Shown: positions 1-64,000 of the stretch, one piece after another
Layout of the letters: each line of letters begins with the position of its first letter
How positions within the stretch are numbered: position 1 is the first letter of the stretch
From: Arsenophonus nasoniae DSM 15247
Lineage (GTDB): Bacteria > Pseudomonadota > Gammaproteobacteria > Enterobacterales > Enterobacteriaceae
Length of the DNA: 64,000 bases
Direction: 5' to 3'
Assembly (NCBI RefSeq): GCF_000429565.1
Contig: NZ_AUCC01000005.1
Location: 1 to 64,000 of the forward strand
Position numbers and translations under genes: made by a program
Notes under the pieces: model-generated
Told to the model about the DNA's origin: nothing
Seen by the model: the letters and a program-made list of their open reading frames with translations, nothing else
The model's database searches: none

Positions 1-845
1 ACGCCAATTCCTATAAGCTGAACACCACCAAGAAATAGTATTGATACTAATAGTGACGGATAGCCTGGCACGGGATTATCCCATATCAGCTTATCAATGA
101 TCATCCACCCACCGTACACAAATGAAAGCGTGGCAACAAATAAGCCGATATATGTCCACATACGGAGTGGGAAGGTAGAGAAGCTGGTTATACCTTCAAG
201 TGCAAGATTCCACAATTTCCAGCCATTAAATTTTGATTTTCCAGCAACACGTTCAGAACGGGTATATTCTACTATATCTACATTGCCACCAACCCAAGAA
301 AGCAAACCTTTCATAAATAAATTTCGCTCGGGTAAAAGTTTAATATTTTCGACGCTAGCACGAGACATCAAACGAAAGTCGCCCACGTTTTCTTCAATCT
401 TTGGCGTGCTGATTTTGTTGTGTAATTTATAAAACCATTGGGCAGTTTTGCGCTTTAACACGCCGTCAGTAGAGCGATCTATTCTTTTTGCAAGCACTAC
501 ATCAGCGCCGTTTTGCCATTTTTCTATTAACAAGGGGATAACTTCTATTGGGTCTTGTAAGTCCACATCGATGGGGATTACTGCATCGCCTGTCGCGTAA
601 TCGATACCAGCAAAAAGGGCGGGCTCTTTTCCAAAATTACGAGTAAATGACAATGGTATGACGAGAGGGTCGGAAACAGCAAGCGCGTTGATAATTGATT
701 CTGTTGCGTCCTTGCTTCCATCGTTGATGAAAACTATCTCAACTTCATGCTGTTTTAATTCGTTGAATTCACGAACCGCTTTATAAAAAATAGGTACAGC
801 TTCCTCTTCATTAAATACCGGAACAATTAGTGAAATTTTCAACAT
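1..845 (-). CDS. gtrB: Bactoprenol glucosyltransferase GtrB (3' end outside window)
   Basis: This is a family 2 glycosyltransferase that moves glucose from UDP-glucose to undecaprenyl phosphate at the inner membrane, the first step of O-antigen glucosylation. The N-terminus reads [14 protein letters not shown], followed by the GT2 signature INDGSKD and an acceptor-side DVDLQDP motif near residue 100. A hydrophobic segment begins around residue 230, as expected of the GtrB membrane anchors. About 281 codons are visible and the frame is still open at position 1; family members have about 305-320 residues, so only the last membrane helix is missing. The start overlaps the end of gtrA by 7 bases, which indicates a gtrA-gtrB operon. 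Such operons are typical of serotype-converting prophages, and the third, serotype-specific gene should lie beyond the window. Family assignment is confident; donor and acceptor are inferred from the family. Confidence 0.9.
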
Positions 846-1234
846 TCAATGTCCTTGAATACAACAAATTTTGAATATAAAAACCCTAAAACAAAACTAA
901 TAGCCGAAAAAATAACTAATGTAAAAATTGGTTCACAATTAAATCTGTCAGCAATAAAACCGATAAAATAACTTATAATTCCCATAAATATGACAAAAGA
1001 AATATATCTTTTTCTCGTCGCTTTTTTGCGGAAAGTAAATCTTGCATTAGCGAAGAAAGAGAACGTGACAGCAAAACTGAAAGCAAAAAAATTGCAGGAT
1101 GCCTGCTGAAAGTTCAAAAAGTGAATCAGAAAAACAAAAACAAGCCAATGGATTAAAGTGTTTATCACTCCAACAGAAAAATACTTAACCAGTAATTCAA
1201 TAAATTTGTTGTTTCTGTTAATCATTTTTTTCAC
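839..1234 (-). CDS. gtrA: GtrA-family bactoprenol-linked glucose flippase
   Basis: This 131-residue, very hydrophobic protein has four predicted membrane helices (about residues 13-36, 42-63, 77-97 and 103-125), the layout of the GtrA/DPMS flippase family. Typical features are [14 protein letters not shown] near the start and FxxNARFTFR after helix 2. GtrA is thought to flip undecaprenyl-phosphate-glucose across the inner membrane so the periplasmic glucosyltransferase can use it. It lies directly upstream of gtrB and overlaps it. Its very low G+C content and its position beside a phage antirepressor fit a laterally acquired lysogenic-conversion module. Confidence 0.88.
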
Positions 1235-1275
1235 TATGCTTAATGACTCAGACTAAATCGGTATTTGCTACGTTT

Positions 1276-1431
1276 TTACAGCACCTCGCCTATCTCTTTC
1301 GATTTTTTCTCAGCCTCGAAAAATCCGTGGACGATTTCACCGTCTGGGAATCGCCACGCGTCCCCTGTTCCATTTACGAGTCTTGCCATCCAGACTTCGC
1401 CGTTTTTGTTGCTTCAATTTTCTGTAACCAT
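1276..1431 (-). pseudogene. Small phage-type ORF interrupted by an in-frame TGA
   Basis: On the minus strand an ATG at 1431 gives five codons (MVTEN), an in-frame TGA at 1416-1414, then an open stretch of 45 codons to a TAA at 1276-1278. The part after the stop is rich in charged residues and reads like real protein (for example GEVWMARLVNG and GEIVHGFFEAEKK). A possible restart is the ATG at 1389, giving 37 residues. It lies between the antirepressor and gtrA on the same strand, so it was probably a small gene of the same phage operon. I do not recognise the family. It could be a decayed gene or a short protein translated from 1389. Confidence 0.4.
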
Positions 1432-1473
1432 TATTGACCCGTAAACAAACAGCCCTATCACAGGGGCATCATA

Positions 1474-2232
1474 TTAGCAGCGTTGGAGGAAGTGGGTCAA
1501 TTCCGCTTTATGCCAGTTTGATAGCGCACCATTTAACATTAGCTGGTTATCCTGTGTAGTCTGAGATAACAAAGTTTCAATCTCAGCGATAACTCTATCT
1601 GCATTCTCACGTTTGCGAATAATGCGCTTAATCGCTGTTTTTTCAGCATCGGCTATTACATCTTGAAGCGCTTCCGTGACATGCCAGATACGCTCACATT
1701 CAGAAGCGATAGAAGGGACTAGCCGGACTTCCATAGGATAAGGTGAGGGAATGCCGGTGACTTCTCTCAATGCATACCAGATAGCATTATTCCATGCATC
1801 TCTGAAACGAAAGTTTTGCGTCATTAATGCAATGATACGAGCGAGATTTTGGTTATCTTTATTGCTGAACTTTTCATGAGCTTCGGGTGTGGGCTGAGGA
1901 TTACCAGCTTCCTTGTCTAATATATCCAGCACCCATTTCCTGAATTCTTTTGCTACTGGAGTACGCGCAAACATGGCAACAAGGTGAGCACCACGTAGGG
2001 AGAACATGCGGGTATTGAGTTCGCGCAAACTATTGTTTATTCCGTTGGTACTCGTTTTGAGTACCAATGACATAGCTTCTGTAAATTCATCATAATGCTT
2101 GTTATAAATCATCGTAACAGCTTTAGGATTGGCATATTCCAAGGCTTTGGCCAATTGTGACGATGTAAACCAAATGTGCCCTTTATAAGTTATAGTTTCA
2201 AGCTTGGTGCTACGGAAAATAAGAGTCGTCAT
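1474..2232 (-). CDS. BRO-N domain phage antirepressor
   Basis: The first 110 residues carry a BRO-N domain, recognised by ITYKGHIWFTSSQLAKALEY, the variable centre, and the end motif FSLRGAHLVAMFARTPVAKEFRKWVLDIL. This domain is found in DNA-binding antirepressors of phages and large DNA viruses. The C-terminal 130 residues are helical and charged (ASECERIWHVTEALQDVIADAEKTAIKR) and probably mediate protein contacts; I do not recognise this half. Such proteins inactivate a phage repressor and so favour lytic growth. The start at 2232 has a good ribosome site (GGAGG at 2246-2242, 9 bases away) that could be masked by leader pairing. The gene is preceded by a C4-like RNA and followed by gtrAB. 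Its role here is inferred from family and context. Confidence 0.85.
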   Translation of the reverse strand: MTTLIFRSTKLETITYKGHIWFTSSQLAKALEYANPKAVTMIYNKHYDEFTEAMSLVLKTSTNGINNSLRELNTRMFSLRGAHLVAMFARTPVAKEFRKWVLDILDKEAGNPQPTPEAHEKFSNKDNQNLARIIALMTQNFRFRDAWNNAIWYALREVTGIPSPYPMEVRLVPSIASECERIWHVTEALQDVIADAEKTAIKRIIRKRENADRVIAEIETLLSQTTQDNQLMLNGALSNWHKAELTHFLQRC

Positions 2233-2241
2233 AATGATCGA

Positions 2242-2397
2242 CCTCCAATGGTAATCTGAAATTATTCACCACTTAGAGACGCGAACCTCATGGGTGGTGG
2301 ACGGAACGGAGTTCGCATTACCGGGATTACCATCCGGCCAGCTTTTCAGCTGCACCATCCAGTCCACCGTTGAAAGGTGTAGCTAGATTACGACATT
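2242..2397 (-). promoter_or_regulatory. Structured leader of the antirepressor mRNA with alternative pairings
   Basis: The leader contains ATGGTAATC (2333-2325), an exact 9-base complement of GATTACCAT (2256-2248), which sits just before the GGAGG ribosome site of the antirepressor. The same leader segment, extended to 2311 (through GGTAATC and ATGCGAA), is also complementary with interruptions to a stretch of the upstream C4-like RNA (TTCGCAT plus GATTACC). A second long-range pair is GGTGGAC near 2370 with GTCCACC near 2295. This layout would allow the upstream RNA to change access to the ribosome site. The pairings are seen in the sequence; the switch is inferred from the P1/P7 C4-ant system. 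Confidence 0.55.
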
Positions 2398-2475
2398 AAA
2401 AAACACGCTCGCAGCGTGTACATGTCGCGGTAATCACGGCAGGATGCGAATCCCGACACCTGATTTATCAGGTGC
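2398..2475 (-). ncRNA. C4-like antisense RNA of the antirepressor operon
   Basis: A predicted transcript of about 78 bases starts just after a sigma-70 promoter. It opens with a hairpin (CACCTGA / TCAGGTG, 2474-2457), contains an antisense segment (TTCGCAT...GATTACC, about 2448-2427), and ends in a hairpin with a T run (ACACGCT / AGCGTGT, 2419-2403, then TTTT). The size and the position directly upstream of an antirepressor agree with the roughly 77-base C4 RNA of phages P1 and P7, which is cut from the leader of the ant transcript and blocks ant translation. I judged this by structure and context, without a covariance-model search. Confidence 0.6.
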
Positions 2476-2481
2476 AAGTAA

Positions 2482-2511
2482 ACTATAGCGCATGATTTCT
2501 TCTTTCGTCAA
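2482..2511 (-). promoter_or_regulatory. Sigma-70 promoter of the C4-like RNA/antirepressor transcript
   Basis: On the minus strand there is a -35 box TTGACG (2511-2506) and a -10 box TATAGT (2487-2482), separated by 18 bases. The predicted start is near 2475, exactly at the first hairpin of the C4-like RNA. Confidence 0.6.
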
Positions 2512-2543
2512 TGGGTATTTTGTGGTTATAATTGCGTGGTAAT

Positions 2544-2619
2544 GGCTTATTAGCTCAGTTGGTAGAGCAGTGGACTCTTAATCCATCGGTCGCAGGTTCG
2601 AGCCCTGCATAGCCCACCA
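2544..2619 (+). tRNA. tRNA-Lys, anticodon CTT
   Basis: The gene is 76 bases long with encoded CCA. The D arm is GCTC/GAGC (2553-2568), the anticodon stem is GTGGA/TCCAT (2570-2586), and the loop CTCTTAA gives anticodon CTT at 2577-2579, reading AAG. The T arm is GCAGG-TTCGAGC-CCTGC (2592-2608). The acceptor stem GGCTTAT/ATAGCCC has a C-C mismatch at pair 3-70 and a T-G wobble at pair 4-69. E. coli has only TTT-anticodon tRNA-Lys genes. The gene stands alone inside a phage-like island, so it may be a prophage tRNA. Whether it is charged as lysine is not provable from sequence alone. Confidence 0.85.
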
Positions 2620-2639
2620 CTAGTTGTTATTCACACTAG

Positions 2640-2786
2640 TTAGCTTGTTGCTGCTTCCATTTCGGCAACAAGAATTTCCTCAAATTTTCTAATCGTTTTA
2701 TCATTGTATCGAAATGTTTCAACCTGCTTGTTACTGTAGAGCGATTTATCGAGATAGGTATCGCTATACTCTTTAATTTTTAGTAA
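2640..2786 (-). pseudogene. Remnant: C-terminal end of an unknown protein
   Basis: An open frame of 48 codons ends at a TAA (2642-2640) and includes protein-like sequence such as EYSDTYLDKSLYSNKQVETF and KFEEILVAEMEAATS. A stop codon lies directly upstream (TAG, 2789-2787) and there is no start codon or ribosome site, so this looks like the tail of a gene that has lost its beginning. It lies between the tRNA and the 3' end of ssrA, the usual place for integration scars. I do not recognise the family. Confidence 0.35.
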
Positions 2787-2906
2787 CTAACTTTCACGTG
2801 CATTTAAAGTGCACTTTCAAGTCCAATTGTTGTCATATCGATGTCAACTTAATTTTTATAACTTCCTGTTTTTAAAACTATTGTCCTACTGCTGACCATG
2901 TAAATT

Positions 2907-3270
2907 TGGTGGAGCTGGCGGGAGTTGAACCCGCGTCCGAAATTTCTACATCCTCGGTACTACATGCTTAGTCTAGTCTTTACATTCGCCAGCTAGCTGT
3001 GGACAGACACACTACTAACAGACTAGCCTGATTAAGTTTAACGCTTCAACCCCAAGCTAGGCATCCACGCGATCTCTTTTAGGTTTGACCTCTCTTGATC
3101 CCCGTCCTAAGAGCGGAGGCTAGGGAGAGAGGGCTCTGCGCAGGTTATTAAGCTGCTAGAGCGTAGTTATCGTCGTTTGCGACTATTTTTTTGCGGCTTT
3201 TTACGAGGCCAACCGCCCCTCGGCATGCACCTTGGGTTTCGCAAATCCCGTCGAATCCAGAATCAGCCCC
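2907..3270 (-). ncRNA. ssrA: tmRNA (transfer-messenger RNA)
   Basis: tmRNA rescues ribosomes stalled on broken mRNAs and tags the unfinished protein for proteolysis. The 364-base gene starts with GGGGCTGATTCTGGATTCGA at 3270 and ends with the T arm GGGTTCAACTCCC and encoded ACCA at 2907, giving an alanine-tRNA-like domain. The tag frame (3180-3148) encodes ANDDNYALAA followed by two TAA codons; E. coli has ANDENYALAA, so position 4 is changed from Glu to Asp while the protease-recognised LAA end is intact. smpB, encoding its partner protein, is immediately upstream. The 3' end is a well-known integration site, which fits the phage-like DNA that follows. Confidence 0.97.
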
Positions 3271-3326
3271 AAGTTGATTAATCAATTATATCAGAAAAAA
3301 ACTTAATAATGCTAGCACTTAGCTCA

Positions 3327-3809
3327 TTAACGGCCAGCATTTTTCATAATTCTTGCTTTGTCTAACTTCCATTCGCGCTCTTTAATGTCTGAACGCTTGT
3401 CATGCTCTTTTTTACCCTTGGCGACACCAATTTTGACTTTACACCAGGCATTTTTCCAGTAAAGGGATAATGCTACCGCTGTGTGTCCTTCGCGATTGAT
3501 TTTACCAAACAGGGAATCAAGTTCACGCTGATTTAACAATAACTTTCGGGTACGCATTGGATCACACACCACATGGGAAGAAGCTACATTTAGTGGGGTA
3601 ATTGTTGCGCCAAAAAGATATGCCTCACCCTCTTTCAGTAAAACATAACTGTCACTAATATTGGCTTTGCCTGCACGTAGTGCTTTAACTTCCCAACCTT
3701 GCAAAGCTAAGCCCGCCTCGATTTCTTCATTGATGAAGTATTCATGGCGCGCTCTTGTATTTAGCGTAATCGTTGCCGAACCAGGCTTATGTGCTTTTTT
3801 CTTTGTCAT
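3327..3809 (-). CDS. smpB: SsrA-binding protein SmpB
   Basis: SmpB binds the tRNA-like part of tmRNA and delivers it to stalled ribosomes, acting as codon-anticodon mimic in the decoding centre. The 160-residue protein has the usual length and all family landmarks: [20 protein letters not shown] in the OB-fold barrel (about residues 26-46), [10 protein letters not shown], and the basic C-terminal tail [24 protein letters not shown] that folds into a helix in the ribosome. It lies 56 bases upstream of ssrA on the same strand and diverges from ratA, with a shared intergenic promoter region. Confidence 0.98.
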
Positions 3810-3966
3810 AATTGGCGATTATACTGTATGTATCAATAAATGGCACGGTAAGGATCCATTATTTGGTGTTAAGTGAGCATTTATTAGGCTAAGTTGTCGG
3901 CCATAATTTTTATTTAAGTGTATTTCGATGTTATTATTGTTTTTGATTTATTTGGTGAGAATGGTT

Positions 3967-4401
3967 ATGCCGCAAATTAGTCGTTCTGCATTAGTGCCAT
4001 ATAGTGCGGAGAAAATGTACAATTTAGTCAATGATGTAGATTCATATCCGCAATTTTTGCCGGGTTGTGTGGGGAGTCGGGTGTTGAATTATGCTAATAA
4101 TGAAATGACCGCGTCAGTTGAGGTTGCTAAAGCAGGTATTAGTAAAACTTTTGTTACGCATAATATATTAAAAGATAATAAGAGTATAAAAATACAGTTG
4201 GTAAAAGGGCCATTTCGTAAGTTAATGGGTAATTGGTTATTTACACCATTAAATGAAAATGCCTGTAAGGTTGAGTTATACCTTGATTTTGAATTTACTA
4301 ATAAACTGATCGAATTGGCTTTTGGTCGCATTTTTAAAGAGCTGGCTGGAAATATGGTGCAAGCTTTTACTCAACGTGCGCACGAGGTTTATCGTGGCTG
4401 A
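3967..4401 (+). CDS. ratA: RatA, START-domain ubiquinone-binding/ribosome association protein
   Basis: This 144-residue protein is closely similar to E. coli RatA (YfjG), a START/polyketide-cyclase-fold protein of the Coq10 family. It was reported to block 70S ribosome association and, in other bacteria, to act in quinone-dependent respiration. Clear landmarks are [20 protein letters not shown], the [12 protein letters not shown] turn, and the C-terminal helix [19 protein letters not shown]. The frame is open further upstream, but the start at 3967 is chosen because GGTGAG (3954-3959) lies 7 bases before it and the protein then begins like its homologues. It overlaps ratB by 8 bases. Confidence 0.94.
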
Positions 4402-4684
4402 TATAAATATTGAAGTGGTTTTTGCATTGCCAGATAGGCAGTTTCTGTTGCACGTCAAGCTAGCGGAAGGCGCAACTGTTGAAGAGGCGATTGTGCAATC
4501 AGGTATTTTGTCGCTTCGTGATGACATTGATTTAAGTAAAAATAAAGTGGGTATTTATAGTCGACCCGCTAAATTATCCGATATTTTATCTGATGGTGAT
4601 CGGGTTGAAATTTATCGTCCGTTACTGGCTGATCCGAAAGAGATACGCCGTAAGCGGGCAGAAAAAGCCAAACAAAAATCTTAA
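4394..4684 (+). CDS. ratB: RatB, RnfH-family ubiquitin-like protein
   Basis: This 96-residue protein belongs to the RnfH family with a beta-grasp, ubiquitin-like fold. The conserved parts are [51 protein letters not shown] and the basic tail [14 protein letters not shown]. Its function is not firmly known; the constant pairing with ratA suggests a shared role. The start is taken as GTG 4394, behind GAGG at 4384-4387 and inside the end of ratA, which implies translational coupling. A longer frame reaches back to 4322 but would lie deep within ratA. Confidence 0.9.
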
Positions 4685-4709
4685 TAACGTATTTGTAATC
4701 AACTAGAGT

Positions 4710-4743
4710 GACCGCCAATTGAGTTGTTGCCTCATTGGCGGTC
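4710..4743. terminator. Hairpin between convergent ratB and bamE
   Basis: GACCGCCAAT (4710-4719) pairs perfectly with ATTGGCGGTC (4734-4743) across a 14-base loop. It lies between two genes that end facing each other. There is no clean T run on either side, so its role as a bidirectional terminator is inferred mainly from position. Confidence 0.45.
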
Positions 4744-4786
4744 TATTGATAGTTTTTAAATAAATATCAATAGCGTTGGGTAGATG

Positions 4787-5149
4787 CTACATGAGCGTTG
4801 ATGCTTTTTGGGCTGCTAAGCTATCGTTATTTTTGATATCGACTAAAATACCATTTTGATCAAAAGTGAGGGTTAATGTTTGCTGTTTAACCTCTTCATG
4901 CCCTGGTTGTTGACGGAAAATATAATACCAAACTTGCTGGCCAAACGGATCCTTTAGCATGGGTGTGCCTAATGTATAGGCGACTTGCTGTTGAGTCATT
5001 CCTTTCTGGATTTTTGCAACATCACTGGTAGAAAGATAGTTGCCTTGATTAATGTCAGGACGGTAAACAAGCCGTTCTGCCATAGAACAACCCGCTGTTA
5101 AAACAACAGACAACGCAGCAGCAATTAACAGTTTACAACGCATGGTCAT
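4787..5149 (-). CDS. bamE: Outer membrane assembly lipoprotein BamE
   Basis: BamE (SmpA) is a small lipoprotein of the BAM complex, which folds beta-barrel proteins into the outer membrane. The signal peptide ends in the lipobox LTAGC, with the lipidated cysteine about residue 21. The mature part shows the family core [47 protein letters not shown] and [15 protein letters not shown] 5149 and ATG 5143 are both possible; the second matches the E. coli N-terminus MRCK, while AGGA is 4 bases before the first and 10 before the second. It follows recN on the same strand. Confidence 0.95.
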
Positions 5150-5256
5150 ATATTCCTTTGAGAGTCAGAATATCGATAATAATCGACATTGATGAAATTG
5201 AAAACCTTTCCTCATTTTTCTATGAGCCATAATATACAATAAAGTTGAGGATGTTT

Positions 5257-6918
5257 TTAAGCAGCAAGTAGATCTTTTGCGCTAGCTAGGATGTTTTTAG
5301 TGACTTCACTACCACCCAGTAAACGGGCAATTTCTTGTAAGCGGTTTTTTTTATCTAATAATTGCATTTGCGTTTCTGTTTCACAACCATTAGTTTGTTT
5401 GCTCACATAAAAATGGTGATGACCACACGCTGCAACTTGAGGTAAATGGGTAACGCACATAACCTGAGTTGAATTGCCTAATTCACGTAAGAGTTTTCCA
5501 ACCACCGCTGCGGTGGGGCCACTAATACCCACATCAACTTCATCGAAAATAAGGGCAGGCGTATCCATTTTTTTGGCTGTTATCACTTGTATGGCCAGTG
5601 CGATACGTGAAAGTTCACCACCTGAGGCAACTTTTATTAATGCTTGATGAGGTTGTCCCGGATTGGTTGTAACGTTGAACTCTACTTGGCTTGCACCATC
5701 AATTTGTAAATGTTCAGGATTAAAATTGACATCAACCGTAAAATAGCCATGCGGCATTGAAAGTTGATGCATACTGTTGGTGATTAATTGACTTAATTCA
5801 CTGGCATATTGTTGCCGTATTTGATGGAGTTTGCCGGCTATTTCTAATGCGTATTGATGTTGAGCTTCGACCTGAGTCGTTAAGTGGTCACAATCATCTT
5901 GTTGCTGATTAAGTTTTTCTTGTTCTGTCAGCAGTTGTTGATGTAATTCAAACAGTAATTCAGGGGCAACACGATGTTTGCGGGCTAAATTGACATATTT
6001 TGCGATGCGTTGTTCTAATTCAAATAGTTGGCTAGGATCTAGCTCAGTCCGGTCACCATAATGACGTAATTCATTACTCACTTCATGAATTTGGATCGAT
6101 GCTTCTTCAAGCATATCAAGTAAATGACTGAATTGATTACTTACCGAAGTAAGTTCATTAATCTCTTGCTTTACATGATTTAGCATACTGATAATATTTT
6201 GTTCTTCGTTGTCATTGAGAATTTGTAATGCATTTTGACTTAAGGAAAGAAATTGTTCACGATTGGCCAATTGCTTATATTCTTGTTCGAGTTTTTGATA
6301 TTCATCCGCTTGCGGTTTCAGTTCATCTAATTCTTTAAGATGATATTCAATAAGTTGTTGGCGTGATAGGCGTTCAGTGGCTTGCTGTTGAAATTTTGTT
6401 AATTCTTGACAGCTTTGATGCCAATTTTTCCAGGCCAGTTTCATTTCAGCTAAGGTAGCCGTTTGGTTGGCGTAAGTATCCAACAGATATTTTTGATGCT
6501 GATTATCTAATAGTAATTGGTGAGCGTGTTGGCCATGTATTTGAATAAGTAACGTCCCCAGTTCACGTAATTGGGATAAGGGAACTGCGGTGCCGTTAAT
6601 AAAACCGCGTGATCGTCCATCAGCCGTGATAGTTCTGCGCAACAAACATTCATTATGGTTATCTAATTGGTAATTTTTTAGCCAGTCTTGCGCTGAGGGA
6701 GTGTCAGTAAGGGAAAAATGGGCACAAATATCGGTACGAGAAGCACCAGGACGAACGATATTGGTATCAGCTCGGTTGCCTAAACATAAACCCAATGCAT
6801 CGATTGCGATTGATTTGCCAGCGCCTGTTTCGCCGGTAATGGTAGTCATACCGGGATAAAAATCAATTTCCAGTTTGCGGACAATGGCAAAATTATTGAT
6901 GGTTAATTGAATAAGCAT
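5257..6918 (-). CDS. recN: DNA repair ATPase RecN
   Basis: RecN is an SMC-like ATPase that acts early in recombinational repair of double-strand breaks in the cytoplasm. The 553-residue protein has an N-terminal half ABC domain with Walker A GETGAGKS near residue 30, a central coiled-coil region (about 150-370), and a C-terminal half with the ABC signature [13 protein letters not shown] and Walker [11 protein letters not shown]. The start at 6918 is preferred to the longer frame at 6945, because AGGAG lies 7 bases upstream and the protein then begins [13 protein letters not shown] as in E. coli. Two LexA boxes upstream show SOS control. Confidence 0.97.
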
Positions 6919-6945
6919 GTGCTTCTCCTGTATGTAAAAACACAA

Positions 6946-6983
6946 CTGTTAATAAATACAGTATAAACTGGTTTTTTATACAG
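6946..6983 (-). promoter_or_regulatory. Two LexA boxes controlling recN
   Basis: Two tandem SOS boxes lie 28-65 bases upstream of recN. The proximal one (6946-6961) reads CTGT-N8-ACAG exactly on the minus strand; the distal one (6968-6983) reads CTGT-N8-CCAG, one mismatch. The arrangement is nearly the same as in E. coli recN, where the boxes overlap the promoter. Confidence 0.88.
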
Positions 6984-7004
6984 TAAAGTAGTAATTAAAA
7001 AAAA

Positions 7005-7904
7005 TCAAAAGGTTTTCTTTGACCAGCCTAATTTTGAACTTAATGTATTGAAATAATTATAATCTTTTGGGTGGATGAGATTGAGTTTTTTATTACTTCG
7101 TTTGATTAAAACTTCATCATCATCTTGGATAGGTAAAATAATTTGGCTGTCACAGCTGATTTCATAATTGATGTTTTTTTGTCTAAATTTTAATTTAATA
7201 CTACTGTCACTGCTGATGACGAGTGGGCGCGATGAAAGGGTATGCGGAAACATTGGAACTAACGCGATAGCTTCAAGGTCAGGGGTGAGTATTGGGCCAC
7301 CGGCTGACAGTGAATAAGCGGTTGAGCCAGTCGGTGTAGTAATAATCAGTCCATCGGAACGTTGAGAAAAGGCAAAGCGGTCATCGATATAAACTTCAAA
7401 TTCGATCATATGAGCTACTTTTCCTGGGTGTAAAATGACTTCATTAATTGCCGTACTCATGCGTGGTTTGTGATTTTTTTTGCTGATCTGGGTTTCCAAT
7501 AAGAAGCGTTGCTCTTCATAGTAATGGCCAGCTAATACTTCTGTTAACTGTTGTAGCGCGTTATCTGGCCCAAGATCGGTTAAAAAACCAAGATTACCGC
7601 GATTGATGCCAATAACTTTATTTTCATAGCGGGATAGGACGCGAGCAGCGCCTAACATGTTACCGTCACCACCAACAACGATAATTAAATCAGCAGTTTT
7701 ACCAATGTCTGTTAATCTACCGATGGTGGCATTTTTTAACTTAAGCTGTTGGGCAATTTGTTGTTCAACAATAACTTTATATTTTTGCGCTCGTAGCCAG
7801 TTATAAAGTTGTTCATGAGTTGCCAAGGCCTCTGGATGTCTAGGGTGACCGACAATGCCAATATATTTAAATAATGCCTTTTTTGCTGCTTTTCCGGTCA
7901 GCAT
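7005..7904 (-). CDS. nadK: NAD kinase NadK
   Basis: NadK phosphorylates NAD with ATP to make NADP in the cytoplasm. The 299-residue protein shows the catalytic [11 protein letters not shown] loop near residue 80, [11 protein letters not shown], the NAD-binding [24 protein letters not shown] segment, and the C-terminal [13 protein letters not shown] region. It aligns with E. coli NadK along its whole length (292 residues) with only a few extra residues at the start. It is divergent from grpE, separated by about 100 bases carrying the heat-shock promoter of grpE. Confidence 0.97.
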
Positions 7905-7936
7905 GGTTTATTTCCTCTTACAAGTTGGCGTGCTCT

Positions 7937-7965
7937 CTTGAATCCCAAACTTTTATCCCCATAAT
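7937..7965 (+). promoter_or_regulatory. Sigma-32 heat-shock promoter of grpE
   Basis: CTTGAA (7937-7942) and CCCCATAAT (7957-7965) are separated by 14 bases. This is an almost ideal match to the sigma-32 consensus (CTTGAA, 13-15 bases, CCCCATNT). It lies about 45 bases before the grpE start and supports heat induction. Confidence 0.88.
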
Positions 7966-8010
7966 AAGCTAATAATCTGGATTAATGCTAAAAAGAATGT
8001 GGAGATACTC

Positions 8011-8619
8011 ATGAGTAGTAAAGATCATAAAGTGCATGATGAGCAAGCCTCTAAACAAAAAGAATCAAAAAAATCACTAAAAAGTGAGGCAAAAGAGCCA
8101 GCAATTGAGACCGAGCAACCAGTGAGTTCTACGGAAGAAGTATTAATTGATCCACGGATTACTGAATTAGAGCAGCAGTTGCTTGAAGCGCAAAAACGTG
8201 AGCGTGAAGCTTTGTTGCGCGCCAAAGCTGAAGTGGAAAATATTCGTCGCCGTACTGAGCAAGATGTTGAAAAAGCGCATAAGTTTGCTCTAGAGCGGTT
8301 TGCTAATGAATTGCTACCTGTGATTGATAATCTGGAAAGAGCCATCGAACTTGTTGATAAGGAACAAGCAGAATTGATACCAATGCTAGAAGGACTTGAA
8401 TTAACGTTAAAATCTTTTTTAGCTACCGTTGGCAAATATGGTATTAAAGTGGTAGCGGAGAAGAATGTTCCTTTCAATCCAGAACTGCATCAAGCGATGA
8501 CCATGATCGATTCCAAAGAGCATGAACCTAACCAAGTTATTGATGTTATGCAGAAAGGCTATACCTTAAATGGTCGTTTATTGCGTCCGGCGATGGTGAT
8601 TGTATCAAAAGCAAAATAA
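8011..8619 (+). CDS. grpE: Nucleotide exchange factor GrpE
   Basis: GrpE releases ADP from DnaK in the DnaK-DnaJ chaperone cycle. The 202-residue protein has a disordered, charged N-terminus, a long helix (about residues 45-105, [25 protein letters not shown]), and the C-terminal beta domain with [13 protein letters not shown] and [14 protein letters not shown]. The start ATG 8011 has GGAG six bases upstream and gives MSSKDHK; a GTG four codons earlier (7999) is less likely. It is a single gene with its own sigma-32 promoter and a downstream hairpin. Confidence 0.97.
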
Positions 8620-8630
8620 GCTGAAATAAT

Positions 8631-8652
8631 GCCACCCATATAATGGGGTGGC
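8631..8652. terminator. Terminator between grpE and ung
   Basis: GCCACCC pairs with GGGTGGC around a short loop, 11 bases after the grpE stop and 11 bases after the convergent ung stop. AT-rich sequence on both sides fits a bidirectional terminator. Confidence 0.65.
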
Positions 8653-8662
8653 ATTCAGTTTA

Positions 8663-9343
8663 TTATTCAGGAATGATCGGCGTCCAGTCAATGGGGCTTA
8701 ATCCCTGTCTTATGAGTATTTCATTCGTTTTAGAAAAATGTTGGCAACCGAAAAAACCTCTATGGGCAGAAAGGGGAGATGGATGAGGCGCTTTAAGGAC
8801 AAAATGTTTTTGATTATCAATAAATTGGCCTTTTTTCTGCGCATGGGCTCCCCACAGTAAAAAAACGACACCAGTACGATGTTGATTAATTGCCGCAATC
8901 ACCTTATCGGTAAAGGTTTCCCAACCAAGATGCGCGTGAGAATGCGCTTTACCTTGTTCAACTGTTAAAACCGTGTTTAATAATAATACTCCTTGCTGTG
9001 CCCAACTGACGAGATAACCGTGATTGGGATATTGAAAATCCGGAATATCTTTTGCAAGTTCTTTATACATATTGACCAGTGAAGGCGGTGCGGGAACCCC
9101 TGGTCGCACGGAAAAAGAGAGACCGTGTGCTTGATTAGGACCATGGTAAGGATCTTGTCCCAGTATCACGACTTTTACTTCACTCAGTTCGGTATAGCGG
9201 AAAGCATTGAAGACATCTTTTTGCGGAGGGTAAATTGTTATACCTTGTTGGCGAGCTTTAGCTACATAAGCCAGAGTGTGACAGAAGTAATCTTGTTCTT
9301 TTTCTGAACCGATGACATCGTGCCAGGTGGGCAAAGCGGACAT
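8663..9343 (-). CDS. ung: Uracil-DNA glycosylase
   Basis: Ung removes uracil from DNA, starting base excision repair. The 226-residue protein has the water-activating motif GQDPYHG near residue 64, the uracil-binding LLLNTVLTV segment, [10 protein letters not shown], and the DNA-intercalating [11 protein letters not shown] loop near residue 190. The start at 9343 is preferred to 9349 because AAAGGA then lies 6 bases upstream. In E. coli it likewise neighbours grcA. Confidence 0.97.
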
Positions 9344-9677
9344 AACCATTCCTTTAGATTTTGATTAATATAAGGTTTAACTTAACATTTACGTTATGTG
9401 AGGTAAATTTTAAAACGGAAATCGCTTGTTTTTCATTATAATTTTCGGATTAAAAATTTTTTCTAAAAAATATAAATTTTTTTTAAACAAAAAATTGATT
9501 TAAAACAGAAAGTTGTCGATCTGATTATTAATTACACGGCGAAATTATTGATTTATATCAATGAATTACCGATATTTAATTGTTATATAGTTTATAGAAA
9601 TAATGGTTATAGCAAATAGCTAATTTGAAAATAATTTCAAATTGTTATTTCAATCTTGTTCGAATTTGGAGGTCGAC
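9344..9677. other. AT-rich intergenic promoter region between ung and grcA
   Basis: No gene is visible. The stretch is almost all A and T, holds an exact FNR box at 9548-9561, and ends in the grcA ribosome site. It must contain the divergent promoters for ung and grcA. Confidence 0.6.
9548..9561. promoter_or_regulatory. FNR box upstream of grcA
   Basis: TTGAT-TTAT-ATCAA is an exact match to the FNR consensus TTGATNNNNATCAA. It lies about 120 bases before grcA, whose E. coli counterpart (yfiD) is strongly activated by FNR without oxygen. Confidence 0.85.
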
Positions 9678-10061
9678 ATGGTTATTGGTATTCAGATTAC
9701 TCAGGCAGATAATGCAGCATTATTAAATTCTTTTTGGTTATTGGATGACGAAAAAAATGAAGCTCGCTGTATTTGCGCTAAAACTGATTTTAATGAAGGA
9801 CAAATTGTTGCCAAGGAGATGTTAGGTTCATTTGAATATCGTGAAATCCCCCTTGAAGTTAAACCACAAATAGCGGTAGAAGGAGGACAACATCTTAATG
9901 TTAATGTTCTGTCTCGTGAAACTTTAGAAGATGCGATTGAAAATCCGGAAAAATATCCACAATTAACCATTCGGGTTTCAGGTTATGCGGTGCGTTTTAA
10001 TTCCTTAACCCCTGAACAGCAACGCGATGTTATTACGCGTACTTTTACGCAAAGTTTATAA
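9678..10061 (+). CDS. grcA: Autonomous glycyl radical cofactor GrcA
   Basis: GrcA (YfiD) replaces the oxygen-damaged C-terminal part of pyruvate formate-lyase and restores its activity. The 127-residue protein has the same length as in E. coli and ends in the glycyl-radical motif [21 protein letters not shown], with the radical glycine near residue 102. The start at 9678 has GGAGG five bases upstream; the frame is open from 9642 but lacks a better site. The FNR box upstream suggests induction when oxygen is low. Confidence 0.97.
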
Positions 10062-10094
10062 TCAAATAGTACTTAATTAATTGATAAATAATAA

Positions 10095-10132
10095 TTAACA
10101 GCTTGATAAAGGTACCAGGCTGTTAATTTTTT
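10095..10132 (+). terminator. Rho-independent terminator of grcA
   Basis: TTAACAGC (10095-10102) pairs with GCTGTTAA (10119-10126) and is followed by a run of T. It stands about 35 bases after the grcA stop. Confidence 0.8.
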
Positions 10133-10173
10133 GTTAGTTAAGCAGAAAAATTATAGAGTAGTGAGTAGCGTCA

Positions 10174-11502
10174 TTAGCTGTTATCACTTTGCTTTACTGA
10201 GGGTTTACGACGTTTGCCAATATTTTTACTGTCGCGATGGCGCTGTTTGGTTTTTTTCTTTTGTTGCTGGTCAATTTTTTTCTTTTCTTGTCGTTTTAGC
10301 CGAATTTTTTTCGACGGTTTGGTTTTACGTAGCGAACTTTCAGACGGTGCTTTTGTAGTTGGCCGTAGGCTATCGATGACGCGTATTTTTAATGGTTCAT
10401 TAAGATAACGATTGATTTTACCTAATAGTGGCTGATCATGGGCTTCTACTAAGCTAATTGCGATTCCTTTTCGCCCTGCGCGTGCGGTTCTACCAATACG
10501 GTGCAAATAGACATCAGCAGTACGCGGTAAGTCGAAATTGAACACATGACTAATATCGTCAATATCTAGGCCACGTGAGGCTACATCGGTTGCCACTAAG
10601 ACATTAATTTGTCCGCTATTTAGACGTTTAACCGCTTCAGTCCGCTTTGCTTGAACCATTTCCCCTTCAAGTAACCAGGTTTTTATATTGGCCTGTTGTA
10701 ACCATTGAACCAACTCATGCGCTCTTTCACGTTTACGGACAAAGATAATCGATTTGCTGGCATCGGGTTGTTTTAATAGATGGCAAAGTAGTGCGGTTTT
10801 ATGTTCGAGGTTATCCGCGCGATAATAGTATTGTTGGATCTTTTTTCGTTCACGTCTTGAAGGATCAGCATCAATTTCATGAGGATTATTCAGTAACCGC
10901 TCAGCAAAATCGTGAATGGCTTCACCTGCGAGTGTTGCTGAAAATAACATGGTCTGTTTGCGCCAGCGTGTTTCACCGGCAATGGTTTCAATGTCGTTGG
11001 CAAATCCCATATCAAGCATTCGATCGGCTTCATCTAGAATTAAGGTTTCGATTGCCCGGCAATCAAAATTTTCTTCTTTAATATACTGCAATAAGCGCCC
11101 TGTGGTGGCGACGACAATATCTTGGTTTTCACTAAAAATTTCAGCGTGGTTAACATAGGACACTCCGCCGGTAATGGTTGCGATATCAAGATGAGTGTAT
11201 TTGGCTAACGCTTTTGCCTGTTCTGCCACTTGCATTGCCAGTTCACGGGTTGGCGTTAGAATTAGAATACGGGGTGGTCCAGAACGTTTACGCGGAAAAT
11301 CAAGTAAATGTTGGATCACCGGTAGTAAATAAGCGGCGGTTTTTCCTGTTCCTGTAGGCGATGAACCTAGAATATCGCGTCCTTCCATAGCAGCAGGGAT
11401 AGTTGCAAGCTGAATGGCTGTCGGGCGCTCATAGCCTTTATCATCCAGTGCATTGAGCAGACTTTGATCTAACTCAAGTTCAGAAAATGTGGTTGCAGTC
11501 AT
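10174..11502 (-). CDS. srmB: DEAD-box RNA helicase SrmB
   Basis: SrmB unwinds RNA during assembly of the 50S ribosomal subunit. The 442-residue protein has helicase motifs in order: Q motif with RPTAIQ, Walker A PTGTGKT near residue 50, PTRELAMQ, DEAD (LDEADRMLDMGF), SAT, and in the second domain HRIGRTARAGR. The tail is very basic (KKIRLKRQEKKKIDQQQKKK) and ends in RHRDSKNIGKRRKPS, as in E. coli. The start at 11502 has AGAGG six bases upstream and gives MTATTFSEL. The methyltransferase gene trmN6, normally between srmB and nadB, is absent. Confidence 0.97.
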   Translation of the reverse strand: MTATTFSELELDQSLLNALDDKGYERPTAIQLATIPAAMEGRDILGSSPTGTGKTAAYLLPVIQHLLDFPRKRSGPPRILILTPTRELAMQVAEQAKALAKYTHLDIATITGGVSYVNHAEIFSENQDIVVATTGRLLQYIKEENFDCRAIETLILDEADRMLDMGFANDIETIAGETRWRKQTMLFSATLAGEAIHDFAERLLNNPHEIDADPSRRERKKIQQYYYRADNLEHKTALLCHLLKQPDASKSIIFVRKRERAHELVQWLQQANIKTWLLEGEMVQAKRTEAVKRLNSGQINVLVATDVASRGLDIDDISHVFNFDLPRTADVYLHRIGRTARAGRKGIAISLVEAHDQPLLGKINRYLNEPLKIRVIDSLRPTTKAPSESSLRKTKPSKKIRLKRQEKKKIDQQQKKKTKQRHRDSKNIGKRRKPSVKQSDNS

Positions 11503-11639
11503 TGTATACCTCTGGTTAGGCAATGGATTATAAACAGAACGCCCAAATTGTTCATCTATTAAAATGGTTTATTGAGTGATGATATAAATAATTATTAACA
11601 ATCAATGACAAATCGGGTAGCAGCTTTGTCCAGTATATA

Positions 11640-11670
11640 TAAAAGAGGGGTAATCATATTCCCCTCTTTA
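11640..11670 (-). terminator. Terminator of nadB
   Basis: On the minus strand, AAGAGGGG and CCCCTCTT arms (11668-11661 and 11650-11643) close a 10-base loop and are followed by TTTTATAT. The hairpin lies a few bases after the nadB stop. Confidence 0.8.
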
Positions 11671-11675
11671 GTCAT

Positions 11676-13268
11676 TTAATTGAAAGGGGTTAAAATAGTC
11701 GGTTTAGCATCCGGTTGTTGTTGCGGATAATCTAATGTGTAATGCAAACCACGACTCTCTTTACGCTTAAGTGCACAAAGAATCATCAATTCAGCCACTT
11801 GAACGAGATTACGCAGTTCCAATAAATTACTTGATATACAGAAATTTGAATAGTATTCAGCTATTTCTTGTTGGAGTAAATGGATGCGGCGTAATGCGCG
11901 TTTCAGTCGTTTAGTTGTTCTAACAATGCCCATATAATCCCACATAAACAATCTTAATTCATGCCAGTTATGTTGGATAACAACTTGTTCATCTAAATTA
12001 TGACATTGATTTTCATCCCATTTTGTGGATATTGATGGCTTATCAATTTGTTCGATTTGTTGTTTAATCTGTTTTGCCGCAGACCATCCATAGACGAGAC
12101 ACTCTAATAATGAATTTGATGCTAGTCGGTTGGCGCCATGTAACCCAGTATAACTAACTTCACCAATAGCATAGAGATGTCGAAGATCGGTTTGACCATA
12201 CTGATCCACCATAACACCACCGCAAGTATAATGGGCAGCCGGTACAATTGGAATTGGCTCATTAGTCATGTCAATACCTAATGTGGCTAATTTCTGATAG
12301 ATAGTTGGGAAATGTTGTTTTATCGCGCTTTCGGGCTGATGGCTAATATCAAGAAACATACAATCTGCACCTAAGCGTTTCATTTCATGATCAATGGCAC
12401 GGGCAACGATATCACGAGGGGCGAGTTCTGCTCTTTTATCAAAATCAGGCATAAAACGGCTTCCATCAGGTCGTTTAAGATAGGCACCTTCACCTCGTAA
12501 AGCTTCAGTTAGTAGAAAATTGCGTGCTTGTGGATGATAAAGACAAGTCGGATGAAATTGATTAAATTCAAGATTAGCCACCCGACAACCGGCTCGCCAG
12601 GCCATTGCAATTCCATCACCTGATGAAATATCGGGATTAGTGGTATATTGATATACTTTTGCGGCTCCCCCGGTTGCTAAAACAGTCACTTTTGCCTGAC
12701 AAATAACAATCTGTTGGTGGTCGAGATCCCAAATGTAAGCACCAATAATTGTCGCTGGATCTTTATCTGAACGGATCAAATCGATAGCATTATGTTGCTC
12801 CTTAATTGTGATATTTGGATGCTGGATGGCTTTTTCAACCAAGGTTGTTTCTACCTGTTTACCTGTTGCGTCGGCATAATGAAGAATACGCCGATGGCTA
12901 TGGCCACCTTCTTTTGTCAGATGATATTGTTCATTACCTGCTTGATTAATCTCTTTATCAAATAAAACACCTTGCTCAATCAGCCACTGGATACAGTGGT
13001 GAGCATTGCAGGTGACAAATTCAGCGATTTTTTTATCACATAGCCCGGCACCGGCAATTAAAGTATCTTTAATATGGGCTTCTATACTATCAGTTTGATC
13101 AAAAACCGCTGCAATTCCACCTTGGGCATAGTAAGATGCGCCTTCAGTTGAAATGTTTTTACTAAGTATGGTTATTTGGTATTGTGCCGCTAATCGAAGC
13201 GCTAACGATAGACCGGCGATGCCACTACCAATGATTAAAATATCCGTATAATGTTGTGTTGATGGCAT
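11676..13268 (-). CDS. nadB: L-aspartate oxidase NadB
   Basis: NadB oxidises L-aspartate to iminoaspartate with FAD, the first step of de novo NAD synthesis. The 530-residue protein has the FAD-binding [14 protein letters not shown] near residue 13, [13 protein letters not shown], the active-site stretch [12 protein letters not shown] (here [13 protein letters not shown]), [14 protein letters not shown], and the C-terminal helical domain RLKRALRRI. It matches the family over its full length (E. coli 540). The gene diverges from rpoE and, unlike many symbionts, is intact, so NAD synthesis via aspartate seems retained. Confidence 0.96.
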
Positions 13269-13407
13269 AATATTTTATTACTAAGGTTTGGGAATAGAGT
13301 AAATTACCATGTTAGCCTATTCTTTTATTTAGAGTAAATATGGTGACCTCGAAAGAACTTTTCTTATGGTTTAGCTTAAATTAAATATAAAATAATTTAA
13401 ATTGACT

Positions 13408-13435
13408 GGAACTTTGCAAGTTTTTGTCACTCAAA
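13408..13435 (+). promoter_or_regulatory. Sigma-E promoter of rpoE
   Basis: GGAACTT (13408-13414) and TCAAA (13431-13435) are 16 bases apart, matching the sigma-E consensus (GGAACTT, 15-16 bases, TCNAA). It implies that RpoE activates its own operon, as in E. coli. Confidence 0.85.
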
Positions 13436-13452
13436 AAAATGCTTGCTTACAA

Positions 13453-13524
13453 ATGAGAGAAAACATGGCGGGTTCAAAAAAGGAAAATATGAGGCTTATT
13501 TTCGGGAGAAGTGATCTCGGATGA
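13453..13524 (+). CDS. Short upstream ORF overlapping the rpoE start (RseD-like leader)
   Basis: A 23-codon frame starts at ATG 13453 (or at in-frame ATGs at 13465 and 13489) and stops at TGA 13522-13524, overlapping the rpoE ATG as ATGA. It would begin about 12 bases after the predicted transcript start. rpoE itself has only a GGGAG placed 12 bases away, so coupling to this ORF could help its translation. E. coli rpoE also has an overlapping leader ORF named rseD, and the position here is similar. The peptide is basic (MAGSKKENMRL) and is likely unimportant as such; expression is not proven. Confidence 0.45.
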   Translation: MRENMAGSKKENMRLIFGRSDLG

Positions 13525-14096
13525 GCGAGCAGTTGACAGACCAGGTGCTGGTTGAACGGGTACAAAAAGGGGATAAAAAAGCTTTTAATTTACTGGTTAT
13601 TCGATACCAGAATAAAGTTGTGAGCCTTGTTTCTCGTTATGTACCGCAGGGAGATGTACCGGATGTAGCCCAAGAGTCCTTTATTAAAGCTTATCGCGCT
13701 ATCGGTTCATTTCGTGGAGAAAGCGCATTTTATACTTGGCTTTACCGAATCTCAGTAAATACAGCTAAAAATTATCTTATATCCCAAGGACGTCGACCGC
13801 CATCGAATGATCTAGATGTAGTTAATGCAGAGAATTTTGAAGCTTCTAATGCATTAAAAGAAATTTCGAACCCTGAGAATTTAATGTTGTCAGAAGAATT
13901 GAAAAAAGTAGTTTTCCGGACCATTGAGTCACTTCCTGAAGATTTACGCCTGGCAATTACGCTGAGGGAGTTAGATGGACTGAGTTATGAGGAGATAGCG
14001 CTTATTATGGATTGCCCTGTTGGTACAGTTCGTTCGCGCATTTTTCGGGCAAGGGAAGCTATTGATAATAAAGTGCAACCACTAATACGAAATTAA
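13521..14096 (+). CDS. rpoE: Envelope-stress sigma factor RpoE
   Basis: RpoE (sigma-E) directs transcription of genes that restore outer-membrane protein folding. The 191-residue protein is nearly identical to that of E. coli: region 2 includes FKAY and SAFYTWLYRISVNTAKNYL near residues 50-90, and region 4 has LPEDLRLAITLRELDGLSYEEIALIMDCPVGTVRSRIFRARE near residues 135-180. It heads rpoE-rseA-rseB-rseC under its own sigma-E promoter and is held inactive by RseA at the membrane. Confidence 0.98.
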   Translation: MSEQLTDQVLVERVQKGDKKAFNLLVIRYQNKVVSLVSRYVPQGDVPDVAQESFIKAYRAIGSFRGESAFYTWLYRISVNTAKNYLISQGRRPPSNDLDVVNAENFEASNALKEISNPENLMLSEELKKVVFRTIESLPEDLRLAITLRELDGLSYEEIALIMDCPVGTVRSRIFRAREAIDNKVQPLIRN

Positions 14097-14130
14097 AGGT
14101 GGTTCACATTTTACTGAAGGGTACTTTGGC

Positions 14131-14757
14131 ATGCATAGAGAGAGACTTTCCGCTTTAATGGATGGAGAGATCTTTGATTCAGAATTGATCCATACCATTT
14201 TACAAGATGTTTCGTTACAGAAACGATGGGAGAGCTACCATCTTATCCGCGACAGTCTGAGAGGTGATATCAACGAAGTTATCCATCTTGATATTACAGG
14301 TAAAGTAGAGCAGGCGCTGGCAAGTGAGCCTATCCAAATTGCGCCTGATGCAATACCGGAGTCACAACCTGAGCCAGCTACCTGGCGTTTAATGCCTTTT
14401 TGGCGTAAGCTTCGCCCTTGGGCTAATCAGATAACACAAGTTGGTGTAGCAGCTAGCGTTGCCGTAGCTGTTATTGCTGGTGTTCAGAATTATAATACGT
14501 CTAATATAGAAACGGATGGCAAATCTGACTCACCCATATTTAATACAGTACCTATCATGGGTGCTGCGTCGCCTGTGAGTTTAAATGTTTCTAATGATCA
14601 ATTGTTTGCTCAACCGCAAACCGAGCAGTTAGAACAACGTAATCGCCGACTTGGTTTGATGTTACAGCAATATGAGCTTGAGCGTCGTTCAACGCTGAAT
14701 CAAAGTGTAACATCGTCTTCAGCAATCGTAGAAAAACCTCACTCAGGAGCAAAATAG
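14131..14757 (+). CDS. rseA: Anti-sigma-E factor RseA
   Basis: RseA is an inner-membrane protein whose cytoplasmic N-terminus binds RpoE and whose periplasmic part binds RseB; DegS and RseP cut it under stress. The first 60 residues show the anti-sigma domain (RLSALMDGEIFDSELI and RWESYHLIRDSLRGDI). One membrane helix lies at about residues 102-118 (VGVAASVAVAVIAGV). The periplasmic part ends in residues where DegS cleavage would occur. The length of 208 compares with 216 in E. coli. Confidence 0.95.
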   Translation: MHRERLSALMDGEIFDSELIHTILQDVSLQKRWESYHLIRDSLRGDINEVIHLDITGKVEQALASEPIQIAPDAIPESQPEPATWRLMPFWRKLRPWANQITQVGVAASVAVAVIAGVQNYNTSNIETDGKSDSPIFNTVPIMGAASPVSLNVSNDQLFAQPQTEQLEQRNRRLGLMLQQYELERRSTLNQSVTSSSAIVEKPHSGAK

Positions 14758-14762
14758 CAGTA

Positions 14763-15722
14763 ATGAAGCATTGGTTATCCGCCCTCATTTTTTTGTTGGG
14801 CGGTTTATTGTTGCCTTTACATTCCTATGCCAAAGGATTATCGGCTGAAATTTTATTAACTGATATGGGTAATGCGGTAAAATCTTTACCTTACGAATTG
14901 TCATTTATTATTGTCAATCCTCAAGGCATAACGCCGATTAGATATCGTCATGTCATTATTAACAATAAGCCCATCGCTCAAATAATGCAGATGGATAGTT
15001 CTCGTCGTGAAATTATTCAAAAAGGTAATCAAATTAGCTATTTTGAACCCGGCTTTGATTCTTTTAGCTTAGAGGGCACTTATATCGTTGATTATTTGCC
15101 ATCAGTCGTTTTTGCTAATTTTACTAAACTGCTATCCTATTACAATTTTATTAAGCTCGGCAGAACGCATATTGGTGATATAAGCTGTCAAGTTATTCGG
15201 GTTATACCAAAAGATAGTTCACGCTTTAGTTATATCTTATTAATTGATGAAAAAACCAAGTTACCAATGCGCATTGATCTATTAGATAGTAAAAATGAAA
15301 TATTGGAACAATTTAGAGTTATTTCTGTGGTTTTTAATAGTCAAGCGTTGCTGAAATCGATGCATGTGATTGCATCGTTGAATATGCCTCCTTTATTACT
15401 TATTCCCCAATCAATTACTAAGCAATTTAACTGGCAAGTAAACCAACTTCCGTTGGGATTTGAAGAAATATCTCGTCGCTGTAAAGAGATAGCCACGAAT
15501 GAATCTTTAGAGACCATGATATTTAGTGACGGGTTATTTAGTTTTTCTATTAATGTCACTAAGGCAGGCGATCATAAACTTCTTGAACAGCCCTTTCGTA
15601 AAGGTGGTTTAACCATTTACACGCTAATAAAGGGACAATACGAAATTACAGTTATTGGTCAATTACCATTGCTAACTGCTAGCCAGATTGCAGCTAATGT
15701 TAGTTTTAAAGAGGCAAACTAA
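14763..15722 (+). CDS. rseB: Periplasmic sigma-E regulator RseB
   Basis: RseB (MucB family) binds the periplasmic part of RseA, protects it from DegS, and is displaced by lipopolysaccharide signals. A signal peptide of about 22 residues (MKHWLSALIFLLGGLLLPLHSYA) is followed by the lipoprotein-like MucB domain and a smaller C-terminal domain (GLTIYTLIKGQYEITVIGQLP). It is 319 residues, equal to the family norm. It begins 5 bases after rseA and overlaps rseC by one base (TAATG), so the three are translated together. Confidence 0.95.
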   Translation: MKHWLSALIFLLGGLLLPLHSYAKGLSAEILLTDMGNAVKSLPYELSFIIVNPQGITPIRYRHVIINNKPIAQIMQMDSSRREIIQKGNQISYFEPGFDSFSLEGTYIVDYLPSVVFANFTKLLSYYNFIKLGRTHIGDISCQVIRVIPKDSSRFSYILLIDEKTKLPMRIDLLDSKNEILEQFRVISVVFNSQALLKSMHVIASLNMPPLLLIPQSITKQFNWQVNQLPLGFEEISRRCKEIATNESLETMIFSDGLFSFSINVTKAGDHKLLEQPFRKGGLTIYTLIKGQYEITVIGQLPLLTASQIAANVSFKEAN

Positions 15723-16180
15723 TGGTTAAAGAGTGGGCAACGGTAGTGCGTTGGCATAATGGTCGTGCTGTTTTGCGCTATGGTTCTAATTCCGGTTGTG
15801 GTAGTTGCGCTGCTCGTTCAACCTGCGGATCTTATATTCTCAATAAAATAGGACCGAAAACTGAGTATCAATTAGAACTTGAGGTCAGTCAGCCTCTGGT
15901 TGTTGGTCAGAAAGTTGAAGTAGGGATCCCAGAAGGTAGTCTATTACGTTCCGCGATGCTTGTTTACCTTACCCCACTAGTTGGCCTTTTTATCGGCAGT
16001 GGGGTTATGCAATTTCTCTTTTTAAATCAATTTATTATTTTTTTAGGTGCTGTTATTGGCGCAAGTGTTGGTTTTTTCCTAGCAAAAAAAATTGCGCGTT
16101 ATTGGGAAAAAGAGACTCTATATCAACCTACCATTTTGCAAATCGGTTTACCGCCTGATGAATTAAAAGAGCAAGTTTGA
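15722..16180 (+). CDS. rseC: RseC, SoxR-reducing/sigma-E operon membrane protein
   Basis: RseC is a small inner-membrane protein with an N-terminal cysteine cluster (GCGSCAARSTCGS, residues 21-33) and two membrane helices (about 80-98 and 103-120). It is linked with Rsx in keeping SoxR reduced, and has mild effects on sigma-E. The 152 residues compare with 159 in E. coli. The start overlaps the rseB stop. Confidence 0.93.
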   Translation: MVKEWATVVRWHNGRAVLRYGSNSGCGSCAARSTCGSYILNKIGPKTEYQLELEVSQPLVVGQKVEVGIPEGSLLRSAMLVYLTPLVGLFIGSGVMQFLFLNQFIIFLGAVIGASVGFFLAKKIARYWEKETLYQPTILQIGLPPDELKEQV

Positions 16181-16348
16181 ATGACATAGTAAGTCTGAAT
16201 GCCTATCGTTAGTAATAACAAATTGTCACTAATCTATGCGCATGAACGTCTTATTTATAAAAACGACTTTTCATTATTAATGATTCTTTGAGTTGTTTGT
16301 CGCTTATATGTAAAATGCATTCCCAAGATTGTTATAACAGCTTTTATT

Positions 16349-16384
16349 AGTTTTAGCTTTGTAGGCTAAACTATCGCTAAAACT
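16349..16384 (+). promoter_or_regulatory. Alternative hairpin element in the lepA leader
   Basis: AGTTTTAGC (16349-16357) is complementary to GCTAAAACT (16376-16384) and, alternatively, to GCTAAACT (about 16364-16371) with one bulge. The two pairings exclude each other. The element is about 35 bases before the lepA TTG start. Whether it matters for lepA expression is unknown. Confidence 0.3.
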
Positions 16385-16418
16385 GATTTTATAAGGCCAT
16401 TTAGAAGAAGATATAACC

Positions 16419-18221
16419 TTGAAAATCAAACATATAAGAAATTTTTCCATCATCGCTCATATTGATCATGGTAAATCAACGCTGTCAGATCGTATTATTC
16501 AGATTTGCGGCGGCCTTTCTGATCGTGAAATGGCCGCCCAGGTATTAGACTCGATGGATTTGGAGCGGGAACGAGGGATCACGATAAAAGCGCAGAGTGT
16601 TACCCTTGATTATAAAGCCAGTGACGGCGAAACTTATCAGCTTAATTTTATTGATACACCTGGCCATGTAGACTTCTCTTATGAAGTATCCCGTTCATTA
16701 GCTGCTTGCGAAGGTGCATTACTCGTTGTTGATGCCGGGCAAGGTGTCGAAGCGCAAACCCTTGCTAATTGTTATACTGCGATTGAGATGGATTTAGAAG
16801 TTGTTCCTGTGCTAAATAAAATCGATTTACCTGCGGCTGAGCCTGATCGGGTAGCTGAAGAAATTGAAGATATTGTTGGCATAGATGCCCATGACGCGGT
16901 TCGTTGTTCGGCAAAAACTGGGTTAGGAGTACAGGAAGTAATTGAACGTCTGGTTAAAGAGATCCCTCCGCCAGAGGGTGATCCGGCCGCCCCTTTGCAG
17001 GCATTGATTATCGATTCGTGGTTTGATAATTACTTAGGTGTTGTTTCGCTGGTACGGATTAAAAATGGTACGCTTAGCAAAGGCGATAAAATTAAAGTGA
17101 TGAGCTCTGGTCAGCTCTACAATGTTGATCGCTTAGGTATTTTCACACCCAAACGAATTGATCGCCAGCAGCTAAATTGTGGCGAAGTAGGATGGTTGGT
17201 TTGTGCTATAAAAGATATTCACGGCGCGCCGGTTGGCGATACATTGACCGGTGCTCGTCATCCGGCTGAACAGGCGTTGCCTGGCTTTAAAAAAGTAAAA
17301 CCACAGGTTTACGCTGGTTTATTCCCCATTAGTTCTGATGATTATGAAGCATTTCGTGACGCTTTAGCTAAATTAAGTTTGAATGATGCTTCGTTATTTT
17401 ATGAACCAGAGAGTTCGACTGCATTAGGTTTTGGATTTCGTTGTGGTTTTCTTGGTTTACTTCATATGGAGATTATTCAGGAGCGTTTGGAACGTGAATA
17501 TGATCTGGATCTTATAACAACTGCACCTACCGTTATTTATGAAGTTGAGTTAACAAATGGTGATGTCATCTATGTCGATAGTCCTTCTAAGTTACCAGCG
17601 CTTAATAACATAAATGAATTACGCGAACCGATTGCAGAATGTAACATGTTAATGCCTAAGGAATATCTTGGTAATGTCATTACGTTATGCGTAGAAAAAC
17701 GCGGCGTGCAGACGAATATGGTCTATCATGGTAATCAGGTCGCATTAACCTATGAAATTCCTATGGCTGAGGTCGTGTTAGATTTCTTTGATCGTTTGAA
17801 ATCGACTTCACGGGGATATGCTTCATTGGATTATGGTTTTGTCCGTTTCCAAGCGGCAGATATGGTGCGTGTAGATGTGTTAATTAATGGCGAAAGAGTG
17901 GATGCCTTAGCATTGATTACGCACCGTGCGAATGCGCCATACCGTGGTCGTGAGTTGGTAGATAAAATGAAAGATCTGATCCCGCGCCAGCAGTTTGATA
18001 TAGCAATTCAGGCTGCTATTGGTACCCATATTATAGCGCGTTCAACGGTGAAACAATTACGTAAAAATGTATTAGCTAAATGTTATGGTGGTGATGTTAG
18101 CCGTAAGAAAAAATTACTACAGAAACAGAAAGAAGGTAAGAAACGAATGAAGCAGGTTGGTAATGTTGAACTACCGCAGGAAGCATTTCTTGCAATCCTT
18201 CATGTAGGTAAGGATAACTAA
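16419..18221 (+). CDS. lepA: Translation elongation factor 4 (LepA)
   Basis: LepA (EF4) is a ribosome-bound GTPase that helps initiation and remobilises stalled ribosomes. The 600-residue protein shows G1 AHIDHGKST near residue 13, switch [18 protein letters not shown] and the LepA-specific C-terminal domain ([52 protein letters not shown]). It is almost identical to E. coli LepA. The start codon is TTG at 16419, with only a weak GAAG site upstream, which suggests modest translation. lepB follows after 18 bases. Confidence 0.97.
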
Positions 18222-18239
18222 CCGTTATAAGGAGTCATA

Positions 18240-19208
18240 ATGGCTAACACTTTTTCTTTGATTTTAACGCTGGCGACTTTAATCACAGGGATTATCTGGC
18301 TTATTGATCGTTTTAAATTAGCACCTGCTCGTAAGAAAAAAATGGCGCAGCAGCAAAAGGTTATTGAGGGAAGCATAGAGCAGTCGCATTTAGCAGAAAG
18401 CATACATAAACCATCATGGGTTGATACTTGTTCATCTATTTTTCCGATATTAGCGATTGTATTAGTAATACGCTCATTTATTTATGAGCCGTTTCAAATC
18501 CCATCAGGTTCAATGATGCCTACTTTGTTGGTCGGTGATTTTATACTAGTAGAAAAGTTTGCTTATGGATTAAAAGATCCTGTTACACAAACAACATTAT
18601 TGGAAACAGGAAAACCTAAACGTGGTGATATTGCGGTATTTAAATATCCTAAAGATCCTAGTGTAGATTTTGTTAAGCGTGTTATTGGTCTACCTGGTGA
18701 TAAAATTGTTTATGATCCAGAACAAAAAGAGTTACGTATATACCCGAATTGTTCAATTTCAAACTGTGCGCGAGCGTTACCAATTATCTATTCTTCATTA
18801 AAAGAGAGTGAATGGGCGCTATTTTTTAATATTGATTCTATGGTAGAAAGCCAAAAAGGGAGTTATCAAATTCCGTTGGGTGAACCAGTTCCAACTAATG
18901 CATTACGTCAAGCGGAAAGAATCGAAAAATTAGATGAAACTAGCCATGAAATCTTAGTGATCCCACAAGTGTATACCCAGTCACGTTATCAACAGCCTGG
19001 TTTACCAGACAATGAATGGATAGTTCCGCCTAAACACTATTTTATGATGGGAGATAATCGGGATAATAGTGCAGATAGCCGTATGTGGGGTTTTGTCCCA
19101 GAAGAAAATTTAGTTGGTCGTGCCGTTATTATCTGGTTTAGCCTTGATAAACACGAGGGTGAATGGCCAACAGGGGTACGTTTAAGTCGTATTGGTGCAA
19201 TTAATTAA
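18240..19208 (+). CDS. lepB: Signal peptidase I (LepB)
   Basis: LepB cuts signal peptides from exported proteins at the outer face of the inner membrane. Two N-terminal helices lie at about residues 3-22 and 62-80. The catalytic serine is in [10 protein letters not shown] (about residue 91) and the general-base lysine in [12 protein letters not shown] (about residue 146). The later family boxes [17 protein letters not shown] and GRAVIIWFS are present. The length is 322 against 324 in E. coli. Confidence 0.97.
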
Positions 19209-19294
19209 GAAAATAATAAGATAAACTAATCATTGATGCTAAATTGATTTATATAGCAATCGATATAGAATATAGCGAGATAACCAAAAATGAT

Positions 19295-19368
19295 GGTTTC
19301 TTGAACGATATCAGGAAACCTGCCAACGCAACAGCTTTGTAAAAATTAATTTTACAGATCTGTTGCGT
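19295..19368 (+). promoter_or_regulatory. rnc leader hairpins (rncO-like RNase III target)
   Basis: Two stem-loops precede rnc. The first pairs GGTTTC near 19295 with GAAACC ending at 19320. The second is long: ACGCAACAG (19326-19334) pairs with CTGTTGCGT (19360-19368), and inside it TGTAAAA pairs with TTTTACA, giving an almost continuous helix of about 17 pairs. In E. coli a comparable leader (rncO) is cut by RNase III to limit its own expression. The structure is seen; the autoregulation is inferred from E. coli. Confidence 0.6.
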
Positions 19369-19407
19369 ATGCTTTTTGTAATTTGATAATAAAATAATTG
19401 GTAGCAC

Positions 19408-20112
19408 ATGAATTCTTCTTTAATTGAGTGGTCAGAGCGGCAAGAAATTAAACAGCTACAGCGTAAGCTTGGCTATGCTTTTAAACAAATTGAATTATTG
19501 AAGCAAGCATTAACTCATCGTAGTGCTAGCAGTGGTCACAATGAGAGATTGGAGTTTTTAGGCGATTCAATCCTTAGTTTTGTGATTGCTAATGATCTTT
19601 ACCATCGTTTTCCTAAAGTTGATGAAGGCGATATGAGTCGTATGCGAGCAACATTGGTCAGAGGTAATACCCTGGCTGAGCTTGCACGAGAATTTGATTT
19701 GGGCGAATGTTTGCGTTTAGGGCCAGGTGAATTAAAAAGTGGTGGTTTTCGTCGAGAATCAATATTGGCAGATACTATCGAAGCTTTAATTGGCAGTATT
19801 TTTTTAGATAGTGATATTCAAACCACTGAACGAATTGTTTTGGCTTGGTATGACACTCGATTAATAGAAATTAGCCCCGGTGATAAGCAAAAAGATCCTA
19901 AAACACGTTTACAAGAGTATTTACAGGGACGCCATCTACCTTTACCTAGTTATTTGGTAGTTCGAGTTCGCGGTGAAGCGCACGATCAGGAATTTACTAT
20001 TCATTGTCAGGTTAGTGGTATAAAGGAACCTGTTGAAGGCGTGGGTTCAAGTCGTCGTAAGGCTGAACAAGCAGCCGCTGAGCAGGCATTAAAAATATTG
20101 GAGCTTGAATGA
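19408..20112 (+). CDS. rnc: Ribonuclease III
   Basis: RNase III cuts double-stranded RNA, including the rRNA precursor. The 234-residue protein has the signature [11 protein letters not shown] near residue 45, the catalytic Asp/Glu pair continued in [12 protein letters not shown] near residue 125, and a C-terminal double-stranded RNA-binding domain ([12 protein letters not shown] to [15 protein letters not shown]). The N-terminus is about 8 residues longer than in E. coli. It overlaps era by four bases (ATGA). Confidence 0.97.
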
Positions 20113-21017
20113 GCAAACCAAAAACTTATTGTGGATTTGTCGCTATTGTAGGGCGTCCAAATGTGGGTAAATCAACATTACTGAACCAATTACTCGGGCA
20201 AAAGGTTTCTATTACTTCTCGTAAACCACAGACAACCCGTCATCGCATCATGGGAATTGAGACAGAAAATAATTATCAAACGATTTATGTCGATACACCC
20301 GGATTGCATGTAGAAGAAAAGCGCGCAATAAATCGTTTAATGAATCGGGCAGCAAGTAGTTCAATTGGTGATGTGGAACTCATTATTTTTGTTGTTGAAG
20401 GTACACATTGGACAACTGATGATGAAATGGTGATAAATAAACTGCGTCATTTGCCTTGTCCGGTATTATTAGTGATCAATAAAATTGATAATGTGGTGAA
20501 TAAAACTCACTTACTACCTCATATTGAATTTCTTAGCAAGCAAATGAATTTTCTGGATATTGTGCCGATTAGTGCGGAAAAAGGTACCGGTATCGATATT
20601 ATTACTAAAATTGTCCGTCAACATATGCCAGAAGCAGCACATCATTTTCCAGCAGACTATATTACCGATCGTTCACAACGCTTTATGGCTTCTGAAATTA
20701 TTCGTGAAAAGTTAATGCGTTTTCTTGGCGATGAACTACCCTATTCAGTCACAGTTGAAATTGAGCAATTCGTGGTAAATGAACGTGGTGGCTATAATAT
20801 TCATGGCCTGATTTTGGTTAAAAGAGATGGCCAGAAAAAAATGGTTATTGGCAATAAAGGTAGCAAAATTAAGAAAATTGGCATCGAAGCTCGGATGGAT
20901 ATGGAAAAACTTTTTTCGACTAAAGTTCATCTTGAACTTTGGGTGAAAGTTAAAGCTGGATGGGCCGATGATGAACGTGCACTGCGTAGTTTAGGCTACA
21001 TGGATGATCTTCATTAA
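20109..21017 (+). CDS. era: GTPase Era
   Basis: Era is an essential GTPase that binds the 3' end of 16S rRNA and guides 30S maturation. The G domain has [18 protein letters not shown] near residue 14, the switch II DTPGLH, and NKID near residue 124. The KH domain near the C-terminus holds [21 protein letters not shown]. It is 302 residues, as in E. coli, and follows rnc with overlapping stop and start. Confidence 0.97.
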
Positions 21018-21028
21018 GGTGGATTTCC

Positions 21029-21742
21029 GTGGACGGTTGGCAACGTGCATTTGTACTTCATACTCGCCCTTATAGTGAAACGAGTTTATTATTAGATTTT
21101 TTCACCGAAAATGAGGGGCGAATTCGACTATTGGCTAAAGGTGCTCGTAGCCGTCGTTCTAATTTAAAAGGCTGTTTACAACCTTTTACGCCCTTGCTGA
21201 TCCGTTGGGGAGGCAAGGGAGAAATGAAAACGTTGCGTAGTGCAGAACCGATTTCTTTAGCGCTTCCATTTACCGGTACTGTGCTGTACAGCGGTCTATA
21301 TGTTAATGAATTGCTTGCACGAGTTTTAGCCCAAAATATTCCCTATCAAAGCCTATTTTTTGAATACCTTACCTGTTTGCAAATATTAGCTGGCAGTGAA
21401 TCTACGCCGGAACATGCATTACGCCGTTTTGAATTATCATTGTTATCGCATTTAGGTTATGGTGTTGATTTTTTACATTGTTCCGGTAGTGGTGAACCGG
21501 TAATAAATGGCATGACTTACCGTTATCGGGAAGAGAAAGGTTTTATTGCCAGTTTGGTTATTGATCATTTGAGTTTTACCGGCAAGCAACTTAAGGCATT
21601 TGCCTGTCGTGAGTTTCCTGATGTTGATACACTAAAAGCAGCCAAGCGTTTTACGCGTATTGCGCTGAAACCTTATTTGGGGGGAACTCCATTAAAAAGC
21701 CGCGAGCTTTTTTACCAGCTCATATTGCCTAAAACGCGTTGA
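21029..21742 (+). CDS. recO: DNA repair protein RecO
   Basis: RecO works with RecF and RecR to load RecA onto SSB-coated DNA and can anneal complementary strands. The N-terminal OB fold shows [21 protein letters not shown] and [19 protein letters not shown]; the helical C-terminal part includes [16 protein letters not shown]. The start is a GTG at 21029 with AAGGTGG upstream, 12 bases after era. The length of 237 is close to E. coli (242). Confidence 0.95.
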
Positions 21743-21827
21743 AGCTGGGACATAAACCTATTTGAAGATATTATGATTGCATGGATAAATGAAATTCAAA
21801 CTATGAGATGGATAACAGGAGTTTAAT

Positions 21828-22559
21828 ATGGCAGAGTTATTATTAGGCGTTAATATTGATCATGTTGCCACAGTGCGCAATGCACGGGGAACCCAATATC
21901 CGGATCCGGTACATGCTGCATTTCTTGCTGAACAAGCTGGTGCAGATGGGATCACGGTTCATTTGCGCGAAGATCGCCGCCATATTACTGATCGTGATGT
22001 TCAGTTACTTCGCCAGACTTTACAAACCCGAATGAATCTGGAGATGGCAATAACGGATGAGATGGTCAATTTTGCCTGTCTGATAAAACCTCAATTTTGC
22101 TGCCTGGTACCAGAGCGACGTGAAGAAGTTACGACGGAAGGTGGGCTTGACGTTTTTGGGCAACAAGCGTTAGTCGCAACGGCGGTAAAACAACTAGCTA
22201 AAGCAGGTATCACGGTTTCGTTGTTCATTGATCCTAACGATAAACAAATTGATGCAGCAGTGGAAATTGGAGCGCCCTTTATTGAAATTCATACCGGTGC
22301 CTATGCCAACGCTAAGAGCCAGTTAAAGCAGGAAGAAGAGTTTAAACGTATTAAGCAAGCCGTAAGCCATGCCACTGCGAAAAACCTTAAGGTCAATGCG
22401 GGTCATGGGCTAACTTACCATAATGTTCAACCTATTGCCCAGTTGCCAGATATCTATGAACTTAATATTGGTCATGCAATTATTGGGCGAGCCCTTTTTA
22501 GTGGCATGGCGGCGGCAGTGAGTGATATGAAGAAAATTCTTCGTGAGGCACGTAGTTAA
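21828..22559 (+). CDS. pdxJ: Pyridoxine 5'-phosphate synthase PdxJ
   Basis: PdxJ joins 1-deoxy-xylulose 5-phosphate and 3-amino-1-hydroxyacetone 1-phosphate to form pyridoxine 5'-phosphate, the last ring-forming step of vitamin B6 synthesis. The TIM-barrel protein shows [18 protein letters not shown] at the start, HLREDRRHI, the catalytic glutamate in EMAITDEM, and [13 protein letters not shown]. It has 243 residues, the usual length. Its TAA overlaps the acpS ATG by one base. Confidence 0.97.
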
Positions 22560-22939
22560 TGGCGATTATTGGATTGGGTACAGACCTGGTTGAAATTGTA
22601 CGGATTGAGCAAATTATTGAGCGTCTAGAGGAGCGTCTGGCAAAGCGTATATTGTCCGCTCAAGAATGGTGGCAATATCAAAATCACTCTCAGCCAGTCC
22701 GTTTTTTGGCTAAGCGCTTTGCTGTTAAAGAAGCAGCCGCAAAAGCTTTAGGAACGGGGATCCGAAATGGTTTAGCACTTAATCAATTTGAAGTTTTTAA
22801 TGATGAGTTAGGAAAGCCTGGGCTGAATTTGTTAGGGCAAGCAAAAATATTGGCTGGTTCATTAGGCGTGCAACATATTCATGTATCATTATCTGATGAA
22901 CAAAATTATGCTTGTGCCACGGTGATTATGGAAAGTTAA
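22559..22939 (+). CDS. acpS: Holo-ACP synthase AcpS
   Basis: AcpS transfers 4'-phosphopantetheine from CoA to acyl carrier protein. The 126-residue protein has the two family motifs [12 protein letters not shown] at residue 5 and [15 protein letters not shown] near residue 57, which bind Mg and CoA. It is coupled to pdxJ and overlaps the 3' end of the convergent yfhL by four bases. Confidence 0.97.
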
Positions 22940-23196
22940 ATTTTATCGGCATGATGTAATAAGACAAATTTATCCCATAATTGTTCTTCTGTTTCAGGAT
23001 TATCAGGATCTTTGACAATGGTATTGCTGATCGGACAAACGGATTGGCAAGTTGGCTTATCATAGTGGCCAATACATTCAGTACAAAGATTGGGATTGAT
23101 CTGGTAAAACGCTTCTCCCATTGAAATTGCTTCATTAGGACATTCTGGTTCACACATATCACAGTTGATACAGCGTTTTGTTATTAATAAGGACAT
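22936..23196 (-). CDS. yfhL: YfhL-type 2[4Fe-4S] ferredoxin
   Basis: This 86-residue ferredoxin has two cluster motifs: [11 protein letters not shown] near residue 9, and [18 protein letters not shown] in the second half, with the longer spacing typical of the YfhL/Alvin ferredoxins. Such proteins have unusual, very low potentials; the physiological partner is not settled. It sits, as in E. coli, convergent with acpS. Its neighbours in E. coli (murR-like yfhH and pgpC) are replaced here. Confidence 0.95.
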
Positions 23197-23598
23197 ATCA
23201 ATATATTATAAGTAATTTGGATAAATATCAGTAAGTTATGTATGAAAAACATTAGTTAATTTTATCTATAATTGATAATTTCGTACAGTCTATTTTGAAA
23301 AAAACAATTCAGTAATACAATAGTAGCCAAACATATCGCTTTTACTATCTTAACTATGTAAAGGGATATGAGCATTAAATTTATTGTTTTTGTGCTAAAA
23401 ACAAATTCAATGCTAGTCAGAATAATACAAAGACAAAAAACTGATTCTGATGAATATTGAGATGTTTTAGAGCGCTGAAAGTTTCGTGTAAATCCTTTAC
23501 ATAAACTCATACATGAAATCTATTATTGCAGCAGCTAAGCCTATTTTAAACATTTAGCTAAATCGTGTCGATCTAAATAGCAAAAAATATAATCTAAG
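23197..23598. other. Gene-poor stretch with possible decayed membrane-protein remnant
   Basis: No intact gene is convincing. On the minus strand an 82-codon frame (23510-23262) exists, and a second frame across the same bases reads SALKHLNIHQNQFFVFVLF before stops. The latter resembles, by eye only, the N-terminal membrane part of EptA-type phosphoethanolamine transferases. It may be the remnant of a third gene of the same type. No ribosome site stands before either frame. Confidence 0.3.
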
Positions 23599-23623
23599 GC
23601 TGGATTTCAAATTGAAATCCAGC
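23599..23623 (-). terminator. Perfect hairpin after the phosphoethanolamine transferase gene
   Basis: Two perfect 12-base arms (GCTGGATTTCAA and TTGAAATCCAGC) are separated by one base. The hairpin lies about 22 bases after the stop of the minus-strand gene. There is only a weak T run, so termination is likely but not certain. Confidence 0.6.
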
Positions 23624-23644
23624 AATATATTTACTGGGTAATTG

Positions 23645-25177
23645 TTATTCCATTAATGAGAATGGTAAAATATTTTCATTGGCTGTTAATATTCTATCAT
23701 ATTCCCTTTCGTTTCTAAGAATATTTTTATCAATTTCATAGCCAAGAAGTTCTGATAAGATATATTTATTCATCAAACCACTCAAATATCCGTCTTTATT
23801 ACGAAAAGATTCAATAAAATCACAATTGAAACGATTATTGGTTGATTTATACATAAAGGGGATCAAATATTGTTCTCTTCCCTTTTCTAATCCATGACCC
23901 ACATTAACAATCTCACCATGATCGGCGGTATAAATTAAATTAAAATCTATTTTCTTTTCATTAATGACTTTAAAAATATCATTAATGATTCGGTCAGTAT
24001 GATGAATGGTAAGATCATAATTTTCTGCGTTTGGTAATGCTTTTTTATCTATTTCATCATAGTTGTTATAGGGTAAATGATTACCATAAAGATGAATAAT
24101 AATAAATCGCTTTTGGGCATTATCAGACAACACTTTTACTAACAGGTTAGCTAATTTATTATCATTATAATCGGTTAATTTTAAATCATTGCTTTTTTGA
24201 GCGATAAAACCATATTTAGAACCATGCAGCCCTTGTATTTCTTGCGAACCTAACCAATATGTTTTATATCCATTGGCTTTTGCCATTTCAATAATAGATT
24301 TATTGTTGAACAGGTTATCTTCATTTTCAGGCGTATGGAAAGCTAGTGTCATTGACAAGGAATCACGGGTTATCGGTGAACTAGAATGGGCATTATTCAC
24401 GATGCAACTATTTGAGGTAGAAAATAGTTTTGTCATATGGGGTGTGGTATCAAAATGATAACCATAAGCACTATAACGTGAGTATAGTGAAGCTTCACCC
24501 ATGATTAATATAATGTTTTTGTTATCATTGTCTTTTTTTGCCACTATTGCATGATTAAATTTTTCAATCTCTGCTATATTTGCATATTTATTATTATCAT
24601 ATGATGAAATTAATAAATAAACCGCATCACCAAATATTAAAGGGACTTTATCATGAAAAAAAATCCCAAGTTGTTTTTTATCTTCTTTGATATCAGAAAT
24701 TAATCTGTTTTCATCTTTTATATCTATAATAACTAAGATAATAGAAAGTGTTGTAAACGATAGTACTGAGTACAATAATAGAGACGTATTCGCTAAATTT
24801 TTCTTAATTATGGTTATCAGATAAAATAAAAAAGCAGTAAATATCAATGAAGGTAAAATTAATTTTAAAAATAAACTGCCTAACATAAATAGCGCTTCAT
24901 TTATGTTTGTTTCAAGAATGGAATGAAGAACGGAAATTGTTATATTTCCGTTAAAATTTAACGAATATATAACTTTTATGTTGATAAGAAATAGAAAAGT
25001 TAACCCTATTAATTTTCGTAAATTATTATTACTCAGTATTAAAAAGAGAGTTATTAAGAGAATAGTAAAAGTAGATATATGCGGTAACCTTGCATCAACT
25101 TTAAAAATAAAAATATTTAATAAAAGCGAAAATATAAATAATAATAATAAGATTATATAGTTAATGTATTTTTTCAT
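23645..25177 (-). CDS. Phosphoethanolamine transferase, sulfatase superfamily
   Basis: This 510-residue inner-membrane enzyme belongs to the EptA/CptA group, which moves phosphoethanolamine from phosphatidylethanolamine to surface or periplasmic sugars. Five membrane helices occupy about residues 5-155, with the family segment SILETNINEAL near residue 90. The periplasmic catalytic domain has the metal ligand Glu228 (MGEAS), the nucleophile Thr270 (SSPITRDSL), and the ligands in TADHGE and VGHGLEKGRE near residue 415. Which acceptor it uses (lipid A, core or glucan) cannot be told. It shares strand with an OpgE-like gene 417 bases upstream. The region replaces murR-pgpC of E. coli. Confidence 0.85.
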   Translation of the reverse strand: MKKYINYIILLLLFIFSLLLNIFIFKVDARLPHISTFTILLITLFLILSNNNLRKLIGLTFLFLINIKVIYSLNFNGNITISVLHSILETNINEALFMLGSLFLKLILPSLIFTAFLFYLITIIKKNLANTSLLLYSVLSFTTLSIILVIIDIKDENRLISDIKEDKKQLGIFFHDKVPLIFGDAVYLLISSYDNNKYANIAEIEKFNHAIVAKKDNDNKNIILIMGEASLYSRYSAYGYHFDTTPHMTKLFSTSNSCIVNNAHSSSPITRDSLSMTLAFHTPENEDNLFNNKSIIEMAKANGYKTYWLGSQEIQGLHGSKYGFIAQKSNDLKLTDYNDNKLANLLVKVLSDNAQKRFIIIHLYGNHLPYNNYDEIDKKALPNAENYDLTIHHTDRIINDIFKVINEKKIDFNLIYTADHGEIVNVGHGLEKGREQYLIPFMYKSTNNRFNCDFIESFRNKDGYLSGLMNKYILSELLGYEIDKNILRNEREYDRILTANENILPFSLME

Positions 25178-25594
25178 ATGGTTAAGCTAACTATGTAACA
25201 AAAAAAGAATTTTTTCTGTTAATTACGTAGAAAATATTTTAATGTGCTTCAATAGCAGGTTAGTGCCTCCATGCATGCTTAGTATTTTTGTATTACTAAG
25301 ATCAAATGAGATTACTAACAATTAATGCTAATTCAAAAACTAAAAGATAATATAAGACTATAAGTTTATTATTTTATTCTTTATCACACTCTATAATATA
25401 TTTGGAGTAATTAATAGTGACATTTAAAGTTTTATTTAAAATATTAGTTAGATCATCAAATTAGTAAAAAGCTGCATTTATTTTTAGCTTTGTAGCGAAA
25501 ATAAACACAACTTATTTTATATTGTACACAATAAATTATCAGACTAAAACAATAATATTATACCCTATTAGTTGTTTTGGTATTTTGCATTCTG
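25178..25594. other. AT-rich intergenic region between two phosphoethanolamine transferase genes
   Basis: I see no gene here. A short palindrome (TATTGT-AC-ACAATA, near 25527) may be an operator or chance. The promoter of the 23645-25177 gene should be here. I found no convincing PmrA box. Confidence 0.4.
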
Positions 25595-27121
25595 TTATGG
25601 CGCCATATCGGCCGGTAATTTTCTATAGTCAATGCGTTTATTACTAAAGTCAATGACACTATTTTGTTGTGAACAAATATCGTTTGAAATCATATGACAG
25701 GAGTGGTCAATACTGGGATCGTCAATACCTGACCATTCAGAAAATAGACTTAAAAAGTTAATTCCACTTCTGCCAGCGTTGATGTACTGCCGGTTGATAG
25801 AATTATGAGAGCTAATAAATAGTGGTACTTCATAATCTTGACGATATTGGTCATTATGGGTGAGTTTAAGGTCACTCGGATTGTTTTTATTGACGAAACC
25901 CAAACCATGATCAGAAAAGTATATCATGCTCCATTTTGAGTGGCTGTCAGTTAAATATTGATGAATAGTTGCCAGTAGCTGATCCGTATTTTTTATGCTC
26001 TGGATATAACATGAGATCTCTTTACTTTTATAAAAAATATCATAATGATTATCAGTTCTGGCGCAGGCGCGAGGATGACTACCCATTAAATGAACAATAA
26101 TCAATTTTTTGGCCTGAGGGGCTTTGATTGCTGCTGCAATTTGCGGTAGTAATTCATCATCATTGCTCTCTTTGCTATTATTATAACTTCCTCTTTTAAG
26201 GAAAAATGGCTGGTCGGCTTTTTTCCCCAGCGAGGCAATCGGTGTGTCATAGATACCAACCGCTCCCTGATTTGACAGCCAATAAGTAGTAAATCCCCAC
26301 TTTTTAGTGAGCGCAATAACGCTATTAGCTAATTTAGGAGGCTGAGTTAGCGAATGAGTTAATGATGGTACGGTTGTTGAGGCGGCTGAAATATAATGAT
26401 TGAATATAATACCATTAGCAGCATCCATAAATGGGGTATCATTAATTGGAAAGCCATAAACATGCATAAAGTCGCGTCTAGCGCTTTCACCAATCACCAT
26501 AACATAGGTATCATAGGGTGTGGCAGCATTGTTTGGCTGGAAATCATCTTTTTGTGCAATTAAGCTAAAAAGCTTTTCCGTCTCGCCTTTCGCCTCATAG
26601 GTATCTTTGATAAATTTAATTTCTGGATAACCACTATTTAAAATATCAAATTCACCTATTTCTTTATAATCTTTTATTGGGCCATAGAAAAGAAACAGCA
26701 GAAAAGTAATAAAAGCCCAAACCTTTATTTTTTTTGCGCTATTAAGCTTGAATTTTGCACAGAAAAAACCGAACAGTAAAATAAATAATGATCCAATATA
26801 AAGATAATATGGAATATTAGTAATAAATTCTATTGCTTCATGTAAATTGGTGTAAGTAACTGATGTTGCTATGGTGAGTGAGGGCGCACCATATAGAAAC
26901 CTGGCCGGAAAATATAGCGCTGCAATAATTGTAAATATGATAATAAATCCACAATATATTATCCGTAATGGACTGATAACGATGAGTAATGCAACGATAC
27001 CCGCTGTATAGTTTAGCCTTGGTGGATAACCTAAAGCGTAATGAATTAAGCTAAATAATATAGTAAGTAGCAATATTTTTAGCAAAAAATACTGATTGTT
27101 ATTTATTAATTTTTTTATCAT
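25595..27121 (-). CDS. opgE: OpgE-like phosphoethanolamine transferase
   Basis: The 508-residue protein is similar to E. coli OpgE (YbiP), which adds phosphoethanolamine to osmoregulated periplasmic glucans. Matching parts include GYPPRLNYTAG in the membrane region, FLYGAPSLTIAT, the metal ligand Glu212 in VIGESARRDFMHVYG, the nucleophile threonine at 249 or 250 (AASTTVPSLT), YWLSNQGAVGIYDT, LIIVHLMGSHPRAC and YFSDHGLGF. Five N-terminal helices span about residues 10-148. In E. coli the gene lies elsewhere, so its position here is a lineage feature. The assignment to OpgE rather than a close paralogue is by remembered sequence. Confidence 0.8.
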   Translation of the reverse strand: MIKKLINNNQYFLLKILLLTILFSLIHYALGYPPRLNYTAGIVALLIVISPLRIIYCGFIIIFTIIAALYFPARFLYGAPSLTIATSVTYTNLHEAIEFITNIPYYLYIGSLFILLFGFFCAKFKLNSAKKIKVWAFITFLLFLFYGPIKDYKEIGEFDILNSGYPEIKFIKDTYEAKGETEKLFSLIAQKDDFQPNNAATPYDTYVMVIGESARRDFMHVYGFPINDTPFMDAANGIIFNHYISAASTTVPSLTHSLTQPPKLANSVIALTKKWGFTTYWLSNQGAVGIYDTPIASLGKKADQPFFLKRGSYNNSKESNDDELLPQIAAAIKAPQAKKLIIVHLMGSHPRACARTDNHYDIFYKSKEISCYIQSIKNTDQLLATIHQYLTDSHSKWSMIYFSDHGLGFVNKNNPSDLKLTHNDQYRQDYEVPLFISSHNSINRQYINAGRSGINFLSLFSEWSGIDDPSIDHSCHMISNDICSQQNSVIDFSNKRIDYRKLPADMAP

Positions 27122-27314
27122 TTAATATACACGTGTTAATTAGGTTACTATCTTTAATGAAAGATGAGCAGGGTCGAATAGACTAAATTTATGTAATAGC
27201 ATAGCTTATGTTACAGATGATTTAGCAAGGTAATCTATTATCTGTTCCAGTGTTATTAAACCATAGATTGATATTATGTTATAACAACTTTTACCCTATA
27301 AGTTAATTTTTTGA

Positions 27315-27821
<507 letters not shown>

Positions 27822-27828
27822 ATTAAAT

Positions 27829-27862
27829 CTGCCTAAGCAGCTTAGTGAGGCTACTTAGGCAG
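27829..27862. terminator. Bidirectional hairpin between tadA and mltF
   Basis: CTGCCTAAG (27829-27837) pairs perfectly with CTTAGGCAG (27854-27862), directly after the tadA stop and near the end of the convergent mltF. Confidence 0.65.
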
Positions 27863-27901
27863 AAGTAAAGGCTAATACTATTTTAGTAATGATTGGCAAA
27901 A

Positions 27902-29353
27902 TTAATCACTACTTTCTTTTTTACTGCTGGCTCTAGAGAATAAAAGCGGATCCCTGGCGGCAAGCTGCATATTTTGATTCATTTCCTTATTCTGTAGGTA
28001 ACCCACCAAGCTTTGGTGATAACGGCGAATATTTTCCACATAACGATAGGCTTCATAGCCACGTGCATAACCGTAGGTTAATTTAGCAAAATATTTTTTC
28101 TTACTGAGTAAGGGAAGTCTAGCTTTTACATCTAACCAACTGTCTGGATCACCACCTTGTAGGAGTGTCAGTTTCCTGGCATCAAGCATATGACCCAATC
28201 CCATATTATAAGCTGATAATGCAAACCAAATACGATCATCAGGCGCAATAGTGGTTGGTAAGCGTGACATCAGATATTGTAAATAAGCAGCGCCACCTTT
28301 AATACTTTCCTCTGGATCCAGCCTATCTGACACACCCATAGTTTGTGCGGTAGGTACGGTAAGCATCATTAAACCACGAACACCCGTTGGTGATGTGGCA
28401 AGTGGATCCCAGTGGGATTCTTGCCAGGAAATTGCTGCGAGTAGCCGCCAATCCATATCTTCTGCATATTTTTTGAACAGATGTTTATAGGTTGGCAAAG
28501 TTTTATTAATCGCAGTAATAAATGAAAGCGTATCAAAATAATCAAAGCTAGCAACATGGCCAAAATATTTTTCATCTAAGCGGGTTAAAAGTTCTTCTTC
28601 TTTGCTTTTATTGAAGAAGTCTAACATTGCTGCATTTAGACTATTATCTTTTGAGCGTTTCATATACCAATTAAGGCTATGATCGTCGCTAACATTAAAA
28701 GCAACTGCAATGTTTGGATGAATGCGTTGCTGCATGGCGACGACAATAGAGTTTTCTAAGGTATAATCAATTTTTCCTTCAGCTAGCAGTTGTAATAACT
28801 CAGTCGCATTATAATGACTGGTTTCTTCCCACTGGAGATTAGGGTATTTTTGCTTCAACCGTTGCAGTGTACTAGCGTGTACTGAATCTGTGGCAACGAC
28901 AAACTTCCCTTTTATATCATTCAAAGAGCGTGGACGATTTATCCCTTTGCGATAAATCAGTTGTTGTGAAACGGTATAGTAGGCAGGTCCCGGCTGTGCT
29001 CTATCGAGGCGCTTCTCATTGTAGAGAAGTCCTGCAGTAATGAAGTCACTATTACCGTTTTCTAGATCATTAAAAAGCTGATTGATATTTGAACGTACAT
29101 TGATACGTAGCTTTACGCCAAGGTAATCGGCAAAGCGTTTGGTCAGTTCGTAATCAAATCCGCTTGCTTCTTGCTTATCGTTAAAGGACATAAGTGGTGA
29201 ATTAATGGTACTTACACGTAGTTCACCACGAGAAATAATTCTCTTTACCTGGTCTTGCTGCTGGTTGGGCCACTCAATATTAAGTGCAATGACACCAACA
29301 GAAATTATAGAGACAATAACGATAACAAGATAATTAATTCTAATATTAATCAA
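27902..29353 (-). CDS. mltF: Membrane-bound lytic transglycosylase F
   Basis: MltF cuts the glycan strands of peptidoglycan in the periplasm and is attached to the outer membrane. After an N-terminal hydrophobic segment (residues 5-24), an extracellular-binding-protein-type domain runs to about residue 265 (RVSTINSPLMSFND... FDYELTKRFADYLG). The lysozyme-like domain follows with catalytic glutamate in ISWQESHWDPLATSPTGVRGLMML near residue 310 and later FALSAYNMGLGHMLDAR. The 483 residues agree with E. coli (518) apart from a shorter tail. It diverges from purL. Confidence 0.95.
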   Translation of the reverse strand: MINIRINYLVIVIVSIISVGVIALNIEWPNQQQDQVKRIISRGELRVSTINSPLMSFNDKQEASGFDYELTKRFADYLGVKLRINVRSNINQLFNDLENGNSDFITAGLLYNEKRLDRAQPGPAYYTVSQQLIYRKGINRPRSLNDIKGKFVVATDSVHASTLQRLKQKYPNLQWEETSHYNATELLQLLAEGKIDYTLENSIVVAMQQRIHPNIAVAFNVSDDHSLNWYMKRSKDNSLNAAMLDFFNKSKEEELLTRLDEKYFGHVASFDYFDTLSFITAINKTLPTYKHLFKKYAEDMDWRLLAAISWQESHWDPLATSPTGVRGLMMLTVPTAQTMGVSDRLDPEESIKGGAAYLQYLMSRLPTTIAPDDRIWFALSAYNMGLGHMLDARKLTLLQGGDPDSWLDVKARLPLLSKKKYFAKLTYGYARGYEAYRYVENIRRYHQSLVGYLQNKEMNQNMQLAARDPLLFSRASSKKESSD

Positions 29354-29515
29354 ATGGTTATATCTCGTTAGTTAAACAGATTATCTTAATTAAAATGACC
29401 AAATTATGGCCAATTTTTTAAGAGCCCGATATTTTGCTTAACAAAAAAATGATTTGCAACGTAATTTAATCTATTTTACATATCTTTAACATTCCCTAGT
29501 GAGTGATAAATGTTC

Positions 29516-29531
29516 ACGCAAACGGTTTCGT
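29516..29531. promoter_or_regulatory. PurR box upstream of purL
   Basis: ACGCAAACGGTTTCGT is a close match to the PurR operator (ACGCAAACGTTTGCGT, 14 of 16). It is about 90 bases before purL and implies repression by hypoxanthine or guanine. Confidence 0.85.
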
Positions 29532-29619
29532 AATGGCTCATGATGCTTTATAATAGTCGGCCAGTTTTCCTGATACCTATGCTTCAGGCCAGCTTTATAA
29601 GTTAAGAGAAACTATTACT

Positions 29620-32600
29620 ATGGAAATCCTGCGTGGCTCACCCGCTTTATCGACATTTCGCATTACTAAGCTTCTATCTTTATGCCAACAGCAACAACTG
29701 CCGGTTATTGACATTTATGCTGAATATGTACACTTTGCTGAACTTGGTGCGCCATTAAATCAGGATGACCGACAAAAACTGAGTAAGTTGCTTCATTATG
29801 GCCCTTCATTAACTGAGCAACAGCCTACAGGCCAGTTACTCTTGGTTACTCCACGGCCAGGCACTATTTCACCTTGGTCTTCAAAGGCAACGGATATTGC
29901 TCATAACTGTGGATTACAGCAGGTGATCCGGCTTGAGCGTGGGATTGCTTATTATATTATTTATTCTGCACCACTGGATATATCACAATTGGATGATTTA
30001 TCTGTCATTTTGCATGATCGAATGGTTGAAGCGGTTTGGACTTCTTTTGAGCAGGTAGAATCACTCTTTGTGCATCATAAGCCAGCGCCGATGGTAACAA
30101 TAGAAATATTAAAAAATGGTCGTCGCGCACTTGAATTGGCAAATACTGAATTAGGGTTAGCGCTAGCCACAGATGAAATTGATTATTTGATGCATGCCTT
30201 CCAAACATTAGGGCGGAATCCAACCGATGTTGAGCTCTATATGTTTGCGCAAGCTAATTCAGAACATTGTCGGCATAAAATATTTAATGCCAGTTGGATT
30301 ATTGATGGTAAAAAACAACCTAATTCTTTGTTTAGTATGATAAAAAATACTTATCAACAAACGCCAGATTATATTTTATCTGCTTATAAAGATAACGCTG
30401 CCGTGATGGAAGGATCGAATATTGGGCGTTTTTTTCCTGATCCGGTAAGCGGTAAGTATGATTATCATCATGAAAATACCCATATTTTGATGAAAGTAGA
30501 AACCCATAACCACCCGACAGCTATTTCTCCTTGGCCAGGCGCTGCAACTGGCTCGGGTGGAGAAATACGCGATGAAGGCGCCACAGGACGTGGTGCAAAG
30601 CCTAAAGCAGGCTTAGTCGGATTTGCTGTTTCTAACTTACGCATTCCAGGTTTTAAACAACCTTGGGAACAAGATTTTGGTAAACCGCAGCGTATTGTTA
30701 GTGCGCTTGATATTATGCTGGATGGGCCATTAGGAGGCGCGGCTTTTAATAATGAATTTGGCCGACCCGCTTTGTTAGGTTATTTTCGTACTTATGAAGA
30801 ACAAGTGAATAGTCATAATGGCGCAGAATTACGCGGCTATCACAAACCAATTATGTTAGCAGGTGGTATAGGTAATATTCGGGCAGAACATATTCAAAAG
30901 GGCAATATTCCGGTTGGCGCTAAATTAATTGTACTAGGTGGCCCGTCAATGAATATTGGGCTGGGAGGCGGCGCAGTTTCATCGATGACTTCAGGGCAAT
31001 CTGATATTGATCTTGATTTCGCCTCAGTGCAACGTGACAACCCTGAAATGGAGCGTCGTTGCCAAGAGGTTATTGATCGCTGTTGGCAGTTAGGTGACGA
31101 TAATCCGATTCTATTTATTCATGATGTTGGTGCGGGAGGGCTTTCTAATGCCATGCCTGAGCTAGTAAATGATGCGGGTCGAGGGGGGATATTTGAACTA
31201 CGCCAAATATTGAATGATGAACCAGGCATGGATCCACGTGAGATTTGGTGTAATGAATCTCAAGAGCGTTATGTATTGGCTGTGTTACCTGAACAACTTC
31301 CTTTATTTGAGTCTATTTGTCGTCGAGAACGCGCACCCTATGCCGTTATTGGTGAAGCAACGGAAAATCGGGATTTGCTACTTAATGATAGTTATTTTAC
31401 TAACCAGCCTATTTGCATGCCACTGGATGTTTTGTTAGGTAAAACACCCAAAATGCGACGTGATGTTAGTTCTCAACATGCAGCTGGTAAGCCGATTAAT
31501 CGAAAGACGATAACCTTAACAGAAGCGGTTAAACGGGTATTACATTTACCCGCAGTGGCAGAGAAAACTTTTCTGATTACTATTGGCGATCGTAGTGTTA
31601 CCGGAATGGTAGCGCGAGATCAAATGGTTGGTCCTTGGCAGATCCCGGTTGCTGATTGTGCGGTCACGACAGCGAGTTTAGACAGTTATTATGGCGAAGC
31701 TATGTCTATCGGTGAGCGCTCACCAATAGCACTATTGAATTATGCAGCATCCAGCCGGATGGCAGTTGGAGAAGCATTGACCAATATCGCTTCTGCTTAT
31801 GTTCAGGATCTAAAACGGGTGAAACTTTCCGCTAATTGGATGGTAGCCGCCGGACATCCTGGTGAAGATGCAGGTTTGTATCAAGCTGTAAAGGCGATTG
31901 GTGAGGAGCTATGTCCAGCATTAGGTCTAACCATCCCGGTTGGTAAAGATTCTATGTCAATGAAAACCACCTGGCATGAAGGCGAACAGGTTTGTGAAAT
32001 GACCGCGCCACTTTCTGTTGTGATTACTGCTTTTTCACGGGTTGAAGATGTTCGTTTAACGGTTACACCTGAGCTGAAAAGTGATCAAGATAATGCATTA
32101 TTATTAATAGATCTCGGGCAGGGTCATAATGCGTTGGGTGGTTCAGCATTGGCGCAGGTATACCGGCAATTAGGTGATTATCCACCCGATGTCCGTGATG
32201 CTAAATTATTAACCGGTTTCTTTAATGGGATTCAGGCACTTATTAAAGAACAAAAATTATTAGCTTATCATGATCGTTCTGATGGTGGCCTATTTGTGAC
32301 ATTAACCGAAATGGCATTTGCCGGTCACTGTGGGTTGAATATTGATATTGGTCATTATGATAAAGATATTCTTGCGGCTTTATTCAGTGAAGAATTAGGT
32401 GCAGTTATCCAAATCAAACAAGCAGATAGGGAAAAGGTGGAAGCTTGTTTAGCTGAGCATGGTTTGTCTGAGTGTGTACACTATATTGGTATGGCAATTA
32501 AAGACGATATTGTTGCTATCAACAGTGTCGGCAAAGAAATTTATCGTGAAAAGCGTAGCCAATTGCGTTTATGGTGGGCTGAGACCAGCTGGCAAATGCA

Positions 32601-33510
32601 ACGTTTACGTGATAATCCTGAGTGTGCTGATCAAGAACATCAGGCTAAACAAGATCTGACAGATCCGGGTTTAAATGTAAAATTAAACTTTGATCCAGCA
32701 GATGACATTGCGGCGCCCTATATTATGACAAACCGCGCACCGAAAGTGGCTGTTTTACGTGAACAGGGGGTCAATTCCCATGTTGAAATGGCGGCTGCAT
32801 TTCACCGTGCAGGTTTTACTGCCATCGATGTGCATATGAGTGATTTGTTAGCAGACAGAGTAACACTCGCAAATTTTCAGCTATTAGTTGCCTGTGGTGG
32901 TTTTTCTTATGGTGATGTATTGGGTGCGGGAGAAGGCTGGGCAAAATCAATTTTATTCAATTCACGAGTACATGACCAATTCGCTGGCTTTTTTACTCGC
33001 GCAGATACTTTATCTTTAGGCATATGTAATGGTTGTCAAATGATGTCTAATCTCAATCAATTAATTCCAGGTGCTGAACATTGGCCACGATTTGTTCGTA
33101 ATCGTTCAGAACGCTTTGAAGCGCGTTTTAGCTTGGTAAAAGTGATGGAAAGTCCTTCGCTATTTTTACAAGATATGGCCGGTTGCCAACTACCAATAGC
33201 GGTTTCTCATGGTGAGGGACAAGTCGAGATGCGAAACATGGCTCATCTTGACCTGTTGGAAAAAAATCATTTAGTCGCGCTACGCTTTGTTGATAATTAT
33301 GGTCAGGTTACTCAACAGTATCCAGCAAATCCAAATGGATCGATTAACGGTATTACTGCGGTAACGAGCTTAGATGGGCGGGCGACTATCATGATGCCGC
33401 ATCCGGAGCGCGTATTTCGTACGGTTAGTCATTCCTGGCATCCGCAAGAGTGGGGCGAAGATAGCCCCTGGATGCGTATTTTCCGTAATGCTCGTCGGCA
33501 GCTGGGTTGA
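29620..33510 (+). CDS. purL: Phosphoribosylformylglycinamidine synthase PurL
   Basis: PurL makes formylglycinamidine ribonucleotide from FGAR, glutamine and ATP, the fourth step of purine synthesis. It is the large, single-chain form of 1296 residues (E. coli 1295). The order is an N-terminal substrate-binding part, the AIRS-like synthase halves ([32 protein letters not shown] near residue 290; [13 protein letters not shown] near 775), and a C-terminal glutaminase with nucleophile cysteine in [12 protein letters not shown] near residue 1135 and the HPERVFR histidine. An intact gene indicates that purines are made by the cell. Confidence 0.98.
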
Positions 33511-33685
33511 TTAGATATTTTCTCCTATAGCTAATTAAAGTGATAAAACTTGGTTAGTAATAGCAGATAAAATGTAGCTTTAATCTTTTGATTGAAAACA
33601 AGTAAAAAATGAATTTGATTATGAGCTAAATTTAGCTGAAATTTAATATTAATTATTATTAAAATTATCTATTAGATTACATAAC

Positions 33686-33703
33686 TGTCGCTAATTAGCA
33701 AAG
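33686..33703. promoter_or_regulatory. Degenerate third GlrR site
   Basis: TGTC and ten bases (GCTAATTAGC) match the first half and middle of a GlrR site, but the second half is AAAG instead of GACA. E. coli has three such sites upstream of glmY. Confidence 0.4.
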
Positions 33704-33717
33704 TAAGTAAAATAAAT

Positions 33718-33735
33718 TGTCTCTAAATGGAGACA
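33718..33735. promoter_or_regulatory. GlrR binding site (TGTC-N10-GACA)
   Basis: TGTC, ten bases and GACA fit the GlrR consensus exactly. It lies about 200 bases upstream of the predicted glmY start, a suitable place for a sigma-54 activator. Confidence 0.8.
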
Positions 33736-33780
33736 TTTAATTATATGATTTTTTATTAGTATCTAATTTACTTGATGAAA

Positions 33781-33798
33781 TGTCGCTAATAGGCGACA
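33781..33798. promoter_or_regulatory. GlrR binding site (TGTC-N10-GACA)
   Basis: This is a second exact TGTC-N10-GACA, 63 bases (six helical turns) after the first. It could be mistaken for a terminator because its arms form a hairpin followed by TTTTT; it may serve both roles. Confidence 0.8.
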
Positions 33799-33903
33799 TT
33801 TTTACTAAAATTAAGGCATTAAATTTAATCAAAAACCATTTTAAAGCCTTATAAAATTTATTTTTTATTATATTTCAATTGATTATAATTAATTTGAAAA
33901 AGA

Positions 33904-33919
33904 TAGCATATAAAATGCA
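33904..33919 (+). promoter_or_regulatory. Degenerate sigma-54 promoter of glmY overlapping a sigma-70 -10 box
   Basis: TAGCAT and ATGCA stand with the right -24/-12 spacing but have three mismatches to TGGCAC and TTGCA, including one of the key GG pair. A sigma-70 -10 box (TATCAT, 33920-33925) overlaps downstream. In E. coli glmY also has overlapping sigma-54 and sigma-70 promoters. Confidence 0.5.
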
Positions 33920-33932
33920 TATCATATTAGGT

Positions 33933-34120
33933 AGTTGCTCATTCAACTTTTTATGTCGGATCCTATAGCGATGGATGCATACCACATAAGCCAGGAATGA
34001 TGCCAAAAGTAAGGTGCCTATCGTCCAACAGCATGATATAGCTTAAATTAATCTGCTTTATCAAACATCGGGCGACACGTGGAGTGAGGCACCATCTATA
34101 AAAATTCGCTGCTCTCCTCG
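33933..34120 (+). ncRNA. glmY: Small RNA GlmY (3' end approximate)
   Basis: GlmY captures RapZ when glucosamine-6-phosphate is scarce, sparing GlmZ, which activates glmS translation. The 5' part has AGTTGCTCATTCA, similar to the E. coli start AGTGGCTCATTCA, followed by a stem TTATGT...ACATAA with inner ATCC/GGAT, as in E. coli stem 1. Its place between purL and glrK is the conserved glmY locus, and GlrR sites lie upstream. The 3' end is uncertain: I found no clear T-run terminator before about 34120. Confidence 0.7.
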
Positions 34121-34361
34121 CCGATATGGGCGGGGTGCAGGCAGTGGGTTATTCGATAAAATATTTATTGTTGCTTAGATGCAATATTATTTACCTTCCT
34201 TGCTTTATTTCCTTATTAATTATTTAACATTTCACCCTTGATTTTCGTGATTAAAAGGCTGTTTTTAACATAACAATCGATTAGATATTTTATTAAATTG
34301 CTAGGCAAATTCACTATCGCATAAAAGTTCTGTTACCATAATAGTATGAATAGGTAATGAG

Positions 34362-35801
34362 ATGATTTCTTTGAATAAGTGGCATTCTTTTCCGCGCTCA
34401 CTACGCCAACTGGTGGTGATGGCTTTTTTATTGGTTCTTTTGCCGTTATTAATATTGGCATATCAGGCTTATCAAAGTTTAGATGAGTTGAGTAATCAAG
34501 CAGCTGATATCAATCGCACTACCTTGCTTGATGCCAGGCGAAGTGAAATTATGACCAGTACTGCGCTTGAAATGGAGCGTAGTTATCGCCAATATTGTGT
34601 GTTAAACGATCAAACTTTTGCTGCGCTTTATAAGAAAAAACGGCAAGAATATAGTGAGATGCTAGCTCGTCAACTAACTATTTTGCCTGATAAAAACCAA
34701 ATCACGACTATTCAAACCCTACTGGAAGAGCTCTCCGATTTAAAATGCGAAAATAATTCGCCTATTCCGGAAATGGCAACGGCGCTTGAACGTTTTTCGG
34801 TTACCAATAACCAATTAGTACAATTAACACGTGATGTAGTATTTGGACGTGGTACTCAATTGCAGAATGCTATTGCTGAAAAAGGGCAATATTTTGGTTG
34901 GCAAACACTAATTGTCTTTTTATTAAGTGTATTATTAGTTGTGTTATTTACTAGAATGATTATTGGTCCAGTTAAAGCTATTGAGCGTATGATTAATCAT
35001 CTTGGGGCTGGAGGAACACTTCTTACCAGACTTGAGCGTTTTAAAGGCCCCAGTGAGTTACGTTCATTGGCTCAGCGCATTGTTTGGTTGAGTGAGCGGC
35101 TTCGTTGGCTGGAGTCACAACGTCATGAATTTTTACGTCATATTTCTCATGAATTAAAAACACCTTTAGCCAGCATGCGTGAAGGGGCTGAACTGTTAGC
35201 TGATGAAGTAGCAGGGCCTCTAACTTTAGATCAACGAGAAGTGGTCGCTATTTTGGATAATAGTAGTAAACATTTGCAACAACTCATTGAGCAATTATTA
35301 GACTATAATCGTCAGTTAGCCGATGGGCCAGCACAAATTCAGCAAATTGATTTAACCAAGTTGGTGGCAAATGTCGTTTCTTCACATAACCTAACGGCTA
35401 GAGCTAAAAATATGCAAACTGAAATTGAGTTGAATATTACTCACTGTCGTGCAGAGCCTACTTTTTTGGCCAGAGTGATCGATAATCTCTATTCTAATGC
35501 AGTGCACTACGGTTCTGAATCGGGTAAGATTTGGATACTAAGTAATGAAACTGATGATAAACTCCAGATAGATATCGCTAATACAGGAACTCCCATTCCA
35601 GAATCTGAACAAAATATGATTTATGAGCCTTTTTTTCAGGGATCTTTATTGCGTAAAGGGGCAGTAAAGGGTAGCGGGTTAGGATTAAGTATTGCCCAAG
35701 ATTGTATTAAGAGAATGAATGGTCAATTATTGCTTATTGACTGTCAGTTTGCTGATGTCTGTTTTCGTATTGAACTACCACTAACCACAGAGTATGAATA
35801 A
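34362..35801 (+). CDS. glrK: Sensor histidine kinase GlrK (QseE)
   Basis: GlrK senses envelope signals and phosphorylates GlrR. The 479-residue protein has two membrane helices (about 18-38 and 181-200) around a periplasmic domain, a HAMP-like link (TRMIIGPVKAIERMINHL), the phospho-acceptor His263 in HISHELKTPLASMREG, and the ATP-binding part (DNLYSNAVHYG near residue 380; GSGLGLSIAQDC near 450). It shares the FPRSLRQL start of E. coli QseE. It overlaps qseG by one base (TAATG). Confidence 0.96.
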   Translation: MISLNKWHSFPRSLRQLVVMAFLLVLLPLLILAYQAYQSLDELSNQAADINRTTLLDARRSEIMTSTALEMERSYRQYCVLNDQTFAALYKKKRQEYSEMLARQLTILPDKNQITTIQTLLEELSDLKCENNSPIPEMATALERFSVTNNQLVQLTRDVVFGRGTQLQNAIAEKGQYFGWQTLIVFLLSVLLVVLFTRMIIGPVKAIERMINHLGAGGTLLTRLERFKGPSELRSLAQRIVWLSERLRWLESQRHEFLRHISHELKTPLASMREGAELLADEVAGPLTLDQREVVAILDNSSKHLQQLIEQLLDYNRQLADGPAQIQQIDLTKLVANVVSSHNLTARAKNMQTEIELNITHCRAEPTFLARVIDNLYSNAVHYGSESGKIWILSNETDDKLQIDIANTGTPIPESEQNMIYEPFFQGSLLRKGAVKGSGLGLSIAQDCIKRMNGQLLLIDCQFADVCFRIELPLTTEYE

Positions 35802-36643
35802 TGCCAAATTGGTCTAATTACAACATCCTAATAGCCGCAGGGATAATGCGGAAAACATGGCATATTGTATCAGCGAGGCTAAGTTGTGAGGGATTTTTTT
35901 CCACTAAATGGAAAGTAAACTTAATCACACTTTTTTTACCATTTTTATTAACAGCATGTAGTAAATCTCACCATCCATTACCTCTGGATATGATAAATGA
36001 ATCTATGCCAATAGAAGAACGTATAACAGATTATCGCTATGTAAATTGTGAAAAAATATGGAGTATAGAGAGTGAGAGTGCTTCAGATAATCCGCTTTAC
36101 TGGTTGAGAATAGTTGATTGCGCTAATAGGTTGAATAAAGAGCAATCGCGTTTGATGGCTAAAACGATCCAGTTAATTAATTGGCAGAATGTTTTTCGTC
36201 ATAGTATTTTACTCGATGTTGCCGAACCAACCGTCATCGTTCGGCGTAAGATGATTGATAATTTTAATATTTATAGTTTGCAGTTCCCTTCATCTATTCG
36301 ACCACTATTAGAATTATGGCGTGAAAAGCAAATACAGATTGTTAATCTTGAAGAAGCCAATACTAAATATTTACGTTTACAACAAGAAAGCGATAATAAA
36401 CTAGATAGGCTTGCTGAACAAAATGCTCATCTAACCTATGAATTAAATATTGTCTCGCGTAAGTTGGAAAATTTGAAAGATATTGAACGACAACTTTCTT
36501 CGCGTAAACAGGAACAAGCTATTTCAAGCGGAAAAATGGATAAAAGTAGTGCCAATTCAGCATCAAATAGTGCCGAGCCGAAAACAACCGATGTAACTAA
36601 AGAGTCGCATCAGGCTGATAACAGCGGAGAAAATGCGCAATGA
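35801..36643 (+). CDS. qseG: QseG, outer-membrane lipoprotein partner of GlrK
   Basis: QseG is a lipoprotein of the outer membrane that interacts with GlrK and enhances its kinase activity in E. coli. The lipobox is LLTAC (cysteine about residue 53 from ATG 35801). This first methionine gives an unusually long leader; ATG 35846 (MRKTWHIV) gives a more ordinary signal peptide and may be the true start. A coiled-coil region lies at about residues 185-230 (IQIVNLEEANTKYLRLQQES), followed by a serine- and glutamate-rich tail. It overlaps glrR by four bases. Confidence 0.88.
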   Translation: MPNWSNYNILIAAGIMRKTWHIVSARLSCEGFFSTKWKVNLITLFLPFLLTACSKSHHPLPLDMINESMPIEERITDYRYVNCEKIWSIESESASDNPLYWLRIVDCANRLNKEQSRLMAKTIQLINWQNVFRHSILLDVAEPTVIVRRKMIDNFNIYSLQFPSSIRPLLELWREKQIQIVNLEEANTKYLRLQQESDNKLDRLAEQNAHLTYELNIVSRKLENLKDIERQLSSRKQEQAISSGKMDKSSANSASNSAEPKTTDVTKESHQADNSGENAQ

Positions 36644-37977
36644 CAGTGCATAAATCAGCTAACCTACTTTTGGTAGATGATGATCCCGGTCTGTTGAAAT
36701 TATTGGGTATGCGCTTGACCAGCGAAGGATTTAAGGTGGTTACCGCAGAAAATGGCGCGGATGCCTTGAAAATTCTAGCAAAAGATAAAATTGATCTGGT
36801 TATCAGTGATTTACGTATGGATGAAATGGATGGCATGGCACTTTTTGCTGAGATACAGAAACAGCAGCCAGGCATGCCGGTTATTATTTTAACGGCGCAT
36901 GGTTCAATCCCTGATGCGGTAGCTGCAACCCAAAGAGGGGTATCGAGTTTTCTTACTAAGCCGGTTGATCGTGATGCTCTTTATAAAGCGATCGGTGAAG
37001 CTTTGGCCATGTCAATTTCGGTTTCTGATGAAAATTGGAGTGAGGAAATTGTCACTCGTAGCCCGATAATGCTTCGTTTATTAGAACAGGCACGTATGGT
37101 GGCTCAATCTGATGTTAGTATATTAATCAATGGCCAAAGTGGTACCGGTAAAGAAGTATTGGCTCGAGCAATTCATCGTGCTAGCCCTAGAGCTAAAAAG
37201 CCATTTATTGCAATTAACTGTGGGGCTTTACCTGAGCAGCTTTTAGAATCTGAGTTGTTTGGGCATGCCAAGGGCGCTTTTACCGGTGCGGTTACCCATC
37301 GTGAGGGGTTGTTTCTTGCTGCGCAAGGTGGAACATTATTCCTTGATGAAATTGGTGATATGCCTTTATCACTTCAAGTGAAACTATTACGGGTTTTGCA
37401 AGAACGTAAAGTTCGCCCTTTAGGTAGTAATCGTGATCTAGATATTGATGTTCGAATTATTTCAGCGACTCATCGTGATTTACCAAAGGCGATGGAAAAG
37501 AATGAATTTCGTGAAGATCTCTATTACCGTTTGAATGTGGTAAATATTAAAATTCCTGCCCTTAATGAACGTTCAGAAGATATTCCTTTGTTAGCTAATC
37601 ACTTGTTAAGGGAATTAATAAAGCGTCATAAACCTTTTGTGCGTAGCCTATCGAGGGATGCGATAAAATGTTTAATGGCCGCCAGTTGGCCGGGCAATGT
37701 AAGGCAATTAGTAAATGTTATTGAGCAGTGTGTTGCATTAACAACGGCGCCGGTTATTAGTGAAGCGCTAGTCATTCAGGCACTGCAAGGCGAGAATACC
37801 GCATTACCTACTTTTGTTGAGGCTCGTAACCAATTTGAGCTTAATTATTTGCGCAAATTGTTACAAATGACAAAAGGCAATGTTACCCACGCAGCGCGTA
37901 TGGCAGGTCGAAACCGAACAGAATTTTATAAATTATTAGCCAGGCATAAACTGGATGCTAATGATTTTAAAGAATAA
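36640..37977 (+). CDS. glrR: Sigma-54-dependent response regulator GlrR (QseF)
   Basis: GlrR activates sigma-54 promoters, chiefly glmY. The 445-residue protein has a receiver domain with Asp57 ([12 protein letters not shown]), an AAA+ domain with Walker [10 protein letters not shown] near 165-173 and the sigma-54-contacting GAFTGA (212-217), and a Fis-type helix-turn-helix at the end ([21 protein letters not shown]). The glmY gene and two exact GlrR sites lie 3 kb upstream, so the circuit is complete in this window. Confidence 0.97.
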
Positions 37978-38006
37978 TTATTATTATGTCTGGAGAGTGA
38001 AATTTT

Positions 38007-39629
38007 ATGAACCGAACGCTGAATATTGCACTAGCACAATTAAATTGGCTGGTAGGTGATATTGAAGGCAACTGTGAACGCATGTTGCAGGAAGCTAAGG
38101 CTCAACAGTTGCAGGGTGCGGATCTTATTCTGTTTTCGGAATTGTCTTTAACTGGCTATCCGCCGGAGGATTTACTTTTTCGGTCGGATTTTCACCAACG
38201 CTGTAGTAAACAGCTAGATCGCCTTAAAGAAGCGAGTCAAAATATAGCCATTGTCGTTGGTCATCCATGGCAGCAAAATGAAAAATGTTATAATGCATTG
38301 TCATTTTTCTGGCAGGGGCAAATGGTGGCGCGTTATTTTAAGCAACAATTGCCTAATTATGGTGTTTTTGATGAAAAGCGCTATTTTTATGCTGGTCACG
38401 AAAGCTGTGTCTTATCTTTTAAAGGTTATAAGCTAGGTTTTTTAATTTGTGAAGATGTTTGGTTTGATGAACCGGTTGATAGAATTAAAGCACTAGGCGC
38501 TGATGTGCTGATTATCATTAATGCTTCACCTTATAATCGCGAAAAACTCCATATCCGTACAAGGTTATTAAAATCTCATAGTCAAAGAACGCATTTGCCA
38601 ATTGTCTATTTAAACCAGGTGGGCGGGCAGGATGAACTTATATTTGATGGTGGGTCAAAAGTATTTAATGGCCAGGGTGAGATAACGCATTATTTAGCGC
38701 AGTTTGCTGAGCAGGTTATCCAGTGTAAATTTAATGATGGCGAACCGCTACCAGTAGCTAATTTAGCTAAAACTTTATCTTCTACCGCACAAGTTTATGA
38801 AGCATTAGTCATGGCAACCCGTGACTATATTAATAAAAATGGCTTCTCAGGTGTTATTTTGGGATTATCAGGCGGAATTGATTCAGCTTTAACCTTAGCT
38901 ATTGCAGTGGATGCTTTAGGAAAAGATAACGTTCAGGCAGTCATGATGCCTTTTAAATATACCGCTGAGATAAGCATCCATGATGCCAGAGAACAGGCTA
39001 CATTGTTAGGTATTGAATTTGCGATAGTATCTATTGAAGCTATGTATGATGCATTTATGGCTGGTTTGTCGCCCTTATTTGCAGACATGGCTCCCGACAC
39101 AACCGAAGAAAATTTGCAGGCTCGCTGTCGGGCTATCATTTTGATGGCAATATCAAATAAGAGTGGCCGTTTAGTATTAACGACCAGCAACAAAAGTGAA
39201 TCGGCGGTAGGTTATACTAGTCTTTATGGTGATATGGCCGGCGGTTTTGCGGTGCTTAAAGATGTACCAAAGACGTTAGTATTTGAGTTGGCAAAATATC
39301 GTAATACGATTTCACCAAACATCCCTCAGCGCGTTATCGAGCGGCCGCCTACTGCTGAGCTGGCACCAGGGCAACTCGATCAAGATAGTTTACCACCTTA
39401 TCCTGTGCTGGACGCGATCCTTGAAGGTTATGTTGAACAGGATAAATCGGTCAGTGAATTAGTTGCGGCTGGATTTGATGAAGTAACAGTACGTAAGGTG
39501 ATTAAGCTAGTTGATATTAATGAATATAAACGACGTCAAGCACCGATAGGTCCACGCATTACTATTCGAAATTTCAATAAGGATAGGCGTTACCCAATTA
39601 CTTCGGCTTTTGGTCGTAAAAACTGGTGA
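38007..39629 (+). CDS. nadE: Glutamine-dependent NAD synthetase NadE
   Basis: This is the two-domain form of NadE. The N-terminal nitrilase-type glutaminase (residues about 1-260) has FSELSLTGYPPEDLL with the catalytic Glu, and the nucleophile in LICEDVWFD; the synthetase domain has the PP-loop LGLSGGIDSALTLA near residue 288 and TSNKSESAVGYTSLYGD. It makes NAD from deamido-NAD with glutamine. E. coli has only the short ammonia-dependent enzyme; the 540-residue form between glrR and glnB is known from other Enterobacterales. Confidence 0.96.
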   Translation: MNRTLNIALAQLNWLVGDIEGNCERMLQEAKAQQLQGADLILFSELSLTGYPPEDLLFRSDFHQRCSKQLDRLKEASQNIAIVVGHPWQQNEKCYNALSFFWQGQMVARYFKQQLPNYGVFDEKRYFYAGHESCVLSFKGYKLGFLICEDVWFDEPVDRIKALGADVLIIINASPYNREKLHIRTRLLKSHSQRTHLPIVYLNQVGGQDELIFDGGSKVFNGQGEITHYLAQFAEQVIQCKFNDGEPLPVANLAKTLSSTAQVYEALVMATRDYINKNGFSGVILGLSGGIDSALTLAIAVDALGKDNVQAVMMPFKYTAEISIHDAREQATLLGIEFAIVSIEAMYDAFMAGLSPLFADMAPDTTEENLQARCRAIILMAISNKSGRLVLTTSNKSESAVGYTSLYGDMAGGFAVLKDVPKTLVFELAKYRNTISPNIPQRVIERPPTAELAPGQLDQDSLPPYPVLDAILEGYVEQDKSVSELVAAGFDEVTVRKVIKLVDINEYKRRQAPIGPRITIRNFNKDRRYPITSAFGRKNW

Positions 39630-39635
39630 TAATAG

Positions 39636-39983
<348 letters not shown>

Positions 39984-40026
39984 TTTTAAAGGGTAACAGA
40001 TGGTTGAAAGTTACAAAGGAGTTGAT

Positions 40027-40077
40027 ATGGAATCTGTAACCTCCTATTCCACCTGTTACCACTTATCTTGGTTTTAG
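40027..40077 (+). CDS. Possible 16-residue ORF with a strong ribosome site
   Basis: AAGGAG stands 6 bases before ATG 40027, which opens a 16-codon frame (MESVTSYSTCYHLSWF) ending in TAG. The segment also forms inverted repeats (GGTAACAG at 39992 with CTGTTACC at 40053), so the site may be a terminator-like structure between convergent glnB and hmp. I do not recognise the peptide. Confidence 0.2.
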   Translation: MESVTSYSTCYHLSWF

Positions 40078-40092
40078 TGAGAGTTTCAAGGG

Positions 40093-41300
40093 TTATTGTT
40101 CATTTCCCTCAATAACTTTATGTGGTCCAAAACACTCATAGTGGATGTGACTGGTATTTACTCCCATGGTGAGCAACTGCTTGGCAATAAATTGCATAAA
40201 GTTGACAGGGCCACAGAAATAGTAATGCATATTGTTAATATTAAGTTGTTGTCTTACTTCTGACAGATTCATTAGTCCTTGGTATTGATACTGTTCAGCT
40301 TGTCTGTCTTGCTCACGTGGATTGTTATACCAAACGGCACTGAAGCCATGGATAAAATCGGTTAATTTATTTTTTACTTCATTAGCAAAAGCGTGATGTC
40401 CACCATGCTCTGTCGCATGTAGCCAATTTAATGGCGCTTTATGTTGTTGTTGATGTAGCTTTTCCAACATGCTTATCATTGGCGTTAAGCCGACACCGGC
40501 TGAAATCAACGTTACTGGTGTATCAGTATTCACTGCCAAAAAAAATCTCCGCAAGGTGGTGCCAATTTGACGATATCACCTTCTTTTATATTGTTATGCA
40601 GATAGTTTGACACACTGCCATTTTCTTCACGCTTTACCGCGATACAATAACTTTCACCATTAGGTGCATTGGTTAATGAGTATTGCCGAATTTGTTGATT
40701 GGTTAGTTTTTCACGATCCTGTAAATAAATGGTTAAATATTGTCCAGGAAGAAAATCGACTATCTCATTACCATCTGCTGGAATAAATTGAAAACTGGTG
40801 ATCGTTTCGCTACGCGGGATCTTTTTAGCCACTTTGAAGCGACGCAAACCACGCCAACCGCCGATATTTTCTTCATTTGTTTTATAGATTTGTTCTTCAC
40901 GGTTAATAAAGATATCGGCCAGCACATCAAAAGCTTTAGCCCAGGCATCAATAATTTCTTTTCCAGGCTGAAATAACTCATCAATGGTATGTAATAGATG
41001 TCGACCAACTATCGAATAATGTTCAGGTTTTATATTTAGGCTAGCATGTTTGTGGGCAATTTTTTCAACCGCAGGTAGTAAGGCCGAAACATTATCAATA
41101 TTGGCAGCATAGGCGCAAATGGCATTAAACAAAGCTTCTCTTTGATCACCATTAATTTGATGACTCATATTGAAAATATCTTTTAATTCAGGGTTATGTT
41201 GAAACATCCGTTGATAAAAATGAGCGGTTAATTTAGGACCAGTGGAAACAATAAGAGGAATAGTTGATTTAACGGTGGCGATAGTTTGAGAATCAATCAT
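40093..41300 (-). pseudogene. hmp: Flavohemoprotein Hmp, frameshifted (nitric oxide dioxygenase)
   Basis: Hmp turns nitric oxide into nitrate using heme, FAD and NADPH. The first part (41300-40530) has the globin domain ([21 protein letters not shown]) and FAD domain ([10 protein letters not shown]), and stops after PPCGDFFWQ. The remainder (from about 40554 to 40093) continues in another frame with [20 protein letters not shown] and ends YECFGPHKV. Homologues read GDFFMAV or similar; a ninth T in the T8 run (40545-40538) would restore GDFFLAV. So one base is missing from a single gene. It could be a pseudogene, a sequencing error, or a gene rescued by RNA polymerase slippage. All other parts and the NsrR box look intact. 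Confidence 0.9.
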
Positions 41301-41330
41301 ATAAAATTCCTAAAGTTAACTGAGGGCTTA

Positions 41331-41353
41331 AAGTTGCATTTTAAATGCAACTT
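41331..41353. promoter_or_regulatory. NsrR operator of hmp
   Basis: A perfect 23-base palindrome has 11-base arms AAGTTGCATTT and AAATGCAACTT. It matches the NsrR site (AAGATGCATTT-N-AAATGCATCTT) with one symmetrical change. It lies 31 bases before the hmp start, which would repress it until nitric oxide appears. Confidence 0.88.
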
Positions 41354-41467
41354 AAATTGTTTCAGGTTAAAAGTAAATAATTAATTGTAAAAATGAGATT
41401 GAGTTAGCGTATTTTAATTGGCGATCAAATCGCTATTGAGAAATGTCTATATTTGATAATACATACA

Positions 41468-41483
41468 TAGCAATCGTTTGCGT
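41468..41483. promoter_or_regulatory. Probable PurR box of glyA
   Basis: TAGCAATCGTTTGCGT matches the PurR operator at 13 of 16 places. It is about 105 bases upstream of glyA, which is PurR-controlled in E. coli. Confidence 0.6.
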
Positions 41484-41588
41484 AATTTTTTATTTTGGGG
41501 CTATCTCAGTGAGCTAAAAGAGTTTACACTGTGTGCTATTCATTTAATTGAATAGCGATTTAAAATGTGGCTGAGTCAGGAGAAGTAA

Positions 41589-42851
41589 ATGTTAAAGCGT
41601 GAAATGAGTATTGCAGATTATGACCAAGAACTATGGCAAGCAATGGAAAATGAAGTTAAGCGTCAGGAAGAGCATATTGAGTTAATCGCTTCAGAAAATT
41701 ATACCAGTCCAAGAGTCATGCAGGCTCAAGGTTCCCAACTTACGAATAAATACGCTGAAGGCTATCCAGGTAAGCGCTATTATGGTGGTTGTGAATATGT
41801 TGATATTGTTGAACAACTTGCTATTGATCGGGCGAAAACTTTATTTGATGCGGATTTTGCTAATGTTCAGCCACACTCAGGTTCGCAAGCTAATACTGCT
41901 GTTTATATGGCCTTATTGCAACCCGGTGATACTGTGTTAGGCATGAATTTGGCACATGGTGGACATTTAACCCACGGCTCACCCGTCAATTTTTCCGGTA
42001 AACTTTATAATATCGTTCCTTATGGTATCGATGAAAAAGGAAAAATTGATTACGACGATATAGCTACTCAGGCACAAAAATATAAACCTAAAATGATTAT
42101 TGGCGGTTTTTCTGCTTATTCCGGCGTGGTAGATTGGGCTAAGATGCGTCAAATTGCAGATAGTGTAGGTGCTTATTTATTTGTTGATATGGCGCATGTC
42201 GCGGGTTTGATCGCTGCTGGTGTTTATCCTAATCCTGTTCCTCATGCGCATGTTGTGACGACTACTACCCATAAGACTTTGGCCGGCCCTCGTGGTGGTT
42301 TGATTTTGGCTAAAGGTGGTGATGAAGCGTTTTACAAAAAGCTAAATTCTGCTGTATTCCCTGGCGCTCAAGGCGGTCCATTAATGCATGTTATTGCGGG
42401 TAAAGCGGTTGCATTAAAAGAAGCGATGGAGCCTGAATTTAAAACTTATCAACAGCAAGTGGCTAAAAATGCGAAAACGATGGTTGAAGTTTTTATCAAG
42501 CGTGGCTACAAGGTTGTTTCTGGTGGAACTGAAAATCATTTATTTTTATTAGATTTAGTGGATAAAGGGATCACCGGTAAAGAGGCAGATGCCGCACTGG
42601 GTCGTGCTAATATTACTGTCAATAAAAATAGTGTACCGAATGATCCTAAGGGCCCATTTGTTACTTCCGGTATTCGTATAGGGTCACCTGCCATTACTCG
42701 TCGTGGGTTTAAGGAAAAAGAATCAGCTGAATTGGCCAATTGGATATGTGATATTTTGGACAAGATTGATGATGAAAGTGTGATCCAAAATGTAAAACAA
42801 AAAGTATTGTTGATGTGCCAGCAGTTTCCTGTTCTATGCATAAATAAGTAA
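41589..42851 (+). CDS. glyA: Serine hydroxymethyltransferase GlyA
   Basis: GlyA converts serine and tetrahydrofolate to glycine and methylene-tetrahydrofolate, the main source of one-carbon units. The 420-residue protein has [15 protein letters not shown] near residue 55, the PLP lysine in [14 protein letters not shown] near residue 230, and [15 protein letters not shown]. The start has AGGAG nearby. The last 15 residues ([10 protein letters not shown]) differ slightly from E. coli. A strong terminator follows. Confidence 0.97.
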
Positions 42852-42869
42852 AATTTAGTGATTTGTTTT

Positions 42870-42904
42870 AGCCCGTTTTAGTTGTTAAATGAATCGGGCT
42901 TTTT
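42870..42904 (+). terminator. Rho-independent terminator of glyA
   Basis: AGCCCG (42870-42875) pairs with CGGGCT (42895-42900), followed by TTTT. It stands about 20 bases after the stop. Confidence 0.85.
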
Positions 42905-42930
42905 ACATGATAATCAAATGGGAATAAATA

Positions 42931-44082
42931 ATGATTATTCCATCAACACGTTGGCTTGCGTTAGATTATTTCACTTATTTTTTTGCTTATGGCATTTTTT
43001 TGCCTTTTATCGCAATGTGGCTAAATGGTGAAGGGCTTGAGGCTGATATAATCGGTATTTTGTTAGCAACCGGCCTTAGCGCACGTTTTATTGGTTCTTT
43101 GATGATCGCACCGATAGTAAAAGGATCTCGTCACCTAATTACCACTTTGCGTCTATTTGCTGGTTTAACGTTGATCTTTGCTATAGGATTTATCGTCAGT
43201 TCAAACTGGTTATGGTTATTATTTATCATGTTGGCTTTCAATCTTTTTTTTTCACCAATGGTACCTTTAACCGATGCTTTAGCCGCTAGTTGGCAAAAAC
43301 AGATAACATTTGATTATGGTAAAGTAAGGGCTTGGGGTTCGCTTGCATTTATAATTAGCGCTTCTTCGATGGGTTATTTAGCCAATAACTGGGGGCATAA
43401 AATAATTATCTATGCATTACTTGCCAGCATAGTCATTATGCTGTTGACGATGTTATTACAACCTACTGTTCTGCCTAAAGCCACTTATCGCCAGATCGCC
43501 AATACAACAATCTCATTGAAACAATTATTGCTTGATAGCTCAGTCTGGCGCTTTTTACTCTGTATTACCTTATTACAGAGCTCTCATGCAGCTTATTATG
43601 GCTTTTCTTCAATTTATTGGAAAGAAGTAGGTTATTCCGATGCTATTATCGGTCTATTATGGTCTTTAAGTATTGTTGCTGAAGTGATTGTGTTTACCTT
43701 TAGTTATGTCCTTTTTCGTCATTGGCAGGCGAGTGGATTATTATTGTTAGCAGCGAGTTGTGCGGTGATTCGTTGGAGCTTAATGGCCAGTTTTACCGCT
43801 TTACCGATACTGATAATGAGCCAACTTTTACATAGTGGTACTTTTACTGTTTGTCATCTTGCGGCGATGCGTTTTATTAGCGCCCGTAACGAAGATGAAA
43901 TTATTCGTCTACAGGCATTTTATTCGGCATTGGCCTTAGGAGCCGGGTTAGCGATAGTGACAATCGTTGTAGGTTTTGTTTATGAACATTTTCCTTTTCA
44001 CCATAACTGGGTATTTTGGTTAATGTCATTGATTGCCATTCCAGCGCTATTTATTCGACCGCGTGAAAATTCACATCATTAA
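42931..44082 (+). CDS. hcaT: HcaT-like MFS transporter
   Basis: This 383-residue inner-membrane protein has about twelve helices and belongs to the HcaT/LacY-like MFS group. The start RWLALDYFTYFFAYGIFLPF and the SARFIGSLMIAP loop resemble E. coli HcaT (YfhS), which also follows glyA there. HcaT is presumed to import 3-phenylpropionate, but the hca degradation genes are not present here, so the substrate is uncertain. The name reflects position and similarity, not proven function. Confidence 0.75.
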   Translation: MIIPSTRWLALDYFTYFFAYGIFLPFIAMWLNGEGLEADIIGILLATGLSARFIGSLMIAPIVKGSRHLITTLRLFAGLTLIFAIGFIVSSNWLWLLFIMLAFNLFFSPMVPLTDALAASWQKQITFDYGKVRAWGSLAFIISASSMGYLANNWGHKIIIYALLASIVIMLLTMLLQPTVLPKATYRQIANTTISLKQLLLDSSVWRFLLCITLLQSSHAAYYGFSSIYWKEVGYSDAIIGLLWSLSIVAEVIVFTFSYVLFRHWQASGLLLLAASCAVIRWSLMASFTALPILIMSQLLHSGTFTVCHLAAMRFISARNEDEIIRLQAFYSALALGAGLAIVTIVVGFVYEHFPFHHNWVFWLMSLIAIPALFIRPRENSHH

Positions 44083-44540
44083 ATTCGATGTTATAGCCGA
44101 ACGAGTAAGCTAAACTTGTTGATTTAACTTGAATAACAGATAAATATTAACCAAGGATGCCAATAAATATTTTTATATTAAAATAAGTAAGTTGGTCAAT
44201 CAGTAAAATCCGTCTTTGTAACAAACAGCAATACAATATTCCCTCATTACCTGCATTGCTTATAACCTTAATGATGAAATTGTTAATTAAATCTTTCGCG
44301 CAATATTGAAAGATATAACCTATTACAAAAGTGTTTTTTATTCAAAATGATTTTGGTTGCTTAATAAAAAGGTTATTTAATATTATTTATATATATATTG
44401 CAAAAATGTATTAAAAAATTATGAAAATGATTATCATTTGTTTTATCATTTGCAATATTGCGATTTAGATTATTAAACTCAATCGTAATGAATAAGATCA
44501 TCTATTAATTAGGCGTCACAATAACCCCTAGGAGATTGAA
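44083..44540. other. AT-rich intergenic region with a Fur box
   Basis: No gene is visible. The last 120 bases contain a Fur site and the promoter for the secreted protein that follows, ending in TAGGAG before its start. The first 330 bases show nothing I can name. Confidence 0.5.
44423..44441. promoter_or_regulatory. Fur box
   Basis: GAAAATGATTATCATTTGT matches the 19-base Fur consensus (GATAATGATAATCATTATC) at about 14-15 places, with the core ATGATTATCAT. It lies 100 bases upstream of the 44541 gene and suggests repression when iron is plentiful. Confidence 0.75.
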
Positions 44541-44837
44541 ATGAATTATTCAGTAAAATATGGATTGTTAATATTATCAATTAGTTACATGATTTCAATT
44601 TTATTCCCTTCCATGGCAATGGCGGCCAATGATAAAAAAGATAAGCAATATATGTGTCACGGCTGGCACGGTTATCCAAACAAGGAAATGAATTTATTTG
44701 ATCAGCCTGTGACTGCTGCTAATGAAGATAATGCTAAGCTATTAGCTATCAAGATAATAGGAAAGGACTTACAAGCGTCTAGTGATGCTAATCAGAAAAT
44801 ACATACTCAACGATGTGATGAACTTTCAGCTCATTAA
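44541..44837 (+). CDS. Small secreted protein of unknown function, likely iron-regulated
   Basis: This 98-residue protein starts with a signal peptide of about 28 residues (MNYSVKYGLLILSISYMISI..., cleavage likely after AMA). The mature part is about 70 residues with two cysteines (39 and 92) that could form one disulfide bond, and a motif CHGWHGYPNKEMNLFDQPV. A later segment (ANEDNAKLLAIKIIGKDL) looks helical. I do not recognise the family. ATG 44541 has TAGGAG about 6 bases upstream. With the Fur box it may serve in iron-limited conditions; there are no iron-transport genes next to it. Confidence 0.8.
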   Translation: MNYSVKYGLLILSISYMISILFPSMAMAANDKKDKQYMCHGWHGYPNKEMNLFDQPVTAANEDNAKLLAIKIIGKDLQASSDANQKIHTQRCDELSAH

Positions 44838-45090
44838 AATTAACTAAAAACATTTATTAAATACCCCTTAATACCTAAATAGGGATAGGGGGTTTAAGTA
44901 GACAATCAAGGGGTAAGGCGGCATCAACAATAACAGCCAATCTGGAAAATATTTGCCAGTTTCTCTAACCAGTAACGTTGTGGCAAATTCCTACTATTTT
45001 GAGAACTGCCACAAACGAGTTAATGATATAACCACGCTATCCAGACATTATTAATTAAATATAAATATTGGCTATAGCTATTCTTATTTT

Positions 45091-45894
45091 TTAGCTTTTT
45101 AATAAATCGCTTAACTCACTCTGCATTTCTAGTACCATTTTTTTCACCATACGTGGACTGCCTGCCAGCAAATTGCCCGATGATAGATAATTATGACCGC
45201 CAACAAAGTCAGTTATAACCCCACCTGCTTCACGTACTAATAGTTCTCCAGCCATAAAATCCCAAGGTTTTAAGCCAATTTCAAAAAAGGCATCGACGCG
45301 ACCAGCAGCAACATAAGCTAAGTCTAAAGCGGCTGAACCAGTACGGCGAAAATCGGCGCATTTTTTAAACAGTTTAGCGATAATATTAATATATGCGGCT
45401 GAATGTTGTTTCGCTTTGAAAGGAAAAGCCGTGGCAATGATTGCCCCTTCTAATTCATGGCTATTTTTAAGACGCAGGCGGTAACCGTTTAATTGTGCTC
45501 CTTGCCCACGTACTGCAGTAAATAGCTCATTAAGCATAGGATTATAAACGACGGCGACTTCTGTACGACCGTTAATACGTACCGCGATAGAAACGGAAAA
45601 ATGGGGTAAACGTTTAGTAAAATTGGTTGTGCCATCCAACGGATCAATAACCCACTGAATATCATTTTTCTCACCAACTATTTGACCACTTTCTTCCGTA
45701 ATAATGGTATGAGTAGGATAAGATTTCTGGATGACTTCAATAATAATTTGTTCTGCTTTTTTATCAATGTTGGTCACAAAATCATTTTGGCCTTTTGCCA
45801 TTATTTCGATAGAATCGGGTTTTTCATAGCTTTTAGCAATAAAGTTACCTGTTTGGCGAGCTGCTCGTATAGCAATAGTTAGCATTGGATGCAT
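45091..45894 (-). CDS. suhB: Inositol-1-monophosphatase SuhB / Nus factor
   Basis: SuhB dephosphorylates inositol monophosphate and, in E. coli, is part of the rRNA antitermination complex. The 267-residue protein has TEESG, the metal-binding DPLDGTTNFTKRLPHF near residue 84, and the C-terminal KPWDFMAGELLVREAGGVITDF near residue 215. It diverges from trmJ, as in E. coli. Confidence 0.96.
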   Translation of the reverse strand: MHPMLTIAIRAARQTGNFIAKSYEKPDSIEIMAKGQNDFVTNIDKKAEQIIIEVIQKSYPTHTIITEESGQIVGEKNDIQWVIDPLDGTTNFTKRLPHFSVSIAVRINGRTEVAVVYNPMLNELFTAVRGQGAQLNGYRLRLKNSHELEGAIIATAFPFKAKQHSAAYINIIAKLFKKCADFRRTGSAALDLAYVAAGRVDAFFEIGLKPWDFMAGELLVREAGGVITDFVGGHNYLSSGNLLAGSPRMVKKMVLEMQSELSDLLKS

Positions 45895-46019
45895 GGGTTA
45901 TTTCCACTGGAATGTTAAAGAACAAGGATTAAGCGAAGCCGGCAGTATAACAGAGATTCGTCAACATGACTATGATTGTGGTAGAATAGCCTAATGATCA
46001 ACGCCAAATAAAGACAATC

Positions 46020-46748
46020 ATGTTAAAAAATATTCGCATTATTTTGGTTGAAACCTCGCATACCGGAAATATGGGTTCAACTGCCCGTGCGATGAAAACG
46101 ATGGGACTGACTAATTTATACTTAGTTAATCCACTCATTTTGCCCGATTCACAAGCCATTGCATTATCTGCTGGCGCCAGTGATGTTATTGGTCAAGCGA
46201 CTATCGTGGAGACATTAGAGCAAGCTTTACTTGGATGCAATTTGGTAATTGGAACCAGTGTGCGTGCTCGTACTTTATCATGGCCACAAGTAACGCCGCG
46301 AGAATGTGGCGAAAAAACCATCCATCAGGCAATAAATTCTCCGGTGGCTATTATTTTTGGCCGCGAACGTGTTGGTTTAACCAATGAAGAACTACAGAAA
46401 TGTCAATATCATCTTCACATTCCAACAAATCCTGAATATGGTTCACTCAATTTGGCAATGGCTGTTCAATTGATCAGTTATGAAATTCGTATGGCATACC
46501 TGGCAATAAATGAAAAAAAATCCGCGGTAGATAATAAAGATAAGGTACAATATCCGCCAATTGAGGATATAGAACGTTTTTATATCCACCTTGAAGCAGT
46601 GCTCAATGCATCTGGATTTATCAGAAAGCGTCACCCTGGACAAATCATGAATAAATTGCGGCGTTTATTTACTCGAGCGCATCCTGAAGTGCAGGAACTC
46701 CATATTTTACGTGGTGTTCTCACATCAATTGAAAAATGGCATAAATAA
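46020..46748 (+). CDS. trmJ: tRNA (cytidine/uridine-2'-O)-methyltransferase TrmJ
   Basis: TrmJ methylates the ribose at position 32 of several tRNAs. It is a SPOUT-fold enzyme: [14 protein letters not shown] near residue 17, the SAM-binding knot with [14 protein letters not shown] near residue 118 and [15 protein letters not shown] near residue 143. The 242 residues match E. coli (246). It is upstream of iscR, as usual. Confidence 0.95.
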
Positions 46749-46797
46749 TAGTTGAGTAAATTACTAGGTTAAATAGTTGACTAAAATACTCAGGAAT
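46748..46797. promoter_or_regulatory. Two IscR type 1 binding sites
   Basis: Two 25-base elements, each starting ATAGTTGA, stand back to back (46748-46772 and 46773-46797). The second reads ATAGTTGACTAAAATACTC and fits the type 1 IscR site recognised by cluster-bearing IscR. They overlap the likely isc promoter and imply feedback repression. Confidence 0.75.
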
Positions 46798-46835
46798 GAC
46801 ACAATTTTTGTCACATTTAACTATGGGGATATATT

Positions 46836-47330
46836 ATGAGACTCACATCTAAAGGACGCTATGCAGTAACAGCCATGCTGGATGTGGCATTGCATTCAAA
46901 GACTGGGCCGGTGCCATTGGCTGATATATCGGAACGCCAAGGAATTTCGCTTTCTTATCTTGAGCAACTGTTTTCTCGACTTCGCAAAAACGAACTGGTT
47001 GCCAGTGTCCGTGGCCCTGGCGGCGGATATTTATTAGGTCGCGACGCGAAAACTATTTTTATCGCTCAAGTTATTTCGGCTGTTGATGAGTCTGTTGATG
47101 CAACTCGCTGTCACGGAAGAAGAGAAGGATGCCAAGGTGGAGAGCGTTGTTTGACCCATGCACTGTGGCGTGATTTAAGTGACCGTATTACCAGTTTTCT
47201 TAGTAATATTAGCTTAGAAGAATTGGTCAATAATCAAGAAGTACAAGAAGTTGCTGATCGTCAAGATAGCGATAAACATCATGTGAGAGTGACTCCTCAA
47301 TCCGAACCCATTATTAATATGCGAGCATAA
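46836..47330 (+). CDS. iscR: Iron-sulfur regulator IscR
   Basis: IscR (Rrf2 family) senses the iron-sulfur status with a [2Fe-2S] cluster and represses isc. It has an N-terminal winged helix ([39 protein letters not shown]) and the cluster ligands Cys92, Cys98 and Cys104 in [18 protein letters not shown]. The length of 164 is close to E. coli (162). It heads the isc operon. Confidence 0.97.
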
Positions 47331-47411
47331 ATTAAAAGGTTCTGCAAAATAGAGTAATTGCAAAGTAATAAAATTTTGAGACGTTTTTCGTCTTATGGAG
47401 CTAGTGAGTTA

Positions 47412-48626
47412 ATGAAACTACCGATTTATTTAGACTACTCGGCGACCACACCGGTTGATATTCGTGTCGCTGAAAAAATGATGCAGTGTATGACTATGGA
47501 TGGCAATTTTGGTAATCCGTCATCGCGCTCTCATATTTTTGGCTGGCAAGCTGAAGAAGCTGTGGATATTGCACGTAATCAGATTGCTGAGTTAATCAAT
47601 GCGGATCCGCGTGAGATTGTTTTTACTTCTGGAGCGACTGAATCAGATAACCTGGCTGTGAAAGGGGTTGCCAATTTCTATCAGAAAAAAGGTAAACATA
47701 TCATTACCAGCAAAACCGAGCATAAAGCGGTTTTGGATACATGCCGTCAACTTGAGCGTGAAGGTTTTGCCGTGACTTACCTTGCGCCAAAAAGTAGTGG
47801 TCTTATTGATTTACAAGAGCTTGAAGCCGCTATGCGTGATGACACAATTCTGGTTTCTATCATGCATGTTAATAATGAGATCGGTATTATTCAAGATATT
47901 GCCGCTATGGGTGAGCTTTGCCGCAATCGTGGTATTGTTTTTCATGTTGATGCGACCCAGTCAGTAGGTAAATTACCGATTGATTTAAATGAACTAAAAA
48001 TTGATTTAATGTCTTTCTCAGCACATAAACTGTATGGACCGATGGGAATAGGCGCACTTTATGTACGTCGTAAACCCCGTATTCGACTTGAAGCCCAACA
48101 ACATGGCGGTGGTCATGAACGAGGGATGCGCTCAGGGACATTACCAGTACACCAGATTGTAGGAATGGGCGAAGCTTATCGGATTGCTAAAGCAGAAATG
48201 GCAGTAGAATCTCTTCGATTACGCGCCTTACGCCAACGCTTATGGAACGGTATTAAGAATATTGAAGAGGTTTATCTTAATGGGGATCTGGCCAACGGAG
48301 CTCCTCATATTCTCAATGTTAGTTTTAACTATGTGGAAGGTGAATCATTGATGATGGCGCTTAAAGATTTGGCTGTCTCATCAGGTTCTGCATGTACATC
48401 GGCAAGTCTTGAACCTTCATATGTACTAAGAGCTTTAGGAATGAATGATGAGTTAGCACACAGTTCAATTCGTTTCTCCTTTGGTCGATTTACGACAGAA
48501 GAAGAAATCGATTATGCCATCCAGCTAATTCATAATGCGATAGGTCGGCTGCGTGATCTTTCTCCCCTATGGGAGATGTATAAACAGGGTGTCGATCTTA
48601 ATAGCATTGAATGGGCTCATCATTAA
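47412..48626 (+). CDS. iscS: Cysteine desulfurase IscS
   Basis: IscS takes sulfur from cysteine with PLP for cluster assembly, tRNA thiolation and cofactors. The 404-residue protein has the PLP lysine in [12 protein letters not shown] near residue 206 and the persulfide cysteine in [16 protein letters not shown] near residue 328. The start at 47412 ([16 protein letters not shown]) fits E. coli; the frame is open from 47358, but this extension would be unusual. The 3' end keeps the IscU-binding tail [21 protein letters not shown]. Confidence 0.97.
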
Positions 48627-48658
48627 TAAACGAATAGACGGTTTCAGGAGTTGACAAT

Positions 48659-49045
48659 ATGGCATATAGTGAAAAAGTGATTGATCATTATGAAAATCCA
48701 CGTAACGTAGGTTCGTTTGATAATAATGACCCAATGGTCGGGAGTGGGATGGTAGGCGCACCAGCTTGTGGTGATGTCATGAAACTTCAGATCAAAGTTA
48801 ATGACGCAGGTATTATTGAAGATGCGCGTTTTAAAACTTATGGTTGTGGTTCAGCAATTGCCTCTAGTTCATTAGTAACGGAATGGATGAAAGGTAAGAC
48901 ACTGGATGAAGCAGAGACTATCAAAAATACGGCTATTGCAGAAGAATTAGAGTTGCCACCCGTTAAAATTCACTGTTCTATTTTGGCAGAAGATGCGATT
49001 AAAGCGGCTATTGCGGACTATAAAAATAAACAGCAAAGCAAATAA
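48659..49045 (+). CDS. iscU: Iron-sulfur scaffold IscU
   Basis: IscU is the scaffold on which [2Fe-2S] clusters are formed. The ligands are present: Cys37 (APACGDVMK), Cys63 (YGCGSAIASSS) and Cys106 (KIHCSILAEDA). The LPPVK motif recognised by HscA precedes the last cysteine. The 128 residues match E. coli. It is 32 bases after iscS. Confidence 0.98.
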   Translation: MAYSEKVIDHYENPRNVGSFDNNDPMVGSGMVGAPACGDVMKLQIKVNDAGIIEDARFKTYGCGSAIASSSLVTEWMKGKTLDEAETIKNTAIAEELELPPVKIHCSILAEDAIKAAIADYKNKQQSK

Positions 49046-49135
49046 TTAATATAAAAATTCCTTTTAGGCGTGATACTACCGGTTTGCTTTTGTTTACCGT
49101 ATCCGCCTGTACTGGTTTTGATTGTGAGGTGTTGT

Positions 49136-49459
49136 ATGTCAATTTCTCTGACAGAAAATGCGGCAGAGCGTATTCTGACTTTCTTACATAACCGAGGAAA
49201 AGGTGAAGGTTTACGTTTGGGCGTTAGGACTTCTGGCTGTTCAGGTATGGCTTATGTGCTTGAATTTGTTGATGTGATTAATGAAGATGATACCGTATTT
49301 GAAGACAAAGGCGTGAAAGTTATCATTGATGGTAAAAGTATGATTTATCTCAATGGGACAGAATTGGATTTTGTTAAAGAAGGTCTTAATGAAGGTTTTA
49401 AGTTTAACAATCCGAATAGCAAAAATGAATGTGGCTGCGGTGAAAGCTTTAACGTATGA
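49136..49459 (+). CDS. iscA: A-type iron-sulfur carrier IscA
   Basis: IscA carries clusters to target proteins. The three conserved cysteines are in [10 protein letters not shown] (35) and ECGCGESF (99, 101). The 107-residue start at 49136 is chosen because GAGG precedes it by six bases and the frame upstream (from 49070) is hydrophobic and unlike IscA. Confidence 0.97.
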
Positions 49460-49556
49460 GAGTTTGTTTATTATTTGATAAGCCTAAAACTGAATAGACG
49501 ACGGCTGTGACATAAATTTCCTACCGTCTGTTTGATATTTTCAATCTAGAGCATTT

Positions 49557-50078
49557 ATGGATTATTTTACCCTTTTCGGTCTGGCATTTTCATATTCTAT
49601 TGACCTTGAACAATTAACTTACCGTTATCAGGAATTACAGCGTCAATATCATCCTGATCGCTTTGCTAACCAACCTGAGAGTGACAAACTAGGTGCACTT
49701 CAACAGGCTGCGACAATTAATGCTGCTTATCAAGCCTTAAAACACCCTTTGAAACGTGCTGAATATATGCTGACTTTATATGATATTGATATCAATAATG
49801 AGCAATATACTATGCATGATACGGCGTTTTTAATGGAGCAGCTTGCGCTGCGTGAAGAATTGGCGTGTATCGAAACCAGTGAGCAAGCAGAAGAGGCATT
49901 AGCCTTATTTTCCTCTGGTTTAGCTAAAACAATAAAAAGTTACTTACAGGAAATGGAAAAACAACTAAATGAAGAACAGTGGGTAAAGGCAGCAGATACT
50001 GTTCGCAAACTTCGATTTCTCGATAAGTTGCAGCAACAAGTTGAACAATTGGAAGAGCGTTTATTCAATCGTTTTTAG
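49557..50078 (+). CDS. hscB: Co-chaperone HscB
   Basis: HscB brings IscU to HscA. The J domain has [20 protein letters not shown] at the start and the HPD motif in [14 protein letters not shown] near residue 32. The C-terminal three-helix bundle holds the IscU-binding face. It has 173 residues (E. coli 171). hscA begins 11 bases later. Confidence 0.96.
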
Positions 50079-50088
50079 AGTAAATTTT

Positions 50089-51939
50089 ATGGCATTATTA
50101 CAAATTAGAGAGCCGGGCATGTCGTCGATGCCGCATCAACGCCGTTTAGCGGCTGGTATTGATTTAGGTACAACAAATTCCTTGATTGCAACGGTTCGCA
50201 ACAAAAAAGCAGAAACACTACCTGATTCAGCCGGATGTGAATTGCTACCCTCTATCGTCAGTTACCAACCAACCGCGATTACAGTCGGTAAGCAAGCGAA
50301 AGCAAAAGTGGAACAAGATCCGGCTAATACCATTATTTCAGCTAAGCGCTTATTGGGGCGCTCATTGACTGAGATCCAGCAACGTTATCCTAATTTACCT
50401 TATCAATTGACAGCAAGTAAAAATGGCTTACCGCTGATCCACACAGCCATAGGGCAAGTTGATCCTATTCAAGTTTCTTCTGAGATACTAAAGTCGTTGG
50501 TACAGCGGGCAGAAGAAACATTGAATGGTAGATTAGAAGGTGTGGTGATCACCGTGCCTGCTTATTTTGATGATGCGCAACGTCAAGGAACTAAAGATGC
50601 AGCGCGTTTGGCCGGATTACAGATTTTACGTTTATTGAATGAACCTACTGCGGCGGCTATTGCCTATGGTTTAGATTCACAACAAGAGGGCGTAATTGCT
50701 GTTTATGATTTGGGTGGTGGGACTTTTGATATTTCCATTCTTAGGTTGCAGCGTGGCGTATTTGAAGTGTTAGCAACGGGCGGAGACACAGCGCTCGGCG
50801 GAGATGATTTTGATCATCTTCTGGTGGATTGGATATATCAACAAGCGGGTATAACAGATCGCCAAGACCATTGCTTACAGCGGCAAATTTTAAATATCGC
50901 TAGTCAGGCTAAAATAGCATTAACGGATGTTAATTATACTGACATTGAAATCAATGGTTGGCGAGGAACCTTATCAAGAGAGCAGTTGAACACATTAATT
51001 CAGCCATTGGTCAAACGCACTTTATTAACCAGTCGTCGTGCATTGAAAGATGCCGCAATTGATATTGATGATATTTTGCAGATTGTGATGGTGGGTGGTT
51101 CGACGCGGGTACCGTTGGTACTTTCTATGGTTGAGGAATTTTTTGGCCTCACCCCCTTAACTTCAATTGATCCGGATAAAGTTGTTGCTATTGGTGCGGC
51201 TATTCAGGCTGATATTTTAGTCGGTAATAAACCGGATAGTGAAATATTGTTACTCGATGTTACCCCTTTGTCACTTGGCTTAGAAACCATGGGAGGATTG
51301 GTTGAAAAAGTGATCCCACGCAATACGACACTGCCTATTGCTAAGGCGCAGGAATTTACTACCTTCAAAGATGGGCAAACAGCCATGACATTTCATGTTG
51401 TACAAGGCGAACGTGAAATGGTTAATGATTGCCGTTCCTTAGCGCGTTTTACCCTACGTGGAATACCGCCATTACCTGCCGGAAGCACGCATATTCGGGT
51501 CGTTTTTCAAATAGATGCCGATGGATTATTGAGTGTCAGCGCAGTAGAAAAATCAACGGGTGTCAGTGCTTCGATTCAAGTTAAACCTTCATATGGTTTA
51601 ACTGACGAAGAAATTGCTAATATGATCACTGACTCAATCGTTAATGCGCAAGATGATATGCTAGAGCGTCGTCTTGCCGAGCAGAAAGTTGAAGCCAACC
51701 GGCTAATAGAAAGTTTAATGATCGCATTGAAAAAAGATGCTCATTTATTGAATAAAGAAGAAAAAGCAGCGATTGATAAGGCTGTAAATGAATTAATTAA
51801 CTGTACACAGGGAAGCTCCTCTGTGGCAATTGAAAATGCAATTAAACAACTGGATAAGCAAACACAGGATTTCGCTGCTAGACGTATGGATATCTCTATT
51901 CGTCAAGCATTATCGGGTCATTCTGTGGACGAGATATGA
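50089..51939 (+). CDS. hscA: Hsp70-type chaperone HscA
   Basis: HscA is the Hsp70 that releases clusters from IscU. The 616-residue protein begins [10 protein letters not shown] as in E. coli and has [16 protein letters not shown] near residue 25, [14 protein letters not shown] near 205, and the substrate-binding part ([18 protein letters not shown]). The frame is open from 50041, inside hscB, but 50089 gives the known N-terminus. It overlaps fdx by four bases. Confidence 0.97.
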
Positions 51940-52277
51940 TAATGCCAAAGATAATTTTTTTACCGCATAAAGAGTTATGCCCGGAAGGGGCGGTTGTGGA
52001 AGTAGAGAAAGGTGAATCTATTCTTGATGCTGCTTTACGTAGTGGCATTGATATTGAACATGCTTGTGAAAAATCTTGTGCCTGTACAACTTGCCACTGT
52101 ATTGTGCGTGAAGGCTTTGATTCACTGGAAGAAAGTTCTGAACTAGAGGATGACATGTTGGACAAAGCATGGGGGTTAGAGCCTGAGAGCCGGTTAAGTT
52201 GTCAGGCCATCGTGACTAATGAAGATCTGGTCATAGAAATTCCTAAATATACGATTAATCATGCCAGAGAACATTGA
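51936..52277 (+). CDS. fdx: [2Fe-2S] ferredoxin Fdx
   Basis: Fdx supplies electrons for cluster assembly. The ligands Cys42, 48, 51 and 87 (E. coli numbers) are in [19 protein letters not shown] and RLSCQA. The end YTINHAREH is nearly identical to E. coli. ATG 51936 overlaps the hscA stop; ATG 51942 gives MPKIIFLPH as in E. coli and may be the true start. Confidence 0.97.
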
Positions 52278-52305
52278 TCCTTACATTTAATTGCAGGAGG
52301 GGATG

Positions 52306-52506
52306 GTGAGTTTAAAGTGGACTGATAGCCGTACAATTGCAGAGGCACTCTATGATAAATATCCTAATATTGACCCGCAAACGGTTCGTTTTACCGATAT
52401 GCATCAGTGGATTTGCCAACTAGACGGATTTAATGACAATCCGCAAGCTTCAAATGAAAAGATCCTGGAAGCTATTCTATTAGTATGGCTTGATGAGTAT
52501 CAATAA
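52306..52506 (+). CDS. iscX: IscX (YfhJ), iron-sulfur assembly modulator
   Basis: IscX is a small acidic protein that binds IscS and iron and modulates cluster assembly. It shows [38 protein letters not shown] and [14 protein letters not shown]. The start is taken as GTG 52306, because AGGAGG lies 5 bases upstream and the length is then 66 residues as in E. coli; ATG 52303 would be too near the ribosome site. It closes the isc operon. Confidence 0.95.
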
Positions 52507-52670
52507 TGACTGATTAAACTAACAATTATCTACAAAGCTGGAATTGCCAGCTTTTTTATTACTATCATTCATCGTGCAATGTATTAACTCATGATAACCT
52601 CTATTATTAATATCCTATATTCATCAATTATTCCATAAACACATATGACAAACTAAGGTGGGAAGAGGGA

Positions 52671-53966
52671 ATGGAAAAGCAGATCATGCAGGTCTCGCTA
52701 TCTTATCAAGCAGCGGCGCCTTGTTGGGGAAAGAATGCATTAATTAGTTCCAGTGAGCAAGGGATAGTCATTCATTTGAAGCCACAAGCAAAATTGTGTG
52801 CGATCCAAAGTGCCGGTCGTAGATTGGATAGCCAAGGTATTCATCACGTCATGTTAGTAGGGAATGACTGGGACTTGGAAAAAAGCTGGGCATTTTGGCA
52901 AGGTTTTAGAGCACCTAAAGGAGCGCGTTCTATTGAATGGCCAAATTTATCAGCAAATGAAAAAAAAGAGCTCCAGTACCGCATACGAATTATTGATTGG
53001 GTACGCGATATTATTAACACACCGGCTGAAGAATTAGCGCCAGCGCAGCTAGCGCAGCGCAGCGCCGACTTATTATGTGAAACAATAAAGGATAATATTA
53101 ACTACCGTATCATTCAGGGTGACGAGTTAGCAAAACAGAAATATAGTGGAATTTATACCGTAGGTCGTGGCTCAAGCCGCCCACCTGCATTACTCGTGCT
53201 GGATTATAATCCAACTGGCAATTTAAAAACGCCGGTATTTGCTTGTTTGGTTGGAAAAGGTATTACGTTTGATTCTGGTGGTTATAGCATAAAACCCTCT
53301 TCATCTATGAATTCAATGAAAGCAGATATGGGCGGAGCAGCTATGCTAACTGGGGCGTTAGCCTTAGCAATAAGTCGAGGTTTAAAACAACGAGTAAAAC
53401 TTTTCCTCTGTATTGCTGATAATATGGTGAGTGGTAATGCCTTTAAATTAGGTGATATTATTCGCTACCGTAACGGCCAGTCTGTTGAAATTATGAATAC
53501 TGATGCGGAAGGAAGACTGGTTTTGGCTGATGGATTGATTGATGCAAGTAAAGAAAAACCAGCATTAATTATTGACGCTGCAACATTAACCGGTGCAGCC
53601 AAAATGGCAGTAGGCAACGATTATCAGTCAGTATTAAGTTTTGATGACAAATTGGTGGCTGAATTGATGTCTGCGGCAGAAATGGAAAATGAACTCTTCT
53701 GGCGTTTACCTTTAGCGGAATTTCATCGTCGCCAATTACCTTCTGCTTTTGCCGATCTCAATAATATTGCATCACCTTCTCATACTGCTGGCGCCAGCAC
53801 CGCCGCGGCTTTCTTATCACATTTTGTTGAAAATTATCATAAGGGATGGTTGCATATCGATTGTTCAGCGACTTATCGTAAATCTGCCATGAGTTTATGG
53901 GCGGAAGGCGCAACCGGCATTGGTGTCAGAACTATTGCTAGTTTATTACTGAAAAAGGCAAAATAG
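52671..53966 (+). CDS. pepB: Peptidase B (M17 aminopeptidase)
   Basis: PepB is a cytoplasmic leucyl-type aminopeptidase with two metals. The 431-residue protein has the M17 signature [13 protein letters not shown] near residue 280, the metal-binding [14 protein letters not shown] and [10 protein letters not shown] near residues 200-220, and ends with [14 protein letters not shown]. It lies after the isc operon, as in E. coli, with its own leader of 160 bases. Confidence 0.95.
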
Positions 53967-54037
53967 CTTTTTTTATGATTATTTACCAAGAAATTTATTT
54001 TTTTGGTAAATAATTAGTTAGCAAGAGAGTATTAATT

Positions 54038-54490
54038 ATGAAGGAAGCTGAAATGGCGGCTGATAAAATTAATCAATCTGCACTGATGACAACAATTACA
54101 GTGCCAGGCGATAGTACTATTAAATTGAGCATATTTGAAACGTTACCGCCAAAATTAATTAGTGGGCTGTGTCATTTTTTCCAACAATATAAAATCATAC
54201 GCCGTGCTTTTTTACTCCAAGCGAAAGATGATACAACAGCAGGGGTGCCGGTTATGCTGATTGCTTTAGAAATTAGTCTTGGCTATGAAAAGGAAGGGCA
54301 ACAATTAATTCCGCAGTTAGGGAACTTAGTACTTAATTATCTTGAAGATAATCAGTCAGTTGATTTTTATTTTTTGCAACCTAACGGCACAGGTATTGAT
54401 CATTTTATTATTCATCATACGCAACCATTTTATCAACGTAAAATAGGTGGTTGGTTGCGTAATAACATGATTGCTATTAAAAATTGTTAA
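54038..54490 (+). CDS. sseB: SseB C-terminal-domain protein, shortened
   Basis: This 150-residue protein matches only the C-terminal half of E. coli SseB (258 residues), the SseB_C domain: ETLPPKLISGLCHFFQQYKIIRRAFLL, and FIIHHTQPFYQRKIGGWLRNN at the end. The N-terminal domain with the VMPVRTLFEM segment is missing, and no trace of it is seen upstream between pepB and this gene. It may be a true short protein or a degraded copy. SseB was once tied to rhodanese activity through its neighbour sseA, but its function is unclear. sseA, pbpC and yfhM are absent here. Confidence 0.75.
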   Translation: MKEAEMAADKINQSALMTTITVPGDSTIKLSIFETLPPKLISGLCHFFQQYKIIRRAFLLQAKDDTTAGVPVMLIALEISLGYEKEGQQLIPQLGNLVLNYLEDNQSVDFYFLQPNGTGIDHFIIHHTQPFYQRKIGGWLRNNMIAIKNC

Positions 54491-54830
54491 ATTTGGCTAC
54501 CTATTATTATTCCCTTATTTATACCTAGCTAATTTTTATATTTAAATTTATCTAAGCCTACAACATAAAAAAAAGAATTGGGCTGATTATCTTTTTAATC
54601 GTATTTATCGTTTTAAATTTTAGAAAAATGTGATTTAAGCTAAAAAAATAAAAAAATTGTATAAAAAAAATTAACAAAATTTGTCGTCAAGTGGGCAATT
54701 GAATTGCCAATATCTATAATAGCCAGCTATTTTGCCTTAATAAAAATGATGATAAATCTTTTTCTTGGCAGGCAGTATGGATGCAAGGCAAAAATATCAT
54801 GATGAAAAATAATAGCTAAGAGGATTTCTA
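54491..54830. other. AT-rich intergenic region upstream of ndk
   Basis: No gene is visible. A perfect 15-base palindrome (GGCAATTGAATTGCC, 54694-54708) and the ndk promoter region are the only clear features. In E. coli this interval carries pbpC, yfhM and sseA, which are lost here. Confidence 0.5.
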
Positions 54831-55256
54831 ATGACGATGCAACGTACGTTTTCAATTATTAAGCCAAATGCGGTTAAAAAAAATGTAATTGGTGCGATTT
54901 ATAACCGTTTTGAGCAAGCTGGATTCGAAATTATTGCAGCTAAAATGGTGCATTTAAATCGTGAACAGGCTGAAGGTTTTTATGCTGAGCATAAAGATAA
55001 GCCTTTTTTTGCTGGATTAGTCGAATTTATGATCTCAGGCCCCATTATGTTGCAAGTCTTAGCGGGCAAAGATGCTATACAGCGTTATCGTGATTTAATG
55101 GGAGCAACGGATCCCTCTAAGGCATTGGCAGGAACACTACGTGCTGATTATGCAGATAGTTTTACCGCAAATGCAGTACATGGTTCTGATTCTGTCGCGT
55201 CCGCAGAACGAGAAATTGCTTTTTTCTTTACTGACGACGAAATATGTCCCTGTTAA
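54831..55256 (+). CDS. ndk: Nucleoside diphosphate kinase Ndk
   Basis: Ndk moves phosphate between nucleoside di- and triphosphates through a phospho-histidine. The active site is [16 protein letters not shown] with the histidine near residue 117. The start [21 protein letters not shown] and LRADYADS are typical. It has 141 residues (E. coli 143). Confidence 0.97.
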
Positions 55257-55444
55257 CAAACAGAAATAGGATATCATTAGCAAAATATTAATAAAGTTTG
55301 TAAAATGCCATACCTTGTTAAGTGATTTATTGGCAAGGTTATGGCATATAATGCTATTAAAAATAATATTTAGTCCCATAAATAAAGTTAATTGTTATAA
55401 AACCTACAGCTTTCGCCGAAAAGTGTAATAACGAGGCAATAAAA

Positions 55445-56614
55445 ATGTTTCAATCTAAAACAGCAGCGCAGTGTGTGCCTTCTTTTTCTCCTGTCAGTAA
55501 ATCAACAAAAGTCAATTTGCTGGATATGGATCGTAAACAGATGCGGCAGTTCTTTAGTGATACGGGGGAAAAACCATTTCGCGCCGATCAGGTAATGAAA
55601 TGGATTTATCACCACTGTTATGATGATTTTGATTTGATGACAGATATCAATAAGGTGCTGCGGAATAAATTAAAGCAAGCTGCTGAAATTCGGGCACCTG
55701 AAATTGCGCAAGAGCAGCGTTCTACTGACGGCACCATCAAATGGGCAATAACCGTCGGTGAGCAACAAGTCGAAACAGTCTATATTCCTGAAGATGATCG
55801 CGCGACACTTTGTGTATCTTCTCAAGTTGGCTGTGCGCTTGAATGTAAATTTTGCTCAACGGCGCAGCAAGGTTTTAATCGTAACTTACGCGTTTCAGAA
55901 ATCATAGGCCAAGTGTGGCGCGCTGCTAAAGTTATTGGTTCTTTGAAATCCAGTGGTCGGCGGCCAATTACTAATGTTGTGATGATGGGAATGGGAGAGC
56001 CGCTATTAAATCTCAACAATGTTATTCCAGCAATGGAGATTATGATGGATGATTTTGGCTTTGGCTTGTCAAAACGGCGAGTGACTTTATCGACTTCTGG
56101 TGTTGTACCTGCCCTGGATAAATTAGGTGATATGATTGATGTTGCTTTAGCCATTTCCTTGCATGCACCGACTGACGAAATTCGTGACGAGATTGTACCT
56201 ATTAATAAAAAATACAACATTGAAACTTTTCTGGCGAGTGTTCGGCGCTATCTAACTAAATCTAATGCTAATCAGGGACGTGTTACTGTTGAGTATGTCA
56301 TGCTAAATGGTGTGAATGATAGTATTGAGCATGCGCATCAGCTAGCTGAATGTCTTAAGCATACACCTAGCAAAATTAATTTAATTCCTTGGAACCCATT
56401 TCCTGGAGCACCTTACAGTCGCAGTTCCAATAGCCGTATTGATCGTTTTGCCAAAGTATTGATGAAATATGGTTTTACTACTATTGTGCGTAAAACGCGT
56501 GGTGATGATATTGATGCGGCCTGCGGTCAATTAGCGGGTGATGTTATTGATCGAACTAAACGAACATTGAAAAAACGCCTGGGTGGTGAACCAATTATAG
56601 TAAAAGCAGTCTGA
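55445..56614 (+). CDS. rlmN: 23S rRNA/tRNA adenine-C2 methyltransferase RlmN
   Basis: RlmN is a radical-SAM enzyme that methylates A2503 of 23S rRNA and A37 of some tRNAs. It has the cluster motif [19 protein letters not shown] near residue 130 and the resolving cysteine in [13 protein letters not shown] near residue 358. The 389 residues resemble E. coli (384), with differences only in the first 25. It needs iron-sulfur clusters made by the nearby isc genes. Confidence 0.97.
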
Positions 56615-56691
56615 ATGTTCATTATGTAAATGAAGGAAATTAGATAGCAGAATTCCTTTTATTACCAGCTATATAAATAAATGAGAGTGAT

Positions 56692-57111
56692 ATGATAAGG
56701 ATATCTATCATTAATATTCTATTGTTAGTGGGTTTATTAATAGGATGTACTAGTATTAATAAAGACGTTGATATTGCGATTGTGACACGAACACAGCTAG
56801 GCATTGCTTATCTATCAGCAGGGAATTATCCAGCAGCATCTTATCATTTTGACAAAATACTGCTGGCAGAACCAAAAAATGGGATTGCTAATTTAGGAAT
56901 GGCGGTCATTATGCGTCAGCAAAAGCAATCAGGCTTAGCATTAAAATATTTTAAAGTGGCAATTCGTTCATCCGCAATCAATAATACAAGTATGCGAGCG
57001 TATTATTTAGACTTTTTATGCTCTAAAAATATATCTGAGGAGATGATTAAACTGAGGAAAGAAGAAGAACGTAGAGGGCTTAATTGTCAAAATATTTCCA
57101 AAATAAGCTAA
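56692..57111 (+). CDS. Short PilW-like TPR lipoprotein
   Basis: This 139-residue protein has a lipoprotein signal (LLVGLLIGC, cysteine 19) and one or two TPR repeats (LGIAYLSAGNYPAASYHFDKILLAEPKNGIANLGMA..., residues 35-100). Its place between rlmN and rodZ is where PilW/YfgC-type type IV pilus lipoproteins (about 250 residues) stand in other enterobacteria. It is therefore likely a shortened form that lacks the C-terminal TPRs. No pilus genes are visible, so its function is unknown. Confidence 0.7.
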   Translation: MIRISIINILLLVGLLIGCTSINKDVDIAIVTRTQLGIAYLSAGNYPAASYHFDKILLAEPKNGIANLGMAVIMRQQKQSGLALKYFKVAIRSSAINNTSMRAYYLDFLCSKNISEEMIKLRKEEERRGLNCQNISKIS

Positions 57112-57211
57112 GAAATATTATCGGTATGAAGGTTTTTGATTAACTTGATAGATGAAGTTTTTATAAAGCCTTCATGATGTTAAAACTCAGAAAAGACCAA
57201 TAGTTCCGCGA

Positions 57212-58240
57212 ATGAATAGCAAACCTAAAACAGAAAAAACAGAAATCACCGTTGGCCAACGTTTATTGCAGGCACGGGAAACGCTAGGTCTTTCCCGAGA
57301 AATCGTTGCCGAACGACTTTGCTTAAAAGTATGCACCGTACGTGAGATAGAGGAAGACAGCAACTCCCATAGTGTTGATCCTACTTTCTTGCGTGGCTAC
57401 ATTCGTTCTTATGCAAAATTAGTGAAAATTCCAGAAAAAGAAATTCTTGAATTATTGGATAAACATACACCAGCAAAAGCGGCAGTAGTTTCTCCTATGC
57501 AAAGTTATTCCCTAGGAAAGACCCGCAAAAAACGGGAAGGCTGGTTAATGAAATTTACCTGGCTTATTATCATTATTTGTATTGCTATGGTAGGTATTTG
57601 GTGGTGGCAGGGATATAAAGTACAAAAACAAGAAATTGCCACTATGGCTGAACAGAATCGCTCGAATGCTATACAAATACCGTCAGATCCACCTTCTTCT
57701 ACCGCTGGCACCGCAAACGCTATTGAACAAAATAATGTTAATACATCGTCAACAGAAACTAGTATCCCACCGGTAACTTCAGCGATAGCGAATAATGTCA
57801 TCTCTCCGGCACCTCAATCTCCATTAACTTCTGAAACACTAAAAAATAGTGATAAAAATGTTAATACTGAGTCAGTCAATCCGACAGAAGTAAAAACAGT
57901 ACCCTTGCCAGGCAGTATGACCAATAATAGTCATCCAGAGCGGAGTAGGGCAGAAGAAACCCCTGCTGATACTGATGCTGCTAGTTTAGAATCGGACGAT
58001 GGGATTGTGATGAACTTTAAAGGGCAATGCTGGTTAGAAGTTCGTGATGCTAAAGGTAAGATTTTATTTAGCGGTATGAAAAATGCAGGCCAGAAACTTG
58101 AATTAAATGGTGAACCTCCTTATGAGTTTAATATTGGCATACCCGCCAATGTTAATTTGTTATTCAAAGGTAATTCGGTTGATCTAAATCGCTTTATTAA
58201 AGCTAATCGTCCAGCTAAATTTAAATTGCCTGGATTGTAA
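57212..58240 (+). CDS. rodZ: Cytoskeletal protein RodZ
   Basis: RodZ links MreB to the cell-wall machinery and sets rod shape. It has an N-terminal helix-turn-helix (VGQRLLQARETLGLSREIVAERL, residues 14-36), one membrane helix (about 113-132), a serine/threonine- and asparagine-rich periplasmic link, and a C-terminal beta domain (QCWLEVRDAKGKILFSGMKNAGQKLEL). It has 342 residues (E. coli 337). Confidence 0.95.
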   Translation: MNSKPKTEKTEITVGQRLLQARETLGLSREIVAERLCLKVCTVREIEEDSNSHSVDPTFLRGYIRSYAKLVKIPEKEILELLDKHTPAKAAVVSPMQSYSLGKTRKKREGWLMKFTWLIIIICIAMVGIWWWQGYKVQKQEIATMAEQNRSNAIQIPSDPPSSTAGTANAIEQNNVNTSSTETSIPPVTSAIANNVISPAPQSPLTSETLKNSDKNVNTESVNPTEVKTVPLPGSMTNNSHPERSRAEETPADTDAASLESDDGIVMNFKGQCWLEVRDAKGKILFSGMKNAGQKLELNGEPPYEFNIGIPANVNLLFKGNSVDLNRFIKANRPAKFKLPGL

Positions 58241-58292
58241 ATGAATATTGTAAGACAACATCTATAAATAATGATAAATTGTGAACAAATAA

Positions 58293-58318
58293 GAAGCCAT
58301 CGTCAATCCGATGGCTTC
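58293..58318 (+). terminator. Hairpin after rodZ
   Basis: GAAGCCATCG (58293-58302) pairs perfectly with CGATGGCTTC (58309-58318). It stands about 50 bases after rodZ. The following bases are AT-rich with only short T runs. Confidence 0.65.
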
Positions 58319-58369
58319 AATTATAGAAATAGCGTAAATTATTAAACATGGATGTTGAGGGAGAGTAAT

Positions 58370-59491
58370 ATGCATAATCAATCACCGATAAAAAGGCGTA
58401 AATCAACACGAATTTATGTAGGTAATGTTCCTGTTGGTGATAGTGCACCAATCACAGTTCAATCAATGACCAACACGCGTACAACGGATGTTGCAGCGAC
58501 AGTCAAACAGATTAAATCTTTAGAACGAGTGGGCGTTGATATTGTACGTGTTTCTGTACCCACAATGGATGCAGCAGAAGCGTTTAAGCTCATTAAGCAA
58601 CAAGTTAATGTTCCGGTTATTGCTGATATTCATTTTGATTATCGTATTGCACTAAAAGTTGCTGAATATGGTGCGGATTGTTTACGTATCAATCCAGGTA
58701 ATATTGGTAATGAAGAACGTATTTGTCAGGTTGTTGACTGTGCACGCGATAAAAATATTCCTATTCGGATCGGTGTTAATGGTGGTTCATTAGAAAAAGA
58801 TATTCAAGAAAAATATGGTGAGCCAACGCCGGCAGCGTTAGTTGAATCGGCAATGCGCCATGTGGATATATTGGATAGATTGAATTTTGATCAGTTTAAA
58901 ATTAGTGTTAAAGCTTCAGATGTTTTTTTGGCCGTAGGCGCTTACCGTTTATTGGCTGATAAAATTGATCAGCCTTTACATTTAGGTATTACCGAAGCGG
59001 GTGGCGCGCGAGCAGGTTCGGTCAAATCTGCTATTGGACTAGGAATGTTATTGGCTGAAGGGATTGGTGATACATTACGTATTTCTTTAGCTGCAGATCC
59101 CGTTGAAGAGGTTAAAGTTGGTTTTGATATTTTAAAATCACTGCGTATTCGCTCACGAGGTATTAATTTTATTGCCTGTCCAACCTGTTCACGACAAGAA
59201 TTTGATGTCATTGGTACCGTTAATGCTTTAGAAGAGCGATTGGAAGATATTATTACCCCAATGGATGTTTCCATTATTGGTTGCGTTGTTAATGGCCCAG
59301 GTGAAGCTGAGGTTTCTACCCTTGGTGTAACCGGAGCAAGGGCAAAGAGTGGATTTTATGAAGACGGTGTTCGTCAAAAAGAACGTTTAGATAATACTGA
59401 TATGATTGAACAGTTGGAAGCTAAAATTCGGGCAAAGGCTGCTATGTTGGATGAAAATCAGCGGATTGATATCAAACGAATAGATATGTAG
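58370..59491 (+). CDS. ispG: HMB-PP synthase IspG (GcpE)
   Basis: IspG makes hydroxymethylbutenyl diphosphate in the non-mevalonate isoprenoid pathway with a [4Fe-4S] cluster. It shows [15 protein letters not shown] near residue 30, and cluster ligands in [10 protein letters not shown] near 270 and CVVNGPGEA near 305. The start 58370 ([19 protein letters not shown]) follows GGGAGAG by 4-6 bases; an upstream start at 58352 is less likely. It has 373 residues, as in E. coli (372). Confidence 0.97.
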
Positions 59492-59500
59492 TTTAGTAAT

Positions 59501-59534
59501 ATTGGCTCAATATTATGGTGAGCCAATTTTGTTT
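59501..59534 (+). terminator. Terminator of ispG
   Basis: ATTGGCTCA (59501-59509) pairs with TGAGCCAAT (59519-59527), followed by TTTTG. It lies 10 bases after the ispG stop. Confidence 0.7.
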
Positions 59535-59604
59535 ATGGATTGCACCCTGTTAATATTCACTTTTATAATCCATATTATGGTAGATTTTTAAATAGAGAAA
59601 TAAC

Positions 59605-60882
59605 GTGGCTAAAAACATTCAATCTATTCGCGGTATGAATGACTGTCTTCCTGCCGATATTCAATTCTGGCAAAAAATTGAAAACAAATTAAAACAAATC
59701 CTTGCTAGTTATAGTTTTAGTGAGATACGAACCCCCATTGTAGAGCAAACCGCATTATTTTCGCGCGCAATAGGTGAAGTCACTGATGTGGTTGAAAAAG
59801 AGATGTATAGTTTTGATGATCGGGATGGCGACAGTATAACATTGCGTCCCGAGAATACAGCGGGTTGTGTGCGTGCTGGGATCGAACATGGTTTATTGTA
59901 CAATCAGCAACAACGTCTTTGGTATTTAGGCCCAATGTTTCGTTATGAGCGGCCACAAAAAGGACGTTATCGCCAATTCCATCAGTTGGGTGCTGAAGTT
60001 TTTGGTTTAGCCGGTCCGGATATTGATGCCGAACTTATCATTATGACGGCACGTTGGTGGCGTGAGTTGGGGATTGCTAAACATGTTTCACTGGAATTAA
60101 ATTCGATTGGCTCATTAGCAGCACGAGCAAAGTATCGTCAGGCATTAGTCACTTTTTTGCAACAATATGAAGATAAATTGGATGAGGATTGCCGACGTCG
60201 ATTATCGACTAATCCATTACGCATTCTTGATTCAAAAAATCCTGACGTGCAAAAACTGCTTAATGATGCGCCATTACTGGCTGATTATCTTGATGATGAC
60301 TCGAAACAACACTTTATCGGACTTTGCAAATTACTTGATACTGCAGGCGTTCAATATCGAATTAATCAACGTTTAGTTCGTGGTTTAGATTATTATAATC
60401 GCACTGTATTTGAGTGGGTTACTGATGCATTAGGTGCACAGGGAACGATATGTGCTGGTGGGCGTTATGATGGTCTGGTTGAACAGCTTGGTGGAAAAGC
60501 GACATCGGCAGTAGGTTTTGCGATGGGAATGGAGCGCATGGTGTTATTGGTGCGCCAAATTAATCCCGATTTTGTTGCTGAATGTACCTTAGTTGATGTT
60601 TATTTGGTTGCTTGTGGTGAAGCAAGTCAACAGGCAATATTAGTTCTGGCGGAAAAAATTCGCGATCAACTGCCAGCTTTGAAATTAATGACTCATCACG
60701 GTGGCGGTAATTTTAAGAAACAGTTAGCTCGAGCAAATAAATACCAGGCAAAAATTGCCTTAATTTTAGGTGAAGATGAGTATCAATCTGGTGAAGTCAC
60801 GATAAAAGATTTACGCACGGGTGAACAGGAAAAACTTTCTCAGCAGAATATTGCTGTACGTTTGGTTGAACTTTTAGGTTAA
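59605..60882 (+). CDS. hisS: Histidyl-tRNA synthetase HisS
   Basis: HisS charges tRNA-His. It has motif 1 (around [23 protein letters not shown]), motif 2 with [16 protein letters not shown] and [19 protein letters not shown], the histidine-A box [15 protein letters not shown] near residue 258, and motif 3 [13 protein letters not shown]. The start is GTG 59605. Residues LRPEN differ from LRPEG in E. coli. It has 425 residues (E. coli 424). yfgM begins ten bases later. Confidence 0.97.
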
Positions 60883-60892
60883 AGGAGACTCT

Positions 60893-61513
60893 GTGGAAGT
60901 CTATACCACTGAAAACGAGCAGATCGATGCTATTAAACGTTTTTTTGTCAATAAGGGCAAAGCGTTATTAATTGGGCTAGTTATCGGAGTTGGTGCGATT
61001 ATTGGTTGGAATTATTGGCAATCACATCAGGCAAATAGTTTGCAAGAAAGTGCCCAATCTTTTGAGCAAATTTCTTCTCAATTGCAGACCGGTTCAAATC
61101 AAGCACTGGCCGCTGCCGAGCAATTTGCTAATGAAACAAATAATATTTATGGTGTATTGACCAATATTGAGCTAGCTAAAATTGCGGTGGAAAAAAATGA
61201 TATTGCTGGTGCAGAAAAAGCATTACTAAAGGCATTAACAATAGCCAAAGTAGATGATCTTAAGGATTTACTCAATGTCAGATTGGCACGCGTACAGTTA
61301 GCATTGAACAAGCCAGATCAGGCTCTGATTAGTTTGACGCAAGTGCAGGATAAAGGATGGAGTAGCATCGTTGAAGATATTCGTGGCGATATTTTACTGA
61401 AAAAAGGTGATATTGCCAGTGCTCGCGCAGCTTATTCTAAAGGAATTGAATCAAGTGGAGCTGACATGATGAAGACAATATTAAAAATAAAAATTAATAG
61501 CTTGCCAAACTAA
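60893..61513 (+). CDS. yfgM: Inner-membrane chaperone-like protein YfgM
   Basis: YfgM is anchored by one helix (about residues 22-43, KALLIGLVIGVGAIIGWNYW), with TPR repeats in the periplasm. It binds PpiD and the Sec translocon in E. coli and eases RcsB turnover. The start is GTG 60893 behind AAAGGAG. It has 206 residues, as in E. coli. bamB follows after 13 bases. Confidence 0.94.
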   Translation: MEVYTTENEQIDAIKRFFVNKGKALLIGLVIGVGAIIGWNYWQSHQANSLQESAQSFEQISSQLQTGSNQALAAAEQFANETNNIYGVLTNIELAKIAVEKNDIAGAEKALLKALTIAKVDDLKDLLNVRLARVQLALNKPDQALISLTQVQDKGWSSIVEDIRGDILLKKGDIASARAAYSKGIESSGADMMKTILKIKINSLPN

Positions 61514-61526
61514 GAGGAATATTAAT

Positions 61527-62705
61527 ATGCAATTGGGTAGAACACTCTTGGTGGGTTTATTGGCAGTGACATTATTAATGGGATGCTCAACGGAAAAAGA
61601 TTCCATAGTGATGTCTCCTCTACCTGAGGTTGACAATCAATTTAGACCTTCTATCACTTGGCACCGCTCGATAGGCGATGGTAGTGGAAAATATTATTCT
61701 CAACTTTCGCCGGCTTACGATGATTCTGTTGTTTATGCAGCAGATCGTAAAGGAACGGTCAAAGCAATGGATGCTGATTCAGGTGAGATATTATGGTCAA
61801 TTGATTTATCACAACAAGTTGGTTTTTTCACCGCTAATTTGCCGGCATTACTTTCCAGCGGACTAACGGTTTCAGGGGATAAGCTTTATATAGGAACAGA
61901 GACCGGCAAAGTTATTGCACTGAATAAAGCTGATGGGGAAATGGCATGGGAAACGGATGTTGCCGGAGAAGCGCTTTCGCAGCCAGTAGTTAGTGATGGT
62001 TTGGTATTGATCCATACCAGTAATGGTGTGTTACAAGCATTAGATGCGCACACAGGACAGAGTAAATGGAGTATTAATTTAGACACTTCAACATTATCAG
62101 TCAGAGGAAAGTCAGCGCCTGCTACTGCTTATGGCGTCGCGATTGTAGGTAGTGATGGTGGTCGTATTAGTGCTGTAATGCTTGCTCAAGGACAGATTGC
62201 TTGGCAACAATATATTTCTCAGATCCGTGGTGCAACTGAAATTGATCGTTTACACGATATCAATATGACGCCAGTTATTGATATCAATTCAGGCGCTATT
62301 TTTGCTATTGCCTACAATGGTGATTTAGTGGCTATGGATATGCGTTCTAGCCAAATTATCTGGAAGCGTGATCTAGGATCGGTGAATGATATTATTGTTG
62401 CCAATGATATAATCTACTTGGTTGATCAAAATGATCGCGTGTTAGCAATTCGTAAAAGTGATGGTGTCACTGTATGGGCGCAAGATGCATTATTACATCG
62501 TAATTTAACCGCACCAGCTATTTATGATGGTTATTTAGTGGTTGGCGATGGCGAAGGTTATCTTCATTGGCTAGATACCCAAGATGGTCAATTTGTGGCA
62601 CAAAATAAAGTTGATAGTTCGGGGTTACGCAGCCGTCCGGTTATTGCCGGTGATAAATTGCTTATTCAGGCAAAAGATGGAACCATATATCTGATTGAAC
62701 GTTAA
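61527..62705 (+). CDS. bamB: Outer membrane assembly lipoprotein BamB
   Basis: BamB (YfgL) is the beta-propeller lipoprotein of the BAM complex. The signal peptide ends in the lipobox LLMGC (cysteine near residue 20), and PQQ-like repeats fill the rest (for example VYAADRKGTVKAMDADSGEILW and LYIGTETGKVIALNKADGEMAW). The 392 residues match E. coli. It shares the BAM complex with BamE at 4.8-5.1 kb. Confidence 0.96.
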   Translation: MQLGRTLLVGLLAVTLLMGCSTEKDSIVMSPLPEVDNQFRPSITWHRSIGDGSGKYYSQLSPAYDDSVVYAADRKGTVKAMDADSGEILWSIDLSQQVGFFTANLPALLSSGLTVSGDKLYIGTETGKVIALNKADGEMAWETDVAGEALSQPVVSDGLVLIHTSNGVLQALDAHTGQSKWSINLDTSTLSVRGKSAPATAYGVAIVGSDGGRISAVMLAQGQIAWQQYISQIRGATEIDRLHDINMTPVIDINSGAIFAIAYNGDLVAMDMRSSQIIWKRDLGSVNDIIVANDIIYLVDQNDRVLAIRKSDGVTVWAQDALLHRNLTAPAIYDGYLVVGDGEGYLHWLDTQDGQFVAQNKVDSSGLRSRPVIAGDKLLIQAKDGTIYLIER

Positions 62706-62737
62706 TTTCCTGACATTTTGTTATTTTCCAGATAGAA

Positions 62738-62777
62738 TTAACGGCTGCTAATTTTCGCGGCCGTTTTATTTTTTTAG
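62738..62777 (+). terminator. Rho-independent terminator of the hisS-yfgM-bamB genes
   Basis: AACGGC (62740-62745) pairs with GCCGTT (62760-62765), followed by TTATTTTTTT. It closes the transcript before der. Confidence 0.8.
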
Positions 62778-62833
62778 TATTCTGAAGATTGAAATCAGAA
62801 TACCGATTTTAATTTTTATGGGGCATCTTAAAA

Positions 62834-64000
62834 ATGATACCTGTCATTGCGCTGGTAGGGCGTCCAAATGTAGGAAAATCTACCTTATTTAACCGATTAA
62901 CTCGCACTAGGGATGCACTGGTTGCTGATTTTCCGGGTCTAACGCGTGACCGAAAATACGGTAAAGCAGAGTTTGCAGGGCAGGAATTCATTATTATCGA
63001 TACCGGCGGTATCGATGGTTCAGAAGAGGGAATAGAAAACCATATGGCTTCCCAATCCTTACTGGCGATTGAAGAAGCTGATATTGTTTTTTTTATGGTT
63101 GATGTGCGCTCAGGCTTGATGCCGGCAGATCATGCGATTGCTAAACATTTGCGCAGTCGCAAGAAGGAGACTTACCTGCTAGCAAATAAAACCGATGGTT
63201 TGGATATTGATACGGTATTAGGTGATTTTTATGCACTTGGTATGCGAGATATTTATCCGATTGCCGCATCCCATGGCCGTGGTGTTACTCAACTGATTGA
63301 AAAAGTGGTTGCTCCCTATTCTCCGCAAACATTAGCCAATGATATGGAATTATCGGAAGAGGAGGCCAATGCGGCTTATTGGCTGGCTCAGGAAGAGAAA
63401 GTAGCGCTTGAAAGTAGTGAAGAAGAAGCCTTTGATCCGCGGTCACTACCCATTAAATTAGCGATTGTTGGTCGGCCAAATGTGGGTAAATCGACATTAA
63501 CTAACCGTATTTTGGGCGAGGAACGGGTCGTTGTTTACGATCTGCCTGGTACTACCCGTGACAGCATTTATATTCCGATGGAACGGGATGGATGTGAATA
63601 TGTACTGATTGATACCGCTGGTGTTCGTAAACGGGGAAAAATAACTGAAACCGTCGAAAAATTCTCGGTGATCAAAACATTACAATCAATTGAAGATGCT
63701 AATGTTGTTTTACTTGTTATTGATGCTCGGCAAGGAATTTCTGATCAAGACTTATCATTACTCGGTTTTATTTTGAATGCGGGACGTTCTCTGGTGATTG
63801 CAGTCAATAAGTGGGATGGTATGTCACAGGAAGATCGACAATCAGTAAAAGATATGCTGGATTTACGATTAGGTTTTATTGATTTTGCTAAAGTTCATTT
63901 TATTTCAGCGTTGCATGGTAGTGGTGTGGGTAATCTATTTGAGTCTATTCAAGAAGCTTATGAATCGGCAACACGGCGAGTGGGTACAGCATTATTAACG
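62834..64000 (+). CDS. der: Double GTPase Der (EngA), 3' end outside window
   Basis: Der is an essential GTPase with two G domains that help build the 50S ribosomal subunit. The first domain has [25 protein letters not shown] near residue 5 and DTGGIDG; the second begins near residue 215 with [25 protein letters not shown] and [10 protein letters not shown]. The first 389 codons are in the window; the C-terminal KH-like domain (to about residue 490) lies beyond it. Confidence 0.95.

Follow-up and report, generated by a model that had tools for sequence, protein, structure and literature searches.

The DNA in front of a Bro-N gene near the left end of the window (the whole stretch of 64,000 nucleotides from Arsenophonus nasoniae DSM 15247 that was analyzed) raises the question of which small RNA controls this gene, through which pairings, and whether such a switch is new. 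A sequence-only reading had seen there a promoter, a short RNA and a leader arranged on the plan of the C4-ant system of phages P1 and P7, and had considered it perhaps a new combination of C4 control and effector.

Layout of the isrK-C4-Bro-N locus

As shown in Table 1, the minus strand of the locus holds matches above the curated Rfam cut-offs to both C4 (RF01695) and isrK (RF01394, with its terminator), and Bro-N, the first gene after C4, starts 57 bases past it. The RNA of about 78 bases with hairpins at both ends that the sequence-only reading had taken for C4 was recovered together with its intrinsic terminator, but Rfam assigns it to isrK, and C4 lies in what had been called the leader. 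The likeness to the P1/P7 plan stood as far as C4-type control before Bro-N is concerned, with the roles of the two RNAs swapped, and the C4 match that had been predicted was found. In the window, the c4-a1b1 element (RF03163) stayed below its curated cut-off, three stem pairs of the C4 match are non-standard, and C4 is not followed by icd and ant as in a P1-type C4-icd-ant operon. Judged by its family matches and pairings, the locus belongs to the C4 class as a regular, well-formed representative of the APSE type.

Table 1. Features of the locus, in window positions, and one related stretch given by its own address. The a and b labels follow the convention of the P1 record; APSE records use the opposite order.
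Feature	Position	Strand	Basis
Promoter-like TTGACG-18-TATAGT	2511-2482	minus	10/12 consensus matches
isrK-family leader RNA (holds a1 and b1, ends in intrinsic terminator)	2475-2398	minus	RF01394, 67.5 bits, cut-off 50
c4-a1b1 element, under its cut-off	2488-2436	minus	RF03163, 37.2 bits, cut-off 46.7, E 4.9e-8
a1 TTCGCAT, complementary to C4 junction	2450-2444	minus	sequence pairing, in isrK
b1 GATTACC, complementary to C4 loop	2435-2429	minus	sequence pairing, in isrK
isrK terminator hairpin, then T5	2419-2403	minus	terminator-like match
C4 antisense RNA	2374-2290	minus	RF01695, 59.2 bits, cut-off 45
b' ATGGTAATC, loop of C4 hairpin P3	2333-2325	minus	Rfam alignment and pairing
a' TGCGAAC, C4 junction	2317-2311	minus	Rfam alignment and pairing
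a2 GTTCGC, Bro-N leader	2286-2281	minus	sequence pairing
b2 GATTACCAT, 1 base before Shine-Dalgarno GGAGGT (2246-2241)	2256-2248	minus	sequence pairing
Bro-N, putative antirepressor, 252 aa	2232-1474	minus	PF02498 and phrog_245
tRNA-Lys (CTT), phage-type neighbour	2544-2619	plus	94.5% over 73 bases to APSE-7 trnK
GtrA flippase, phage-type neighbour	839-1234	minus	PF04138, 4e-14
sRNA-Xcc1 behind the window promoter block (L145)	G004:C1:1168600-1170300		

The promoter that had been claimed exists as a sequence, with the pattern by itself no better than chance (5 instances between 1240 and 2910 against an expectation of 4.1), so that the significance of the sigma-70 match alone was rejected. Related genomes contain the surrounding block (2480-2521) in six stretches, with 98-100% identity, and in five of these an RNA and a gene of antirepressor type lie downstream.

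The 78-base isrK RNA folds at -28.2 kcal/mol (z -2.67; 2 of 200 shuffles equally good), and for C4 between 2368 and 2292 none of 200 shuffles equals the native fold (z -4.20). When the 251-base leader is folded as a whole, a1/b1 pairs with a'/b' at long range (z -5.66), in a fold resembling 'structure A' of Gifsy-1, which is described as translationally silent (PMC4825925). The putative processing site carries GG in 116 of 117 C4 matches, followed by A or T in 103; an RNase P site of the form GGW has been described (PMC5320573), and GGT is found at 2368 in the window C4. The mature C4 is thus predicted to span about 2368-2292 (some 77 bases), probably after a cut at this RNase P-type GGT site.

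The BRO-N effector and the insect-symbiont genome were both borne out: the Bro-N domain occupies residues 11-104 of the 252 residues (PF02498, 3.6e-12, 47.2 bits, cut-off 25.6), and the protein matches the anti-repressor Ant family phrog_245 (9.5e-36), an annotation from which we infer that it would act as an antirepressor here. The same genome encodes a Rha protein (P0001) whose C-terminal part has 96% identity to residues 113-252 of the window protein, and the Rha gene with this common part (L019) sits under another C4 address; the shared part covers 1474-1896 of the window. By this comparison, the window Bro-N is a mosaic by exchange of the N-terminal domain.

The flanks are of phage type, with the tRNA-Lys and gtrAB-like genes beside the 3' end of ssrA, and the DNA of the gtr region matches gtrAB of serotype-converting phages. 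The contig starts at window position 1, so that the region to the left is unseen. Among the matches listed, besides those of Candidatus Arsenophonus triatominarum (G007) and of G002, the ssrA matches of relatives begin at 2901-2910; that of G002 begins at 2815. A. triatominarum carries an isrK-C4 unit at the same ssrA-side site, 91% identical over window positions 2240-3400. Another observation at this site concerns G004, where three sRNA-Xcc1 copies (G004:C1:962403, 964184 and 964417) lie within 3 kb of the ssrA 3' end (match at 965224), adjoining the site at which both the window and A. triatominarum have isrK-C4.

Pairing of C4 with two target sites

In the window, b' is complementary at 9/9 bases to b2, which ends 1 base before GGAGG, exactly as the sequence-only reading had it, and the a' junction TGCGAAC matches a2 GTTCGC farther up the Bro-N leader. 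On the upstream side, the extended pairing with the short RNA that had also been proposed was found within isrK as 14 bases in two blocks (7 + 7), GGTAATC pairing with 2435-2429 and the junction ATGCGAA with 2450-2444.

We compared these pairings with those of 117 C4 matches (E <= 0.001; two of them below the Rfam cut-off) taken with their flanks from the 19 C4-bearing genomes among 59 relatives. After removal of 10 duplicate addresses, 107 distinct C4 addresses were counted, each scored against a flank by adding up the two best Watson-Crick runs that lie in order. None of 106 non-cognate leaders reached the 9-base run with the window C4 or its downstream two-block score of 15 (9 + 6 bases), whereas 6 of the 106 upstream regions of non-cognate loci attained the upstream score of 14. 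Over the 107 addresses, the mean score was 13.60 with the own leader versus 9.86 with the leaders of others (Wilcoxon p 4.7e-18), and 14.30 versus 10.77 with the upstream regions (p 9.6e-19); the covariation expected for homologous leaders was thereby found. Sense, reversed and complement flanks, used as controls over the same addresses, gave no excess (p >= 0.064). When the P2 arm replaced the address, the scores were 9.05 versus 8.83 downstream (p 0.03), with no excess upstream.

The same held in the genus subset of 25 loci, nearly all of the Rha/Bro-N type (p 6.9e-6 downstream and 1.2e-5 upstream; controls p >= 0.055), a set chosen by place names that includes one orphan (C149) through its name prefix. 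Named phages served as positive controls: P1, N15, Gifsy-1 and all seven APSE rows scored 13-17 on both sides, one scored block of P1 sitting 85 bases past C4 and not at the annotated b2, and phiKO2 scored 15 downstream and only 12 upstream. In A. triatominarum, compared with the window over 2233-2540, differences occupy 18 of 45 positions inside the six elements (a1, b1, a', b', a2 and b2) versus 46 of 270 outside (p 0.001); the downstream pairing is preserved there with different letters (score 15), and the upstream score is only 11 by Watson-Crick pairs alone, a value reached by 64 of 106 non-cognates. Over the 107 addresses, the upstream a1/b1 and the copy at the ribosome site show covariation with C4 of about equal strength. 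This speaks for a function of a1/b1 and assigns IsrK the role of target-bearing leader of C4.

These results are consistent with the following scheme. Transcription from the promoter-like block would mostly end at the isrK terminator and yield a short IsrK-like RNA with a1 and b1, while read-through transcripts would run into C4, to be excised as the RNA of about 77 bases (probably by RNase P), and on into Bro-N. The loop and the junction of C4 would then pair with b2 and a2 of the Bro-N mRNA leader and hide the Shine-Dalgarno region; under this proposal the antirepressor stays off and the prophage repressor therefore remains active. In IsrK, a1/b1 would be a second target of C4, so that the free RNA could soak up C4 and release Bro-N, and in the long transcript it would lock C4 into the long-range fold. 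We put at about 85% the joint reading that the C4 antisense RNA represses Bro-N, with a1/b1 of IsrK as its second target, and that the locus is the immunity-control module of a prophage remnant adjoining the ssrA 3' end of an Arsenophonus genome. The small RNA address that matches the start site of Bro-N probably keeps the antirepressor off.

A possible, though rather unlikely, alternative is that C4 works mainly in cis, pairing with the nascent a1/b1 and steering the isrK terminator in the manner of the P4 CI RNA, so that pairing at the ribosome site would be secondary. The Gifsy-1 locus has been likened to P4 CI RNA, seqA and seqC (PMC4825925), and at a score of at least 13 upstream pairing without downstream pairing is kept by 23 of the 107 addresses, the reverse being seen in 9. 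The own genome has 17 C4 loci with 16 distinct addresses, 7 of which lack a leader match (8-11), and all 7 of these have an upstream match (14-16), one of the seven (C149) having only 116 bases downstream before its contig ends. Against this, both pairings are kept by 67 of the 107 addresses (neither by 8), at a threshold that non-cognate pairs reach in 4.5% of cases downstream and 10.0% upstream, and in the window it is the downstream pairing, 1 base from the Shine-Dalgarno sequence, that beats all 106 other leaders.

At G000:C137 in the own genome (L017; 1859-1941 minus and 2237-2323 plus), two C4 loci lie back to back in less than 500 bases of DNA; a downstream match is present for one of them and absent for the other. 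The loci L026 (G000:C14) and L027 (G000:C64) have an identical C4 address and leader (score 16), and their isrK match upstream scores 11 and 15, respectively, a difference that looks like a recombinant of two address types.

It was also considered that the module has decayed and regulates nothing any more, which we regard as doubtful. In what the window shows, the surrounding prophage is incomplete, so that the module may be a relic, the seen flanks being the phage-type tRNA-Lys and gtrAB by ssrA and the rest lying beyond the contig start. In addition, the window C4 has the lowest score among the C4 matches of its genome (rank 17 of 17), and in the relative from the A. floccissimus symbiont the Bro-N frame is apparently split and pairing is poor (12 and 10). 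On the other hand, the Bro-N frame of the window is full length and both downstream matches are intact.

The model published for Gifsy-1, in which a small ORF (orf45) in place of C4 is translationally coupled to the antirepressor and IsrK opens the orf45 ribosome site in trans, was measured for isrK-orf45-anrP (PMC4825925) and has the first orf45 AUG inside C4 (positions 5-7), where ATGG stands in 102 of the 107 distinct C4s, but it is very unlikely to hold for the window, which has ACGG there, without a start codon, and in which ATG, GTG or TTG frames begun in C4 stop 24-28 bases past it, those begun behind C4 stop at 80 and none stops at the Bro-N start. An orf45-like coupled frame running through C4 to the Bro-N start was accordingly rejected for the window, and over the sample the stop falls 41-75 bases past C4, close to where the effector begins, in only 6 of the 107 loci (inside C4 in 35, up to 40 bases past it in 32 and farther in 29).

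C4 effectors and sRNA-Xcc1 in place of C4

The genes that follow C4 are of several kinds. An ORF of the Rha/Bro-N cluster starts at most 1.1 kb past C4 in 40 of the 117 loci, and other first-gene clusters have representatives with AntA, HTH_35 (Ner-like), PAS, SymE and ankyrin-repeat domains, as found in a Pfam scan that used one shortened representative per effector cluster. At three loci of one genome (G011:C26:276208, C12:120226 and C12:627283; L059, L066 and L088), C4 lies directly upstream of a gene from the SymE toxin cluster and scores 14 with the leader; from this arrangement C4 there looks as if it were the RNA antitoxin of this gene. Ankyrin-repeat proteins, unusual targets for C4, follow it with strong leader pairing (15 and 17) at G055:C1:1305935 and 466442 (L127 and L128).

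We also analyzed six stretches of relatives that have the promoter block of the window and no C4 match, four of which share part of the antirepressor gene as well. Five (L145, L146, L148, L149 and L150) carry sRNA-Xcc1 (RF02221, 63.5-74.3 bits, cut-off 53) and no C4; in L147 no sRNA-Xcc1 match was obtained with Rfam. Over the 32 bases CATTGACG...TATAGT, read by eye, four of the five sRNA-Xcc1 promoters equal that of the window and L145 differs at one position. The loop and the junction of the five RNAs match a site before the upstream terminator and the Shine-Dalgarno region of the next gene, some of the matches being short in L146 and L150. The next gene is Bro-N in L149 and Rha in L146; L148 is equal over the RNA, and its Bro-N frame looks interrupted.

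sRNA-Xcc1 is present in 9 of the 59 relatives (8 above cut-off) and, in a sample of 274 genomes of the class, in 20 (12 above cut-off). For the pairing test, 59 of 73 distinct matches were used, the rest being without a locus, and removal of 6 duplicates left 53 addresses, 42 above and 11 below cut-off; the upstream tests comprise 51 loci, two having too little upstream sequence. The own leader scored 11.92 versus 8.78 (53 addresses, p 6.7e-8); for upstream regions the scores were 13.90 with the own and 10.42 with those of others (51 loci, p 7e-10). This excess was seen inside the genus (p 0.0026 downstream and 4e-4 upstream), outside it (p 7.2e-6 and 1e-9) and with the above-cut-off set alone (p 2.8e-6 and 2.6e-8), and two downstream controls show a small excess as well (complement, p 0.02; P2 arm, p 0.003). 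A score of at least 12 was attained on both sides by 33 of the 53 addresses, on the downstream side alone by 5, on the upstream side alone by 10 and on neither side by 5, non-cognate pairs attaining it in 6.7% of cases downstream and 20.6% upstream.

The consensus plan of sRNA-Xcc1 (P1-P2-P3) is that of C4, with an outer stem, a side arm, a hairpin with the address loop, a single-stranded junction and a closing stem. In contrast to C4, which belongs to clan CL00128, it has a separate covariance model with no clan given, a shorter P1 and a larger P2 arm. With the relatives of the window locus it has the promoter block and the effector families in common. Among its first-gene representatives, Rha, Bro-N, ORF6N and SymE domains were found, and 3 of 10 scanned had no Pfam match. 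In phage Aaphi23 it lies (86.1 bits) 38 bases before a gene annotated ant, and in phage PPwrbA_EC3734 (69.3 bits) 39 bases before a frame of 212 residues, with pairing on both sides in the two phages (13-14).

At G000:C79 (4321, 5735 and 6013), the own genome has an array made up of two copies of sRNA-Xcc1 and one isrK-C4-Rha unit; the sRNA-Xcc1 at 5735 sits just before the isrK promoter and its downstream score of 9 represents no match.

sRNA-Xcc1 was reportedly first described in Xanthomonas, in an original paper of 2011. It has so far been tied to the regulation of plant virulence and to vesicle cargo (PMC12189769, PMC12444791), and the cassette with sRNA-Xcc1 upstream of symE is given as the most widespread one in Xanthomonas integrons, for which a 'divergent regulatory mechanism' was suggested (PMC12444791). 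In PMC12189769, sRNA-Xcc1 and C4 are mentioned as rows of one table. Among the papers listed in a literature search, none names both sRNA-Xcc1 and an antirepressor, and a prior link may exist. DNA searches of plasmids with the sRNA-Xcc1/SymE locus and of E. coli genomes with the sRNA-Xcc1 stretch gave no match, and a SymE protein search of plasmids returned 5 records, none covering 80%.

On the strength of these pairings, we consider it quite probable that C4 and sRNA-Xcc1 are at least two interchangeable RNA families running one address-coded switch, in which the P3 loop and the junction of sRNA-Xcc1 would pair with sites before the upstream terminator and with the Shine-Dalgarno sequence of the next gene. 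In Arsenophonus it would replace isrK-C4 behind the shared promoter and before Rha/Bro-N. Elsewhere it would, like C4 in one genome, precede genes of the SymE toxin family, where the switch, in integron cassettes too, perhaps acts as an RNA-based antitoxin. As a C4-type switch, sRNA-Xcc1 looks new. If it does work like C4, it has a testable job, namely the antisense control of the adjoining antirepressor or SymE gene.

Comparison with known isrK and C4 systems

Phage P7 has a C4-icd-ant system as in P1. In P1, C4 is above cut-off with c4-a1b1 upstream, and a1, b1, a2 and b2 are annotated in the P1 record, which terms a1/b1 'putative'. There icd and ant1/ant2 come after C4, whereas in the window Bro-N follows directly; the Rfam scan of P1 46900-94800 yielded no isrK match above cut-off.

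In the isrK-orf45-anrP locus of Gifsy-1, isrK and C4 are both above cut-off, as in the window. The start of its transcript was set from the bases named in PMC4825925, which only 1 of 220 offsets fits; in this numbering the isrK match covers 1-77 and the C4 match 103-186. The mutations G28A/G31A fall in a1 of isrK (26-32) and C159U/C162U in a' of C4 (158-164), so that what was published as pairing of IsrK with orf45 is that of a1 with a'. STnc1160 is described as a stable RNA processed from the read-through transcript (PMC4825925) and is in all likelihood C4. The main text of that paper contains no occurrence of 'C4 antisense', 'C4 RNA', 'c4 repressor' or 'phage P1'. Extra STnc1160 is reported there not to have opposed IsrK, growth arrest becoming stronger, which fits ill with a simple sponge.

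Many C4 copies per genome have been reported in Acinetobacter baumannii (PMC5320573). With its 16 distinct C4 addresses, the genome of the window offers natural material for testing how a large number of prophages can be kept apart by RNA addresses.

In N15 and phiKO2, isrK and C4 are above cut-off at the head of the immA operon (antA, icd, antB), whose last gene is Bro-N-like and 24-26% identical to the window protein; C4 overlaps the first annotated gene, and unlike in the window, antirepressor and icd genes precede the Bro-N-like gene. The anti-immunity system of N15 has been described as controlled by a small processed RNA (title of a work cited in PMC4488713).

The closest arrangement is that of the APSE phages of Hamiltonella, which have isrK, C4 and Bro-N (P43) in the same order as the window. 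Annotations of isrK, of C4 with a'/b' and of the BRO-N gene, in this order, are given in eight records (LR794146-LR794152 and LR797923), and NC_000935 and NC_011551 carry the module without annotation; by Rfam, C4 and isrK are above cut-off in APSE-3 and in 9/9 further APSE stretches scanned. A literature search found no paper combining all the APSE and sRNA terms. The window Bro-N is 49-52% identical over its full length to its counterparts in 14 APSE records (52% to the BRO protein of APSE-3), and two records match only its last two thirds at about 41%. In APSE, Rha and phage genes come next, whereas gtrAB and ssrA lie alongside in the window. The pairing plan is the same as in the window in the seven APSE rows scored, and the addresses differ. 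The APSE isrK-C4-BRO records, together with N15 and phiKO2, refute the proposal that C4 control and this effector are newly combined here: C4 with Bro-N is already known, and the switch in the window is itself of a known kind.
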